In this document: one piece after another, positions 1-64,000 of the stretch | How the letters are laid out: each line of letters begins with the position of its first letter | How positions within the stretch are numbered: position 1 is the stretch's first letter | From: Diplonema papillatum | Taxonomy: Eukaryota; Euglenozoa; Diplonemea; Diplonemida; Diplonemidae | Length of the DNA: 64,000 nt | NCBI GenBank assembly: GCA_030068145.1 | Contig: JAPJBO010000349.1 | Location: 124,001 to 188,000 of the forward strand | Direction: 5' to 3' | The notes under the pieces: model-generated | Told to the model about the DNA's origin: nothing | Database searches by the model: none | What the model saw: only the letters and a program-made list of their open reading frames with translations | Program-made: the position numbers and the translations under genes

Positions 1-32
1 ACGAATTCGTTGTACATGATGTACGTGAGTTC

Positions 33-1837
33 CTAAAACACAAGATCCGTCGGGTGGGTCGGCTGTTGGCGTCTGAGCCAGCGTAAGAACCGGTCCGCTA
101 GGGGGGCCCGCAAAGGTAGAATCAAAGATTGACGCGCATTCCGCAGATCGGTCTTCCCTCCGACAAATGAAATCATCATTTGCCCTGGAAGGAGGTCGTC
201 CCTCTTTAACTGGATGTGCTTCACTTGAAGCTGTGCCAGATCGACCCACCGGGCCCCGGTTGCTAGCTGCAGGGCCAGCGCTGCGGAGATGGCTGAATCT
301 CCACTTGGCAGTACCGCTTTGACGGCCGAAGGCGAAGGAACCTTCTGCATCTTCTCCTCGTGACGAGTGAACTGGTTCAGTCTCCGAGAAAATAGCTCTG
401 GCGAAGGCCTCCGTGGGTGTCCTCCAGGACTGCCGAAAGTACACGAGGTATTGTAACACTGACTGTGGCTGTAGTCTGTTGGTGTTGAGAAGCTGTTGGA
501 GCCAGAGCCTGAAGCTCGCCTCTCTGTCGATAGAGGGTCGGAACTTCTGCACGGCTCTGTGAAACGCTAGGCTGCGCTTCAGCACCGATACGAAGGCTGC
601 CGATTTGTAGCAATCGGCCATCGTGGGATGTGCCGAAACCTCCAACTTCTTCAGTGCGTCGTAGCTCTGTACGACATCCGGTCTCCGGATCTGTGCCTTG
701 TCCAGCTGGTTCTTCCAGACGAACAGCGAGGGGTAGAGGACCTGGGCTGGCGGGGTGGGAGGGAGTCAGTTCCCTCCTTTCTGATATCCGTTTTTTGCCC
801 TTTTCTTTGGGTGCTGGCTGTCAGTGCTCGTATCTGCCGAGCGTTTTGACGCCTTCAGCGCCTCGGTCTTCCTTTTCGCCTGGACCACCGTGTCGGCTGA
901 CAGGGTGGCCTTCATAGCGCCCCGCAAGACTTTGTCTGAAAAATCTTGCCACTGGACTCTGTCGAGGTACGCCTCGTAAGCCGTGCCTCGAGAGATGGCA
1001 ACGGAGTAACCATCGTTGCCTGGTTTGGTCTGGAAGTGGAGGCCTTCATCCGGACTAGTATTTGGTGCAGAGCGGGGAGGAGGTCCTTTGACCAAGTTCC
1101 CTTGGGGTTTCGAAAGGCTGATAGGACAGCCCAGAGGTGTCGTAGAGCGTGCTGAGCTCCGCTACCCTCGAAATCCGGACGTTCCACCATGAGACCGTAG
1201 CGTTCCCTGACGCGGGTCAGGAGGGTTTCTACCCCTCCTGCCGAGCCTAGGAATGGGGTTCCCATTCCACCACACGGCGAATGTCGACCTCCAGCGGAAC
1301 TCTCACCCGGTCCTGTTCCATCAGCCGCATCCGAGCGGTCGTCTGCATAAGCCGCTCCGCAAGGGCCCTGACCACTGCGTCGGGGTGTGTAAGGGCACCC
1401 TCTGGGAGGCAGTCATCCGCGGAGAGGGTCATCCCCTCCAGACCGGATAGGCCGTCCTCCGGATCCGTCCTTATGCTGTCCGGATCAATAAGGGGGCCTC
1501 CCTTGTGTACGATCCAGCAGCAAGGAGGACAGATCCATCCCGTCTGCCCGGCGGCGTCCTCCGGCAGGGCGAATTTCTTCGCCACGGCTGCCCCGCCCTT
1601 CAGCCTGCTCTGCAGACAAGCGGCGTCTCCCACACCACCGCATCTGCAACATGTAACCTCGCTGGAGTGCAAGGTGTCGCACGTTGGGTAGAACACGCAC
1701 TGTTCCCCCGGCATTGTCCTATTCGGTCCGATAGGCTCCTCGGGAACGGGAACGTCTTTCCACTTCACCTGGGTCAAGTCCAGATCCTCCTTGGTGGGTG
1801 CGGGCATTTTGCGTTTCCTTTTTTTGTTTGTGCGCAC
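33..1837 (-). pseudogene. Degenerate tyrosine-recombinase element (Crypton/DIRS-like) with N-terminal zinc finger
   Basis: Read from 1837 downward, several reading frames chain into one protein. Residues 1-196 (1837-1247) hold a Lys/Arg start and a Cys-rich PHD/zinc-finger-like block (CCRCGG, CPPCC). The chain continues in another frame at 1265-912, then 1095-766 with a basic stretch (KKRAKN). Around 610-360 it gives a SAM-like recombinase N-domain (WLQQLLNT, LVYFRQSW). A one-base shift near 380 leads into 350-33, which has the box-I arginine (LATGARWVDL) and the following strand (ISFVGGKTD) typical of tyrosine recombinases. A TAG at 33-35 stops it before the HxxR and Tyr motifs. At least four frame changes and the lost catalytic end indicate a dead copy. 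It differs from the intact recombinase at 38862-40040. Crypton versus DIRS-type origin cannot be decided here. Confidence 0.7.
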
Positions 1838-1889
1838 TAGCGGAACTCACCTGCTTTGGTAAGTTTCATGTAGTACGCTGCCAACTACT
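1829..1889. repeat. Dispersed repeat shared with 50953-51014
   Basis: About 60 bases just upstream of the recombinase remnant (TTTGTGCGCACTAGCGGAAC, then TTTCATGTAGTAC and GCTGCCAAC) reappear with few changes at 50953-51014. It may be an end of the same element family. The next bases (1893-1918) match the 26-base sequence that flanks the Harbinger-like insertion at 30855/40382. Confidence 0.6.
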
Positions 1890-1988
1890 AATTTTTAGCG
1901 TTTATTGTGGTTTAGAGGTTCGGTGTTTTAGGGTCTCCGGTTGACCATTGAGGCTGTGAGGCGGGTGGTAGTAGGTAATTTTTAGTAC

Positions 1989-2110
1989 CAACAATGCATT
2001 GTTAACACAAAAAAATGGGGAAAATCGGCAAAAATGGCCGAAAATGGCCAAAATCTGGCAAAATCGGTCAACATTGGCCAAAAACCGAAAAATCCGAAAA
2101 ATCTGAAAAT
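1989..2110. repeat. A-rich degenerate short tandem repeat
   Basis: Successive imperfect units of the type AAAATGGCC / AAAATCGGC run through this stretch. It is non-coding and leads into the hairpin at 2117-2259. Confidence 0.6.
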
Positions 2111-2116
2111 TTCCGA

Positions 2117-2259
2117 GAATTTGCTAAAAATTTGCTAAGTACACTTCCCTGGCAAAAAGTCCAATGAAATTGTTTGCCCTTAGGGGACTAGTCCCCTAAG
2201 GGCACATTTTCATTGGGAAGTACTGGGAAATGCACTTAGCAACTTTTTTGCAAATTCTT
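2117..2259. repeat. Long hairpin (about 143 bp imperfect palindrome)
   Basis: The two arms mirror each other around position 2189/2190. The core is a perfect 30-bp palindrome (2175-2204) centred on GGGGACTAGTCCCC. Outside it CCAATGAAA (2161) pairs with TTTCATTGG (2209), and further out TTTGCTAAGTACA pairs with TGCACTTAGCAAC. It has the look of a MITE-like or palindromic insertion with no coding capacity. Confidence 0.8.
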
Positions 2260-2280
2260 ACCAGGAATTGTATTGCAAAA

Positions 2281-2338
2281 TAGGGACTAGTCCCCTAAGG
2301 GCACATTTCACATTGGGACTAGTCGCCTAAGGCACTTT
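2281..2338. repeat. Partial copies of the hairpin core
   Basis: GGGACTAGTCCCCTAAGGGC and then GGGACTAGTCGCCTAAGGC repeat the core of the preceding palindrome twice within 58 bases, suggesting repeated insertion or slippage of the same unit. Confidence 0.7.
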
Positions 2339-2345
2339 TCCCTTG

Positions 2346-3160
2346 CATTTTTCATGTCCGTGTTCTCAGGCCCGGGCGGCTTTCAGCAAGTACTGGTAGT
2401 AGTAGAACTAACTCGATCTGCAGCACAATCTGCACAAGCCGCTACTGACCACCTCTTTGCACGCGTCGTGTCATGCCTCGGTCGCTTCTCGCCCCGCGTG
2501 CCGTTTGTGCTCGCTTCACGTCCGTTGTGGAGTCTGACGAGCCCAGTAATCATCAGATGATTCGGCGCGCTTCCGTTCCTCCTTCGCGGGTTGTCTCCGC
2601 CTGGCAGCGGCCCCACACGCCCCACGCTGAGGTCGCGAAGCCCAGCGCCACGAATCCGCGCGTGCGCACCTTTCGGCTGAAGCGGTGACCGCCTCGTCCC
2701 CCTTCCTCCCCCGTAGGTTTCCTTTTCCCTTCCTGCTGGGACAGGCCACATTTTCTCAAGTCGGGGTCTTCAAGTTCCCGGATGCGAAGGTCTGCGCATT
2801 TTCAAGTCCGCATCCTCAAGTCCGGGCGGCTTCATGGTTCATTCGGATAGGGACGGTCGCCTCTGCATTTTTCAATACCCTCTCCGTACCGTATGATCAT
2901 CCCCATGTCCCTCGGTCGGCATTCCTGAGCTAGAGATGCTACTATAGTGCCAGGGGGCGGAGAAGCAAACCACGTGTCCTCAGTAGCCACTAGTCGTAAA
3001 TTTGTTGCATTCTTTGAAGCGTGGATGATGCCTCTCGCGCTGCTCCCCTTGAGGTTCCTGGCTCATGCCAAAGCGCCGCCGCCCGGGTCAAGGGGTTGCG
3101 GCATCAGGCGTGGGCCAGGGCCAGGGAGACTGTTCGGAGGGGTCACCACCCACCGTTCGC
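2346..3160. other. GC-rich stretch, no supported gene
   Basis: Open frames exist on both strands but are Arg/Pro/Ser-rich and typical of GC-rich shadow frames. A phrase of the type TCAAGTCCGGGCGGCTTCA occurs in related forms near 2370 and 2816. Nothing else was recognised. Confidence 0.4.
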
Positions 3161-3168
3161 GGGCTTCG

Positions 3169-3723
3169 TTACTTCACTGCCCCCGGCTCTTCCCGGCCTT
3201 CGTCATCCCGGGGGAGGGTTTCACGGCCATCCCCCCCCGCGTGGGGAATGGACTGGTGCTGTGCCGCGGGTCCTTCCGTGCGTCCTCGCGACGTCGCCGC
3301 TGTCGATGTCGCTGCCGCTGTTGCTGCCGCTGCAGCCGCTGTCGGGCGGTTGGTTGACGATCCCGGTCTGCACCCCGCCCGTTGCGCGTCGGCTTTCTTC
3401 TTCTCGGCGTTCGCTAGGACGTCCCATAGGTGGCGGCTGCCGCCGCCGCGTGCGCGGCAGTGCGTCGCCCGGTCGTGTCTTGCCCGTGCCTTCCACTTCT
3501 CGCCGCTGTGTTGCCACCCCCGTGGGTAGTGGGCCTGGGGTCGGAAGCTGCCGGTCAGGACTCCCGCCTTCTCCCAGTGGCCACTCTGGTCGCCCCGTCC
3601 TTTGTTCGCCATCTTTTTGGGCACGTGCCGGACGGCGGCAACTTCGAACGCCCGCATCACCGCTTCGAAGGCCTCCCGTTTGTTGATCTGCGGCCGTTTG
3701 TTGAGGCCCTGGAGGATGGGCAA
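3169..3723 (-). CDS. Hypothetical protein, doubtful
   Basis: A 184-residue minus-strand frame. Residues 16-45 (REAFEAVMRAFEVAAVRH) look like an amphipathic helix, and the second half is Ala/Thr-rich low complexity (TAAAAAATAAATS). The opposite strand is also open (3021-3686) but purely Pro/Arg/Ser-rich, so this is the better of two weak candidates. No family is recognised and no splice or start signal supports it. It may be a fragment or non-coding. Confidence 0.2.
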   Translation of the reverse strand: MPILQGLNKRPQINKREAFEAVMRAFEVAAVRHVPKKMANKGRGDQSGHWEKAGVLTGSFRPQAHYPRGWQHSGEKWKARARHDRATHCRARGGGSRHLWDVLANAEKKKADAQRAGCRPGSSTNRPTAAAAAATAAATSTAATSRGRTEGPAAQHQSIPHAGGDGRETLPRDDEGREEPGAVK

Positions 3724-3729
3724 TTTGTT

Positions 3730-4318
3730 GCATTAGTGTGATTGGCAGTACCCTGAGCAACGCACTATGCACACTCCGTGTCGACGCCACTAGTCATTTC
3801 TCTGGACTCTCTCTGTCCGATTCCCTCGACATCCCTTCTCGCGCGCTTCTTTATTTCGCAAAAGGACGGGGCAGAGAGAAGTGGGACAACCCATCGGGAA
3901 GCAACAGCGTATAGAACAGGCTAGCAACTAATGCGTTTTCGGCGTCACTCTGACTGCAGCAGCAATCTACAAAAAGGAGCAGAAGATGCGCTTCTCCAGA
4001 CTGAAGCAGCCAACAGCGCTCATGTGGCAACAGAAAAGAAGTAGCAATCGACCCTGAACACACGACTGCAGCAGCGGCACACGTGCCAATTGACAAAGCA
4101 GTGTGAAATGTCGAAAAGCAGAAGGTACTCTTCTTGACGATGACGCGGGAAGAAGGCACACCACCGCCACGCGAGGGTACCGCCAAAAACACGGGGTACG
4201 CTGCAAAGAATTTTGCGAAGTCGAAAAGAACGCCGGCGGCGTGCATCGGGAGCAGATTTCGGAGCCTTTCGACCCACCGGTACTGCGAACGGTACTACGA
4301 ACAATTACCGTATGCGGG
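3730..4318. other. Intergenic, no supported gene
   Basis: Only short overlapping frames on both strands were seen. Bases 4303-4326 (ACCGTATGCGGGTTTAATA) recur inverted at 7655-7680, just outside the foldback element at 6053-7650. Confidence 0.4.
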
Positions 4319-4400
4319 TTTAATACGAAACGTGTAAATGTTTCTTTGCTACTTTTTTGGCCAAAGTGTTTCAATTAACACGTTTCGTACTAAAAACATG
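4319..4400. repeat. Short palindromic element, copy 1
   Basis: TACGAAACGTGTAAATGTTTC on the left is mirrored by TTAACACGTTTCGTACTAAA on the right across about 80 bases. A direct copy lies at 5946-6050. It is probably a small palindromic MITE. Confidence 0.65.
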
Positions 4401-5006
4401 GGGTCTGACGTACTTAGTGAAATTTGAAAACTGTTGAAACCCCACGATGATCCCCCATTTTTGTTCGAGCCTTTGAGCTGGAAAAACGTATCAGCTCCAA
4501 TCGTCTTGTTGACATCCTCGAGCGTCCGTTTCTATGAACCAAGAGTCGGTGTCGGCGGAAAAGACCGTTGCAAGGTGGCTGACTATCTTGCTTCCACAAA
4601 AGTCAGAAAGCGAGCAAGATACAACGCATCTTCGGAGCGACCGGTCAGTTGTTACAAGCATCCAGTGCCAACCACGAGTTCCTGACACGCTAGTGTTCAC
4701 GAAGGTGTTCATTAGGCGGGCACGCGTCAGTGGCAGCAAGCAAAGGCGGAGTTGCCCTTTTTTAAAGAAGGAGTAAAGCCTCTCCAGGTGATTACCATAC
4801 AGCTTCTTCTCGTACTCGCCAGCCCCACGACTAGCATGAACCGCATCCACCTCCACAGCAACGCATTCATCGTTTGCCAGTTCTTCAAGCTCTTGGTCAA
4901 AACCAGCGAAGTCAGAACGTTGATGCAACTGCGCATTCACTCAGTACGAGACATTCGTTGAAGTTGCGATGGAGTTCGGCGAGAACGTTGTCCCCGCAAC
5001 CGGTGG
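4401..5006. other. No supported gene
   Basis: A 149-codon open frame on the minus strand (4940-4491) has no recognised motif and competes with frames of equal quality. I see nothing else. Confidence 0.35.
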
Positions 5007-5673
5007 CCTGGGGCAGTGTTGGCGGTGGCTCTCGGAGCTGGAGCCAGCTCGGGAGCTGGAAAGAGCCAGTGGGAGCCAGTAGGGCACAATAAAAAGCCAT
5101 CTCAAAATTCCCCAAATGCGAGAAACCCTTTGCGCATTTTTTTTTGGATATCCGGGTCTACTTTTTGCGGATCTCTTCATCGGAGCTGATCACGCAAAAA
5201 ATCGCCGAAAAAGGTCTGCTACGTGGACCAGCAAAAACATGTCACCACTCGGGGGATTGATTCCCGTCCTTCTCGATGCACTCCGGTGGTTTCCGCGCCG
5301 GGGCCCTGTCTCTTCCAAAGACCCACAAACCACGCACATGTTTTGTAATCCCCGGGTCTAATTTTCACGGATCTCTTCATCGGAGCTGATCGCGAGCGCA
5401 AATTCGTCGAAAAAGGTCTGCTCCGTGGACAGCGAAAAAAACGGCACCACCCAGGGGATCGATTCCCGTCCTTCCCGTCAAAGCCCTGGTGGTTTCCATG
5501 TCCGGTGCCCTGCATCTCGCAAAGACCCGCGAACCACGCATACGTCTTGGTCCCGGGGAAAAAGGTCTGCTGCACGCACGAGCAAAATTTTCACCAGAAC
5601 CCCAGCTCCCGCTGGCTCCCAAAGAGCCAGAAGAACCAGCTCCCAAGCGCCACCGCCAACACTGCCTGGGGGC
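5007..5673. repeat. Inverted repeat (arms 5007-5082 and 5601-5673) enclosing a tandem duplication
   Basis: The left arm reads CCTGGGGCAGTGTTGGCGG and continues through GGAGCTGG-rich DNA. The right arm reads it inverted (CCGCCAACACTGCCTGGGG). Between them a segment of about 210 bases starting at GGATCTCTTCATCGGAGCTG is present twice, from 5169 and from 5379. The palindromic elements at 4319 and 5946 bracket the whole structure, which may be a composite non-autonomous element. Confidence 0.65.
5169..5560. repeat. Tandem duplication, unit about 210 bp, two copies
   Basis: Copies begin at 5169 and 5379 with the same 20 bases. Later landmarks also repeat at this spacing (GATTCCCGTCCTTC, GGTGGTTTCC, CAAAGACCC, ACCACGCA). 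The copies differ at many positions, so the duplication is not recent. A partial third copy may start near 5115. Confidence 0.75.
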
Positions 5674-5945
5674 TGTCTTCAACGAAGACCTTGGTCGGCC
5701 TCCTCTCCTGTTGGATCGGAAACTTTCTCTTCCAGTAAATTTGCGTCACTCAGCCCGGTCACCACGAAACTCGCCCGGATTGTCGAATCTGCTTCGCTGG
5801 GGTGAAGGGCTGACGCGGGCGAAGAAATTGGTGCCTATTTCTTTTTTGACGGGTTCAGATTTTCTGTCAATTTTCCTGCGTCCTTTTTTTAGTGTCGAGT
5901 GTACTCTAAGTACAAAACCCCTCAAAACCCCTATGGAAGTGCAGT
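5674..5945. other. No supported gene
   Basis: A short unrecognised stretch between the inverted repeat and the second palindromic element. Confidence 0.4.
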
Positions 5946-6050
5946 TTTTACTACGAAACGTGTTAATGTTTCATAGCTTCAGATCCGGGGTGTTTCTTAA
6001 TTAACACGTTTCGCATTAAAACCGTTTCGTACTAAACACGTTTCATATGA
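5946..6050. repeat. Short palindromic element, copy 2
   Basis: Same structure as 4319-4400: CTACGAAACGTGTTAATG mirrored by TTAATTAACACGTTTCG, plus further TTTCGTACTAAACACGTTTC at the right edge. Confidence 0.65.
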
Positions 6051-6052
6051 GT

Positions 6053-7650
6053 CGATGCCAAAAGGGGGGGGGGGGGTTTGGGCGGAAGAATCCCCGCATA
6101 GTTCACCAGGGTCTGACGGGTACTGAGGCCCCATACCCTTCCTAAAACATCATTCTGCGTTCAAATACGCCCTCAGAAGCCTCCGGAGAGCCTTCTATGA
6201 TGTCCCAAATGCGATTTTGTGGGTTTTTAGGGGGTCCCCCCGTCTGCTGGCCGTAAACCGCCATAGAAGACACATATGCAACCTGATGCTGGGTCGCTCC
6301 TCGGAGCAAAATCTCGGCCTAAACACACGTTTTCGGCGTTCTCTAACATTCTCCAGGTGCATTCGACCCTCGGACTTCATAAATTATCTCGCTTACAGGT
6401 GTTCCGGGGTGTGCAAAAACAAGGCGAATGGACCCTACAGACCGTACCACGCCCTGCCTGTCTATACAGGCTTTGGGGTCGAATTGCGCCGCCTTGGCGC
6501 CATGTGCACCGTTTTGGTCTCGTTTGTGCTGCTTTGGGATCCACTAAGAACTCTGGTCTGATTTGCGGGACGCTTTGCTCGGTTTTGGTGCCCACTTTCA
6601 CCGTTCAAAGTGCATCCAGTGGTGAAGACTTTGCGCCGAAGCTGGAGAGGAAGCGACCCAGTAGGCGCCACTTCACCGTGAGCGGGTCTCGGAACAGGAC
6701 TCAAACTGGCCCAGGTGATACTGCCGACCATGGCGGGTGTGTGCGCCACACAGTTTGTCTGACCAAGCTCACTGCTGCCACACATCCCTCGGGTCATGTG
6801 CCGCCTGTGCAAAGTCATCCAGCGAGAAGCACTTTGCAGCCATGGGTGAGAAAGGTGCCAGAAGGGAAGACATTGCCAGGAAAGCTCTGAAAGCCTGCCC
6901 TGAAAGCGGTGAAGCCTGCTTCAAAATCATGAAGTGAACGCGTCGTAGTCAACCGCTTCGACGACGATTGAGAACGGCTGATGATCGCCTGTTACTTAAC
7001 GCTTGTCCTACTTCGTTCACCAAGCCTTGCAGAATCACCAGAATAGCATAACATGATGCAGGTAGAAGCCTGAACAGGCCTTAGAACAGTGAAAGTGGGC
7101 GCCAAAACCGAGGAAAGCGTCCCGCAAATCAGACCAGAGTTCTTAATGGACCCCAAAGCAGCACAACCGAAGCCCGAAACGGTGGATGTGGCGCCAAAGC
7201 CGGTGCAATTTGACCCCAAAGCCTGTATAGACAGGCAGGGCGTAGTTCGGTCTGTCCCCAATGCAGGGGGCCATTCTCCTTATCTTTGCACGTCCCGGAA
7301 CACCTGTGAGTGAAAGAAACCACGAACCCCGAGGGTCGAATGCGCCTGGAGAGTGCAAGAGAACGCCGAAAACGTGTGTTTGGGCTGGGATCTTGCACAG
7401 AGAAGCGACCCAGCTTCAGGTTGCATATGTTTCTACTATGGCGGTTTACGGCCAGCAGACGGGGGGACCCCCTAAAAACCCACAAAATCGCATTTGGGAC
7501 ATCATAGAAGGCTCTCCGGAGGCTTCTGAGGGCGTATTTGAACGCAGAATGATGTTTTAGGAAGGGTATGGGGCCTCAGTACCCGTCAGACCCTGGTGAA
7601 CTATGCGGGGATTTTTCCGCCCAAACCCCCCCCCCCCCCTTTTGGCATCG
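6053..7650. mobile_element. Foldback-type element with about 555-bp inverted terminal repeats
   Basis: Bases 6053-6606 recur inverted at 7084-7650. The outer ends read CGATGCCAAAA followed by a run of G on the left, and a run of C followed by TTTTGGCATCG on the right. The inner boundary is CTTTCACCGTTC / GAACAGTGAAAG. The arms match along their length with scattered differences and small indels. The 477-bp spacer (6607-7083) has no recognised gene. Frames inside the arms are mirrored in both copies (for example around MWVFRGSPRLLAVNRH) but show no known domain, so a coding role is not supported. Long arms with a short unrelated middle are typical of foldback elements. Confidence 0.85.
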
Positions 7651-7734
7651 TACCATATTAAACCCGCATACGGTAGTTAAAATTCGGGGTTGAAAGCGAA
7701 TCTTTGGCCATCTGAGAGGGCGTCAACGACCAGC

Positions 7735-7889
7735 GAGACCCGAAAGATGGTGAACTATGCCTGGATAGGATGAAGCCGGGGGAAACCCTGGTGGAGGTCT
7801 GATGCGGTGTTGACGTGCAAATCGCTCGTCAAAGCTGGGTATAGGGGGCGAAAGATCTAGTAGCTGGTTCGCTCTGAAGTTTCCCTCAA
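7735..7889 (+). rRNA. Fragment of 28S (LSU) rRNA gene, degenerate
   Basis: The stretch follows the universally conserved eukaryotic LSU segment: GACCCGAAAGATGGTGAAC, then TATGCCTG(G)ATAGG(A)TGAAG, then GGAAACCCTGGTGGAGG, then GACGTGCAAATCGCTCGTC, then GGGTATAGGGGGCGAAAGA, then TAGTAGCTGGTTC and GAAGTTTCCCTCA. Compared with yeast 25S, about 13 bases before CTAGTAGCTGG are missing and several conserved positions differ. Flanks are not rDNA. It is a dispersed rRNA pseudogene or captured fragment, not a working rRNA gene. Confidence 0.85.
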
Positions 7890-7984
7890 GTGTCGGCACA
7901 GAGGGCGGTGTAAGTCGCATCACCCTGCCTGGAATTGTAAATATTGCGTAATGAAATTCCAGGTGAGCTTCGTGCGTGTAAAGG

Positions 7985-8375
7985 GCGACAAGGGCCACCC
8001 AAGCGCTTCGTTTTGTTTGTGCGTGCCGGTTGATCGTTCTCCCTTGCTACGTTTGCTCTGTTTCGTTTTCCAGGTCAAGAACTCTGAACCGCCGAAACAC
8101 GACGCTGCCGACGTCTTTTTGGCCTTCGCAATTGGGCATGGCAATCCGCAAGGTTGCTGGTACTGAAAATACTCGAGGGGCCGCCCGGCGCTTATTTGGA
8201 CGGAGGCTAGAGCTAGAGGGGGAGAAGCAACACTGCTACAAATGGGTCTTTTTCATTGAGCGCTTCCTCCCGGCACTAGACCCAGCTTTACCCTGTGATC
8301 TGTGTAAGCCGCAGCACCATTTCCTAGCATCGGGATTTTGCAACGGCGGCGGCCTCTCGAGTATTTCCTGCGTAT
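7985..8375. repeat. Dispersed repeat family A, copy at 8 kb
   Basis: Shares a chain of phrases with 22645-22960 and 50030-50290: GCGTGCCGGTTG, a pyrimidine run ending TTCCAGGT, AACTCTGA, GCTGCC(G/T)ACGTCTTTTT, AAATACTCGAGGG, GCTTATTT, GGAGGCT, and TCTTTTT...GAACGCTT or its variant. It is non-coding and is apparently the 3' half of a composite element whose 5' half is family B. Confidence 0.6.
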
Positions 8376-8419
8376 CTTCGTGACGCCTCAGGACACGGGG
8401 CTTCAAAAAAGGGGCAAGG

Positions 8420-8489
8420 GTGGGTAAGGTGAAGTTACAACGTTGTCGGGATAGCGATGGGGGTATCAACCTTGCACAAGTGCGTTACG
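8420..8489. repeat. Dispersed repeat family D, copy 1
   Basis: GGTGAAGTTACAACGTTGTC, GGGATAGCGATGGGG and AACCTTG recur at 61222-61275 in the same order. Confidence 0.6.
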
Positions 8490-8754
8490 TACCGTAATTG
8501 GATTTATGTTGAACCGGGTAAAATCTGGGACACCCTCAAAATGGGGCTGGGTGTCCCAGGGCTTTGCGTACTTTTCAGAACATCGCGATCCTCGCGCCTT
8601 GGGGTGCTCAATACTCAGCTCGACCCCTAGATGCCGCTGTCATAGGAGGCTGCAGGACTCCTGGTGCAGTCACGCAGGAGACTACCCCCCCCGGGTGTCC
8701 CAGGTTTAACCCGTTCCAGCTTTAGTCCAGTTCAACATTTTTCCAATTGCGGTA
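8490..8754. mobile_element. Small TIR element (MITE), family E copy 1
   Basis: Ends are inverted: ACCGTAATTGGATTTATG then TTGAAC on the left, GTTCAACATTTTTCCAATTG then CGGT on the right, with TA outside each end. The interior carries CCGGGTAAA and GGTGTCCCAGG motifs, also mirrored. A second copy lies at 51787-52080. TIRs and flanking TA fit a Tc1/mariner-type non-autonomous element, by inference. Confidence 0.7.
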
Positions 8755-9080
8755 TATCAAATTCCGTCGTTTTGCAGAATCATGAAGACTTTTCCTTGAT
8801 TGCATCGCTTTGTTGTGAACATTTTGCAGAGCAAGTGCAAGGGGCGCTTTTCAGGGGACGGACGCCCACGGCCAACGGGGAATCCCAGTACAGCAAGCCC
8901 GCGTGCTACTTTCTAGATTGCCATGCAGTTGGTGCCATCGTGAGCGCACAAACGGCAAACTGGGGCGGGCTGCGCAAACTCAGCGCCGCCAGGAAGCTTT
9001 TACCCTGAAATTCACACGACAGAAAAAGAAGACGGCCATCGGGCTACTAATTTCTGCAGAGCAACGACGAAGACTCCGTA
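8755..9080. other. No supported gene
   Basis: Only short frames without recognisable domains. Confidence 0.4.
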
Positions 9081-9081
9081 G

Positions 9082-9142
9082 CCCCTAGATATGCGAAAGC
9101 ATCGCGGGGTTTATTTCGAGGACGCGCGAAGGCACGTAGTGC
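9082..9142 (-). pseudogene. Partial copy of the ADPRM 3' end
   Basis: Bases 9088-9142 (GATATGCGAAAGCATCGCGG and onward to GACGCGCGAAGGCACG) repeat the last codons and stop region of the gene at 9214-10263, with one change introducing a stop. It is a short tandem copy placed directly downstream of the real gene. Confidence 0.8.
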
Positions 9143-9213
9143 GCCAGAAAAAGAAAATCGAACCCGAGGCATCTCAGTTGTTGCCATCTGGATTAAGTTT
9201 CGCATAACACGAC

Positions 9214-10263
9214 TTAGATGTGCGAAAGCATGGCGGGGTTGATTTCGAGGACGCGCGAAGGCACGAGGCCGCTGCCGTTGATGCGGATGCAGTCCTCATA
9301 GAGCTCTACGATGGCGTGCGCTGTGGCGCGGTCCTGGTCGGTGCTGAGCGGGGACGGCATCGTGATGTGGTGCGTGCCCTTGCCCGACACGGCGTGGCCC
9401 CCACAGTGGTCGTGCCCTGCGAAGACCGCCACCACGTTGCCCTCTTCCAGCACCGACAGCACCTGGCCGTAGTTCCAGGCGAGCGTCGCGGGCTGCGTGC
9501 TCCCCGGCAGCAGCGGCACGTGGCACAGCACCACCGCCTTCTCCCCCCTCTCCACCGTCTCCCGCATCACGCCCGCGAGCCACCGCAACTGCCCCTCCCC
9601 GATCCCGCCGTTGAACGGCACGTAGTGCGCCTTCCCGTGAGCAAGGCCCGCCCCCCAGTTGACCGTCCCGCGCTTCGCGCGGACATCATTCGCGTTGTGC
9701 CGCTCGAGCCACCGAAACGCCCCCTCCGCGCACGCCGGCTCCTCCTTGTCGACGATGCAGTGGATGTCGTAGCTGTTCAATATCACGACGCGCCACCCGG
9801 GTACTGGAGTGAAGGAATGATACGCTTCGCCCGTGTCGCCGAGGATGCCCGGCACCAGGCGGGTCACCTCGTCCTGCGTGAAGTTGTAGAGCTCGTGATT
9901 CCCGAAGAGGTGCCACACAGGGCACACCTCGGCGACCTTACCGAACTCCGAGAGCACTGCCCGCAAGGCCTCCCTCGACTGGCCCAGCGCCTCGTTTTGC
10001 TGGTCGATCAGGTCCCCCAGGCTGGCCACGAAGCTCACGGGGGGTGTCTCCGGGTCTGTCCACGAATCGACCGCGTGTCTGAGGGCGCGGAGGGCCGAGC
10101 GGTAGCGCCGGATGCCGGTTTTCCCGAAATTGTAGGCGTCGCCCAGGTCGGCGTACTGCACGTCGGAGATCAGCCCGAAGCGGGCGAGCGCCGGCTCGTC
10201 GCCGCGGTCGGGGGCGGCGGCGGGACGGGGGGCACTCTTGACGCAGCGGCTCGCAAGCCGCAT
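9214..10263 (-). CDS. ADPRM: Mn2+-dependent ADP-ribose/CDP-alcohol diphosphatase (ADPRM-like)
   Basis: A complete 349-residue calcineurin-like metallophosphoesterase. The family hydrolyses ADP-ribose, CDP-choline and related nucleotide diphosphates in the cytosol. Metal-binding motifs appear in order: DVQY (residues 34-37), GDLID (83-87), GNHE (121-124), CHVP (247-250, His248) and GHDH (283-286). The stretch GKAHYVPFNGGIGEGQLRWL before the fourth motif is characteristic of ADPRM rather than other phosphoesterases. The length matches the family. The ATG at 10263 is used because homology starts shortly after (ARFGLISDVQY). It appears intronless. Fragments of the same gene sit at 9082-9142 and 20035-20105, so the gene has shed partial copies. 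A GC-rich 5' leader with CT runs lies at 10264-10560. Confidence 0.93.
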   Translation of the reverse strand: MRLASRCVKSAPRPAAAPDRGDEPALARFGLISDVQYADLGDAYNFGKTGIRRYRSALRALRHAVDSWTDPETPPVSFVASLGDLIDQQNEALGQSREALRAVLSEFGKVAEVCPVWHLFGNHELYNFTQDEVTRLVPGILGDTGEAYHSFTPVPGWRVVILNSYDIHCIVDKEEPACAEGAFRWLERHNANDVRAKRGTVNWGAGLAHGKAHYVPFNGGIGEGQLRWLAGVMRETVERGEKAVVLCHVPLLPGSTQPATLAWNYGQVLSVLEEGNVVAVFAGHDHCGGHAVSGKGTHHITMPSPLSTDQDRATAHAIVELYEDCIRINGSGLVPSRVLEINPAMLSHI

Positions 10264-11025
10264 CGGCCTTCTTTTTGGGGGTTAGAACCTTTCCGGCGAA
10301 GAGAGAGGGGGGGGTGACCCCGCGTCGCCCCAGTTCTTCCTGGACAGGGGTTTCGATTATTGCGCCTGGGATGGGGAGTCGTTGTTGTTGGTGCTGGTTT
10401 TGTGGGATGAAGTAGGGGAAAGAAAATTTCTTTTTGCGGTGGTCTCCGCTGGCCTGGTAGTCCGTGCTACCTCCTTTCTTTAACACTCGTTCTCTTCTCT
10501 ACTCACTACTGTACGTACTCTTTCGCTCTTTTTCTCTCTTTGGCTAGCCAAAACAAAAGACTTCTGCGACCGACACCACGAACACATTCGCAATGAATGT
10601 GGCCCTGGGCCCCCCACGTGCATACATGTTGAGCAGGGGTTGCCATGTAGCCCGTATCGGTCTAAGTCAACACTGTTACTTTCATGGGATGTTCACCGGG
10701 GAAGGGTCCGACCTAACCGTTAGTCAACAGCAACGTCGAAAAGGGGGAGGGGGAAAGAAGATAGAAAATCGGTGGGGTTGACAAGCTCGTAAGTGGTTGT
10801 TTGTAGATCAGTACAACCTTAAACTACGCCTAGCACACGGCCAGGCGGTCTTTAACGAACCTCCAGTACATTAAACGCAAGTCGGCAGGTCGTCATCAGA
10901 CGCGGCACGAAAAGCAAACGTCGCCGACGCAGCACTTCAGCAATGCGTCCTCTTATTTACAGTGGGCACCGTACCTGAACTCAGCCCCGCTAGGCCGAGA
11001 TTCCGGCTGTTCCGCAGGGCATACA
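10264..11025. other. Intergenic region between ADPRM and the retroelement
   Basis: Contains the presumed 5' leader/promoter of ADPRM (CT-rich around 10490-10545) and the 3' flank of the retroelement. No gene or clear element end was recognised. Confidence 0.45.
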
Positions 11026-14000
11026 TCACTCCCCGAAGTTGACGTACGTGCAGAGACGTTCGTGCACATGCAGGCCTCTGAGGCCCCGGAACAATCGACC
11101 GTCCTTGGTGCGGTCGGTGAAGCAGCGCTTGCAGCGCAGTTCCGGGGGGTCCTTGGGCTGTTCAGGTGGCTGGTCGTGTGCTGCCAAAGCGGCGTCGGAG
11201 GGCATGGGTTGGCAAGATTCCAGATTCGCGTCGGTACAGGGCGGACTAGAAGGTATCAGCGGGACCTGCGGTGGGACTGTTGTTGCCATCATAGTAGGTG
11301 ATGGCAAGCGTTCGACCACCTCGTGGGACGCATTGGGGATTCGTACGTATGCGGCGAGGTATATGTCAGTCCAAGGAACGTTGTCGACGTGCAAGACTCG
11401 TTCGTCATCGAAAAGCGTCCATTGCATCCCTTGCAAGACGTATGTGACAAAATGGCCGCTTGTCGTATTTTGTCCCGTGTGTACAACCACCGCGGAAAGG
11501 CGTAGTGTGCCGTCCGGCAGTCGCAGGAGGAGCGGTAGGGAAGCGTCATTCCGTAGTCTCGCACCATCGCTTGCGTAAATGCCGAACTGCAACAGCAGGC
11601 ACTCGGACGCCACATGCACGTTCATGGTCTCCACAACGGATCCAGCAGCTCCGCAGTCACACCTCCTCTCCGGATTCATAATTCCACGAACACAGAATGC
11701 GTCCTCCACCGGCCTTCCACGAGGGACTTGAAGACACCGTACCAGTTGATGACGGGTGGATGTGGCGCCACAGGTGATACATCGTGTTGTTGTCGTCATC
11801 GTGTTCTCCAGGCACGTCTGGAAAAGCCGCCAATCCGGACAAGCCTCCGTCGTCTCGTCCGGCCCTAGGGAGCTGTCTGTCCTATCCAGAATTGCAACCA
11901 AAGCCTCGTGCGCGTCGTGCTGTCGCGCATCGCAGAACATTGGGAGCATGGCGAGGATTGTTTCAGCCCCTATCCTTCGGCTGTCTTGGCTGAGCTGGCT
12001 CCTCCCCGAGCGCGAGCTTACCAGTAGGACGAAGTACGTCAAGAACTCCTTCAGGAACCCCCGGAAATTCAGAGGATTCTGCGCAAGACTGTAATACATG
12101 TTCTCGATCGGTTCCACACGCAACAAGAGCTGCAGTACCGCATTGAGAAAACAAGTATTCCCAAGGTTCGGGAGGCCGGCAGGTTCAAACGGTGACGGGT
12201 CGAACATGCGGGAGGGCCGTTGGATACAAATGACAGCTTGGCGGCCGACAGCGGGTGATGATTCCAGCATGTCAGGCACTGCATGGGACACGTCGCAGCG
12301 CCGTTTCGGTCCAGGCTGAGCAGCCTCATCGTCTCTGCGCTTGCGCTTTCCTTTAGTCGTCCCATCCTGGGGCACAAGATCACGACGCTGCTTCGGAGCC
12401 GCAGTGGAAGGCCGATCGGGCGTATCTCGTTCCGTTCGTGTGCCAGGTCGAGGACGGTCCCTGTATCTCACGAAGGCCTTCTCAGCGAGCAGCCTCTCGA
12501 CCGCTTGGTCGATGGACTCCAAGTCGGGCATCTGCAGAATGCGTTCCACTTCATGTACGAGCCACACGAAGTGCGCACGGATCTTCTCGCAGTGATCACC
12601 GAACTTCGCTTCTGGGTACGTGTCTAGTAACCATTTACGAAACCCACTTTTTAAGACACTCTTGCGGTACCCCCGTCTCATGAGCTTCAGCACCGTGTTG
12701 TTCATCTCGGTCTTAAAGTCATGGAGGTTGTTCGCAATCCTGCCGTTACGCACAAGCGCTCCGATGAGGATACTCGACCCAAAGTTCGATGGAGCCGTGG
12801 AGAGCACGGATGTGTACGCCAAGGGCTGGTATCGGTATGCCTTCGCTTTGTCGAGGACTGACAGGCGCATGTATCTCCTCCCGGACATCTCGGAGACTTC
12901 ATGTCGAATCCGAATACCAAGGAAAGTGGCGTCCCCAACCTTGGCGTTTGTCTGTTTGTACCTCATGTTGTACACAGATTCCGGTGGGGGTTTTGTGCCG
13001 AAACACAACAGATCGTCAATGAAGCGGCGTGTCAGGCTAAGCAATGCCGCACGTTGCGTGTCCCCGTCTTCCAAGAGTCGCATCATGTATTTTCGCTCTT
13101 TCGCATAGCAAAAGAGGTTGGCGATGTCCGGGGAAGCGTTCGCACCCATTGGGATGCCTAGCGTCTGCCTCATGAGAACCCTATTGACCAGAACATAGGT
13201 ATTCACCAGGCAGAAAGACAAGAGGGTCTTGAGCTCCTGCGCCGAATACGCTGCTTCATGTGACCGTACCTCCGTGTTTACCTTAAAGGCGAAACAGCGC
13301 TTCTTACGAGTCGGCCCGTGTTGGCTCTTCGGACGTACTAATACGAGTCTTCCCGCGTCCACGTTCAAACGTGCAGCCTCCGCCGCGAAGGCCTCATTAA
13401 TCGTGTCCGCAACCGCATTAAGAAGCTCCTCAAGCTCCAGCTGGTCATACATCGTTGTAAAGTCAAATGTACCAGCGTCCAGCTGCGCGAGTTCGTCCGC
13501 GTGTGTCTTCAGGAAGAAGGCCGTGTCGTCGCTCGACTCCGTGATCCAGAAGTACCGGTACCCAGTCGCGTTGAACCGAATGTCGTCTTCCCGCCGGAGG
13601 ATGCTCATGATCGCCTTCAGCAAGCCGGTCAGGTCCAGTTGCGCGTCCGTCGTAGACGAGAACGTGGTCTTAGGGCGGGCGTCCCGTCCAGCATCGGCCG
13701 CCTCGGAGTCGGAGTCGACACAGTTCTTCCGCGAAACCCCAGCGATGTACCGCATGGACGTCACTTCCTTGTGCAGCTTCAGGGTGCCATATAGGTATGG
13801 GAGGACGTTCGATGAGTGTAATCCTTCCCGTCCGAGGTAGGCCTTGTGCCTCGCAATGACTTGTTGAGGCGTCTCTTCGCTCGGGGAGTAGTTCGTACTG
13901 TGATTGACCTTCGCGTGTAAGTCCTGGTTGTAAAATCTTTTACACACGAAGCCGAAATCATGCGAGCTCTTGTCCACGGGCAGGATCACGAGATGTTCCT

Positions 14001-14826
14001 GCAACTCCAACAGTTTTTTACGCGCTCCAGCCGTCAGCTCCGGATCGGCTCCCACCCGGGAGAGGTCAACCGTGGCTAGTATCTTCCTCCGTAGCATCCT
14101 TGCGAAGTGCGGAGGGGCGTCCTTGAATTGCTCCTCAACGAACTGGGTCACAGCTTTGTCGACCTCCCTGCAAACGGCTTCTTCCCCACCGTCCGGTCGG
14201 AACTTGCGACCCTTGTCAAAAAGCGAAATTAGCTCGCTCGACGTTTTGAGGAGGTGTGCCTGCCCGCACGCATGCCCTTGGATGTGGTATCCGTCTAGAA
14301 GGTAGCGTTGGCAAGGGCATTCACCAGGGGGAGGGGCCGGGGCAGCAGTTGTTTGTCGCGAAACATCCGTAAAGTTTGACAGAAGGACCCCGAGGGGAGG
14401 ATTAAGCGACGTGGAAACCCTCGTGTTCACGAAGTCCGTTGAGTCCGCGAGCATTTCACGGAGTTCGGTATCGTGACGGAAAACGGCGGCTAGCTTCCTT
14501 TCATCCATCATCTTGCTCACCTGCCGTATGCAGAACCAAGGCGTTCGTGCTGCACTCTTTTTCTTCTTCGCAAGATGGTTGATCTCACTAAGCCTCGCCG
14601 TGAGCAGCTCGTCCAGGATTGCTACCTTCGGGTGCTGCAGGTGCTCAACCATGAACATTCGCACCCAGGTACGAACTCTGTAGACGCGGCTCTTCATCCA
14701 CGGGTTCACGTCGTATGCCCGTAGGGTGTCCTCATCGAGTCCGAACATGTAATGCAGCTGCTTCCGGATGCCGAAGTATCGGCCTCGACTTTGGTCCACG
14801 TGGATCTGCCCATCCTTCACATGCAC
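11026..14826 (-). CDS. Penelope-like reverse transcriptase fused to a ubiquitin-specific protease
   Basis: About 1266 residues. CPC at 170-172 is the CxC motif. The RT follows with LYGTLKLHK (345-353), motif A FDFTTMY (454-460, Asp455), motif B QTLGIPMGANASPDIANLF (554-572), motif C FIDD (602-605) and FLGIRI (635-640). A basic linker (KGKRKRRDD, 826-834) is followed by a USP/C19 domain. That domain has the Cys box GLPNLGNTCFLN (Cys892), QHDAHEAL (969-976), zinc-ribbon pairs CITCG and CDCG, the His box SGHFVTYV (His1125), the acidic third position FDDERV (1139-1144) and the terminal YLAAYVR. The end has CKRC and HVHERLC, a C2HC-like finger. All USP catalytic positions are present. The frame has no ATG at its 5' edge (GTG at 14826) and joins the GIY-YIG frame by a -1 shift, so it is probably translated or ancestrally joined with it. 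I know of no described Penelope element carrying a USP. Confidence 0.88.
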   Translation of the reverse strand: MHVKDGQIHVDQSRGRYFGIRKQLHYMFGLDEDTLRAYDVNPWMKSRVYRVRTWVRMFMVEHLQHPKVAILDELLTARLSEINHLAKKKKSAARTPWFCIRQVSKMMDERKLAAVFRHDTELREMLADSTDFVNTRVSTSLNPPLGVLLSNFTDVSRQTTAAPAPPPGECPCQRYLLDGYHIQGHACGQAHLLKTSSELISLFDKGRKFRPDGGEEAVCREVDKAVTQFVEEQFKDAPPHFARMLRRKILATVDLSRVGADPELTAGARKKLLELQEHLVILPVDKSSHDFGFVCKRFYNQDLHAKVNHSTNYSPSEETPQQVIARHKAYLGREGLHSSNVLPYLYGTLKLHKEVTSMRYIAGVSRKNCVDSDSEAADAGRDARPKTTFSSTTDAQLDLTGLLKAIMSILRREDDIRFNATGYRYFWITESSDDTAFFLKTHADELAQLDAGTFDFTTMYDQLELEELLNAVADTINEAFAAEAARLNVDAGRLVLVRPKSQHGPTRKKRCFAFKVNTEVRSHEAAYSAQELKTLLSFCLVNTYVLVNRVLMRQTLGIPMGANASPDIANLFCYAKERKYMMRLLEDGDTQRAALLSLTRRFIDDLLCFGTKPPPESVYNMRYKQTNAKVGDATFLGIRIRHEVSEMSGRRYMRLSVLDKAKAYRYQPLAYTSVLSTAPSNFGSSILIGALVRNGRIANNLHDFKTEMNNTVLKLMRRGYRKSVLKSGFRKWLLDTYPEAKFGDHCEKIRAHFVWLVHEVERILQMPDLESIDQAVERLLAEKAFVRYRDRPRPGTRTERDTPDRPSTAAPKQRRDLVPQDGTTKGKRKRRDDEAAQPGPKRRCDVSHAVPDMLESSPAVGRQAVICIQRPSRMFDPSPFEPAGLPNLGNTCFLNAVLQLLLRVEPIENMYYSLAQNPLNFRGFLKEFLTYFVLLVSSRSGRSQLSQDSRRIGAETILAMLPMFCDARQHDAHEALVAILDRTDSSLGPDETTEACPDWRLFQTCLENTMTTTTRCITCGATSTRHQLVRCLQVPRGRPVEDAFCVRGIMNPERRCDCGAAGSVVETMNVHVASECLLLQFGIYASDGARLRNDASLPLLLRLPDGTLRLSAVVVHTGQNTTSGHFVTYVLQGMQWTLFDDERVLHVDNVPWTDIYLAAYVRIPNASHEVVERLPSPTMMATTVPPQVPLIPSSPPCTDANLESCQPMPSDAALAAHDQPPEQPKDPPELRCKRCFTDRTKDGRLFRGLRGLHVHERLCTYVNFGE

Positions 14827-15524
14827 CCAGGCGTCTCCGCGCTCTCGAGCTCGGCAACTTTGTCGAAGTTACCCCCAGCCGCATAGAACGCTTCTGGGAC
14901 GTCGTAGAGGATGAACGCGTAAGGCGGCGAGGGGAGGTTCTGCAAGTGTCGCTTGAACCTGTCCTGCTTGGTGTTCCGGCCAGACCAATGCTTTGTAACC
15001 CGCTCCTGCATCGTCTTGCTCGTCTTGCCGATGTACAGCAGGTTGGCGTGGGCATCAACTAGTCCGTAGATGAGACCCGTAGCGCGGTAGTTGCTCGCGT
15101 CTGTCGGGCGCTGGAGTCTCATCGTCGCGTACGTGTGGTCTAGGAGCCTGCGATACCTCTTCTGGAACCGGGCCGTAAACAGCTCGCCCTGCTCTTTCCA
15201 CTTCGGCCAATCTATCTGTGTCGTCTTCTCCGTTTTGCCACGTACACAGTCAGTTTGGAAGAATGGTGCGAGAAAGGGCTTGTACGGCGAGGATGGTAGG
15301 TGCGAACTCCGGGCGTCGACGCATGTCCGCGTCAGCTGGTGGCAAACGTACCATGTTGACCGCGAAGCTCTTGCGAGGATTGTGGGGCCGGGTCCGTATC
15401 GTAAAGGGTGGTGCTCTGTACAGGGATCGGGGTTGCCGGGGGTAGTAGAATGCGTCGGCTGAGGCGTTGACGGAACGTAACGGAACTGATTTGAATTGCT
15501 TGAGGGAGGCTGTGCACTGTACAA
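14817..15524 (-). CDS. GIY-YIG endonuclease domain of the Penelope-like element
   Basis: 235 residues from the ATG at 15524. The GIY-YIG core is at residues 150-180: GLIYGLV (150-156), LLYIGKT (162-168), and the catalytic arginine in QERVTKHW (Arg175). Acidic residues in VAELESAE (223-230) are candidates for the catalytic Glu. The first 100 residues are Pro/Ser/Thr-rich and may not belong to the protein. The frame ends in TGA at 14817-14819, overlapping the RT frame, which is open for about 50 bases before this stop and lies in the -1 frame. In related elements nuclease and RT form one ORF, so either a frameshift mutation or programmed frameshifting separates them. The nuclease would nick target DNA for target-primed reverse transcription. 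Confidence 0.85.
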   Translation of the reverse strand: MYSAQPPSSNSNQFRYVPSTPQPTHSTTPGNPDPCTEHHPLRYGPGPTILARASRSTWYVCHQLTRTCVDARSSHLPSSPYKPFLAPFFQTDCVRGKTEKTTQIDWPKWKEQGELFTARFQKRYRRLLDHTYATMRLQRPTDASNYRATGLIYGLVDAHANLLYIGKTSKTMQERVTKHWSGRNTKQDRFKRHLQNLPSPPYAFILYDVPEAFYAAGGNFDKVAELESAETPGCM

Positions 15525-16578
15525 AGGGGTGGTAGCGGGATTGGGTGGTGAGCGGGTTGCTGTTCTGGATTATTGGCGGTACTCTTCACGCGACGTACAC
15601 GGTGTTGTTGTTAGGGGTGTCGGTTTGTTGCTAAGCTCAAGTCTTAGCGCGCTTTGTTCGGAGGGTGCGTTTTGTGGTCTTGGTTGGGGGTTTTCCCGGT
15701 TTGTAGTAGCGAGGCCGCACGGGGGCAGGATGGCACCAAGCCTAGACTCTGCCCGGTCTCGTTGCCGATGTCTTGTGGTACAGCGGGGCGAAGTTAATAC
15801 GATTTAACCGTCTCCCTACCTGTACCGGCTGCGTTTCTTCGTCGGTTGTGCCATGGGCAGTTGGTTTTCGACCTCTGTACACTGTGTCAGAGGCCTCAGA
15901 TCGTGGGCGGGTTGTTTTTGCGAGAGGTCCCCCCGCGGCGTTTGAGGGGACTGGGTGGGTACGGCCGCCAATCCACCTAGACTCCGCCCCCTCATTCCGT
16001 CCTAGCATGAAGCATTGACCACGGACATCTCGGGATAGGAGTCACCTTTCATTCTTGAGCGAAACCACACTCAAAAGGTACTCGCCATCATCCAGAACTG
16101 CTGCTTTGCGTCTATTGTCTTCGTCGGCATTTACATCTAAAACTATGTACAAGGGAGTGCGGAGGTTGTTACCAGTCAGCGTTCTCGCACGTCGCGCGAG
16201 CGACCAGGCGGGGCGGTCTTGCAGTCAGCCTGGGATGGGGAGGGGGGAATTTTTCTTAGCCAGTTCATCGAACCACGAAGCATCACGGTCATCAGGTACG
16301 GTCCATCCCCTGGAGCTGCATGAAACTGCCATCCATCGGTCTATCGGTTTAGCTTAGTGTTTTGACGGAAGGAACAGGGTTTCGTTTTTTTTTTTTGCAA
16401 ATTGGGCAGCATACTAGCTCTGACCTCGACCCCCGAGCCCAGAACTGGTAAACTGGTCTGTATCCAATTTTTGTGCACAGGAGGGCAGACACCCCTGTTC
16501 GGCAACGAATGCCTGCAGAGCGAAGTCGTACCGGATAGCGGTGGATGGTGGACGAAGAACGAAGAAACCATACGCCTG
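15525..16578. other. 5' flank of the retroelement, no supported gene
   Basis: GC-rich DNA with short frames only. The phrase CCTAGACTC(T/C)GCCC occurs near 15741 and 15976. No pseudo-LTR was found. An oligo-T run lies at 16385-16397. Confidence 0.4.
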
Positions 16579-16582
16579 CTAC

Positions 16583-17826
16583 GGGAAACAAAGGGACGAG
16601 TGGGCCTACAACAGCGTCAGTGGTAAACAAAGGGACGAGTGGGCCTACAACAGCGTCAGTGGTAAACAAAGGGACGAGTGGGCCTACAACAGCGTCAGTG
16701 GTAAACAAAGGGACGAGTGGGCCTACAACAGCGTCAGTGGTAAACAAAGGGACGAGTGGGCCTACAACAGCGTCAGTGGTAAACAAAGGGACGAGTGGGC
16801 CTACAACAGCGTCAGTGGTAAACAAAGGGACGAGTGGGCCTACAACAGCGTCAGTGGTAAACAAAGGGACGAGTGGGCCTACAACAGCGTCAGTGGTAAA
16901 CAAAGGGACGAGTGGGCCTACAACAGCGTCAGTGGTAAACAAAGGGACGAGTGGGCCTACAACAGCGTCAGTGGTAAACAAAGGGACGAGTGGGCCTACA
17001 ACAGCGTCAGTGGGAAACAAAGGGACGAGTGGGCCTACAACAGCGTCAGTGGGAAACAAAGGGACGAGTGGGCCTACAACAGCGTCAGTGGTAAACAAAG
17101 GGACGAGTGGGCCTACAACAGCGTCAGTGGTAAACAAAGGGACGAGTGGGCCTACAACAGCGTCAGTGGTAAACAAAGGGACGAGTGGGCCTACAACAGC
17201 GTCAGTGGGAAACAAAGGGACGAGTGGGCCTACAACAGCGTCAGTGGTAAACAAAGGGACGAGTGGGCCTACAACAGCGTCAGTGGGAAACAAAGGGACG
17301 AGTGGGCCTACAACAGCGTCAGTGGGAAACAAAGGGACGAGTGGGCCTACAACAGCGTCAGTGGGAAACAAAGGGACGAGTGGGCCTACAACAGCGTCAG
17401 TGGGAAACAAAGGGACGAGTGGGCCTACAACAGCGTCAGTGGTAAACAAAGGGACGAGTGGGCCTACAACAGCGTCAGTGGTAAACAAAGGGACGAGTGG
17501 GCCTACAACAGCGTCAGTGGGAAACAAAGGGACGAGTGGGCCTACAACAGCGTCAGTGGGAAACAAAGGGACGAGTGGGCCTACAACAGCGTCAGTGGGA
17601 AACAAAGGGACGAGTGGGCCTACAACAGCGTCAGTGGGAAACAAAGGGACGAGTGGGCCTACAACAGCGTCAGTGGGAAACAAAGGGACGAGTGGGCCTA
17701 CAACAGCGTCAGTGGGAAACAAAGGGACGAGTGGGCCTACAACAGCGTCAGTGGGAAACAAAGGGACGAGTGGGCCTACAACAGCGTCAGTGGGAAACAA
17801 AGGGACGAGTGGGCCTACAACAGCGT
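16583..17826. repeat. 39-bp minisatellite, about 32 copies
   Basis: The unit AAACAAAGGGACGAGTGGGC + CTACAACAGCGTCAGTGGK repeats head to tail with almost no variation except one T/G site just before AAAC. From left to right the site reads G, T x10, G G, T T T, G, T, G G G G, T T, then G to the end. The unit is 13 codons long, so frames stay open on both strands: plus [13 protein letters not shown], plus [14 protein letters not shown], minus (F/P)[11 protein letters not shown]. None shows codon-level selection, and the real coding status is unknown. The array stops exactly where the hAT remnant begins. Confidence 0.95.
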
Positions 17827-18390
17827 CAATGAAGGGCCGATTGCAGCAGCCTTGGGTTAGTCATCATATTTTTGCGCATGACCCCCACTTTGTCGACGCA
17901 CGCTTCATACTCCGGCCACGTGGCGAAGTTCAGCGTTCTTGGGCTCGCAATCCACGCATTGAGGTACGCCTCCATAGCGCTCCTCGGGATGCCGCTGCCA
18001 CGTTCATACGGGCCATTGAGCCCGAGCATTAGCACGTCGGTCAGCGTCTGCTCGTGAAGCCTCTTCCTGGCTTTTGTCAACACCCTTTTCATGTTTGAAA
18101 AGACACGCTCGACCGATGCTGTCCCCATTGGCAGGACAACAGCAATGGCAAACAGATTGTTTGTCTCTGGAAATGCCGTCGAAAGGTTCGATGACACCTT
18201 CCGTCGGCAGCACCACCTCCCGCACAGGCACATTAGCTGAGCGAAAAAACGAGCCCAGTTTCTGTAGACCGCGAATGTCATGCACTTTCTTTGGCCCCAT
18301 TTTCCACTTTCTCCCAATCCTGTTCTGGTAGCGGTTGCATTGTGTAGCAGCGCAAACATGTTGGTCGATGTGCTTCTCCACATTGGTGCC
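17827..18390 (-). pseudogene. hAT-family transposase remnant (C-terminal dimerisation domain)
   Basis: From 18390 the frame gives ...RIGRKWKMGPKKVHDIRG... and VIEPFDG. After a frame change near 18180 it continues as LFAIAVVLPMGTASVERVFS, NMKRVLTKARKRL and [12 protein letters not shown]. The P-x-G-x-A-S-V-E-R-x-F-S block and the following basic helix are the signature of the hAT C-terminal dimerisation region. The N-terminal BED finger and DDE core are missing, and the 3' end is cut off at the minisatellite boundary. It is a dead 5'-truncated copy, or a fragment of a domesticated gene. Confidence 0.8.
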
Positions 18391-18505
18391 ACACGGTGGC
18401 ACCAATGTGGTACCCCGTGGTACCACTGTGGTACCCCGTGGTGCACGGTAGTAGTACACTGTGGTACCCTGTACACACTGTAGTACACAGTGTGTAGTAC
18501 ACTGC
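18366..18505. repeat. GTGGTACC-rich repeat
   Basis: Runs of GTGGTACCCCGTGGTACCAC and TAGTACACTGTGGTACC alternate with GTGTACTAC-type blocks. Many are mutually inverted, so the segment can form several short hairpins. Confidence 0.75.
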
Positions 18506-19245
18506 GGGTAGCCGGTTCCTCCGGGAAAATAATAATAGCTGATATATATATATTTTTTTTTTTTGACCCAGACCAGGTTCCAGACCAACTCTGGTCTGGC
18601 GACCAGCTGACCCCCCCCAAGCTAGTAGGCTGAAATTGGGCAGGGGTTTATATGGAAAGCTGGGTCCCTCTGTATTCCTCCACATGCCTGTGGGGGGTGG
18701 TTAACTTTTACCAAGAAAGTGTTTTCTGAGTGTGGTTGCGGAGCACCCAAGGACCCCCCAGTGTAGCATAGCGCAGCCCAGCACAGCCGAATTGTGTCTC
18801 GTTCGTGTCTCGATCATAGAGGAAAAGGTGTGTCAAGTGTACGGCAGGGAACTTCAAGTTAAAACAACGTAAGCTGTACTACAGGCCTACAATACAATAC
18901 TAGCCTCAAAAGGGGCACTGGATGTGCAACAACCAGGGTTCTTCTTGTAAGGACAGCTGCTGCTGTATCAAGTATAACGAAGCTCTTGCAAACTTGAGCT
19001 GCGTAGGGCGCACATTTGCATAGCCACAACCAAGTACTCCCTCAAAAGAGTCAACGAAGTCCGCTGTGACTGGCTCATTCCACTGAAAGTGGACGCCAAG
19101 AACAAACAAGCTGGCTCCCCGAGCCCGGCCCCCTTCAGTGGCTGGTCCCCCAGTGCTGGCCACTCACGGCAGCCCCCCGACAGTTTTCTTTTTTTTTTTT
19201 TGGAGCGTGGGGGTTACCCCCACGTAAGACCCCCCTTATAAATCA
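18506..19245. other. Low-complexity and unrecognised DNA
   Basis: Contains TATATATAT plus T-run (18540-18565), CTGGTCTGG/CCAGACCA inverted phrases at 18570-18600 and a T-run at 19187-19201. An 85-codon minus frame (19163-18906) has no recognised motif. Confidence 0.4.
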
Positions 19246-19910
19246 CTGAAATTGGGCCAGGCTATTAGCTTCATTTTTCCTCAGTTTTCCAAATTCCGTC
19301 TCAATAGCCAATTTGCTTTTCCCGCTCTGAAATCGAAGCCTTTGATTATTTAGGCCACCCGAACCTTCCAAAAGGGGGGGTCCCTGGCAAACGGTACGGT
19401 ACATTCAGGTGGAGAACGAGTTTGCACTTCTCAGTCCGTTTGTCGCGTAAGACATACGCCCAACGTACTGGGACCCTCGCCCCGCTTCCCCTGGTGCGAA
19501 CTCCTGAAGCCAACAGCCCATTTCAAATTCATCCACCACTCAGATAGTGTGTGCTGGCAAATCATTGGCACGAGTAGATGCAGACCGGAGATCACACGGA
19601 ACAAGGCACTTGTGTCAACTCGGAGAGAATCTGTCAATAATTCCGGGCTGCTTCTGAGCCTCGACTCTCTCACTCGGCTCAGCACCCGCGGCAGCCCCAA
19701 ACTTCTGCCAGCCAGCCCACCATCGGCGACCCACCGATGGCCAGCCCTTGACCGCCAGTAACCCACGCCTCCACCGGACCCCCACGACTTTTTTCATCGA
19801 AGGTCTTTTTTCGCACTTTTCTTATATTTTTTGAGCCGCCCAGATTTCCAAATTCCGTCAGCTGACGGAATTTGGAATGGGAAGCTAATGCCCTGAATTG
19901 GGCAGAAAGT
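19246..19910. repeat. Inverted terminal segments of a small element
   Basis: AAATTGGGCCAGGC, TATTAGCTTC and TTTTCCAAATTCCGTC at 19246-19303 recur inverted at 19861-19905 (GACGGAATTTGG, GAAGCTAATG, CCCTGAATTGGGC). A further GCTGAAATTGGGCAGG lies at 18630. The interior has no recognised gene. Confidence 0.6.
19846..19877. repeat. Perfect 32-bp palindrome
   Basis: The left half is TTCCAAATTCCGTCAG and the right half its exact reverse complement, centred on CAGCTG. It joins two inverted copies of the terminal motif of the surrounding element. Confidence 0.9.
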
Positions 19911-20034
19911 GTGGAACAGCAGTATTTACTTTATTTCGCGCCCGAACTTTTTTATGCTTGCCAAATGACTCTGGCGCGCCACGGGTCATTTTTTGAAGAG
20001 TGGCGGAGGGGGTCCGCCCCACCTTTCCTGATGT

Positions 20035-20105
20035 TTCGACTGCGTGCCAGAGGGCGCGGAGGGCTGGCCGGTAGCGCCGGATGCCCGGTTTTCCCGAAGT
20101 TGTTT
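20035..20105 (-). pseudogene. ADPRM gene fragment
   Basis: GAGGGCGCGGAGGGC, CGGTAGCGCCGGATGC and CGGTTTTCCCGAA match 10079-10135 inside the ADPRM gene (codons 43-60 region) at most positions, with one inserted base in GATGCCCGG. Flanks do not match. It is an isolated exon-internal fragment about 10 kb from the parent. Confidence 0.8.
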
Positions 20106-20735
20106 TTCAGGTGTGATGCGTTGCGATCCGCTGCACTTTCTCTCGGATTCGGTATCGAAGAGCAGGTGGGTGACCCTTGGTCTGAATTCAATGAAATAGA
20201 CTTTCTGAAATCGCTCGCCTGAAGCGGATCATCGCTTCGTCGTTCATGAAAAACTAAGGAGACACAAATCTGGCAGGTGCACATGCGACATCGGGGGGGG
20301 CTAGGACTGCAAGAGGAAGATTGCGGCAAGAAGTGCAACGCAGTGGGTGGGGTGTGTGAGGGCCAGCAGCTGGACAATGCCCACGCAGGAGTCGGGCGGG
20401 CGAGAAAAAGGCCGCCAGGGATAGATAGAACTTCTTAATGCTTTCACGAGCGCACACAAGAAACAAGAGCGTCACTCGCAAAACCGCGGCTGATACAAAA
20501 CTAATGATGATGATGGCGGGAAGAGAGGTTTGCTTTCGTTGAACCTGGTCAATATCACGCGAATCTAGATTTAGGACGCGATTGGAAGCGCCAGACAAGC
20601 TTCTGACTTCCTCCAACATTTCATGTTTGGTAAAAAGAAAAGTACTCCTCCCCCACCTGCATCAGGTTCGCGCTACACATCCATCGAGGCGCTGATGAAG
20701 AAGGACTGACCCCTGTTCCTGTCTGCTGCGTCCAT
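20106..20735. other. No supported gene
   Basis: Short frames only; nothing recognised. Confidence 0.4.
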
Positions 20736-20740
20736 TGCGT

Positions 20741-21290
20741 TTGAAGAAGCGTGGCTGCGTATCTGCCGTCAGCTTGCACCGCCTGTTCAGCGATGTACCG
20801 GTGGCGGTTGTATCGGTTCCGCTTGCGTTTCCGGACTATCTGAGAGGACAACTATTATCTGGTATAGCTTGCGTCAGCTTGAATTTCAACCAGCGCTGCC
20901 CTCCTTCCATCCGTGGGTTCTCGTTGTCTCCTTTCTGCATGTTGCAGGCGATGACTTTTGGTGTCGCCGAAACGTCGGTCCGATGTTGACATGACACCAC
21001 GTGGGGTAAAATGCGCCCCTTGCGAAGAAGCGTGGCTACGGTATCTGTCGTGCTTCAGCTTGCACCGCCTGTCCAGCAAACAGGTTCGGTGGCGGTTGTC
21101 TCGGGTTCTCCGGCTCGTGTCGAACACCACTGTTCACGATGAACAGACACGAGCAGTGGAGTCAGATGGGCTATCGACGTCCATCGCGAAGCACGGCTAC
21201 GCGTATCTGTCGTGCTTCAGCTTGCACCGCCTGTCCAGCAAAGCTTCGGTGGCGGTTGCCTCGGTTCCGTCGCGCCTGCGTTTCCGGCCC
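20741..21290 (-). repeat. Three partial copies of a gene 3' end
   Basis: The block GAAGCGTGGCTRCG...TCAGCTTGCACCGCCTGTYCAGC...GGTGGCGGTTG occurs near 20741-20840, 21027-21120 and 21187-21290. The third is the actual 3' end of the gene at 21197-21691 (LLDRRCKLKHDRYA). The other two are displaced copies separated by unrelated DNA. Confidence 0.8.
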
Positions 21291-21691
21291 GTGCCCAAGT
21301 CGCCATACACGGAAATGGGGTCGACCTCCTTGCTCGTCTGCAGCTTCTTCAGCACCCGTTTGTTGCCCTTCGCGTCGTCTGCGGTGAGCCCACTCCCCCC
21401 GTCGTCGGCGATCAGCGCCTCGAGACGAGCCTTCGCCGCTTCCTTCTCGGGCTTGCTCCGGAAGCTCTGCGCCTCTTCCCACCGCGAAAGCTCGACCTCG
21501 GCCCCGATCTGCATACGCAGTTCGGCCAGCTTCGCCGCCTTCTCCGCCGCCGGCAGGCTCGGGTCGGTTTCGACCGCCGCGATCTCCTTCAGCGCTGCCT
21601 TCTTCCGGTCGCTGTCGGGCCGGTTCTTTGCGGACGCGTCCGCCTTCCTGGGCTTGTCCCCCTTCAGCTTCAGCTTCCCGCCTTTCAACAT
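21197..21691 (-). CDS. Hypothetical Lys/Glu/Ala-rich protein
   Basis: 164 residues from the ATG at 21691; the frame is open further upstream but that part lies in repeat DNA. The start reads MLKGGKLKLKGDKPRK, a basic KLKLKG phrase reminiscent of FAM32A N-termini, but the rest does not match that family. Residues 25-125 are charged and helical (AALKEIAAVETDPSLPAAEK, RWEEAQSFRSKPEKEAAKAR) and likely a single helix or coiled coil. The C-terminus has a basic GRKRRRDG patch that could target the nucleus. Codon use is GC-rich and regular. No function is assigned. Two partial copies of its 3' end lie downstream. Confidence 0.55.
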   Translation of the reverse strand: MLKGGKLKLKGDKPRKADASAKNRPDSDRKKAALKEIAAVETDPSLPAAEKAAKLAELRMQIGAEVELSRWEEAQSFRSKPEKEAAKARLEALIADDGGSGLTADDAKGNKRVLKKLQTSKEVDPISVYGDLGTGRKRRRDGTEATATEALLDRRCKLKHDRYA

Positions 21692-21795
21692 GCCCCAGAC
21701 ACTTAACGTCGATCCGACGGTCGGATGCCTTATGTGCCCCTTTTTTTGCGTTCCCTTTTTCGCAGTAGTGGTTGATTGTAAACTTAAAAGAGAAT

Positions 21796-21985
21796 GCTGG
21801 CAGCGTGTTTGGGAGGAGATTAGCCTAACGATCATGTTCACGCTTGCTGGCAGCGTAGAATAGCCTAACGATCATGTTCACGCTTGCTGGCAGCGTGTTT
21901 GGGAGGAGATTAGCCTAACGATCATGTTCGCCTGCTGGCAGCGTGTTTGGGAGCAGATTAGCCTAACGATCATGTTCACGGTTTG
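21796..21985. repeat. Tandem repeat, about 48-60 bp unit, four copies
   Basis: The unit is GCTGGCAGCGTGTTTGGGAG + GAGATTAGCCTAACGATCAT + GTTCACG. The second copy lacks the TTTGGGAGGAG portion. One isolated inverted copy of the core occurs at 55214-55250 (GTTAGACTAATCTTCTTCC and onward), so the unit is dispersed as well. Confidence 0.85.
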
Positions 21986-22024
21986 CCTAAGGCCTCGTTG
22001 CCGTGGTAATTTTGGACTTTGCGG

Positions 22025-22140
22025 TGCCGTGCCCCGAGGGTTTGGAAGAACGTGCTTGGAATGGTCGGTCATCAGCGCGGAGACTGAGTATCTGCAGACA
22101 GGACAGCCGTGTGAGTCTGGTGCTGTTCGTAGCGCGTGAA
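22025..22140. repeat. Family B-related repeat
   Basis: GGAAGAACGTGCTTGGAATG, ATCAGCGCGGA, TGAGTATCTGCAGACAGGAC and GTGAGTCTGG relate this block to copies at 28240-28680 and 58585-58760. Confidence 0.55.
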
Positions 22141-22285
22141 CCACTCCTCACCCTTGCCAATGACGTACTGACACTCTGTTCGGTGTCCTAGAAGACGGTA
22201 AACTCAGACGGACTCCGTGCTTGCTAGCCTCGGTTCTTGTCTGTGTGACCACGGTTTCCAAGTACGTCTGTCGCTACGTGCTCGA
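22141..22285. repeat. Inverted partner of 23447-23600
   Basis: Read in reverse complement this block gives GCGACAGACGTACTTGGAAA, CCGTGGTCACACAGACAAG, GGCTAGCAAGCACGGAGTCC and CACCGAACAGAGTGTCAGTA, the same series found on the plus strand at 23447-23600. Confidence 0.85.
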
Positions 22286-22644
22286 TTTCGACTCATGCGT
22301 CACAGCCAGGACCCATCGGGGACCCACAGCTGTTCTGTAACGGATGCTGAAAAGGGATCGAGTAACCGCAATGCAGGGGCTTCCTACTCAGCGCGGTTGC
22401 AAACGCCCCGAAAGGCAACTAACCGTGGGGGGCGGAGAAACAGACGCGCGAGAAAAGGCGGCGGCTGGTGGAAACCACGGCAACGCAGTCAATGCTCCTC
22501 TTAAGTCTTTTCTTTTTTGAGGATTCCGCGAGTTGTAAAATCACAACGGGGCGGCGACTCCCCTCTCTATCTCCAGCCTCCGCCGCAATAGGCACCGGGC
22601 GGCCCCTCTGAGTATGTTTCTGTACACGATGGAGTTCAGCCCAG
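22286..22644. other. No supported gene
   Basis: Nothing recognised beyond short frames. Confidence 0.35.
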
Positions 22645-22960
22645 CCTAGAAGCTGGAAATACTCGAGGGGCTGCCTTGTGCTTATTTCGAAGGATGCTAG
22701 AGGAGGAGAACCCCAATACAACTACAGAGTGTGTCTTTTCGAACGCTTACGCCCATCCACTTACAACTACAGAGTGGGTCTTTTCGAACGCTTACGCCCA
22801 TCCACTTACAACTACAGAGTGGGTCTTTTCGAACGCTTACGCCCATCCACTAAACCCAGTTTTACCTGTGTGTCGTGTGGGCCACAGCACTCCTCCTGTC
22901 GAGATTTCGCAACTGGCAGCCTCCTTCAAGTGTTTCCTACAAAGCAGGTTCACAAAATAA
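22645..22960. repeat. Dispersed repeat family A, with internal 45-bp triplication
   Basis: AAATACTCGAGGGGCTGCCT, TGTGCTTATTTCGAAGGATG and following bases match 8180 and 50178. Within it a 45-bp unit (ACAACTACAGAGTGGGTC, TTTTCGAACGCTTACGCCC, ATCCACTT) is repeated three times from 22719 to 22852. Confidence 0.75.
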
Positions 22961-23253
22961 AGAGGCTGCCAAAAAAAAGCGGATGTGGTACGTTCGTGGG
23001 TAAAACGTGCACCCCGAAAAGCGGGTGTGAAGTGTACCCACAACTTCGTGTGTCCGGCTTGGAGGGCGGAGCCGTGCGGTTTCTTTCTCCCCTTCTCCTC
23101 ACCCCGTCTTTCCGCGCCGACGCGAGCGGAGCAACTGCCAACCGGTTCTAGTAAACCAGTGGAGCAATCGTTCACAAACGGGGGCATCAGAGGGCGGCGG
23201 CGGTACGGCTAATTGTCCAAGCCTGTCAGTCTATCCAATGCGGACTGGCGCGA
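22961..23253. other. No supported gene
   Basis: Contains an A-run (22970-22980) and GC-rich DNA; nothing recognised. Confidence 0.35.
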
Positions 23254-23439
23254 GTGCGGACACCGCTTTGTCTAACCCGGTGGCTATTATGTTTCATTCT
23301 TCTTCTGTGTGCGGCTACTACCGAGTCGCAGCCGTCGAACAAGGTTCACCTCCTCGGAGACCGAGTTAACATACGTTGCCAGCCTTCTTCCATCGGGGGG
23401 CTGGCCATCTGGAGGTCATGGGTGAGGCCAGATGCATGA
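23254..23439 (+). CDS. Possible small secreted protein or first exon
   Basis: 61 codons. The N-terminus (MRTPLCLTRWLLCFILLLCA followed by ATTESQPSN) looks like a signal peptide with a plausible cleavage after ATTES. The remaining 35 residues have no recognised domain. It overlaps the start of repeat-rich DNA, so it may be chance or the first exon of something not visible. Confidence 0.25.
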   Translation: MRTPLCLTRWLLCFILLLCAATTESQPSNKVHLLGDRVNIRCQPSSIGGLAIWRSWVRPDA

Positions 23440-23446
23440 GTCGAAA

Positions 23447-23600
23447 CCAAGTACGTAGCGACAGACGTGTACCTAGAAACCGTGGTCACGCAGACAAGAC
23501 CCCAGGCTAGCAAGCACGGAGTCCATCTGAGTTCACTGTCTTCTCGGACACCGAACAGAGTGTCAGTGTAGAGTACGTCATCGGCAAGGGTGAGGTGTCG
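23447..23600. repeat. Inverted partner of 22141-22285 (family F)
   Basis: GCGACAGACGTGTACCTAGA, AACCGTGGTCACGCAGACAAG-type sequence, GGCTAGCAAGCACGGAG and onward. Shorter derivatives of the same block recur at 23943-24010, 24128-24180, 24430-24480 and 24608-24668. Confidence 0.85.
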
Positions 23601-23954
23601 TGGTTTTGGTCCGGCTTCCGACCACGACAAGTGGCAAGTACCAAGAAGCCGTCAATTTACCGGCGAGGCACAAAGGCTCACCTTTTGCTACCGGTGAGCA
23701 ATGGGTGAGCTGCACCATGGATAGCCAGGAGGAGTCGTAGTCTCGGTCAGGCTTCCGACCGAAATGAATCACACAAGGCTCACTGTGGAGGCACCAACGC
23801 CTCTCTCCACGCATTGGGCGAACTCCGTCTCACTCGTTGCGTTCTTGCCGATGCGGGACTTCGTTGTAATGGCGTTCTCTACTACTAACGCCTCGACCCT
23901 TCCATCCTCGTTGTATTGCAAGGTCTCTCCAGCGAGGCAACAGATGTGTACCGA

Positions 23955-24930
23955 GAAACCGTGGACTTACACCGGCTAGTACAAAAGGCTAGCAAGCCCG
24001 GTGTCTGTCAGGGTTACCTTTCTTTACCGGGTGAGCGACGTGTCAGCCTATAGCCATCGGTGAGCTGTGGCATGCATGGTCATGAGGTATGGTGGTCGCG
24101 GTCGGGCTTCCGACTGAGGTTAGTGTCGACCGACGTGTACCGAGAACCCGTGGTCACACACAAAGGCTAGCTAGCACGCCTACCAGGGGAAACGTCAGGA
24201 TTCGGATGCTCGGCCACGCCCCGCCAGTGTCGTACCTCTCGCGAAGAGGCGAGGAACGGTCGGCGAGGAGGTGGAAGATGCTCGAGTACTGGTGGCCGTA
24301 CACGATCCGGAGACTGTGTCGAAAACGTGGTAAATCCGGGTCCACCAGTACGGTGAAGTGACGGCGTCGGGTTGGCGCGCATCTGACTGCTGTGCCGATG
24401 AGCGCGGGGAGGATGCCCTTGAAGTAACTCCACGTGCTGCACGTGGACTTACACCGGTTAGCACAAAGGCTAGCAAACACGGTCTGTCAGCGTTCACCTT
24501 CGACTACCGGGTGAGCGACGTGTCAGCCTGCAGTCATCGGTGAGCTGTGGCATGCATGGTCATGAGGTATGGTGGTCGCGGTCGGGCTTCCGACTGAGTT
24601 ACGTGGCGACCGACGTGTACCGAGAAACCGTGGTCACACACAGCTTGGCGCAAAGGCTAGCTAGCACGCCTGCCAGGGGAAACGTCAGGATTCGGATGCT
24701 CGGCCACGCACCGCCAGTGTCGTACCTCTCGCGAAGAGGCGAGGAACGGTCGGCGAGGAGGTGGAAGATGCTCGAATACTGGTGGCCGTACACGATCATG
24801 AGCGCGGAGACTGTGTCGAAAACGTGGTAAACCGGGGTCCACCAGTACGGCGAAGTGCCGGCGCGTCGGGTTGGCGCGCATCTGACTGCCGTGCCGATGA
24901 GCGCGGGGAGGATGCCCTTGAAGTAACCCC
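23955..24930. repeat. Tandem segmental duplication, unit about 480 bp, two copies
   Basis: Copy 1 starts at the GTGGACTTACACCGGCTAG near 23961 and copy 2 at GTGGACTTACACCGGTTAG near 24442. Both contain GTGAGCTGTGGCATGCATGG, GCGGTCGGGCTTCCGACTGA, GGAAGATGCTCGA(G/A)TACTGG and GATGCCCTTGAAGTAAC in order. Copy 1 carries a fragment (minus, 24440-24195) of the gene at 24667-25162. Confidence 0.85.
24195..24440 (-). pseudogene. Partial copy of the membrane protein gene at 24667-25162
   Basis: Encodes the same run as the parent (FKGILPALIGTAVR, YGHQYSSIFHLLADRSS, ERYDTGGAWPSIRIL) with frame changes (one base fewer around CGGCGTCGGG) and a deletion around DTVSALM. It lacks the upstream part. Confidence 0.75.
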
Positions 24931-25162
24931 ACGTGCTGCTTCGCATGAACGGCATGGCCGCATACGTCAGCGGGCACGCGGGGCCCAAGCTGGACTCGGC
25001 GAACACCATCATCGCGCGCAGAGGCGACACCACAAGCATGGCACACAGGCGGGACAACACAAAAGACGCGTACGCAATCGATGACCTCGCCTCCGATGAA
25101 ACGTTGTTCCTCCACCCCCGGTCCGGCGTCAGCGACTTCAAGCTCATCTCGAAAAAGTCATC
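24667..25162 (-). CDS. Fragment of a putative multi-pass membrane protein
   Basis: The frame reads DDFFEMSLKSLTPDRGWRNN at the start, then hydrophobic segments around FVLSRLCAMLVVSPLRAMMV and GPACPLTYAAMPFM, then WGYFKGILPALIGTAVRCAP, PYWWTPVYHVF and YGHQYSSIFHLL. The alternation of membrane helices and a basic loop (TAVRCAPTRRAGT) resembles the C-terminal part of membrane-bound family-2 glycosyltransferases, but no catalytic motif is included, so this is a guess. A possible splice acceptor (CACGCAG) precedes the start. The 3' side runs into family F repeats, suggesting the gene end has been lost or replaced. It could be a pseudogene. Confidence 0.35.
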
Positions 25163-25690
25163 TGCGTGGTGGGGTCGTTTTCTCAGTTCGCACTTCTCGC
25201 TCTCTCGGAGACACTTTTGAAAAAGATAAGTGTGTGGGGTCCCAATTTCAGGTATTAAAATTTCGTTTGCAATACTCAAATTTCGTCTGCATAGGAGCAC
25301 TAGATTGTGTGAGGACAATTTTGTCTGAGAGCAAACCCTGAGATTTTGGCATGATGCTCTCGAGTACAGGGTCCCTGTTTTTGCATCTGCACATGTGTTC
25401 ACTTTCGGGCATGTAGGAGACGACAGTGCACTTCGGGCGAAGTGCTCTGCAGTGGGGCCAGTTTTACGTGAAATCCTCGTACCTAGATGACATGCTGCCC
25501 AAACAAGAAGAATCTAAGAATAGGTAGGATACCCCCACGTGCACAGCATCGTACTTTGCCAGCAGTTTTCCCCTCCTTTCCTCCTTTTGGTGTCGACAGA
25601 GGTCGCCGGGAAGGGCCAGAGGCGTGGCTCCTCCCCTGCGAGTCCGCGGTGTACACTTCCATTGTACACATTCCACCTTTTGTGCGAAAG
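25163..25690. other. No supported gene
   Basis: AT-richer DNA with TTCAGGTATTAAAATTTCG and short frames; nothing recognised. Confidence 0.4.
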
Positions 25691-25694
25691 CGCG

Positions 25695-26120
25695 TCAAGT
25701 GCGACAGTCTAAAGGTGAACGGTTGAAAAGGCGCATACTGGCTAGAGCTGTGCTGGCTATTTGGACGAGAGCCTGGTAAAACAATCCCCGCCATAGCGAC
25801 AAGATGCCCTGATCAAGGATCGCAGAGAAAGCTTCGGGGACAGTCAAGCCGTGCACTTGCTGCACGCTGCGTATCCGGCAGAAAGGCTGGGAGACAGCCA
25901 CCTCAGCGAGCACAGTGAGGAGGGATTTTAGGGAGTTGACGTTGAAGCTGTTGCTGTCATCCGAGTCGTCGCCGTCGTGCTGGTCGACCTGCAGCTCGAT
26001 CCTGTCGATCGCCACCGCCACATCTCCGCCCGCCGCGCGCAACACGTGCAGCACCACGTGCACGGGCAACGCAAACTCTTGGCACAACGCCTCGACTGTT
26101 TGCGTCTCGACGTCACTCAT
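25695..26120 (-). CDS. UBA-like domain protein with mitochondrial-carrier-like segment
   Basis: 141 residues from the ATG at 26120. Residues 8-42 (TVEALCQEFALPVHVVLHVL, RAAGGDVAVAIDRI) fit the three-helix UBA/CUE fold, including the G-G-D-V-x-x-A-I-D turn, which normally binds ubiquitin. An acidic linker (DQHDGDDSDDSN) follows. Residues 62-130 contain VSQPFCRIR and ILDQGILSLWRGLFYQALVQ, which resemble half of a mitochondrial-carrier repeat (P-x-x-x-x-R then G-x-x-x-L-W-R-G). The carrier part is incomplete, so further exons downstream are possible, though none were found. A decayed copy of the UBA region lies at 26284-26440. Confidence 0.5.
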   Translation of the reverse strand: MSDVETQTVEALCQEFALPVHVVLHVLRAAGGDVAVAIDRIELQVDQHDGDDSDDSNSFNVNSLKSLLTVLAEVAVSQPFCRIRSVQQVHGLTVPEAFSAILDQGILSLWRGLFYQALVQIASTALASMRLFNRSPLDCRT

Positions 26121-26283
26121 GCCACGGGCGCAGGAACACCCCCCCGCTTCCTGTTCATTTCGATTGGTTTAGGAGGTCAGTTTTCGAAAGTCTCCAGTTG
26201 ATGGCAGAGGCTTTTATGGGGCGAAAGTAGGAGTGCCACCCCACAACACTTGCGCAGCAAACTTGCAACAGTCAAAATGCAGT

Positions 26284-26440
26284 GTAGCTAGGAGAGCATC
26301 AAGTCCGGCGTGTTGAGATTATTGAAGATAGTGCCGTCGTGTTGGTGGAGAGAGATGGATCCGACAATCGCCATCTCGCCCGCTGCGCGCAACACATGCG
26401 ACTCCACGTGCACGGGCAACTCACCTCTCCCGACGCTCGA
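26284..26440 (-). pseudogene. Decayed copy of the UBA-like region
   Basis: Read from 26440 the frame gives GELPVHVESHVLRAAGEMAI, then ISLHQHDGTIFNN, aligning with ALPVHVVLHVLRAAGGDVAV and the D/N-rich linker of the gene at 25695-26120. It is truncated at both ends. Confidence 0.7.
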
Positions 26441-26870
26441 AGCCCTTCCGTTTCCTGTACAGATAGAGGAATTCGGTCCGGTGGAACTCGGTCGTCCGCG
26501 TATTCCTTATGGTGACCATCCTCGCAATAAGGCTCCGGCGGCTGCTGGGTAGCAAGAAAAGTGGAGCGAAGGAAAGAAGGAGAGCCCGCTGGCAGTTGGC
26601 AACTGTTTTCATCTAGTACAACAAAAAAAAGAAGAAAGGAAAAGAATGGAAAAGAAGAAGAACGAAATACTGCCGAACTTTTTTTTAAGAGTTCGCACTT
26701 GACAGGTTTGCAGTGGCGCAAGAAAACAAACGGGGGGAAAGCAGAACTGGAAATACAACTGCCTCATTGACAGAACAAGACGTCGTAAAATACGTGACGT
26801 CATTTGCGAGTGGCAGTGGCGGGTCCTACAGTAACTAGCCAATCCAGTACGGCGGGGCTACTGACGTGGG
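26441..26870. other. No supported gene
   Basis: Purine-rich A/G run at 26615-26690, otherwise short frames only. Confidence 0.4.
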
Positions 26871-26871
26871 G

Positions 26872-28330
26872 GCATGCAAGAACGTGCTTGAGTTTTCCTC
26901 GACACTGTGCCTTATCTGCGCCGCGTTCGGTGTTCTTCCGAGACTGGGGTCTCCTTCTTTTGGTCGCCTGGTCTTGCAGCTTGTTGGCCCGGAATAGCTG
27001 TTTCGTTATGCGCCACCTCGGCTCTCCGAGGCCGACCATCACTACCATCAGCATGCTATTTGAGCATTCGCGGACAAGACAGCGAGGGCTGTTTGCAGCT
27101 CTTCACGTGCTAACGAGCATGGAAGACCCTCGTCTCGGGCAGACGCCTCCCTACGAAAGTGCCTGAGCAAAGAGCTAGAAAATTCAAGGCACTCACCCTA
27201 CTTTGTGACTGCGACTCGTTAGCATTGTTGTTGCGGTGGCAATCTGCAAAATAAAGCACTCCCCAGCGTACAGTGAAAATGAGGTCGGCGGGGTCGTAGT
27301 GTGTAGGGTGCTGAAGGGAGGGGATTGCAAGAACGTGCTTGGAATGGTTACGTGCTCAACGCCGCACTGGTCCATTTGCACTGTGTTCGGTCCTGTAAGC
27401 CACGGACACGTGAGGTATGTGTGGGGGGCACGGGCACTGAAGGGGGGAGAGAGATTTTTGTACAAAAGACAGCAAGTCGGGGGAATAGGGAAGGGGACAC
27501 GCGATCTATCTCTAAACGGAACTTGTTTGAAAATGGAACTGCGGAAGCAAAATAATGCGAGCGCGAACTGTGATGCCATCGTATCTACGTGCTGCCATGG
27601 ATATGCACCACGTACTAAGGTATGTCCTATTCGTAGGGATGAAGGATGGATCGATGTGGTGTCGTGTGTACCGCCATCCTACGGTGCTTCTCAGATGCGC
27701 TAAGCGGGCTAACATTCACCCCACCACGGGACTGATGCCAGTAAGCTCTTGTCATCCGTCCTAAGGGCTTCGGCAGCTAGTGGTACCACGTACCATTAAA
27801 GTTTGAAATACCGATTATTTTAGTTTTTTGTGTTTCTTGTTTCCGCAAGGACGGGGGGACATGCGGTGAAGCTAGCAATCTGCACGGCCATCCGACTGTT
27901 ACCTTATTGCAGATTCACTGGGGATGGAGGTGCAAAAACGCGTTTGGGATGATAGGTGCTCAATAAGCCACGAACCCGCCCTCATGCGTGTGGAACCAGT
28001 GAGTATCAATGTGCTTTGGGGAGATGGTAGGGTACTCGTACCTGTCCTGTATACTTATCATACGCATGACAAGTACGTGGGGGCACCCCGTAACAGAGGG
28101 CCGCGACCCTACCGAAGAAATAACCAAACCCTACTGCTGCGCAGGCACGCCGACGGGAGGTCCGCGAACTGTCGGGACGAAGCCGGCGGGGAGGCTGCAG
28201 GAGCGGCTGCCGCGCGCCCCGGTCTCTGGAGCTGCACGGGGGGGGAGTGCAAGAACGTGCTTGGGATGGATATGCGCTGCAACACACGCACTGGTCCCGT
28301 CTGCGCCGTGTTTTCGGTCCTTTAACCCCG
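26872..28330. repeat. Cluster of dispersed repeat family B
   Basis: Four copies in one direction: 26872-26945, 27318-27410, 27925-28000 and 28240-28330. Consensus phrases are TGCAAGAACGTGCTTGGAAT, GTGCTCAACRCCGCACTGG, TCCCGTCTGCGCCGTGTTCG and GTCCTTT. Other copies lie at 46925, 49785, 55655 and 58585. GGTCC-type ends and 70-100 bp length could suit a SINE-like or element-end sequence, but no clear pol III A/B boxes were seen. The DNA between copies has only short frames. Confidence 0.75.
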
Positions 28331-28439
28331 TACCGACCGGGCACCCTCGACTTTTTTCCGCGGGTTTGGGTCTACATCCTGGTCACGTCAGGTTGGCACC
28401 TTGTCGACTCCTCGAGGGGGGGAGCGGGATTTCCCGAGG

Positions 28440-28494
28440 TTCAAGGGCGGGAATAAAGAGATACGCCACATATAATTTCATTCCCGCCCTTGAA
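28440..28494. repeat. 15-bp stem hairpin
   Basis: TTCAAGGGCGGGAAT (28440-28454) and its exact reverse complement (28480-28494) enclose a 25-base AT-rich loop. It could act as a transcript-end structure or be an element end. Confidence 0.75.
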
Positions 28495-28748
28495 AGCTGT
28501 TTTCGACACACCTAACGCTACTTTCTGGCATATCTAAGAAATCATTTAATGGGCTGTTTAACGACCCCTGTGGAGGTCGCTGGTCGGTAAGGGGCTAAGG
28601 CTTAAAGTTTAAGCCACGGATACCATCATCAGCGCGGAACCTGAGTGCAGGCAGGACAGCGGCGTGAGTCTGGTTTGTCTAGCTCGGCACAGCTAGGACC
28701 ACCCGTGCTATCAGAGCACAGGCGAATCCGTCACGGGGAGGAGGCCCC
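28495..28748. other. 3' flank of the coiled-coil gene
   Basis: Contains ATCATCAGCGCGGAACCTGA and GGACAGCGGCGTGAGTCTGG, related to family B material at 22075. Nothing else was seen. Confidence 0.4.
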
Positions 28749-30744
28749 CTACAGCCTGAGCTGCGCCGGGGACGGCGGCTCTGCAGACGCCCTGCTGTGT
28801 TCAGCGGCGCGGGCCCACCGGTCGTACGGCGAGGCGCCGGCGGGCGACGCGGCTGGCACTCCCTCGACGGGCTGCCACTGTGCCGCCCCGTGTGCTCCTC
28901 CTTCTGCGGATGCGGAGCATCTCTGCTTCTGCTCCGCCGCGCCGGCCGACGCGCCGACGCTCCGGCGGTCCGCAAGGGGTTCCCCGGGGCGGTGCTGCTG
29001 CGAGGCGGGCTGACACGCTTTTTTCTGCGAGCCCTGATCCTCGCAGCGCACGGCTGACCACTCGTGCCCGTGGTGCGGGTGCATGGTCCAGTACGGAGAC
29101 GGCGTCTGGCCGGCCCCTTCAGCGGCGAGAAGCGCGCTGGCGTGCGGCTGATCCGCGGGAGAACCCATGGCTGGCAGATACGCGACGTGGGTCCACGAGT
29201 TAGCTTCGGGCGCTGATGCCGGATGCTGCGCCGCAAATTCAGCCGAAGATTGCTGGTGGCAGTAGTCGGGTGCAGCGTGAGCCCACGAGCTGGCTTCGGG
29301 CGCCGCCTGATGCGGCGCCGCAAACTCAGCCGAAGCTTGCTGGTGGCAGTAGTCGGGTGCGTACGCCCGCGCCTCTACGCCGTGCCGCAAATTGTCCCGT
29401 TCAGCTGACGCGCCCGCCGAAGACTGGCGGTGGGTGTGCGCGCTGCTCCCCTCTGCCGAGAACGCCGATTGTTTCAATCCAGTGGGCACGGGCATGTTAC
29501 AATAGTCCATCGACGGCGGCGCGATTTCCTTCCGGTTCGCGCGGACGAAGCTTTGCTTCGAAGGATTGTCCCCTCCAGCTGGCGGCAGGCTCGCTGGTCC
29601 ACTTAGTTCGCCGCTTTGAAACAGCGGCTGACAACGCTGCTGGCGGGAGGCTTCGAGGAAGGAGCGCATCTGCGCTTGGAGCTCGTCTCGTTCCGCGGCC
29701 AGGGCAGCGTTCTGTTCGGCGAGTGCGGCCTCGCTGCGCGGGTTGGTCAGGACCGCCTTCTTCAGGTGGGCTTGCAGGGCGGCGATGTCCCTCTGCAACC
29801 GGTCACGCTCCGTGGCCAGCTCGATGACTCGCTGCTGGAACGCCAGCCGCTCTTCGGAAACGGCCGGGGCAGGGTCGTTCTGCAGGGTTTGGAGCTGCAC
29901 CTGCAGCGCGGTCTCGCTCGCCAGCCGCTGCGCCACCTCTTTTTTGAGCTCGTCCCTCTCGCCGGCCCACGCCGCCGCCTCCGACGCGCCGGGGGGTGCG
30001 GACAAAAACCCATGCACCTGTCCCCGCAGGGTGACGACCTGCTGCTGGAGGGCAGCCACCTGGACGGCTTGCGCGCCGGCTTTGCTCTGCAGCGCGGCCC
30101 GTTGGGATTCAAGCGCCGCCGTGGACTCGCGGCAGCTCGTCCATGCCGTGAGGAGGGCGGACGCAGACTGCTCGAGGGCGCCGAACTGCTCGCAGAGCGG
30201 CGTGTCGCGGGGTTTTTCGGGCGCCGGCGCCGCTGGAGCCGGGCCTCCGGCGGCGGCGTGGAGGCCCGCGGTGAGCCGGTTGGTCAGCGCGAACACGCGG
30301 CGGGAGAACTCGTCTTCCCTCGCGCGGCAAGCCGAAAGCACGCCCGCGGGGATGTCCGCCGCGCCGGCGGCGCCTACCAGCTCCGGGGCGGCGGCGGCGG
30401 CGGTGGTGGTGGCGGTGTTGTGGTTGTTGATGTTGTTCTCTTTGGCGTCGGCCTCGGCGGTTCTCAGCTGCGCCTTCAGCGCGTCCATTGCGAGCTCTTG
30501 CTCGCGGCAGGTGTTGGCGCACGCGCTGAGCTGTGCCTTGAGCAGCTCCTTGTCGCCGGCCAGCGCGGCTTCGGCGGCGCGGCTGCGCGACTCACCAGCG
30601 GCCTGCTCCTGCAGCCGCTGGCTCAGGGAGTCGACGACGGCCTTGTGCTCCGCTTCCGTGCGCTCGAAGTGCGCCTTCCAGTTGTCTAGCGTCATCATCA
30701 CGCGCGCTTTGTCGTCCTCCCTCAGCTCCACCAGCTGCGCGTAC
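28749..30744 (-). CDS. Coiled-coil/poly-Q protein, last exon (exon 2c, full length)
   Basis: The frame opens at an AG/G acceptor (CCTATTCAG, exon starting at 30744) and ends at the TGA before 28749. Joined to exon 1 (41806-44060) it preserves phase and gives a protein of about 1416 residues. The exon begins YAQLVELREDDKARV. It holds about 350 residues of heptad-like coiled coil (LSQRLQEQAAGES, QQQVVTLRGQVHGFL, RVIELATERDRLQRDIAALQ, LAAERDELQAQMRSFLEAS), then a Ser/Ala/His/Gln-rich tail with two degenerate repeats (APDYCHQQASAEFAA). It is likely a structural or scaffold protein; no enzymatic motif is present. Two truncated copies of its first part lie upstream at 40430-40805 and 40901-41309. 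Confidence 0.75.
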
Positions 30745-30864
30745 CTGAATAGGTGTGAAGGAATGTTTTTTTAGTGATTTAGCACAGCACTCTGCCAATC
30801 GACGCTTTTTGATTTGGACAAGCAAGCTTGTTTCCGTAAGAAATCACTCGCTTTTTAGCGTTTA

Positions 30865-32616
30865 GGGCAGACTATTTTTATGTTTTGATCCGCGTCCCCC
30901 GACCCCTGAAGATTTTCCGCGCGCGCGCGCAAAAAAAAAATACTTTTTTTAAAAGAAATAGTTTGGCAAGCCGGTCTTGGTGGCAAGCGGTCGGGGGGTG
31001 GTGGCCCGGAGGGGTACGCGTCCCTCACTTTGATTCTTCGGCGACTTTTTGCACTGGGAAATAACCGTCGTCTGCATGTGCTCAGGCTTTTGTTGTACGG
31101 AGGGACCAGGTGAGCCTTCAGCGTAGAGCTGCTGCCACCGACAGTAGTAGGCGTCTAGTCGTGGGCCTTGCGACTGCCTGTGTTGTTCGGCGTACTCGGC
31201 CAGAATTGGTATCGTACCCACGTTTCGGACGGGACGTGGGCATCGGCCGGAAGCCGCTTCTGCACTTCTTCCATGAGAAGCCGGATGCTTGCGGGGACCT
31301 CAAACGTGAGGCGTGAAACTTTTCCATGACGCCTCTCGTCCACGACAGTACCGCACTTCTCAAGAACGCGGCCCACTGAAAACGTCGGCGAATTGCCCTT
31401 CCAGCTCTCCCCAAGAAGAAGACCCCTCCGCTTTCACGATGGACTGCTCCAGTCGCAAACAGGCTTTCTGGATGGAACTCCCACACTGCGTTGCTCAGTG
31501 CGCTGTTGGTTTTGCGCTTGCTGCGTGACGATACGGGTACACACCACATCTCTCACTTCCTGCAGTTTCGTGCAGTGGATGCTGAGAATACCTCAGCTCT
31601 GCGACCCACGGCAAGGCCAACACATTTCTCAGGCTACTTTCTTGTTCTTGCAGGTTCTGAAGGGTGCACCGGGGGATGTCGGCGGTACGGCGCTGGGCAA
31701 TCACCTTGTTGGTGCCCTCATACTACTGCAACAGCTGCACAGAAAGTGGGAGCCCATCAAGTTTGAGAAGGGTCTTGGCCACTTCCTGATAGAACGGATG
31801 CCCTTTTTCATCGACCAGGAGGGCCCTGTCGAATTCTATGGGGTAGTCCTGGACTAGCCTGTTGAACAACACTATCCACGACTGCGTTTCACCCACTTGC
31901 AGCGGCTTCACGCGGGCTTGGCTCTTTTTCATCAGCAGGTCGAAGGCGCTGACAGGTGTTCGAGCTACGGGAACTTTTGCTTCACAACGTACCGAACCTC
32001 CCGGTACTGCATGGAGTCCATGGCCTGCACAGACATCCCAAGAGAAACATCTCTCCACACACTCCTGCTATCAGCCCTAGCCGACACCACCACATCATCA
32101 TCATACTCGGCAGGCGTCTGGAGGTGACGGTCTTTTATGATCTGCTGAAACATCTCCATGAAGGACAACGACAGGTCGTTGATCTCAAGGAGGTGTCAAT
32201 CCTTCACTGCACCAATCTCAACATCGATGGCGCAAAAACACGGCAGTGTCCCTTCCATTTGCTTGTGCCCTGTTTTTGCATTAGCATGCAACACTCACTT
32301 AGTCAAGGTGAAATTTGCCGGCGTCACAGCTTTCGTGGTGCTGCAGCAACAGATAGGTCAGGGGGTCAATGCAAATTAGAGATTCGCAGCGAGCTTCTAA
32401 TCCGGCGTTCCGCTGACGTGTCGTTGTTGGCCCCACGAGCGGGGTTTGGTGTTTCCGCAGCCGAAGCGCGGACTTCAGAGACCATCTGGAGTCCCCCCAT
32501 GGCACCCTGTTGTGCCCTTCCCACAGCAAAAAAGAAAAAATATTTTTTTTTTTCAACTATTTTTTTTTCCACGGTTTCCCAAAATTTTCCGCGCGCTAGG
32601 ACGCGGATCAAAAAAA
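30865..32616. mobile_element. Harbinger-like DNA element, left part (right end at 40369-40378)
   Basis: The left end GGGCAGACTATTTTTATG plus TTTTGATCCGCGTCC (30865-30897) reappears inverted, split by the retrotransposon: GGACGCGGATCAAAA at 32599-32613 and AAAAATAGTCTGCCC at 40364-40378. TTA flanks both ends (30862-30864 and 40379-40381). The sequence with one TTA and no insertion, TTTTTAGCGTTTATTGTGG, exists at 1895-1913. A 3-bp TTA duplication and a GGGC-type end fit the PIF/Harbinger superfamily. Subterminal regions are A/T runs (30930-30960, 32525-32580). Confidence 0.7.
30949..32168 (-). pseudogene. Broken unrecognised gene inside the Harbinger-like element
   Basis: Frames chain on the minus strand: SFMEMFQQIIKDRHLQTPAE and AMDSMQYREVRYVVKQKFP (32168-31965), then VARTPVSAFDLLMKKSQARV, LVQDYPIEFDRALLVDEKG and LLKLDGLPLSVQLLQ (to 31723), then PWVAELRYSQHPLHETAGS, then LTFEVPASIRLLMEEVQKRL (31376-31155) and LDAYYCRWQQLYAEG (to 30949). 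At least four stops or frame changes interrupt it. The composition is that of a real protein, but no transposase or other domain is recognised. It may be the element's own transposase in decay or a captured host gene. Confidence 0.5.
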
Positions 32617-32926
32617 AAAAAGGGACTTTTAAAGTTATCGACACAGCGCGCAGGCAATACAATGGAACGACCCGTACCAATGCGCAGCGTGCACGGGCGA
32701 CGACCAATCTTGACAGTCTGGAAGGAGGCCGACCATTTGGACGAACGACACCAGTCGGACACAGCTCTGGACGGGCTACGAGCAACCTGCGCACATGTAG
32801 AGTGACATGAGAGGGCAGCGACGAACGCGAATTTTAAAGGATATTTTTATTTCAGATAGTCAACCTCGGCAACTGGGCCAGGATGGCCGCCTCGCATCGA
32901 CTACCTTAACAGGGTTGTATTTCTCC
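32617..32926 (+). repeat. Split direct repeat A1
   Basis: 310 bp, starting AAAAAGGGACTTTTAAAG and ending GGGTTGTATTTCTCC; no difference from A2 was noticed. It probably holds the 5' promoter. It contains TTTTTATTTCAGATAG, a possible splice acceptor. Confidence 0.9.
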
Positions 32927-33004
32927 GCCGATGCGGGGTCAAACAGTGGCAGAGGCTGTCTGGAACAGACGGAACCGGATTATATAACATAAATCAGCTT
33001 AGAT

Positions 33005-34265
33005 GCTTCCCTGTAATGACCAGGGGAATGCCCGCCTGTAATGACCAGGCCGATGCCTCTCTGCGGACGCAGCTGAGACGCTTCCCTGTAATGACCAGGG
33101 GAATGCCCGCCTGTAATGACCAGGCCGATGCCTCTCTGCGGACGCAGCTGAGACGCTTCCCTGTAATGACCAGGGGAATGCCCGCCTGTAATGACCAGGC
33201 GGATGCATCGCTGCAGACGCAGCTTAGATGCTTCCCTGTAGTGAGGGAATGCCCGCCTGTAATGACCAGGCCGATGCCTCTCTGCAGACGCAGCTTAGAT
33301 GCTTCCCTGTAATGACCAGGTGAATACCTGCCTGTAATGACCAGGCGGATGCCTCTCTGCGGACGCAGCTGAGACGCTTCCCTGTAATGACCAGGGGAAT
33401 GCCCGCCTGTAATGACCAGGCCGATGCCTCTCTGCGGACGCAGCTGAGACGCTTCCCTGTAATGACCAGGGGAATGCCCGCCTGTAATGACCAGGCGGAT
33501 GCATCGCTGCAGACGCAGCTTAGATGCTTCCCTGTAGTGAGGGAATGCCCGCCTGTAATGACCAGGCCGATGCCTCTCTGCAGACGCAGCTTAGATGCTT
33601 CCCTGTAATGACCAGGTGAATACCTGCCTGTAATGACCAGGCGGATGCCTCTCTGCGGACGCAGCTGAGACGCTTCCCTGTAATGACCAGGGGAATGCCC
33701 GCCTGTAATGACCAGGCCGATGCCTCTCTGCGGACGCAGCTGAGACGCTTCCCTGTAATGACCAGGGGAATGCCCGCCTGTAAGGACCAGGCCGATGCCT
33801 CTCTGCGGACGCAGCTGAGACGCTTCCCTGTAATGACCAGGGGAATGCCCGCCTGTAATGACCAGGCCGATGCCTCTCTGCGGACGCAGCTGAGACGCTT
33901 CCCTGTAAGGACCAGGGGAATGCCCGCCTGTAATGACCAGGCGGATGCATCGCTGCAGACGCAGCTTAGATGCTTCCCTGTAGTGAGGGAATGCCCGCCT
34001 GTAATGACCAGGCCGATGCCTCTCTGCAGACGCAGCTTAGATGCTTCCCTGTAATGACCAGGTGAATACCTGCCTGTAATGACCAGGCCGGTTCCCCGCT
34101 GCAGACGCAGCTTATGCCTCCCTGTAAGGACTAAGGGAATGCCTGCCTGTAATGACCAGCCCGATGCCTCGCTGCAGAAGCAGCTTAGATGCTTCCCTGT
34201 GAGGACCAGGGAAATGCCCTCCTGCAAGGACCAGGAGGATGCCTGCCACAGCTGAGACGCATCCC
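33005..34265. repeat. 75-bp tandem array inside the PAT element leader
   Basis: About 17 units starting GCTTCCCTGTAATGACCAGG, each with a second CCTGTAATGACCAGG in the middle and a GCAGACGCAGCTTAGA- or GGACGCAGCTGAGAC-type end. Starts at 33005, 33080, 33155, 33230, 33301, 33376, 33451, 33526 and 33597 show 75-bp spacing with a 71-bp unit (CTGTAGTGAGGG variant) every fourth unit, giving a 296-bp higher-order repeat. Later units diverge. It lies between A1 and gag and stays open as 25-codon repeats, but looks like untranslated leader. Confidence 0.92.
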
Positions 34266-34455
34266 AGGTGACGCACTTGAACGAACTGAAGAGTGTTCTG
34301 ACTAGCAGGTATGTTGATGGGTGACGAACTGGCATGAAACACTCAGACATTGAACCGACACAGAACAGCAGGAGCCCAATGGACCGGCTTGTTTAATCTC
34401 TTTTCGTTTTAGATTTAGGTGCTCCTGTTGGTCAGGCGAACTGCGATCAGGTTTA

Positions 34456-35742
34456 GTGAATAAGAAACACTCAATGGCTGCACTCCCAACCATTCTCCAG
34501 TCGAAGGCCGAGATTAGACTGGCTGCGACGGGTAAGAAATCGCTCCCAGCGTCGATTGAAGCTACGATTCCCCAGGGTGCCGTCACTTTGTACGATGGCC
34601 TCGTGCGGGACCTCGACGCGCCTCAAAATGCAGAGGAGAGAGGGGATATTGCCGTGATATCGCTGGAGATAGCATGCTCGCGATGTGATGATGGCCGCGG
34701 ACTGCCGACAAAGGAGGACGTAATAGGACTTCGTGAAGCGATGAAGACGTGGGGATGTGCCGACGTGGAGATGCTCGCAAGAGCAGACATACCCGCGCCT
34801 CAACTATTAGAAGGGGGCATGAAGAGGGAGTTTGTAGGTGAAGTGAGGTCGTTTGCAGCTAAAATCGCTCGCGGAGTGCCTTCAGCCCAGACGAGCACCA
34901 ACGAAAAGCAGCCGAGGGTCGTGGTCAACGTCCAGTTGAAGCTGAGAGAGCTCGGTCTAGAGGGGATACCAAACGTGTTGGTCCCGGACCGTGACTTGGT
35001 CAAAGCGGTCTCGCTGAAGCTCGAAGAGGGGATCCGACTCCCCCTGGATTTTCCGACGAAGAAGGCACCCCTCATGTCTGATCGAGACTCGCTGGAATTC
35101 GCATACCAGTCGAAGTCCAGAACAATGCGCAGGGACGTGCTACAGCAGGTCCGAGAGACGTCGGGAATGAGCGCCTCCCTCGCCCACGAAGATATCCTCC
35201 TCCGTCAGGCTGCTGCCGTAGAAGTCGAGAGACTCCCGCAATCGCTCCATACCCTTCTCAGGGCGCGGCTGGCGATAGCACTTTTGGTGTGCGGAGCAGT
35301 GCCCACGAAGCTACACCTGCGGTTTGTGATCCTGGTGATGAGCATGGTACCCCGCATCGGATCGTCGACACAGAGCACAGGCGACTACCCTGTAGCTCTG
35401 ACATACGAAGAGCGAGTGTTCGGACAATGCTCCGAGTTCTCGCGTGATGCATCAGTCGGCGATGCTCTGGACAAGTTTTTGTCCCACACAGACGATAACC
35501 TGGTCAGGACGGCTCTCACAAAGGTAGAGAGGGAAAGGTCTCGCCAACGAGTTGTGCCCTCACCTTCCGTGCTGGGGAAATCCCCTGTCTCCCAACCGTA
35601 CGAGAGCGGTAGGTTCCGCCCATACAGCGAAGTAAGACGTGCGCATCCGCCGAGGGTGGGCAGGCCGCCTGTCCCAACCACCAAGCGTCATCAGCCGGAC
35701 AGTAAGCGCCGCGGAGGGCAACAGCCGGAAGTCAAGAAGTGA
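34456..35742 (+). CDS. gag: Gag-like protein of the PAT element
   Basis: 428 residues from the ATG at 34456 (a second ATG at 34474 is possible). Central helical regions (VIGLREAMKTWGCADVEMLA, LHTLLRARLAIALLVCG) and a basic C-terminus (TKRHQPDSKRRGGQQPEVKK) suit a nucleic-acid-binding capsid-like protein. No zinc knuckle is present, as is common in DIRS elements. It ends with TGA at 35740, in the same frame as pol, which has no ATG of its own. The 75-bp array and A1 lie upstream. Confidence 0.8.
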   Translation: MNKKHSMAALPTILQSKAEIRLAATGKKSLPASIEATIPQGAVTLYDGLVRDLDAPQNAEERGDIAVISLEIACSRCDDGRGLPTKEDVIGLREAMKTWGCADVEMLARADIPAPQLLEGGMKREFVGEVRSFAAKIARGVPSAQTSTNEKQPRVVVNVQLKLRELGLEGIPNVLVPDRDLVKAVSLKLEEGIRLPLDFPTKKAPLMSDRDSLEFAYQSKSRTMRRDVLQQVRETSGMSASLAHEDILLRQAAAVEVERLPQSLHTLLRARLAIALLVCGAVPTKLHLRFVILVMSMVPRIGSSTQSTGDYPVALTYEERVFGQCSEFSRDASVGDALDKFLSHTDDNLVRTALTKVERERSRQRVVPSPSVLGKSPVSQPYESGRFRPYSEVRRAHPPRVGRPPVPTTKRHQPDSKRRGGQQPEVKK

Positions 35743-35747
35743 CTAGG
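35740..35747 (+). promoter_or_regulatory. Candidate stop-codon readthrough site (TGACTAGG) between gag and pol
   Basis: The gag stop is followed by CTAGG. UGA-CUAG is an established strong readthrough context in eukaryotes. The frame stays open from here through pol, and no ATG lies near the pol start, so readthrough would produce a Gag-Pol protein of about 1160 residues. Confidence 0.7.
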
Positions 35748-37938
35748 ACACGATCCGCCGTCCAGTCCGACCCCCCTCGTGAGGAACGAGGATTTTTCAC
35801 GGACGCATCGGCACAAGCTTTGGTTACGGTACGAAGAGATCCAACAAGGCGTAGCGGAAACAGAAGAGTTCACATACAACCCCCTGCGAAAGCAGAAGGG
35901 TATTGCCCACGACTTCCGAGCTGAATCTTGGGAAGACCACGTTGCCCTCACGTCTCGCTTGAGGGAAAAGACGAATACGGCGAGCATCCTGGACCCCGAC
36001 CTTCGCATTGCGATACGACAGTACGCATCGATGTCAACATCGGAAGCACAGAACTTCAGGACGGCAGCTCTTGCGTACTGGAGGGAACGGTCAATTGCAG
36101 TTAAACAGAGGCCCGACTGGTCATCCTACTACGACACGTCCCATCCTGCCCATGCTCTAGCCACACGCATCAACGTCCCTCTGGTCGAGGAACTACTGGA
36201 GGCGGTAGGTGCTGCACAAGAAGGCACAAAAAACGAGTTCGTGCATCGTTTAGGGTTCGGTTTCCCGGTAGTTGGTGCCCTGGCCGAAGAGGGCGTATTC
36301 GAGGTCAAACCCACCACCAAGACCGCCAAGAAGGATACAACGACAGAGACATCGCTGACGGAAAAATCGGACCCGAGAATAGAGAGACTCCGCCAAAGTT
36401 GCAAGGAGAGTGACGTTGATGAGATCCACTCGCAACTGATCGACGAAGTAGAAAAAGGCTGGCTCGAAGGTCCCTTCACAGTGAACGACCTGCCAATCGA
36501 ACGGTTCATCCCGATACGACGGTTTATCGTCGTACAGGGAGAGAAACGCCGTGGCTGTGACGACGCACGGCCCACAAACACCGCGACGAGGATCCTGACG
36601 CCCATCTCGCTCATGGGTATCGACAACGCGGCGGCTACTGCAGTAGAGTTGGGGAAGGCTGGCATCGTCGACATTTCGCAGGCTGTACTCGACCAATCCG
36701 ACGCGTACAAGTCGTTGATTGTGGACCCGGACCAGCGGAAATACGCTGTGATAGTCGCAATAAACCCAGTTAGCGGAGAACTGGATTGCTTCCTATCCAA
36801 CGTGTTGTGCTTCGGCACAGAATCGGCGGTGTTGAATTACAACTGCCTCTCGAGAGTTGTTTCCACCCTGGCCAGAAGAATCCTGTGTATTCCGGCGTCC
36901 GGATACTTCGACGACTACATCATGCACGGTAGCGCCGAGGATATCGAGCAGATGGCCAACGACTTCCAAACTCTGTTTGGTGACCTCATCGGGCTGGTGT
37001 TCAAAGACACGAAGCGGCGCGTCGGGGCATGCATCCCGTATCTTGGCGTCCAGCTTGATGTGAGGCGACAAGGTTGGATTAGGCTGAGCCTGACCCCGGA
37101 GAGAGCACAACGACTGCTGGTGGCGATCGATGCCTTTCTCCACGACGGAAAGATGACACCCCAGCAGGCAGGGAAGCTGGCCGGACAACTTGGATTTGTG
37201 CAGCAGCAGATGGTCGGAGCCATAGGGAGGGCCTACATTCACCCGATTCGCACAAGACAGTATTCGAAATCGGGCAGGGAGGATCTAGGTGAAAGACTTC
37301 GAGCGGCCCTAGTATGGTGGATCGACGCCCTTCACATTTCCGACTTCCAGCGTAGCATTCAGATCGAACGGATAGGCTCCCCTGTGCACCCCATCATCAT
37401 CTACACGGACGCGAGTCCCTACCAGCTTGGGTTCTGCGTACTGTACAAAGGTCTCAGGTTCTATGGTAGCGCAAACTCCGCAATTCCAAAAGGGACGCAC
37501 CGCGAGGTGTTCGCGGGCGATGCGGATATGATTCAGTTCTTTGAGACAGAAGCAGTCCTAATGGCTCAGGCTCTAGTACACGGAGGACACGGTCTGCTGT
37601 CTAGACTAGCACCAGGCTCCACAGTACAAGGCATTCCCCAGTGGTACTTCGTAGATAACACCTGCACTCAGGGTACTCTTGTGAACGGCCACTCTTCGAA
37701 CGAGACGTTTGCAGTGATGGCCGAAGCTTTCTGGACAGGAGCCATACGTTGTAGATGCGCATCTGTTTGGATGGAGCGGGTCGAGTCGAAGAACAACCCG
37801 TCTGATCTCCCCTCGAGACAGCATGGTACCGTTACCCGTCTCGAGAACTTAGGCTTCATCCGAATTGAGAACTGCTACAGCCCGTTGAGGGAACTCCTGA
37901 AAGGTTCGAGGGTGAGCACGAGGTTCTCATCCCTGTGA
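35743..37938 (+). CDS. pol: DIRS-type reverse transcriptase-RNase H (pol)
   Basis: Counting from a GTG at 35779 there are 719 residues; the frame is open back to the gag stop. The RT palm has motif A DQSDAYKSL (305-313, Asp308), motif B FGTESAVLNYN (345-355) and motif C YFDDYIMHG (376-384). FDD is usual for DIRS elements. A thumb and connection follow (TPQQAGKLAGQLGFVQQQ). RNase H acidic residues appear in IIYTDASPYQLGF (Asp544), FETEAVL (Glu591), YFVDNTCTQG (Asp626) and NNPSDLPSR (Asp676). It would copy the element RNA into a circular intermediate. No methyltransferase-like domain is present. No frameshift or stop is seen. Confidence 0.93.
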   Translation, partial: LGHDPPSSPTPLVRNEDFSRTHRHKLWLRYEEIQQGVAETEEFTYNPLRKQKGIAHDFRAESWEDHVALTSRLREKTNTASILDPDLRIAIRQYASMSTSEAQNFRTAALAYWRERSIAVKQRPDWSSYYDTSHPAHALATRINVPLVEELLEAVGAAQEGTKNEFVHRLGFGFPVVGALAEEGVFEVKPTTKTAKKDTTTETSLTEKSDPRIERLRQSCKESDVDEIHSQLIDEVEKGWLEGPFTVNDLPIERFIPIRRFIVVQGEKRRGCDDARPTNTATRILTPISLMGIDNAAATAVELGKAGIVDISQAVLDQSDAYKSLIVDPDQRKYAVIVAINPVSGELDCFLSNVLCFGTESAVLNYNCLSRVVSTLARRILCIPASGYFDDYIMHGSAEDIEQMANDFQTLFGDLIGLVFKDTKRRVGACIPYLGVQLDVRRQGWIRLSLTPERAQRLLVAIDAFLHDGKMTPQQAGKLAGQLGFVQQQMVGAIGRAYIHPIRTRQYSKSGREDLGERLRAALVWWIDALHISDFQRSIQIERIGSPVHPIIIYTDASPYQLGFCVLYKGLRFYGSANSAIPKGTHREVFAGDADMIQFFETEAVLMAQALVHGGHGLLSRLAPGSTVQGIPQWYFVDNTCTQGTLVNGHSSNETFAVMAEAFWTGAIRCRCASVWMERVESKNNPSDLPSRQHGTVTRLENLGFIRIENCYSPLRELLKGSRVSTRFSSL

Positions 37939-38306
37939 CGCCCGAACCAAGATTACACAACGCCGTGACCCGCGGCCCTAACTTCCTCCCCCAGTTCTCG
38001 GTGTTAATAGCAACACATACACATACACGTGTACACACGAACGGCGTAGAGACCCGGCGTCATGTCTCGAAGGACGGAGAAATTCGTGATACAGCGACTC
38101 TCTACCCTCCTCCCCTCCCCCGTCCCTCGTCGCACAACTCCCAGTTCTTCCATCTTCGATCCCCCAGTTGTCGGGAGGACCGTAGACGACCTCGCTTCTA
38201 ACAGACATCCTGCTGTCAACCTTTCATTCATCGGCGAGGACCACGCGCACGAAGACAGCCGGCTGCGATGGGAATCCGAGCTTTATCCGCCTTTGTCCCC
38301 AGCGTT

Positions 38307-38516
38307 GGGTGAAGAACCTAGGCGGACGGCTCGGAGACCTCAAGGTCGGATGCGGGTTTAGCGTCGTGCGATAGCGCACGTGACACCGCGCTCGCAGGCC
38401 TGCGAGACTAGCGTCGCGAAACCGCTCCGATTCATCCCATCGCAGACTTGAGGATTTCCGAAAGTTCAAGGAGAACGGACCGTTCTAATAGGTAGAGGTT
38501 GTCCCAGAAATAAAAA
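38307..38516 (+). repeat. Split direct repeat B1
   Basis: 210 bp, no difference from B2 noticed. It starts GGGTGAAGAACCTAGGCGG and ends CCCAGAAATAAAAA, sharing the terminal AAAAA with A2. Confidence 0.9.
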
Positions 38517-38821
38517 GGGACTTTTAAAGTTATCGACACAGCGCGCAGGCAATACAATGGAACGACCCGTACCAATGCGCAGCGTGCACGGGCGACGACC
38601 AATCTTGACAGTCTGGAAGGAGGCCGACCATTTGGACGAACGACACCAGTCGGACACAGCTCTGGACGGGCTACGAGCAACCTGCGCACATGTAGAGTGA
38701 CATGAGAGGGCAGCGACGAACGCGAATTTTAAAGGATATTTTTATTTCAGATAGTCAACCTCGGCAACTGGGCCAGGATGGCCGCCTCGCATCGACTACC
38801 TTAACAGGGTTGTATTTCTCC
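38512..38821 (+). repeat. Split direct repeat A2
   Basis: Matches A1 at an offset of 5895 bases over its full 310 bp. It directly precedes the recombinase gene and may carry its promoter. Confidence 0.9.
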
Positions 38822-38861
38822 TCCCGCCCACCCAGACCCGGAGAAAACAAAGAAAGCGGAG

Positions 38862-40040
38862 ATGGACGCACCACAGCGGCAGCTCCCCTCGGGCCCCGAG
38901 GTGATCGAGATGATCAAACGGGCCCTGGCAGAACTGGACCAGCCCAGTGAAGAAGACCTTGACAGGAGTCTGCCCCTGAAAAGGAAGCTTGACGCACTGG
39001 AGGCCCTTGGCAACCCGATGCGGGCCAAGGCCGTCGTATCGCGGCAAGTGGAGCGTGCGAGAATCGCCTCCATATCGACTGGTTCCTGGGACCAGTACTT
39101 GGTCGCCTTGCGAGGATGGGTTAGGTACGCGGACATCGTGTCGTGCCCCCATTTTCCCATCCAGCCCGATGAATGGGCATCATACGTCTCCCTGCACCGC
39201 AACGCGCAGACGGCAACCTCCGCGACGTCCGCCATAGAAAAGATTCAGAGATTTCTTGGCATCAAGGACACCGTCCGGTCCAAGGCGCTGAATGACGTTT
39301 TCGCCTCGCACCGGAGGGAACAAGTGCGCAAGCGCAGGATGGACGCCATAGACGGCCCCCTCCTCGACAAGATAGTAGAAGACCGCCGGGCCATACTATC
39401 GGTGCGAAACTTCGTATCGCTGGAGGCCTTCGCCAGGATAACCTGCATTGCATTCGTTTTCCTTCTGAGAGTTCAGAACGAGGCTATCCCCCTCCAGAGG
39501 GGCTTAGCAACAGACGTGCCAGCTACTGTACTCGAGGAACTGAGGACGTCAGGGAGGCACAGCTCCGTCTTCAAGTTCAAAGACAGACTGTACGTGGCAC
39601 TCAGAAGGCGTAAAAATAAACCGGGGGGTGACGTGTTAGACAGAGGGTGCACATGTGGAGAGGGCACAGTGAGAAAGGGATGGCGAGCCATCTGCCCAGT
39701 GCATGTGTTGTGGCCATACGCCAGGGACAACGTCCCGGAGGGCGAAAGGATGAACCTGATACCCTACGTGGACATGTTAGCATCTCTGAAGGAGAAGGCA
39801 TCACACCACGCGACACCGACGGTCGGATGGGGCACGCACAGCTTGAGACGCGGGGCTGCCCAAGATCTGAACGATCTCAACCCCAACCTGGCTCTACTGC
39901 TCAGTGCTGGATCATGGCAATCCTCGGCCTTCAAAGCCTACCTGGATTGGAATAAGGTTCAGACAAGAGCCATGGATAATGTCGCTCAAGTTGGAGCGTC
40001 ACCCGATTCCGGTTCCGAGGACAGCGATTACGCTGAGTAA
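38862..40040 (+). CDS. Tyrosine recombinase of the PAT element
   Basis: 392 residues from the ATG at 38862. Catalytic residues in order: Arg203 (FLLRVQNEA), Lys near 251 (ALRRRKNKPGG), His326 and Arg329 (GTHSLRRGAA), Trp352 (AGSWQSSAF) and Tyr360 (FKAYLDW). A CTCGEG...CPVH cluster (263-281) between Lys and His could bind zinc. It would integrate the circular DNA at an AAAAA-type site, matching the poly-A flanks here. The gene lies between A2 and B2 in the same direction as gag and pol. No defects are seen. Confidence 0.93.
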   Translation: MDAPQRQLPSGPEVIEMIKRALAELDQPSEEDLDRSLPLKRKLDALEALGNPMRAKAVVSRQVERARIASISTGSWDQYLVALRGWVRYADIVSCPHFPIQPDEWASYVSLHRNAQTATSATSAIEKIQRFLGIKDTVRSKALNDVFASHRREQVRKRRMDAIDGPLLDKIVEDRRAILSVRNFVSLEAFARITCIAFVFLLRVQNEAIPLQRGLATDVPATVLEELRTSGRHSSVFKFKDRLYVALRRRKNKPGGDVLDRGCTCGEGTVRKGWRAICPVHVLWPYARDNVPEGERMNLIPYVDMLASLKEKASHHATPTVGWGTHSLRRGAAQDLNDLNPNLALLLSAGSWQSSAFKAYLDWNKVQTRAMDNVAQVGASPDSGSEDSDYAE

Positions 40041-40158
40041 AGCTTTCGAGTTCGCGTGGTCAGGCAACGTTTACACGTCGCCATGAGGCCATTTGCCTAC
40101 GTGAACGGACGATGTTTCCACACCGTCGTTGGGCCATGTCCTTGCGCCGCCTTCTCCA

Positions 40159-40368
40159 GGGTGAAGAACCTAGGCGGACGGCTCGGAGACCTCAAGGTCG
40201 GATGCGGGTTTAGCGTCGTGCGATAGCGCACGTGACACCGCGCTCGCAGGCCTGCGAGACTAGCGTCGCGAAACCGCTCCGATTCATCCCATCGCAGACT
40301 TGAGGATTTCCGAAAGTTCAAGGAGAACGGACCGTTCTAATAGGTAGAGGTTGTCCCAGAAATAAAAA
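40159..40368 (+). repeat. Split direct repeat B2
   Basis: Matches B1 at an offset of 1852 bases. It ends AAATAAAAA directly before TAGTCTGCCC, the surviving right end of the Harbinger-like element. Confidence 0.9.
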
Positions 40369-40429
40369 TAGTCTGCCCTTATTGTGGTTTAGAGGTTCTT
40401 CTCACGAAAGGTGAGGAGTCGGACCTGCT

Positions 40430-40805
40430 TCATAAACATAGTACACTACTATAGGGAGTTGGTGGGGTGTTGTTGGTGGTGTTGCTGTTGTTATCTCGGG
40501 CGTCGGCCTCGGCGATTCTCAGCTGCACTGTCAGCGCGTCCATTGGGAGCTCTTGCTCGCGGCAGGTGTTGGCGCACGCGCTGAGCTGTGCCTTGAGCAG
40601 CTCCTTGTCGCCGGCCAGCGCGCGCGGCTGCGCGACTCGCCGGCGGCCTGCGCCTTGCTGAGCTGCCTCTTGCAGCCGCTGGCTCAGGGAGTCGACGACC
40701 GCCTTGTGCTCCGCTTCCGTGCGCTCGAAGTGCGCCTTCCAGTTGTCCAGCGTCATCATCACGCGCGCTTTGTCGTCCTCCCTCAGCTCCACCAGCTGCG
40801 CGTAC
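40430..40805 (-). pseudogene. Truncated copy of exon 2 (exon 2b) of the coiled-coil gene
   Basis: Begins at the same AG/G acceptor (TTCAG, exon from 40805) and reads YAQLVELREDDKARVMMTLD, with the same coiled coil as exon 2c, but diverges after IAEADARDNN and soon stops. An in-frame deletion and insertion around RRRVAQPRALAG further disturb it. It lies between the element insertion and exon 2a. Confidence 0.75.
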
Positions 40806-40900
40806 CTGAATGGGTGTGGAATGTTTTTTAGTGATTTAGCACAGCACGCTGCCATTCGACGCTTTTTGATTTGGACAAGCAAGCTTGTTTCCGTCAGAAA

Positions 40901-41309
40901 TCACTCGCTTTTCTCACGAAAGGAGAGGAGTCGGACCTGCTTCATAAGCATTGTACTACTACAGGGAGTTGGTGGGGTGTTGTTGGTATTGTTGCTGTTG
41001 TTCTCTCTGGTGTCGGCCTCGGCGATTCTCAGCTGCACTGTCAGCGCGTCCATTGCGAGCTCTTGCTCGCGGCAGGTGTTGGCGCACGCGCTGAGCTGTG
41101 CCTTGAGCAGCTCCTTGCCGCCGGCCAGCTCGGCTTCGGCGGCGCGGCTGCGCGACTCGCCGGCGGCCTGCTCCTGCAGCCGCTGGCTCAGGGAGTCGAC
41201 GACGGCCTTGTACTCCGCTTCCGTGCGCTCGAAGTGCGCCTTCCAGTTGCCCAGTGTCATCATCACGCACGCTTTGTCATCCCCCCTCAGCTCCACCAAC
41301 TGCGCATAC
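40901..41309 (-). CDS. Truncated copy of exon 2 (exon 2a) of the coiled-coil gene
   Basis: The acceptor ATTTAG precedes 41309. It reads YAQLVELRGDDKACVMMTLG and continues through about 100 residues of the coiled coil in frame, then NNSNNTNNTPPTPCSS and a stop at 40901. A potential donor (CCT/GTAGTA) lies at 40963. Spliced to exon 1 it would give a shorter isoform, so it is either an alternative 3' exon or a decaying duplicate. Differences from exon 2c include G for E, C for R, G for D and Y for H. Confidence 0.5.
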
Positions 41310-41805
41310 CTAAATTGGTTCGATGACGTGTGGACGAGAGAAAGGTGCAAAAACAATTCGCTTCACGATAGGGGAGGGGTCAGTCCTGCTTCTGGACAAC
41401 AGCCGTCCCACAGGTGTCTTTGGCAGTCCTGGATACCTGCTGACGACCCTCATGCGCCACCGGAGAGTTTTCCTCACGAGATAAGGCAAGGTTTTCCGAC
41501 TCCCGCAATCGGACAAACTAAACTCAAAGAGGTCTGGTCGTCGTACATTCTCCCTGCGATGCGCATGCTTTCACTTTTTGCGCAGCGCAGTTTTGGTTCT
41601 TAGTTTACTTGTTCGACGACAACTTGTTTGTGTTGACGTGTCATTCAGATGTAAATCTAAAGCCGCCCACGTCAGATTTTTGTTAAGCATTGAGTTCTGT
41701 AAAGTGCAAGTGCCATGAAGGCAGGCGAGCACTCGCTAAGCAGCGGCTGCCAAAACTTGCCGTGACACCTATGATCAAAGTGAAGGAAAAGAGAAGAAAG
41801 GGTAC
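41310..41805 (-). other. Intron between exon 1 and exon 2a
   Basis: Starts with donor GTACCC at 41805 and ends ATTTAG at 41310. Nothing else was recognised. Confidence 0.6.
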
Positions 41806-42692
41806 CGTTTGTTCGCCGCCGTCAACTCGCGGACCGCCAGCGCGTACTCTTTGGAGATGTCTTCCTTGGCGCCGGAGATCTTGAGCTTTTCCTCCGCGAG
41901 CAGGCTCTCGCCGTTGCGCCGCATCGCGGCGTCCGCCTGCGCCTTGCTGAGCTGCCTCTTCAGCTTGCCCACCTCCTCGGCGTGCGCCTCCCGCAGCCGC
42001 GCCATCTCCCGCTCGAATTTCTGCGACCAATGCGTCGCCTCCACCTGCTGCGCCCGCGCCGCCTGCTGCGGCTGCCGCGAGCCCCGCCGCTCGAGACCCC
42101 CGTCGCTGCACCTCGCACCCGCCGACGCCGACGACGACCGGTCCTCCTGCGAGCCGGCCTCCGCGCTGCACTGCGACCGGGGGGGGGGCCGTGTCAGCGT
42201 CCCCTGGGCGCTCGGCCTTTGCCCCGTCGTCGTCACCCTCGCAGAAGAAGCGCTGGCCGATCGTCTCGCGGCGGCGCCAGTCCGCTCCCTCGGGCGCGGC
42301 GCGGCGGTGGCCGGGGTCGTGGCCTGCGGGCCGGGTGCCGCCGGCTTGCCGAGCTTTCTCGACGACGACCGCTGCTTCGCCTTCGGGGGCGGCGGCCCGG
42401 CGGTGCTCGCGGCGGCGTGGCTGGGGTCGGAGAGGGACGGACCCGCCGCGTCGGCGCGGCTGAAAGACGAGTGGTAGACGGGCAGCGGGGCGGCCGCCGT
42501 CGTCGGCGGCGGGGTCAGGGTCGCTTTCGCCCGCGCGTGCTGTTGTTGCAGTTGCAGTTGCTGTTGATGTTGCAGTTGCAGTTGCAGTTGTTCTTGCAGT
42601 TGCAGCTGCTGTTGATGTTGATGCTGCTGTTGATACTGATATTGCTGTTGCTGTTGCTGTTGCTGTTGTTGCTGCTGCTGCTGCTGATGTTG

Positions 42693-42723
<31 letters not shown>

Positions 42724-44060
42724 TTGTGAGTAGGTGGCACCGAGGATATGGAGGGTGGGGTGGACATCGGCGTCGGGTGGGTGGCGGTTGAGCTGGTGGA
42801 AGCGGAAGGGGAGGTCGTGCGGCTGTGGTGGTTGCCGGCGGGGTTGGCGTGGGGGATCGGCGGGACTTGGGGGCGCGGGCACGCGGCTGACGACGCCGCG
42901 GCCGCTGCCGCCGCGTCCGCTGACAGCACGAACGCGATGTTGGAGGGCGGCAGCGCGTGCGCGTGCGCGGCGCGCGGCCCCGCGTTTCGGTCGGGCGGCG
43001 TCGCGGGCGGCGGCGCGAGCTGCGGTGAGTGATCGACCGGCGGCGAGAGCTGCGGCGGCGACTCGATGAGCGCCAGCTTCGAAAGCACCTCCGCCTGCGT
43101 CAGCTGCCGCGCCTTCTCCTGCACGCCGGCTCCCCGCTTCAACTCGCTCGGCGGCACGTTCGGCTTGCTTCCCTCAATCCCCCGACAACCTCTCAGCTGC
43201 TGTTCTGGAAGGCTTCTAGACGGCGGGTGTATGGGGGGTGACTGTAAAGACAACGACCGGTGTGCAGCCGCCTCAGCGAGGCTCGACTTCCCGAAGTGAG
43301 GGGCGGGCACCGGCAAGGGATCCGACGCCGGTTCGGAGGGCGAAAACCGGCAGCTTTTCACGACTTTTTCGGGGCTCTGTGCGGCGGCGGCGCCGATCGC
43401 CGTCGGCTGCGGGCTGGCGGCCGCGGGCTTCAGCAGAGATTTCGGCGGGGTCGTAGTGCGGTGCGACGCGTCGGGGTTGGGGAGCGTGTGCGCGTACGAG
43501 CTGGGGGTGGACGATCGGGTCGGCGGCTCTGGGTATGGGTGGAAGTGGTGGTTGACGTCCGGCGGGGGGGTCGGCCGCAGGGCCGCCTGCGGCGGCTGCT
43601 GCGGCGCGTTGTACGGCGTCGGTTTGTAGACAGGCGCGGCGGCTGGCGGCGGGGGGGACTCTGGTTGGTGGCCGTCGATGAGCGAGGTGTAGTCGAAGCC
43701 CGGGTCCCGCGGCGAAGGGGAAGGGGTCAGCGAGCTGTTGGCAGCGGGTCTCGACAGCTCCCTCCTCGTCGTCGACGCTCTCGCGATGGCGGCGCACGTC
43801 TGCTCCTGGCGCAGCAGCAACTGGTGCGTGAGCTGCTCGTACATCGCGGCCATCGGCGGCGTCCCTTCCTTCTCCTCCTGTGTCGCCTCGACCCCACGGG
43901 AGTCCGCCACAGAAGCCAGCGGCGACGTCCCCTCGGACGCGTCCACCCCGCCGCCGTTGGTACTCCCCCCGTCCTCAACCGCACCCGAAGCGGGCCCGCC
44001 GATGTTCCACAGTGCCCCCATCACCGGGCCTGGGCTCAGCACCGGCTCGGCTTCGCTCAT
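41806..44060 (-). CDS. Coiled-coil/poly-Q protein, exon 1
   Basis: 751 codons plus two bases from the ATG at 44060 (MSEAEPVLSPGPVMGALWNI). An in-frame extension to 44101 is possible because an acceptor-like TTTGTTTCCAG precedes it. The protein is Pro/Ser/Ala-rich and disordered for about 440 residues. A Gln/His-rich run (residues about 445-507) is encoded by CAG/CAA repeats at 42540-42725, followed by Ala/Pro-rich sequence and basic patches. The exon ends in a coiled coil (SQKFEREMARLREAHAEEVG, KLKRQLSKAQADAAMRR) running to ELTAANK. The donor CG/GTACCC at 41806/41805 leaves two bases that, with the first base of exon 2, restore Arg before YAQLVEL. The large intron holds the mobile elements. 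No enzyme motif was found. Confidence 0.75.
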
Positions 44061-44095
44061 CGTTTGCCCCTCCCCTCCACCCCCCCCTTTTCTTA

Positions 44096-44311
44096 TCACC
44101 TGGAAACAAATGGGATCTCAGAAAACCCGTAAACCGAGCTCATTTTTTTTTTTTTTGGGCTGCCGTTGTTCAGTTTTTGCGACCTTGGTTTGCGCTTCAT
44201 CTCCTGGCGCAGCAGCAGCAGCAGCAGCTGGTGCGTGAAGCTGCTCGGACATCGCAGCCACGTCCCCTCCTTCTCCTCCTGTGTGACCTCGACCCCGCGA
44301 GAGTCAGCCAC
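44096..44311 (-). pseudogene. Partial copy of exon 1
   Basis: MADSRGVEVTQEEKEGT and FTHQLLLLLLRQE copy residues about 45-75 of the exon (SVADSRGVEATQEEKEG, LTHQLLLRQEQ) with changes and an expanded CAG run. It lies immediately upstream of the gene start. Confidence 0.75.
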
Positions 44312-45057
44312 AGAAGCCGGCGAGTTTTTGTGTTACCGGCATTTTGCAACCCGTGCTCGTGGATGCGTGTTGTGGATTACTGGTTGCAGCCAAGCCCTGG
44401 GATCGCGAGACAGCATTTTTAGCTGAGACCCTCCAGTATCGCTGTCCCGTACGACGGTCATGCGGACACTTCCGGACACAACGCCCGCAGCCAAAGATGC
44501 GGCCGAGAGTCGGCCTCAGCGGCTTTTCCGTCGCCGAAGCCGAAATACTTTTCCTTCCCGGTTTGCCGGCTACCCAGCGCTGTTAGACCGAAAAAGAGAA
44601 CCGTCATTTGAATGCGTGGAGGAGATCGTTGCTGCATAACAGCTCGGTTTTTTTACATTGCGGGCTAGGACAGCATGCTGAAAGCTCTGAGCACGGACCG
44701 GGATGAACTTCTTGTAAGCGAAGTGAGAAAATCCCCGGGTCTCCTTTCTTCCGAGTACGAGTGGAGCTGGATCTATGGCTTCTGCGGGACGGATCTGGAG
44801 GCGAACAGCGACACCTTCCATCTTGCGGATCAAGTAGCTACCAGTTTTCCATTCAACGCATCAAGACGTGAACTGAACACAACCCCGTAGAGACGGATAG
44901 CCACCGGCAGAGCGGGCAGGGTTGGCGCTGTGCTAGCTCCGACTGAAGCTTTGCGCACTGGTTAACCGACAGACTCTTGCTCCAGATAGTGTGAGGGAGG
45001 TTGAACAGGGTCCTCTGGTTTCTCATCCCACCTTCCCTGAAAAGTCCGCTCACGCAG
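44312..45057. other. No supported gene
   Basis: Short frames on both strands without recognised domains. Confidence 0.4.
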
Positions 45058-45700
45058 GGGAGAGGCAGGCGAGTTCGCAAAGAAGGCGGGGTGTGCCACA
45101 ATCGCAAGATTCTGTCTGATCTTCGGACACACTCGCGGTGCCAGTAGAACCAGCTCGTGGGGGAGGGTTTTTGTTCGACCTGCCTCCCTTTGACAATACA
45201 CGATCAAACACCACATTCTCCCCACTCGCCCACGATCATCGTATGCTCCCATTTTCTGCCGTGCAAGGCGTAGGGTACGGCAAAGTGGTACAGCAGCGGC
45301 ACCCAGCTGTCACGTTCCAACGCGGAGCTGCAAGAAATGAAACAGGTGTTCGTGTATGCATTAGCCCCCGCGTCGTCTTCCGTGGACGATGAGAGCGTGC
45401 GCATTGTTAAACGCCCCGCCCTCGGCGCCTGCCTTTTCAAGCCCTTCCCGCACGAGCCGCTCTGCGGCGTCGAGACTCTGCCGGTCGTTCGCCGCCGCGC
45501 TTGCTCTGCCGACCAGCCCCTCCGTCTCGACGGATATGTCGTGCTCCAGCAACCGCGGCGGCAGCGGGGGCTCGGGGGGGGATGGGCGGGACTCGGGCGG
45601 CGCTGCGCCCCCCTGAAGAAGGCCGCCCAGGCGGCCGAGAGGCAGGCGAGGCTGCAAGAAAGCGGCGCGTCCCCGCAGTCGAAGGATTCGGTCCTTTCTT
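45058..45700 (-). pseudogene. Partial tandem copies of the Cys-rich secreted protein gene
   Basis: 45350-45700 reproduces the end of the gene at 45901-46833 (ESFDCGDAPLSCSLACLSAA, LEHDIS, VGRASAAANDRQSLDAAERL, NNAHALIVHGRRRGG), with a deletion around LNTLETEG. The downstream flank is copied too (TTTGACAATACA near 45190 and 45759). A more decayed third copy is at 45058-45140 (GAGAGGCAGGCGAG, TCGCAAGATTCTGTC). Confidence 0.8.
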
Positions 45701-45900
45701 CGGTGCCGGTAGAACCAGTTCTCGGTGGAGGCTGGTCATTCGACTTGACTCTCTTTGACAATACACCGATCAAACAACGCATCCTCCCCCCCCCTAGTTT
45801 CTGCCGGGCAAGGCACTTGCGTTGTTGGGGAAAGTGGTAAAGCGGCGGCACCCAGCTTGCGGCGGAGCTGCAAGAAATGAAACAGGTGTTCGTGTATGCA

Positions 45901-46833
45901 CTAGCCCCCGCGTCTTCTTCCGTGGACGATGAGAGCGTGCGCATTGTTAAACACCCCGCCCTCGGCGCCTGCCTTTTCAAGCCCTTCCCGCACGAGCCGC
46001 TCTGCGGCGTCGAGACTCTGCCGGTCGTTCGCCGCCGCGCTTGCTCTGCCGACAGTGCCGGACAGACCCTCCGTCTCGAGCGTGTTCAGGACGGATATGT
46101 CGTGCTCCAGCCACCGCGGCGGCAGCGGGGGCTCGGGGGGGATGGGCGGGACTCGGACGGCGCTGGCGCCCCTGAAGAAGTCGGCCCAGGCGGGCGAGAG
46201 GCAGGCGAGGTCGCACGAAAGCGGCGCGTGCCCGCAGTCGAAGGATTCGGTCCTTTCTCCGGAGCACTCGCAGCGGCCGGAGGTGTCGGCTGCGAGCCAA
46301 TCTCCGCAGGACCGGTCGCCGGCTGGTTCGCGGGGCCCTTTCTTCCCCTTACAACCCCCGGTCTGCTTCCACCCGTCACACTTCGAAGCACACGCTTCAT
46401 CGCACGTGAACGACAGCGATGATGCCGAAGGTGGATGCGAATCGGAAGCTTCTTGCTGGCCCTTTCCCAGACCCCTTCCGTCGCGTCCCCACAGGCCTAA
46501 TCCGCTAAATGTGCGGGCTGCCCTGTGGTTTCCGTGGTGCTCCCGCGCCTCTGCGCCGCGGCAGGTTCCCCATCGCACGCGTTCACTGCCGTCGGCGCAC
46601 CGGCACGCGCCGGTGAATCCGGGTTCGCGCTTCTCGGGCTCGACTGCGTCGCCGCACTCCTTCACCGCGACGGTCTCCGCCTCCCCGCCGCGGCACTGCG
46701 CCTCGACCCAGCGCGGGCACCCCGCCGCATCACTCACCGCACCCGCTCCGTCTTCTCCTTGGACCCCGCTTCCCAAACACGACCCGGTCGCCAGCGCGAC
46801 GGCGACCAGCCATCTTCCCAACCCGTCGCCCAT
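45901..46833 (-). CDS. Secreted Cys-rich protein, unknown family
   Basis: 310 residues from the ATG at 46833. The N-terminus (MGDGLGRWLVAVALATGSCL) is a signal peptide. Cysteine-rich blocks follow: GCPRWVEAQCRG, GACRCADGSERVRWGTCRG, FTCDEACASKCDGWKQTGGC, RSCGDWLAADTSGRCECSG and FDCGHAPLSCDLACLSPA. Spacing suggests disulphide-rich extracellular modules, but no named family is recognised. The last 110 residues are Pro-rich, then helical (DRQSLDAAERLVREGLEKAG) and end in GRRRGG; the stop is conserved in the duplicated copy. The ATG was chosen because it directly starts the signal peptide. The product is probably extracellular or cell-surface. Confidence 0.6.
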   Translation of the reverse strand: MGDGLGRWLVAVALATGSCLGSGVQGEDGAGAVSDAAGCPRWVEAQCRGGEAETVAVKECGDAVEPEKREPGFTGACRCADGSERVRWGTCRGAEAREHHGNHRAARTFSGLGLWGRDGRGLGKGQQEASDSHPPSASSLSFTCDEACASKCDGWKQTGGCKGKKGPREPAGDRSCGDWLAADTSGRCECSGERTESFDCGHAPLSCDLACLSPAWADFFRGASAVRVPPIPPEPPLPPRWLEHDISVLNTLETEGLSGTVGRASAAANDRQSLDAAERLVREGLEKAGAEGGVFNNAHALIVHGRRRGG

Positions 46834-46907
46834 TGCTAATTTCGGGGGCCCTGGGGGGTCATCCGCGTAGCTAGTAACGCCACCCTTCACGGTCTACATT
46901 CAGCAGG

Positions 46908-47260
46908 CGGGGGGGGGGGGGGGGGGGGATTGCAAGAATGTGCTTGGAATGGGTATGTGCTCAACACCGCACTGGTCCCGTCTGCGCCGTGGTTCGGTCC
47001 TTTCAGACACGGACACGTGAGACGAACCATCATACACGTTTGCAGTAGCAAGAGCGCAGTTGGAATGGGCACGCTGCTCAAAACCCGCAGCGGCGCTGAG
47101 GCCCAGGCCATCCGTTCTTGCAACATCTAAACCCCAGGAAAAAAGACAGGCGCTTCGTTGTGGTTGACCGTTTCCCGCTAGTATTTATTTACCCTGTTTC
47201 ACTTTCAGGTTCGGAGTTTAGATCAACCGCCAACCCACGTCGGGTAGTGAAAGGGATGCA
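46908..47260. repeat. Composite repeat: poly-G, family B, family A-like end
   Basis: A run of about 20 G (46909-46928) precedes GATTGCAAGAATGTGCTTGG and the full family B consensus to CACGGACACGTGAG. Further on, TATTTACCCTGTTTCACTTT and CAGGTTCGGAG resemble the start of family A at 50045. This order, B then A, is also seen at 49785-50290. Confidence 0.7.
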
Positions 47261-49556
47261 GACATAATTACACATTTTAACTACAGCTAGCCAAGTTTGT
47301 ACCTGATGCGACCGACACCACATATATTAGAGTCAAAGTAGACACACGCAAGAGTTCGTCACTCGCCGTTACCCCTAATATGCATCTTCGCTTGTTCGCT
47401 TTACACTTGAGAGCTGGCAACTCAACAGCGGAAAGGCAAAGAACTTAAAAGACGGGTGTGGAAAGTCAGGCAAGCAGCAGGAAAAGGTAAAAAAAAGGGG
47501 GGGGAGAAAGGATAAGCGACGGCGGCTAAGAAACAAGAAAAAGAAGAAGACCCCGAGAGAGCTTCGAAAGCAAAAAGTAAAAAAAAAAAAAAGGTGAAGC
47601 GGCAGTCACGAGAGCCAACAAGAAAATGGGCGTACGCGGGACGGCGGTAACGTGGGTAGGGGCTTCGTAAAAACGGCAAAAACGAAAAGGAGAGAGAGAG
47701 CGAGGGAGAGACGAGAATGAAGGGTAAGAAATCGCCGCCAAAGATGTTCACCCAGTCTCGCCCCCACGCCACACGCCAAATGGGACAGAGGTGATGTAGC
47801 TGGGACCATCGGTATGACGCACGACGGCGGAACCGCAAAAGCTTTGTGCCGTCGCTGGTGTTGCCTGCGCAGTTGTAGCTGAAGCACAGACGCTGCACAC
47901 TGCCCGTTTGCAAGACTGCAAGGATGAAGAAAACTCCCGAGTCGAACCCTAGGGGTTTTACTTCCGTCCACCCCTGGGGAGTTGCTTGGCGGCTGCTGCA
48001 GGATTCCAGCAGGCTGTGGCAGGTGATACTGCCCAGACGTGCCAAGCGATATGCCGGTGCCGGTGAATGGCTGCACTACCCCCACACATCATTGCGCACC
48101 CCTCCCCACCTGACCTCCACAGCTGGCAAGGGTATAGCCGAGGTCGGATTGGACGCTACTTCTGGAAAAAAAAGACTGCTATAACACACGGACGTGCAAC
48201 CTTAGTGGTTCCGGCGTACAATGCTCGGCACGGCCAGCGCATACATATGTGTAGCGGTGTGGCATTTCTGTCCCGGTTCGTGTGAAACGTCTGATTAGTT
48301 CATACTTCGGTCGGCCTGGATCGAGGCAGACTTCAACATGCGCTGTTGCCACCGCCATTTGACCTGACTGAGAAGGAGTCGCCTTCGAAGGTCCGACTGA
48401 CTAAGCGCATTGCACACTCCCACAGAGGCGGCGAAGCGGTGGTTCCATGACACCTCAGTTTTACCCTGATTGTTCGCAAAGAGGAAGGCAGACTACCATG
48501 GGAATAATTATTCCGCCTTCTTTGGGTAAGGAGGGTGGGCCAAGTGCAGGGTTTGTCGGTCTAAGTCTGACTGGGTCAGCCCGACTGCGAAGTATGTTGT
48601 GTTGTGGGTTTTCTTTCCAACGGAACAAATAAGAAGTGACTGACGAGGCAAAGAAGAAAAAACGGAAAGAAAGAAGAAGGTTTCCTGAACGGAAAAAGAC
48701 AGTAGTAGAACTAGTTGGAATCTGACATGCTACAACAACCTGTGACGATAGAGTGGTAGTCTAGTAGTAAAGGGACCAAAAAAGACGTCCGTAGTACTGT
48801 TTTAGTCTTATCCTTGTTCGTCGAACATCAATATTCGAAGAACAGGAACTGTCTTTATGAACAAAAGAGTGACGCAAGGCGGCCGCTTTAGCGGCGCCGA
48901 TCCAAGCGCAAACAGCAGCAGCGACGCGTCGGCAAAATGGGAACTTTTTCGGAGCTTGGGCTTGCACTGCTGAGAAACGAAGCAACGGACGATCAGCGTC
49001 AAGTGATGAGAATGATGGGACGAAAGTCTCTTGTTCTTCGCGTGAACAGGGTATAAACCTCTCTGGGAAGGGGGTTCCTGTATGATGTGCAACTGATGCT
49101 CCGGAAATGTTCCCGTCAGTACCAAGGTACCAAACAAAAAATGGATGGGGGAGCAAACTGAGGCTGCAGCTGGCGCACCGCCGCATGGATGATCTCACTA
49201 GGTGGCTTATTGGTCCAGATCTATGCACATCATCCGCGGGCGTTCCCGGTCCAGATCTTTTGCCACTGCTCAATATTTCGGCTTTGGGCTCAGAGCTGCC
49301 CCCATCATCGATAGCGTTATTCGAGATCCAGGTCGACGCGTCGAAAACAAGAAGGAAGCGGGAACGACGTGGGCCAGGGAAAACATGTTGAACACTCAGG
49401 CCCATCCTTTCTTTTGCGCCCTGTGCACCTTTTCTTGGTGGTATTTGGGTTTGCTACACCGATGCTGCTTCGTACTTCCGCCAAGAGTAGACTGTCTTTC
49501 TCTGTACCGGGAAACAAGGGGAGGGGGTGTTGAGGAAGTGCCCTTTTTGTATGCGC
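47261..49556. other. Long stretch without a supported gene
   Basis: Purine-rich and A-run DNA at 47480-47720. Minus frames at 48085-47422 have some protein-like composition (FSYNCAGNTSDG, WRVAWGRDWVNIFGG) but change frame and lack a recognised domain. Frames at 48761-49405 are also unsupported. The downstream end of the NAC-beta gene lies at 49557. Confidence 0.4.
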
Positions 49557-49751
49557 TTACGCCTTGTCCTCAGTCTTCTCCTCCTTCTTGTCGGATTCCT
49601 TGGTTTCCTGCATCTTCTCCTTGAGCTCCTGCAACTGGGTCATGCTCTCTGCGCCCAGGTGGTCGATGATGTTGGGGAGCATGTCGGACATGCTCTTAGT
49701 CTCAGGGGTGCCGGCAACAACGTAGGTGTTGGATTGGATCGATGCTTGCAC
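49557..49751 (-). CDS. BTF3: NAC beta / BTF3, last exon
   Basis: Begins after acceptor CTACAG at 49752 and ends TAA at 49557-49559. It reads VQASIQSNTYVVAGTPETKS, then MSDMLPNIIDHLGAESMTQL and an acidic/basic tail (KKEEKTEDKA). This is the second half of the NAC domain (family: KVQASL..NTF.I.G, LP.IL.QLG..SL). NAC-beta pairs with NAC-alpha on ribosomes and shields nascent chains in the cytosol. The exon joins in phase 0 to 50604-50786. Confidence 0.93.
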   Translation of the reverse strand: MQASIQSNTYVVAGTPETKSMSDMLPNIIDHLGAESMTQLQELKEKMQETKESDKKEEKTEDKA

Positions 49752-50603
49752 CTGTAGTTTGTTTACAATTGCTTGTAATTGGGGGGGTTTGCAAGGACGT
49801 GCTTGAAATGGGCATGGGCTCAACACCTCACTGGTCCCGTCTGCGCCAGATACGAACAAGAGAGGCATGGAACGGGTCAGCTGCTCAGCTTGTTTCACCA
49901 GGTGGCAACGCCCCGAATGACAATGCTGAGGGACCAGGTCCAGCGCGAGGCAACGACAACGTGCTGCTTTACAGAATTGTGTCCATTGCCGGTGACAACC
50001 GGCACGCACATTTGTTGATGCGTGCCGGTTGTTCGTTTCCCCACTTGTATTCACCCTGTGTCATTTTCAGGTAAGGAACTCTGACCAACCACCAAACCAC
50101 GCTGCCTACGTCTTTTTAGCCTGCACAATACATTGAAGGGCAACCCGCAAGATTGCTAGCGACTAACTTAGTACCAAAATACTCGAGGGACTGCCTTGTG
50201 CTCATTTCGACGGAGGCTGCGGGGGAGAAACCACTACAACTGTTTTTTTGTTGAACGCTTACGCGGCTTACTAACTTTTGTTTGTGTGTATGTGCTGCCA
50301 CCTGTTTTGGTAATTTCCACAGCACGTGCTCCCAACCGTCACTTTTTGATAATGATTGGTAATTTCCACAGCACGTGCTCCCAACCGTCACTTTTTGATA
50401 ATGACAACTGCGTTGGTAACAATCCGCCGCCGAGGCGGCGCACACGAGGACCGAAGCACCCCTGGTCGACGGAGTGCTATGACGCTCGTAAGGTCGCAAA
50501 GGCCAGGGCGGTCGTCCACTGGTCCCTCTCATTTTTTTGGTTCTTGCGCGGCGGCTAGCGTTCTGATGGGAAACTACGGGTACGAAGGCAAGGAAACAGA
50601 TAC
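49752..50603 (-). other. Intron of the NAC-beta gene, filled with dispersed repeats
   Basis: Bounded by GTATCT (donor, 50603) and CTACAG (acceptor). It contains family B (49785-49860), family A (50030-50290) and a 49-bp tandem duplication at 50309-50404 (GGTAATTTCCACAGCACGTG and following). Confidence 0.85.
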
Positions 50604-50786
50604 CTTCGGGCTTCCGAAGTGAAGGATGGTGCCGTTCTCCATGATGAAGTTGACCTCCTCAATGTCGGGGATCTGCGACACACCGAGCTTCTTGAGTCCG
50701 TTCTGAAGCTTCGAGTCGTCGCTGCTGAGCGTCTTACGCGGTGCCTTGTGCTTTCTTCTCACGCCGCCGACACGCGAGATCTCGGC
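50604..50786 (-). CDS. BTF3: NAC beta / BTF3, internal exon
   Basis: 61 codons from acceptor CCACAG (50787) to donor AAG/GTATCT (50604). It reads AEISRVGGVRRKHKAPRKTL, then SSDDSKLQNGLKKLGVSQIP and DIEEVNFIMENGTILHFGSPK in two adjoining blocks. GGVRRK is the ribosome-binding basic motif of NAC-beta (RRK-x-K), followed by the first half of the NAC domain. The protein start (MN.EKL.KLQ in the family) must lie in a short upstream exon at coordinates above 50790; I could not find it. Apart from that the gene looks functional. Confidence 0.93.
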
Positions 50787-51786
50787 CTGTGGTGGGCACC
50801 GGGTACGTAATGCTTTGAAATACTCGAGTGCTTATTGGAATACAAAAACAGAATGACGTTGAGCTATTTTGATGGAGAGTACGAAGGAACCCATGTGGGT
50901 GCATACGGTTCGCATCATATGCCCTCAAGAATTTGTACGGTGCCTTCTCTTGCTTGTGCGCGCTGGCGGAACAACTCGCCTTCTCTGGGAAGCTTCATGT
51001 AGTACACTGCCAACACTGCCAACACTGTCATGGCTATTGCTATTAGTCGATTCCCGCACTGGCAAGAAACCCGGGTTTGCAGGGTGTTGTCTCTTCGCCC
51101 CTCCTGGTTCGCAAGGCATGTCGGCCCCCGGCTCCCCAACTGAGTGCGGCCAAACGGCGTTGTGGAATTCGTCCGGACGACCCAAGCCGGTGAGACGTAT
51201 TTCAACGAAAACACCAAATAACTGCTTCCCGCGGATAGATCAGATGGAGGATACTCATTTGATGCAGCCCTCAAGGGATGGTAGTACGTGGTCGCGCTAC
51301 ACCCGCCGATCGGCTCACGACGGTGCTACCAACGGTAAGGGACTTTTCTAATACACGAGTACCGTAGGGTCGCCCTACGACCGTATCAACGTGTGCTTAC
51401 AACAGGGTATGCTGTCCCTGTGCCTTGTGCGACACGTGAGTCCATCTTGCATGCTTTGATAAGTTGCAAAGTTACGTGGTCAACTACTATTTCGGCACAA
51501 CGATGCGAAAAAAATGACACACCATCTTTTCGAGCTTTTCACGGGTCATGCCGGTTCCGACCATCTTGATGACTTTTGTGTTTTTGGAGTTGGGGTGTTG
51601 TGGGAAAGGAGGCGGGTGGTGTTCGAGATGCCTGCGATGCGTATACAGCTTGAGGCGGACCGCGCTGGAAGTGATCACTGACGTGCCACTACCAGGCACT
51701 AAGCGGCCAATAACGTCCATAGTCACTCGAAGTGGCAAGTGACCTTACGACGAGAGCTCATTCCCAATGGGGGCCCCCATGCCATA
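50787..51786. other. 5' region of NAC-beta and unassigned DNA
   Basis: Contains a short family A piece (TTTGAAATACTCGAGTGC near 50815) and the repeat at 50953-51014 shared with 1829-1889. A minus frame at 51738-51487 ends TKVIKMVGTGMTREKLEKMV, faintly like the C-terminus of CobW-type GTPases, but too short to assign. Confidence 0.4.
50953..51014. repeat. Dispersed repeat shared with 1829-1889
   Basis: TTGTGCGCGCTGGCGGAAC, CTTCATGTAGTACACTGCC and CAAC match the 5' flank of the recombinase remnant at the window start. Confidence 0.6.
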
Positions 51787-52080
51787 ATGTTGAACTGGAC
51801 CAAAACTGGAACGGGTTAAGGACAGACCGGTAACACCCGGGACACCTGGGTATGTAGGACCATGCCGCTGTCGTAAAAAGCAGGACCACTCGTAGATACG
51901 ATGGCACATCTTGTCTTGGGACGAGCTGATTATTGAGCAGGCGAACGTTCCCTGGGTCGATTTTCTGCAAAGTTTGCAAACTCCGAAAAGAAAAGGCCGA
52001 ACCGGGTAAACCCTGGGGCGCCCAGGCCCATTTTGGGGGGTGTCCCAGGGTTTACCCGGTTCAACATTAACACAGTTACG
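51787..52080. mobile_element. Small TIR element (MITE), family E copy 2
   Basis: ATGTTGAACTGGACCAAAAC on the left and GTTCAACATTAACACAGTTA plus CGGTA on the right match copy 1 (8490-8754) in inverted orientation. The interior keeps ACCCGGGACACC and GGTGTCCCAGGGTTTACCC. Confidence 0.7.
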
Positions 52081-53604
52081 GTATGTGAAAAGTCATTATT
52101 TCCCTGGGGTTCCACTTGCATTCTTCCTTAATTCTTGCCGTTGGAACGGTCGCTTTACCTAGCGTTCTCCTGTTTTGGTTCTAGCTGTGCTGCGGAGGGA
52201 ATCAGCTTTGAGATGTTTCGACTGGTCTTTCGTCCCTACAACCCCGCCCAATTCGAGGAAGCGATTTCCCCACCAGGCGTAACTCCTGCTTTGGATCCAG
52301 CTATCCTGCGGAGTGAACCAGCTACTAGTACTGGTGTATCCAAACGAGGATTCGCGAGCCGAAGCCCGTTTGTCGCTGAAAATAGAGAAGCTACGGAGAA
52401 GACTCGCAGTTTCACTGAGGGAGCTGATAGGCACCGAAGTCCACTCCCCGGGGACCCGGGGGGTGAATCAGGTAAATGACGAGGGAGCGGCCGCCGGCAG
52501 TATTTCGAACTCTTGGCACCCTCAAAAAAGGCTGCGTACTCGGCAACGTTCAGGACGCATCGAAGACGCACCGCGCCGTATTGAACGCCCTGCTGTGATC
52601 CAAAGGACTGTTGACTTTCAACGGTCAGCATCCTAGCACACTGTGCTGAAGGGGGAGGCGTGGACCTGTGCAAACAAGCGACATGGGTTGCATGAAGTTG
52701 GCAGGTTTTGGAGACATTGCGCTGAAAGCCATGAGACGGATGGAAGCTGTCTAATTAAAGACGCGCATGAATAGACCAATGGAAATCCTTCTGTCCCTGC
52801 CATCCGGCTTGAATAAACGCCAGGCACGGGTGGAGCTGGATAGTCACAAGCAGGTTGAGTCGTTCTTCGAGCTTCCCTCCGTATGCTCGGAAGGACAAAG
52901 GTTCTTTGTGTAGAACACCACGACTGCAGACGCCACGAAGAACCCAAAAAGCATGTATGCGGCTGACGACTTCGGCGGGCGGTAACGCATCCGGGTATCC
53001 TCTGAGTTTGTACATGTTTGATGCGTGCACAGCGCACACCGTGGTCGTGTTCTCCTCGATGGTGACACCGGACGCGAGGATGCAGATCTTCCCCATCGCT
53101 GACTGTCCCACATGCATGCAGTTCACACGAAAGTCGTGTTCGGGCTGGGCACATTTCAACACACTCTTGCCGTACACGTCCGATCTGTCTGCGTAGCGTC
53201 CAATCCCGGTTGTGGGCCGAGTGGTGCGTTGGCACCACTTCTGGGTCTGCTCAGCACCAAGATCTGCCTCCGCCGTTCAAACTCCGGTTTTTGCAAGGAG
53301 GCTGGCAAAAAACAGAGTAGGCCATAGGTCATGGCAAACGCCTGCATTCACCACCAACTCTAATAGACCCCCTTCTTCTTCCCCAAGCAATGCAAGCGCC
53401 ACTCGTTGGTTGTTCTTGATGAATCTCGATTTGGAATAATCGTCTGCTTTGGGCACGCTCGCGTAGTTCTCACTGGTGTACGTAGCGCCTTCATCTAGAT
53501 GAAGGGATTACTTGCAAGGCATCACTACTACCATTTGTAGAGCACAGACCTTGATGCGGAAGAATTGGTAGCCTTCTGCCAACACCAGCAGTATTCAAGC
53601 GCCA
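52081..53604. other. No confidently supported gene
   Basis: A minus frame 53177-52755 reads VGQSAMGKICILASGVTIEE and NTTTVCAVHAS, whose six-residue periodicity resembles a left-handed beta-helix (hexapeptide repeat). In another frame AYMLFGFFVASAVVVFYT looks like a membrane helix. Together they may be remains of one gene, but support is weak. The rest is short frames. Confidence 0.3.
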
Positions 53605-54924
53605 TCACTCGAAGTTGATGGAGCTCACGTTGGCACTGTTGGCCGCAAAAAGCTTCTTACCCGTTTTGCCTAGCCCGGGGAGGTTCGTGTCGGGGTTGGG
53701 CAGCACTTCGAAGATGCTGGAGTAGCGAGGGGGGAGGGAGGTGGTGTTGTTAGGGAGCACGACGCGGTGGGGTGTCTCATGCACCACGCCTTTCGACAGG
53801 CTCTGCAAGAACGACCCGAATAGCACAGAAAAGCAGTTGTGTTGCCCGTGCGACGTTTCCCGCGACTCGAGGCACACCCACTGCGATGCGTGCCAGTCGT
53901 ACGCCTGCATGCCCTGTCCGGTCGACCCCCGAGACGATAGGGTCACAATACCAACGTCTTTGTGCTCTTCCGCGGGGACTGCAGCCTCCCCTGTCTCTGA
54001 GAAGTCGAAGTGATGATACTTGAACATCTCAAAGAATGAGGTGGCCTGCTCCGACCCTTGCCTTGGTGCCTTGTCTTGGTCTAGAATGCGTGTAACGTCC
54101 GCAGCCGCCATCCCCATGCCGAGAAGCACGGCACGTGCAACAACGAGTGCGGGCTCACACATGGCCATGTACACATCCATTACCTCCTTGCACGAGACCC
54201 TCTCAGGCTTCTCCCACCGCTGCAACGCGTTCTTGCACATCGCCACCCTCCGCACCTTCAACATCTCCTTCCGCTTCCAGTCCAGTTCCTTCCACCCCCA
54301 CACTCGCAGCCCGTCTGCCATCTGAACCTCTCTCTTCGCAGCCGCGTCTAACCGGAAAAACTTCTCCGCAAGCTGATGCCTCTTTTCCTCCAACGCCGCA
54401 AAGGTCATGTGGTCCGCCTCCACAAAAAAGTGCCCCCGAGATGTCACGTCGCGGTAGAACGCCTTGAGGGCACCGTTGTTGCTGCTGTTTACCCACAGCT
54501 GCAGAAGCGACAGGGGGTAGGTCGGCGCCGTTGAGGTGGCGACGTGGGTAGCCGACGCTGGTAGTCGTAGGACCTTCTTCGTTGGCGCCGCTGTGGGTTC
54601 CACACGCCGCTTTTTCGCCGGCTCCTCGTCAGAATTTTCAGGTTCATCTTCCTCCTCCTCCTCTTCCTCTTCGGGCACCACAGGCCCTTGATGCCCTTGT
54701 CCCCTCAGTCGAAGAACCAAATGCAAAATGCACGCGTGCCCGACTTTGCCTTGCTGAAGCGTCGTTCCGTCATCCAGTTGCTTGCCTGCATAAATTATTT
54801 TCTGCTGGTCGGGGGGTATCCCTTCCTTGTCCTGAACCTTCGACTTGAAGGTTTCGATTGTGTCGTCCGGTGAACACTCGATGGCGAGGGTCTTCCCGGT
54901 CATCGACTTCACGATAACTTGCAT
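53605..54924 (-). CDS. Ubiquitin-like domain fused to 2-oxoglutarate/Fe(II) dioxygenase, copy 1
   Basis: 439 residues from the ATG at 54924. Residues 1-75 are a ubiquitin fold ([39 protein letters not shown]) ending LRLRGQG rather than ubiquitin's LRLRGG. An acidic run ([12 protein letters not shown]) and NLS-like PAKKRRV follow. Residues 150-400 fit an isopenicillin-N-synthase-type dioxygenase: the N-region [12 protein letters not shown]...[14 protein letters not shown], iron ligands EHKDVG (His321, Asp323) and TPHRVV (His386), and the 2-oxoglutarate site PPRYSS (Arg400, Ser402). All metal and cosubstrate residues are present, so activity is plausible; the substrate is unknown. The ATG was chosen because the Ub fold starts there. 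It looks intronless. A tandem paralogue lies 2.3 kb away in the same direction. Confidence 0.85.
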
Positions 54925-55124
54925 GCTGGTTGTTTCTGTCCTTTTGAATGAGCCCCTACTCTGAACGAAATACATGTACATGGGTGTAGGATAGCCTGTG
55001 CGAGTCTAGAGGAAACGTGTTGCACAGGCGTTCGTGCAACCCGAGCCTTTTGGCCCCGTTGAACTTTGATGCTAAGTTCGGCATGCAATAGCAAGTTCGG
55101 GGGGAGGGATGGCCCCCTCCGGAC
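54925..55124. other. 5' flank of dioxygenase copy 1
   Basis: GAATGAGCCCCTACTCTGA just upstream of the gene is also found upstream of copy 2 (58515-58535), so the duplication includes the presumed promoter edge. Confidence 0.6.
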
Positions 55125-55500
55125 CCCCCCCCCTACCAGTACGTACGCACTCAGGGTACCTGTAACCCGGGGCCCGGGCCCTGGAAAATATTGCCGGGGG
55201 TTTGGCCCTGCAGGATTCCGTTAGACTAATCTTCTTCCAAACACGCTGCCCGCGTTCTCTTTCGTGTTTACAATGCATCATTACTACGAAAAACTCTCTT
55301 GCGCGAGAAGCAACTCGTTTACTAGACTGTTTCTTGTAGTAAGTCGGTTTTTGAAGTCTCTGTTTGACTTGTGACTTGCGTTACCATTCCATTCCAGGGC
55401 CCTAGACTGTCCTTGCGTTAAACGGATTTACACAGCCACGAACCTTAGGGGGGTTTCAGGTTCCGACAGGTCCAGCTGCTACAGGGTACCACGCCAGGCA
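55125..55500. repeat. Dispersed repeat family C, copy 1
   Basis: GGGTACCTGTAACCCGGGGC, CCGGGCCCTGGAAAAT, CATTCCATTCCAGGGCCC, AGACTGTCCTTG, GACACAGCC-like and TTTCAGGTTC...GCAGGTC.AGCTG follow in the same order as at 63065-63345. The stretch also holds one inverted copy of the 21.8-kb tandem unit (55214-55250). Confidence 0.75.
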
Positions 55501-56559
55501 TTGACGACTGCCACGTCAGATGCATCCGGCACTGGCCTCCTGAGCTTCAGAAACCAGTAGGAAAGCTATTTGGACGGCAAAAAAGCGGTAGAGAAATGTC
55601 CTGGATAGGGGTACCCTATAGTTTCAGAAAAGCGAGATAGCTCGCTAGAGAGCAAAACTTGAGAATTTCAAATTTACAAAAACGCGCACAAAATGGCTCC
55701 ATTGCAAAAACGTGCACAAAATGGCTACGGGAACAACGCCTCCCCGGTCCCATCTGCACCGGGTTTCGGTACATTATGTGTCTGCAGACAGCAGTTTGCG
55801 ACTTGCTAGAACGCGCTGAGTTGGCACTGTCAACTCTGCAGAGCCCACAGCTGGCATGGGTGGCCGCATCCGAGTACCAACGGGGAAAAGTGCCAAGAAG
55901 TTAACTATGCGACAAGCTGAAGGCAGCATGTCGCATACGCGAAGTACGTCCGAAGGGCGGTAAGGTTCGGGTACCATTGGCCTATCAGATAGATCAGTAC
56001 GCCCAAATGCACCTGCCTGCCATCCCACACAGAAGACTTGCGTCGGCGGGCGTGCTAGTTTCTTTCAGAGGACAAGTTGTCATCCTTTTTTTTTTTCGTG
56101 CGTGTACGTATGGGTTGTGTGCGTTTGTTTGTGGCGGAGCCCTCTTGATCAAGATCGTTTCTCTTTCTCATTCTACGGACCGTGTTTGCAAAAATGATGC
56201 AGAATAGACCGGCCCCACGAAAACCCGTCCCCCCCTCACGGAGCACCGGGACATTTTCAGTACATGAACCACATGGATAAGCATGCACTTCTCCATAAAG
56301 CTGTTCGTGGCAAGCGCGGCATGCTTGAACGTTGGTGTTGACAGGAGTATATTGGGAATCAAACGTGGATGAAGTGCTGACTGCTCCTGGCGATGGAGAG
56401 CCGAGCGTGAGATCAGCTGGTGGACACGCGAACCACGCGAGGGTGGGATGAGAATTGACGTGACCCACAAGGAAGATCCCGCGCTGCCTGTAAGTCAGCA
56501 ACAAGCGATGCGAACGTGTGTGCTTGTCGAGGAGAAGCCTGAGACGAGTTTTAAACGAG
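55501..56559. other. Repeat B remnant and unassigned DNA
   Basis: Family B remnants at 55655-55790 (GCAAAAACGTGCACAAAATG twice). A minus frame at 56504-56055 has two CxxC pairs (ACRACHEQLYGE, PCGSCTENV) that could form a small zinc ribbon, but it is otherwise unsupported. Confidence 0.35.
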
Positions 56560-57060
56560 CGTCAGATGCAGGATTTACGGGATGCCTGCTTTGGGTACGC
56601 TGGTCTGTTCACAGTAACATCGGTAGACGACCCGTGTGCGTATGGTGTACGCGTAAGCGCTTTCCCCCGGGCAGGGTCTGTTCGTGCAGGAAGCTTACGG
56701 CTGTCGGGTGATAAACACAAACCCTGCACTACAAAGTGGGAAGCTACCTCGGAGCATGTGGAGGGAACAAAGAGGGGAGGAGACGGAATGCCAACCCACC
56801 CAATCAGAGTCGACTCTGGCACTTCGGCTTGGCATGCGTCGGTGACAGAGGGTGGGACAGGGAAGGCACACACAAGTCCCATTCATATGATCGGTGTTTG
56901 TTGAACACGCCTGTCGTTGTGTGCATGATTGCTACCTGACGGCCTTCAGACACACAAGAAGCACTGGCTCACTTCCTCTCGGTCCGGTCCGTGACCAAAA
57001 AAGTACATGCCACCGCGAACTGTTGCCCGTTGCCAAAGCCCAAGCAACCACAAATAAAGA
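56560..57060. repeat. Segmental duplication, copy 1 (with 60655-61215)
   Basis: GCCTGCTTTGGGTACGCTGG, GGTGTACGCGTAAGCGC, GGAGGGAACAAAGAGGGGAG, ACACGCCTGTCGTTGT and TGACGGCCTTCAGACAC recur in order, with indels, at 60655-61215. Confidence 0.8.
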
Positions 57061-57198
57061 GAACAAAGAACCGGAATCAGGGTCTCTTCATTCTTCGGGC
57101 CGAAGGGCAAATGCTACCGAAACGGCACTCAGTTGCTGATCGACCGTTTCGACCGTTGCGGGATCCGATCACGAGGCCTACGGGGAACTCAAGCACCG
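57061..57198. other. 3' flank of dioxygenase copy 2
   Basis: The last bases (TCAAGCACCGTCACTCGAAG) match the 3' flank of copy 1 at 53595-53612, marking the duplication edge. Confidence 0.6.
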
Positions 57199-58500
57199 TC
57201 ACTCGAAGTTGATGGAGCTCACGTTGACACTGTTGGCTGCGAACAGCTTCTTACCCGTGGTGACGAGCCCGGGAAGGTTCGTGTCGGGGTTGGGCAGCAC
57301 TTCGAAGATGCTGGAGTAGCGAGGGGAGAGGGAGGTGGTGTTGTTGGGGAGCACGACGCGGTGGGGTGTCGCATGCACCACGCCTTTCGACAGGCTCTGC
57401 AAGAACGACCCGAACAGCACAGAAAAGCAGTTGTGTTGCCCGTGCAACATTACTCGCGACTCGAGGCACACCCACTGCGATTCGTGCCAGTCGTACGCCT
57501 GCAGGCCCTGTCCGGTCGAACCCCGAGACGATACGGTCACAATACCAACGTCTTTGTGCTCTTCCGCGGGGACTGCAGCCTCCCCTGTCTCTGAGAAGTC
57601 AAAGTGATGATACTTGAACATCTCAAAGAAGGAGGTGGCCTGCTCCGACCCTTGCCTTGGTGCCTTGTCTTGGTCTAGGATGCGTGTAACGTCCGCATCC
57701 GCCATCCCCATGCCGAGAAGCACGGCACGTGCAACAACGAGTGCGGGCTCGCACATGGCATTGTACACATCCATTACCTCCTTGCACGAGACCCTCGTCG
57801 GCTTCTCCCACCGCTGCAACGCGTTATTGCACATCGCCACCCTCCGCACCTTCAACATCTCCTTCCGCTTCCAGTCCAGTTCCTTCCACCCCCACACTCG
57901 CAGCCCGTCTGCCATCTGCACCTCTCTCTTAACAGCTGCGTCTAACCGGAAAAACTTTTTCGCGAGCCGATGCCTCTTCCCCTCCAACGCCGCAAAGGCC
58001 ACGTGGTCCGCCTCCACAAAAAAGTGCCCGCGAGAGGTCACGTCGCGGTAGAACGCCTTGAGGGCACGGCTGTTGCTGCTGTTTACCCACAGCTGCAGAA
58101 GCGACAGGGGGTAGGTCGGCGCCGTTGAGGTGGCGACGCGGGTAGCCGACGCTGGTAGTCGCATGACCTTCTTTGGCGCTGCTGTCGGTGCCACACGCTG
58201 CTTCTTCGCCGGCTGCTCGCCATCATCGTCAGTTGCTTCCTCCTCTTTGGGCACCACAGGCCCTTCATGCCCTTGCCCCATCATTTCATACACCGCAACC
58301 AAAATGCTCCCTTCCCCGATGCTGCTTTGCCGAAGCGTCGTTCCGTCCTCCAGCTGTTTACCTGCGTAAATCAGTCTCTGCTTGTCCGGGGTCACCCCTT
58401 GCTTGTCCTGAATCCTCGACTTGACGGTTTCTATTGTGGCATCCGGTGAACACTCGATGGTGAAGACATCCTCGTCCAGCGTCTTCACGATAACTAGCAT
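57199..58500 (-). CDS. Ubiquitin-like domain fused to 2-oxoglutarate/Fe(II) dioxygenase, copy 2
   Basis: 433 residues from the ATG at 58500. The dioxygenase half is nearly identical to copy 1, with the same ligands (EHKDVG, TPHRVV, PRYSS). The ubiquitin-like half is much more diverged (MLVIVKTLDEDVFTIECSPD, QDKQGVTPDKQRLIYAGKQL) and ends VYEMMGQG, so the di-arginine tail of ubiquitin is lost. The linker keeps an acidic run and PAKKQRV. Faster change in the Ub half than in the catalytic half suggests the Ub module is under weaker or different selection. Both copies are uninterrupted, so both may be functional. Confidence 0.85.
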   Translation of the reverse strand: MLVIVKTLDEDVFTIECSPDATIETVKSRIQDKQGVTPDKQRLIYAGKQLEDGTTLRQSSIGEGSILVAVYEMMGQGHEGPVVPKEEEATDDDGEQPAKKQRVAPTAAPKKVMRLPASATRVATSTAPTYPLSLLQLWVNSSNSRALKAFYRDVTSRGHFFVEADHVAFAALEGKRHRLAKKFFRLDAAVKREVQMADGLRVWGWKELDWKRKEMLKVRRVAMCNNALQRWEKPTRVSCKEVMDVYNAMCEPALVVARAVLLGMGMADADVTRILDQDKAPRQGSEQATSFFEMFKYHHFDFSETGEAAVPAEEHKDVGIVTVSSRGSTGQGLQAYDWHESQWVCLESRVMLHGQHNCFSVLFGSFLQSLSKGVVHATPHRVVLPNNTTSLSPRYSSIFEVLPNPDTNLPGLVTTGKKLFAANSVNVSSINFE

Positions 58501-58791
58501 GTTTCTGTCGTTTTGAATGAGCCCCTACTCTGAATGAAATACAAGAATACTCAAGAAAGCACCCATATGCAAGTACAAGAACGGGTTTGCAAAAGCGTGC
58601 ATGAAATGGCTATGTGCACAGCACCGCACTGGTTCTACCTGCGCCGTGTTTCGGTCCTTTACGTGTCTGCAGACGGGACGGTAGCGTGTTGGCATGGAAC
58701 TGTTCGTAGCTCGTCACAGCCGGGACTGCTAAGAGAGCAGGAACTGTTCCATCAGAGGTCGTGCGGGTACAGAGACAATGCTCGTGCTCGA
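58501..58791. repeat. Family B repeat and 5' flank of dioxygenase copy 2
   Basis: GTTTGCAAAAGCGTGCATGA, GCACAGCACCGCACTGGTTC and TGCGCCGTGTTTCGGTCCTT belong to family B. GTGTCTGCAGACGGGACGG and CTGTTCGTAGCTCGTCACAG relate to 22080-22135. Confidence 0.65.
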
Positions 58792-59292
58792 GTCGCAGCT
58801 GGGACGAACAGGCACGCCTTCAATGATGAGGTCTGGGGGATGGACGTATTTTCCACGTATGGGCGGACGTGCTGGTGGGACGCCTTCGAAGACGGCACCT
58901 CCGGCAAGAAGGGGCAGAAGAGGGTAAATTTAGTGGGCGGCGGAGACCCAGTGCATGGAGGTAGGCGTGCCCAGGCCACCACCAAGGACGAGAGAGTGTG
59001 CACGAGACATCCGGACGGCCTCGCCGTGAAGTATTGCGAGAAGCACAGGATGACGCAGTGCGGGACGTGCAAGACGATCGCGGAATGCTGCAGGAACTCA
59101 CACCGCGGATGCCTGCCTGCAGCACGATATGCAGATGTGCGGAAGAGACGGAAGCGCGGGCCTTCGCCCCTGGGGACGCCCGAAGCGACACCGAAGTCGA
59201 GACGCAGGCTGCCCAAAGCGCCACAAGGGAAGCGGCGGATGCCGGCGCCAACACCGCCATCGAGAACGCCGAAGACAAGGCGACGACACTAG
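58534..59292 (+). CDS. B-box-like zinc finger protein with basic tail
   Basis: The open frame has 252 codons, but its first 85 residues overlap repeat family B, so the true start or an upstream splice site is probably near 58792-58850. Residues about 152-190 (VCTRHPDGLAVKYCEKHRMT, QCGTCKTIAECC, RNSHRGC) fit the B-box spacing C-x2-H-x8-C-x7-C-x2-C-x10-H-x2-C, a zinc-binding module found in TRIM and CONSTANS-like proteins. The tail is strongly basic and Pro-rich (RKRRKRGPSPLGTPEATPKS, KTRRRH), suggesting nuclear location. No RING domain or coiled coil is visible. It may be one exon of a longer gene. Confidence 0.5.
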   Translation: MKYKNTQESTHMQVQERVCKSVHEMAMCTAPHWFYLRRVSVLYVSADGTVACWHGTVRSSSQPGLLREQELFHQRSCGYRDNARARVAAGTNRHAFNDEVWGMDVFSTYGRTCWWDAFEDGTSGKKGQKRVNLVGGGDPVHGGRRAQATTKDERVCTRHPDGLAVKYCEKHRMTQCGTCKTIAECCRNSHRGCLPAARYADVRKRRKRGPSPLGTPEATPKSRRRLPKAPQGKRRMPAPTPPSRTPKTRRRH

Positions 59293-60424
59293 GACGGCCG
59301 CTGCAACGAAGCGGCGGCGTAAGGACTCGCCATCATCGAAGACAGAGACGTGCACTCCGCGGCGGGCAGAGGTCAAGATAAGGTACCAGTGACGAAGAGA
59401 GGTAGCACGAAGAGGTAGTCACGAAAGAGAGCAGATGCAGATTATCGCCACAGGCTCTTTGCATGCTAACCCTAACCACCAGGACCAGGGGCAGCTACGG
59501 TCGAAGACGGCAATTCGAGCGAGGAGTAAGGTTGATAACCAAAATGAGAGGCACGATGGCCATCCGAAAGCAGGGTTGCAGGATGATGCTTGGCCAAGGA
59601 TACGGTTGCTATGGCGACTGGGACAGAGAGATAACGCAAGATAGAGAGTCCTCCTTATGGGGTGGTCACACCTTCGCAGTCCCAGGGCCTCCACCCACCT
59701 GCATACGGTCGTCGACTGACCATTCCCGAGACGAGTTGGAATGCGGGTACCATCTTTCCGGAGATTTCCGGTTCCTCCCGTACTCTACAACTCCCCACAT
59801 AAGTGAACGTGGACTCCGAAGTGGACACTCCTTTCAACCGGGTGCACGAATTCAGAATTCCGGGATGGGTTGACCCACTGTTTCCGATGCGGCTTCCAAT
59901 CATCGAAGGCTAAACTCGGGTGCAGGAGCGGTGCTCGTCGTTCGGGACCAGATGGGGGACGACTGGGTCTGCCCGGTTTACACGTGACTGCTGCAGCGTG
60001 GTCAGAAGTGGGAAGGTCATCGGGAGATGGCGGGCGCGAATACTTTTTGCCCAAACCAAAACCCAAGAGGGGATTGGAGAGTTTGACATAAGAATGGCAA
60101 ACTCGTGGTACCGAAGGTTGCAACCGCAAACAGAAGAGTCAGATGATGGTTGAACCTGCGCACATGCACACGACGCGTCCTGTTCAGACTCCTCCCTGTG
60201 TCCAAGGACTCAAAGGCAGGTCCTGCAGGTTTTTCAGCAACTGCTGGTTCGACTTGAGGCCCTCCGAATCCGCAGGCTGAAGGGTGTGCCTCAACAACTG
60301 CCCAGGAGTCCAAGCTACAGTTGGTAGATGCATCCGGTTAGTAGAGGAAGAGGATCGGAGGAAGAGGAACACGGACGGCTCAAGAGAGCCGCGTCCGAAG
60401 CACACTAGCACACCTACCTGCACA
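59293..60424. other. No supported gene
   Basis: Short frames on both strands only; nothing recognised. Confidence 0.4.
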
Positions 60425-60610
60425 CCTCACCCATTGCCCGCACCCGTCTACCCAACTACCCACCTGTTCACCCATCCACCCATCTGTCCACTCAACTACC
60501 AACCTGTACACCTGCCCACCCACCGGCCCACTTTTCCCCACAGAAATCGGGCTGAGTATCGGGGAGTTTCGGGGAGTTTCGGGGAAGTGTCGGGGAGTTT
60601 CGGGGAACGT
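60425..60610. repeat. CCCAC-rich simple sequence and 12-bp tandem repeat
   Basis: 60425-60535 is a degenerate ACCCACCTG / CACCCATC run. 60555-60608 repeats TCGGGGAGTT about five times. Confidence 0.8.
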
Positions 60611-60654
60611 ACCAGGAGCCCGGACCAGGTGGCGTGACCAGGAACACGAATTAC

Positions 60655-61215
60655 AAAATGAGCATCAGATGCATCTTTCACGGCGGACGCCTGCTTTGGG
60701 CATGCTAGCTGTTCACAGAGATAGCAACGGTAGACCCGTGGGTATGGTGTACACGTAAGCGCCTTCACCCGGGTCGCAGGGCCTGTTCGTGCAGGGGCTG
60801 TCGGGTACAAAATAGGAGGCTGCCTCGAAGCACGTGGAGGGAACAAAGAGGGGAGGCCACCCAATACGAGGCGACTCTGGCTCTTCGGGTTGGCATGAAG
60901 GCTGAAGCCCCCGCCTGCGACACGCCACGGTTGTGTATGCAAAGCGATTGAAGAACGGTTAGCGTCGGCGACAAGGGTGAGGATCGTTCTGGACAGGGAA
61001 GGCACACACGTGAGAAGTTCACGTCAGTGTTTGTTGAACACGCCTATCGTTGTTTGCTACCTGCGATTGCTACCTGACAGCCTTCAGACACGCACGAGAA
61101 TCACTGGCTACTTCCTCTCGGTCCACGGCACCGCCCGAAGCACCATTGGATACGTGCAAAAATAGTCAAGGCAGGCTCACTGGTGTGCACCGCTATCCGT
61201 TGCCCGTTGCCAGAA
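60655..61215. repeat. Segmental duplication, copy 2 (with 56560-57060)
   Basis: Carries the same ordered phrases as copy 1 (GCCTGCTTTGGGCATGC, GGTGTACACGTAAGCGCC, GGAGGGAACAAAGAGGGGAG, ACACGCCTATCGTTGT). The unique stretch 60930-60990 is inserted relative to copy 1. Confidence 0.8.
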
Positions 61216-61221
61216 CCCAAG

Positions 61222-61290
61222 CAAGGGGTGAAGTTACGATGTTTTCGGGATAGCGACGGGGTTATTTAACCTTGTAACGAGTGTTAGGTA
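61222..61290. repeat. Dispersed repeat family D, copy 2
   Basis: GGTGAAGTTACGATGTTTTC, GGGATAGCGACGGGG and AACCTTG match 8420-8480. It lies directly outside the foldback element. Confidence 0.6.
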
Positions 61291-61318
61291 TTCGTCGGAT
61301 ATATGGTACGATGCCAAA

Positions 61319-63006
61319 CCCCCCCCCCCTTTGCACTAATAAAACTTTTTTTGATGTCACCCCATACTGGCCCCGAACCCCCACCTGTGTGGCCCAAAAC
61401 GGTTCCCAAACGGTTTTTGGCGGGCTGAGTCGAGGTAAAGGGGTCTCTGAAGGCCCACGAATAGGCCCAGGTGGGCCCAGGTAGGCCCAGGTAGGCCCCT
61501 GGAGCGCGAGGGGGAGAGTCCCCAAAATGGGGTCATTTTCGGGCCTCGCCACTACTCAAGCTAGTCAAACACTTTCTGGCCTCCAGCGGGAAACCCAGAC
61601 TTCAAAACGACAAGATCGGCTGTGTTCCGCCGTAGATAGCCACCAGCGGGTCCTCTTGAAGCCGAAGAATGCTCTCGGGGGTCACAGTTAGCCCCATGTG
61701 CGCAGCGCCAGCAGTGGGCAGGCACACGCTTAGAATGTGCGGTGTGCAAGTGCGCCCTGCCTAGAATCCGGCTTCACCCGCTTTTGAGAACACAGTGCTT
61801 ACCAGGAAAACGCAGAATATAAGGTGGAAAAATGCAAAAGAACCAAGAGGTGGAGATGGCGACTTCACTTTTTCTGACTTCGGATTCCGCATGCGCCGGT
61901 ACGTAGTGTACGACACCTCATCCTGCAGGTCGCTCTCGTCGTACACAAGACGGTACGGTACCAAGAGGTTGTGTGCCGTGACAGGCTCTTCTTCTTCTTC
62001 TTTTGAAAGCCTCTTCAGTACCCTTGATGTTGGCGTGGAGAATTGGTCATGCTCCTGAGATACCTTTTCACGCATCTCTGGTGTGACAACTGTGGGCCTC
62101 CCGCCAACGCCAATCTCGGCAGCCTTTCCCCGGTTCTTCCAGAGATTGTCACCCACGACCATTCCAACAGCCCTGTACCGGGCACGTGCCCAGTCCAAAC
62201 CGCTCACGATGCGTCGCCGGCTCGCCTCGTCGTCAAGGCTGTTGAAGGCTTCTGAAAGCCTACCAGAAAGGCGCTTCCAGATGTCAACCTTCTCCTCCTC
62301 TGTCATTAGGGCGAGAAAGAAACCGATCAGGTCGTCACCAGAGACCTTTTCACAAAAGGTCCTGCTGGCTACGAGTCGTCTCTGCATGGACTGACCACGT
62401 CTTGTTTCCTCATGAAACGGCGATAACTTCTGCATTGCTCGCACCGATGACTCCACGAACTCCAGACCCGTGATCTTTGGCATTTTCCCCTCTCTTAGTT
62501 TCCGTTTTCCTGGGTCAACCTGTATTCTTAATTAGTACTGCTGGTAAAGGCAGGGTGCACCTGCTGCACCCACTCTATTTACAATGTGTGCCTGCCCACT
62601 GCAGGCGCTGCAGGCGGGGTGGCCAAGTAGGGCTATCTGTGACCCCTGAGAACACTCTTCGGCTTCAAGAGGACCCGCTGGTGGCTATCTACAGCGGAAC
62701 ACAGCCGATCTTGTCGTTGTGTAGTCTGGGTTTCCCGCTGGAGGCCAGAAGGTGTTTGACTAGCTTGAGTAGTGGCGAGGCTTTGAAAATGACCCCATTT
62801 TGGGGGCACACCCCCTCGCACTGAGAGCCCGCTCCGGGGCCCACCTGGGCCCACCTGGGCCCATTCGTGGGCCTTCAGAGACCCCTTTACCTCGACTCAG
62901 CCCGTCAAAAACCGTTTGGGACCCGTTTTGGGCCACACAGATGGGGGTTCGGGGCCAGTATGGAGTGCCGTCAAAAAATATTTTATTAGTGCAAAGGGGG
63001 GGGGGG
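61319..63006. mobile_element. Foldback-type element with about 450-bp arms carrying an ORF
   Basis: Arms 61319-61765 and 62547-63006 are inverted copies: a C-run then TTTGCACTAATAAAA on the left, TTTTATTAGTGCAAA then a G-run on the right. Mid-arm landmarks (GGCCCAGGTGGGCCCA, AAACACTTTCTGGCCTCCAG) are mirrored. The spacer holds one complete ORF (61761-62483). The architecture parallels 6053-7650, including homopolymer C/G runs at the ends. Confidence 0.88.
61761..62483 (-). CDS. ORF of the foldback element, possible N-terminal transposase fragment
   Basis: 240 residues from the ATG at 62483, filling the spacer between the arms and stopping right at the arm boundary. Residues 1-120 are helical and charged (LSPFHEETRRGQSMQRRLVA, LALMTEEEKVDIWKRLSGRL). 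Then comes GVGGRPTVVTPEMREKVSQE, which resembles the GRP-x-x-x-T-P-E helix-turn-helix linker of many transposases, and later SYTTYRRMRNPK, like the recognition helix preceding a DDE core. No catalytic core follows. The C-terminus is hydrophobic (FAFFHLIFCVFLVSTVF), probably read-through into non-coding DNA. The clean frame suggests recent or constrained coding. Function is inferred only. Confidence 0.55.
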   Translation of the reverse strand: MPKITGLEFVESSVRAMQKLSPFHEETRRGQSMQRRLVASRTFCEKVSGDDLIGFFLALMTEEEKVDIWKRLSGRLSEAFNSLDDEASRRRIVSGLDWARARYRAVGMVVGDNLWKNRGKAAEIGVGGRPTVVTPEMREKVSQEHDQFSTPTSRVLKRLSKEEEEEPVTAHNLLVPYRLVYDESDLQDEVSYTTYRRMRNPKSEKVKSPSPPLGSFAFFHLIFCVFLVSTVFSKAGEAGF

Positions 63007-63345
63007 CAGCGCTCTTGTTAAGGATCAGCCACTTTGGCCGGATGGCCGGATAAACCAGACCCCCCCCCCTCCCCCCCAGGGGTACCTGTAATCCGGGGCC
63101 CGGGCCCTGGAAAATTATCCAGGGTTTTTGGCCTTGAACGATTACCAAAGGAAAAACTCTCTGGTACGAGATGCAATTCGTTTACAATTCCATTCCAGGG
63201 CCCCAGACTGTCCTTGAGCTCAACGGATTCAAAAGCGTTCAAAAACGTCCTCGGAATGTATTTTTCGACACAGCCACGAGCCCTGTAGGAGGTTTTCAGG
63301 TTCTGGCAGGTCTAGCTGGCTGCCTAAAGGGTACCACGGCTCAGC
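63007..63345. repeat. Dispersed repeat family C, copy 2
   Basis: GGGTACCTGTAATCCGGGGC, CCGGGCCCTGGAAAAT, CAATTCCATTCCAGGGCCCC and AGACTGTCCTTGAGC match 55155-55440. It begins with C-runs at 63061-63080. Confidence 0.75.
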
Positions 63346-63374
63346 CACCCAAGGTCACAGGTGGCAAGGTGGGC

Positions 63375-63872
63375 GTTGAAAAAAAAAATTTTTTTTTGGG
63401 CCGGAATCCCTAAAAACCCGCATTTCGGAAAGTTTTTGTCCCACATTTTTCCCAGGGCATTTTGACCATTTCACCTTAGAGCCTCCGCCCGCTCAGCCCC
63501 TATGGTAAATGCACGACTGTGAGCTTTTTTTATCAAATTTTATCAAGTTTATTTCTTGATTTTCTCTCGTCTTGCTCTCCGCTTGTTGTGGAAGCTGCAA
63601 TATTGAAGATTCCATCCTTGGATGGCGTGATTACCGTGGGCCTGGACCCTATCTGGACCCTAGCGCTAACCCGGGGCCCGGGGCCCGGGGCCCGGGACCC
63701 TGGATTTACAGGTACCCTTGCCCCCCCCCCTCTACAGTGCAGTTGCCTTGGAGGCTGGGTGGTCAAATTCTCTAAGGTGAAATGGTCAAAATTCCCTGCC
63801 AAAAGTGGGCCCACAAAAATTTTCCAAAGTGTGGTATTTGGGGTATTTGGGGCAAAAAAAAATTTTTTTTTT
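63375..63872. repeat. Inverted repeat with about 105-bp arms
   Basis: The left arm (63375-63482) starts AAAAAAAAAATTTTTTTTTG and ends ATTTTGACCATTTCACCTTA. The right arm (63770-63872) reads TAAGGTGAAATGGTCAAAAT ... CAAAAAAAAATTTTTTTTTT. Inside the loop an inverted piece of family C (63660-63735, GGGCCCGGGGCCCGGG, ACAGGTACCCTTG) occurs. It may be the end of an unfinished third foldback-like element. Confidence 0.75.
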
Positions 63873-64000
63873 TCTGACCGCCCACCGTGGTGACCACCTT
63901 AGAGTGTGACAGGTAGCGTCTCCCCCCTCCACAGTGAAAATAGCCTGAGGGGGGGGGGGTCAGCCGGCTGATGGATGGATGGATGGTTCTTAACAAGATG
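63873..64000. other. Window end, simple sequence
   Basis: A G-run (63949-63959) and a short GATG microsatellite (63971-63987). No gene. Confidence 0.6.

Follow-up and report, generated by a model that had tools for sequence, protein, structure and literature searches.

In the genome of the marine flagellate Diplonema papillatum, a stretch of 64,000 nucleotides (hereafter the window; G000:C349:124001-188000 of a 271-Mb genome) holds on its reverse strand a long open frame in which the reverse transcriptase (RT) of a Penelope-like element (PLE) is followed by a ubiquitin-specific protease (USP). This arrangement raises the question whether the protease belongs to the retroelement and, if so, where it came from and what it might do there. 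A sequence-only reading of the same DNA had proposed that a PLE has recruited a USP C-terminal to its RT, and this is supported by the presence of the USP in 37 of 37 copies found of the family to which the window copy belongs (family A) and in 24 full copies of two further families (B and C). We hold with considerable confidence that the locus represents a recently mobile PLE, with N-terminal GIY-YIG endonuclease and CxC motif, whose USP is under selection and predicted to be functional; this confidence does not attach to any one substrate of the protease.

Anatomy of the window copy and of the element protein

The sequence-only reading had rightly placed an element at 11026-15524; its real extent is larger and is bounded by a 15-nt duplication (Table 1). 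Its assignment of the CPC motif, the RT motifs and the USP to one frame of 1266 residues also holds, that frame being free of internal stops; the GIY-YIG domain, assigned to the same frame, lies in an overlapping one (Pfam PF01541, E 1.2e-5). The endonuclease is out of the RT-USP frame in this copy because of a 149-nt deletion and an insertion of about 20 extra nucleotides near the N-terminus, both relative to other copies, and with this frame broken the window copy is probably immobile by itself. The unbroken arrangement is seen in P0001, a single protein with GIY-YIG, CPC, RT and USP (endonuclease at 88, CPC at 389, then RT). An open frame of 1562 aa is present in 13 of the 20 full-span family A copies, and in the three of these that were inspected (L002, L004, L017) the first methionine gives a protein of 1485 aa that starts as P0001 does.

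Table 1. Features of the Penelope-like element in the window (window positions)
Feature	Position	Strand	Remarks
Penelope-like element of family A, truncated at its 5' end, which lies inside the 5'UTR; 3' end CAACAACAACGA	10379..16227	-	homology to other copies stops at these ends
Target-site duplication, 3' copy, 15 nt, CTCCCCATCCCAGGC	10364..10378	-	
Target-site duplication, 5' copy, 15 nt, CTCCCCATCCCAGGC	16228..16242	-	
Frame with N-terminal GIY-YIG endonuclease, severed from the RT frame in this copy	14817..15524	-	Pfam match 14946-15074
8-nt microhomology, site of the 149-nt deletion relative to other copies	14842..14849	-	
1266-aa open frame: CPC-RT, linker, USP, zinc-finger-like tail	11029..14826	-	stop 11026-11028
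CPC motif	14311..14319	-	presumably the CxC of N-terminal-endonuclease PLEs
Telomerase-like reverse transcriptase, residues 170-781	12484..14319	-	FDFTTMY, GIPMGANASPD, FIDD; model pLDDT 88.3; first 15 PDB folds are telomerases
Fast-evolving RT-USP linker with two basic clusters	12193..12483	-	putative nuclear localization signal (KGKRKRR...PKRRC); retained in all three families
Complete ubiquitin-specific protease domain, residues 879-1166	11329..12192	-	
USP catalytic codons Cys892, His1125, Asp1141	12151-12153, 11452-11454, 11404-11406	-	
C-terminal CxxC...H...C zinc-finger-like motif	11050..11133	-	pattern match

For a model of the RT (residues 165-800, alignment of 30 rows), Foldseek ranks 1-15 against the PDB were all telomerases, which came before DRT2, viral polymerases and group II intron RTs. 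Since sequence identity to the telomerases is low (9-14%) and TM values are 0.35-0.46, the kinship is one of fold. Together with the N-terminal GIY-YIG domain (PF01541 in the window frame, P0001 and P0005) and with the CPC motif, which precedes the RT in P0001 and which we take to be a CxC motif, the telomerase-like RT places the element among the N-terminal-endonuclease PLEs. Naiad elements are defined by a CCHH motif in the endonuclease, and Chlamys elements, whose endonuclease is without the CC..H..H motif, group with elements of green plants and slime moulds; both clades, their marks and the CxC motif were reportedly described by Craig et al. in 2021. The Naiad CCHH motif was not found in the endonuclease of the Diplonema proteins, which have one (P0001) and two (P0005) cysteines in their first 200 residues. 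The Diplonema element is filed here solely as an N-terminal-endonuclease PLE. A pattern for the Cys cluster matched P0016, P0031 and P0088 and missed P0017, P0018 and P0110; the cluster can be seen by eye in P0017 and P0018.

That the protease is a complete USP, as first read from its Cys box, zinc pairs and catalytic His, was confirmed by a match to the Pfam UCH domain (ubiquitin carboxyl-terminal hydrolase; residues 884-1149, E 2.4e-23), by PDB sequence matches to USP36, USP12 and USP46, and by an invariant catalytic triad. The Pfam match ends at profile position 240 of 254, which counts against a functional USP. A structural model (pLDDT 82.5, pTM 0.82) matches the folds of USP12, USP46, Ubp8, USP1, USP36 and others with probability 1.00 and TM of about 0.7, and an alignment of 12 rows shows Cys892, His1125, Asp1141 and the zinc ligands Cys1016 and Cys1019 to be invariant and Cys1056 nearly so. 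The domain has the USP fold, the Cys/His/Asp triad and the zinc Cys pairs that mark C19, and the element protein very probably ends in a working USP deubiquitinase. The linker ahead of it changes fast, yet its two basic clusters are retained across the three families and may act as a nuclear import signal. The zinc-finger-like motif behind it recurs, as a pattern match, in P0005 and P0012 and five times in P0009; it gave no Pfam match, and a stricter pattern found none.

Copies in the genome and signs of recent mobility

A search of the genome with the window frame returned 40 rows, read by us as 37 separate family A copies with 99-100% identity to that frame; a second USP, on C97, accounts for the last two rows, and the C214 copy is split into two pieces and has a TAG. 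The counts are lower bounds, i.e. at least 37 copies, because 37 of 1321 first-look candidates were scored and lower-ranked copies went unseen. Twenty copies span residues 1-1266 and 16 start at a later residue (5'-truncated or interrupted), and all 37 match through residue 1266 and therefore contain the USP. A search with the family B protein P0005 (31 of 1336 candidates scored) found 18 full-length, near-identical copies of family B and six full-length copies of family C at 86%, all 24 holding RT and USP at the DNA level. The further copies with the same RT-USP junction for which the earlier reading had proposed to look are present in three families, and the outcome that it named as speaking against it, other copies without a USP, came out opposite, RT and USP standing together in the DNA of every family A copy among the candidates scored.

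Three automatic gene models (P0002, P0006, P0008) are without the USP, and a USP-less product is possible because of them. The family C DNA with which P0006 was compared does contain the stretch that this model lacks, 1053 nt long and in frame; the locus L016, with a full RT-USP match, lies on a contig equal in size to that of P0002. Skipping of the USP in these models may be either an artefact of annotation or real splicing. A warning for annotation is also in order: the D. papillatum records list two proteins of these elements, P0001 and P0005, as 'putative ubiquitin carboxyl-terminal hydrolase 16'.

Target-site duplications were sought at 30 loci, of which six were dropped for want of a 3' probe and 10 lay too close to the locus edge, leaving 14 usable. 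Duplications of mixed sequence were found at three of these, namely 15 nt in the window copy (L001), 12 nt, beginning in Cs, at L027 and, at L022, at least 30 nt, the longest that the test could give; at six (L012, L014, L018, L019, L021, L026) the duplication is hardly more than a run of C, and at five (L009, L010, L016, L024, L029) none was found. At one of the edge loci, L013, a duplication of about 30 nt is visible by eye. By our count the 3' junction enters a run of at least six C in 22 of 24 printed copies (30 loci tried), and the printed 3' flanks of family A differ among copies, except for L017 and L026, which share one. The 5'UTR reaches 2.07 kb upstream of the equivalent of position 16227 in L031, L032, L034 and L035, and 1.85 kb in L033. 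Upstream of it a piece of the element's 3' end lies head to tail in five of six extended copies (interrupted in L034, absent from L036), which is the pLTR arrangement of PLEs. Partial tandem copies of this kind, 5' truncation at varied places and target-site duplications of variable length are marks of PLEs. The element is multi-copy and near-identical between copies, with target-site duplications, 5' truncations, C-tract 3' ends and partial tandems, and it has recently been mobile. No hammerhead ribozyme reached the Rfam gathering score in the window, L031, L035 or L036; this canonical PLE feature is, to our knowledge, absent from N-terminal-endonuclease PLEs. Two scans of viral contigs (A4 and A2) gave 77 and 45 pattern matches and no confirmed viral relative.

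Selection on the protease, its relatives and its origin

Selection was gauged by the Nei-Gojobori method with one copy per family (A, the window; B, L037; C, L038). Between B and C, dN/dS is 0.213 for the USP (bootstrap 0.15-0.30, dS 0.60) and 0.061 for the RT, so that the USP is maintained between families under a looser constraint than the RT; the linker and the tail give 0.27 and 0.29. The pairs with A point in the same direction (USP 0.135 and 0.165), at a dS of about 2 with synonymous sites saturated. Variants within family A (30 loci; nonsynonymous/synonymous 1/6 in RT, 1/2 in USP, 8/6 in the rest) are too few to tell. The USP is under purifying selection between element families, and it evolves faster than the RT (A vs B identity 59% and 76%).

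Fusions of RT and USP are also found elsewhere. A protein search with RT residues 1-500 (8000 candidates scored) found 12 proteins, among them P0009 (38% identical to the window RT part), in which a divergent USP is joined to the RT, and P0012 (35% identical over 83% of the query), in which no USP was found and which is the sister of P0009 in the RT tree. The USP domain as query found three proteins: P0014 and P0015, in which no RT is seen, and the best match, P0013, which combines a PLE-type RT with a USP at its C-terminus. P0013 in turn gave 367 matches, and among the 120 listed, seven Naiad-like proteins join RT and USP (P0013, P0016, P0017, P0018, P0020, P0021, P0024), USPs being exceptional among these relatives. 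The USPs of the Naiad-like proteins are 40-47% identical, with the catalytic residues kept. An RT tree of 49 rows (10 USP-bearing, P0006, P0010, P0012 and 36 chosen among 113 other relatives; P0006 is labelled USP-less because its gene model skips the USP) places the seven in one group with the fragment P0121, which has no USP, nested in relatives without a USP. The other deep clade holds the Diplonema elements and P0009, alongside P0012 and P0010, for which no USP is shown; P0010 stands for a Diplonema PLE family without USP.

In the D. papillatum genome, PF00443 was found at at least 149 places (149 of 935 candidates scored), of which about 112 are element-like and about 37 host-like or partial, as judged by eye from score class and span; on our reading element-borne USPs outnumber host USPs. 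Outside the elements, the closest relative of the Diplonema USP is the USP at C9:546040-546840, which is sister to the three element USPs in the USP tree. Its row had been labelled host before the frame was inspected; the gene has a frame of 702 aa with an N-terminal metallo-beta-lactamase (MBL) domain and a USP, and no RT was found in that frame. With this gene as query, its own place alone among 63 scored matched beyond the end of the USP, i.e. MBL-USP was found once. The RT and USP phylogenies called for earlier have herewith been made, and since the nearest non-element relative is a gene found once, they fit recruitment from the host, the direction not being proven.

The number of captures was weighed with USP trees that are small (17, 28 and 25 rows) and have long branches. 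One ancient capture followed by many losses, instead of repeated captures, would agree with the USP always lying C-terminal to the RT in the cases seen, with the occurrence of P0009 and P0001 in one RT clade, and with the best USP match outside Diplonema (P0013) being itself an RT-USP protein. Against it, placing all PLE USPs in one clade without Diplonema host rows gave a p-AU of 0.018, a value also obtained for Diplonema plus Naiad-like USPs when the C9 gene was permitted in the clade and P0009 was excluded together with two long host rows. Smaller values (0.0008 and 0.0002) weigh less because they are partly due to forcing the C9 gene out; P0009 grouped with the Diplonema USPs gave 0.089, or 0.011 with the C9 gene forced out. 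The grouping of the seven Naiad-like RTs amid USP-less ones and the lack of an RT in the nearest relative of the Diplonema USP likewise argue against a single capture, which we regard as quite unlikely on this small sample with long branches. At least two captures of a USP by PLEs are favoured by the trees rather than proven, given the few rows, the long branches and the several tests made. The C9 gene might also have acquired its USP from an element, the donor then being a different gene: elements are numerous, some lie in or near genes, and the direction of transfer cannot be oriented from the USP tree alone. This direction is somewhat unlikely, as the C9 gene branches outside A, B and C (support of the element clade 99/97), has the shortest path from the common node (0.12) and fits the USP profile better (111.6 bits vs 74.6-83.5). 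We think it rather probable that deubiquitination is recurrent in PLEs, i.e. that the Diplonema families, a Naiad-like clade and perhaps a third lineage behind P0009 each acquired a USP of their own at the C-terminal side of the RT and keep it under selection for counter-defence or integration, the Diplonema USP deriving from a diplonemid MBL-USP gene.

Possible role of the protease and comparison with known systems

Other accounts of the protease fare poorly. That a chance insertion or a misassembly brought a PLE next to a host USP gene that is no part of the element could be suspected from the gene models P0007, P0008 and P0010, in which elements are joined to host sequences and other domains occur; this account is practically negligible, given an RT-USP junction common to 37 A, 18 full B and six full C copies on many contigs, and the 37 family A copies lead us to reject it. 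The differences in flanks and target-site duplications speak against all copies being duplications of one locus. A multi-copy family of host USPs was likewise rejected, the USP moving together with RT, endonuclease and UTRs. The faster evolution of the USP and the gene models without it would suit a functionless passenger, captured once and copied along with the element, and yet the upper bootstrap bound on its dN/dS between B and C, and catalytic residues retained at the low identities of the Naiad-like USPs, make such a passenger very improbable. Processing proteases do occur in other retroelements, and the USP might cut the element's own protein. USPs require a ubiquitin-like domain, however, and no Pfam domain of this kind was found in the window frame, P0001 or P0005; a processing role is scarcely to be expected.

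An apparently complete USP under selection, together with similar fusions in distant elements, suggests that deubiquitination probably serves these elements in survival or movement. In the mechanism that we propose, the element protein would enter the nucleus via its basic linker, the endonuclease would nick C-rich tracts and the RT would copy the element RNA starting from the nick; target priming has itself so far been suggested for PLEs (PMC11167929). The tethered USP could then strip ubiquitin in cis from the RT or its ribonucleoprotein (RNP), which would escape the proteasome, or alternatively from chromatin or repair proteins at the target. The RT/RNP in cis is tentatively put slightly ahead as the substrate; action on chromatin is a possibility given somewhat less weight, and other substrates take the remainder. 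The finding gives retroelement families in which an enzyme of the ubiquitin pathway is built into the mobility protein and selected as such. Whether such retroelements are limited by ubiquitin-dependent turnover or by histone ubiquitin thereby becomes testable, as does the question whether PLEs counter host control with host enzymes.

Naiad and Chlamys elements resemble the Diplonema element in their N-terminal GIY-YIG, CxC motif, telomerase-like RT, pLTR-like partial tandems and insertion in simple repeats, and Chlamys also in an endonuclease without CC..H..H. They differ in the C-terminal part, and we know of no described Naiad or Chlamys element with a linker, a complete USP and a zinc-finger-like tail. 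The seven Naiad-like proteins share the order of RT and complete USP (and, in P0016-P0018, the N-terminal GIY-YIG); unlike the Diplonema element, they belong to a deep, separate RT clade and to a different USP group. That no Penelope element with a USP has been described, as the sequence-only reading had supposed, agrees with the literature searched, in which no paper on such an element was found, preprints and most subscription papers lying outside the search. In the D. papillatum genome paper, as far as its text was available, repeats make up 52% of the assembly and types of retroelement are listed, and 'Penelope' and 'ubiquitin' do not occur in that main text (PMC10161547). Transposon-borne cysteine proteases are known from Helentrons, which according to the accessible part of the report carry an OTU-type enzyme with conserved active residues; they differ from the Diplonema element in being rolling-circle DNA transposons, in the OTU fold and in an additional ORF (PMC4067079). 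Burro elements, which are giant and Gypsy-like, carry domains linked to ubiquitination (MATH/TRAF, BIR and RING-type motifs); these are LTR elements, and no USP is mentioned in the excerpted text (PMC6431247). A parallel in kind of event is the capture of DNA methyltransferases (DNMTs) by retrotransposons of dinoflagellates and charophytes, as given in the available part of that study: the enzyme differs, and, as is favoured for the Diplonema and Naiad-like fusions, distant retroelements independently captured host regulatory enzymes (PMC5890265).

The USP outside and within the elements

Contig C9 of the Diplonema papillatum assembly (G000) carries a gene in which a metallo-beta-lactamase fold and a USP are joined (MBL-USP), an arrangement found once in the genome search. 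Its USP shares ~60% identity with that of the family A element, and the gene may either have supplied the USP now carried by the element or have acquired its own from there.

On contig C97, two family A copies lie ~62 kb apart. Each matches the element only from residue 345 onward. Immediately upstream is another USP that has diverged (54% versus MBL-USP), and a 1459-aa open frame is given for each copy; either one insertion is nested in another sequence or a single element has two USPs.

Variation in domain arrangement

Three automatic gene models of the elements (P0002, P0006 and P0008) skip the USP and join the RT directly to a zinc-finger-like tail, which may reflect a USP-less isoform. 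In P0009, a more distant PLE protein, five CxxC...H...C motifs are placed between the RT and a divergent USP.

Surroundings of the window element

The phosphoesterase frame starts ~115 nt past the element's 3' end, and the hAT frame adjoins the tandem array. The rRNA fragment is consistent with the dispersed 28S pieces that PMC10161547 reports from the D. papillatum genome.

Coordinates of the features discussed
Feature	Location	Strand
MBL-USP gene	G000:C9:543200-547900 (L050:1602-3707)	+ (L050)
Family A copy	G000:C97:318341-322324	
Family A copy	G000:C97:380453-384436	
Eukaryotic large-subunit rRNA fragment	window 7737-7867	+
Calcineurin-like phosphoesterase frame	window 9214-10263	-
Tandem array, 39-nt unit, ~30 copies	window 16583-17857	
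hAT dimerisation-domain frame	window 17826-18620	
N-terminal ubiquitin domain plus 2OG-Fe(II) oxygenase domain, gene	window 53605-54981	-
Same domains, second gene	window 57199-58500	-
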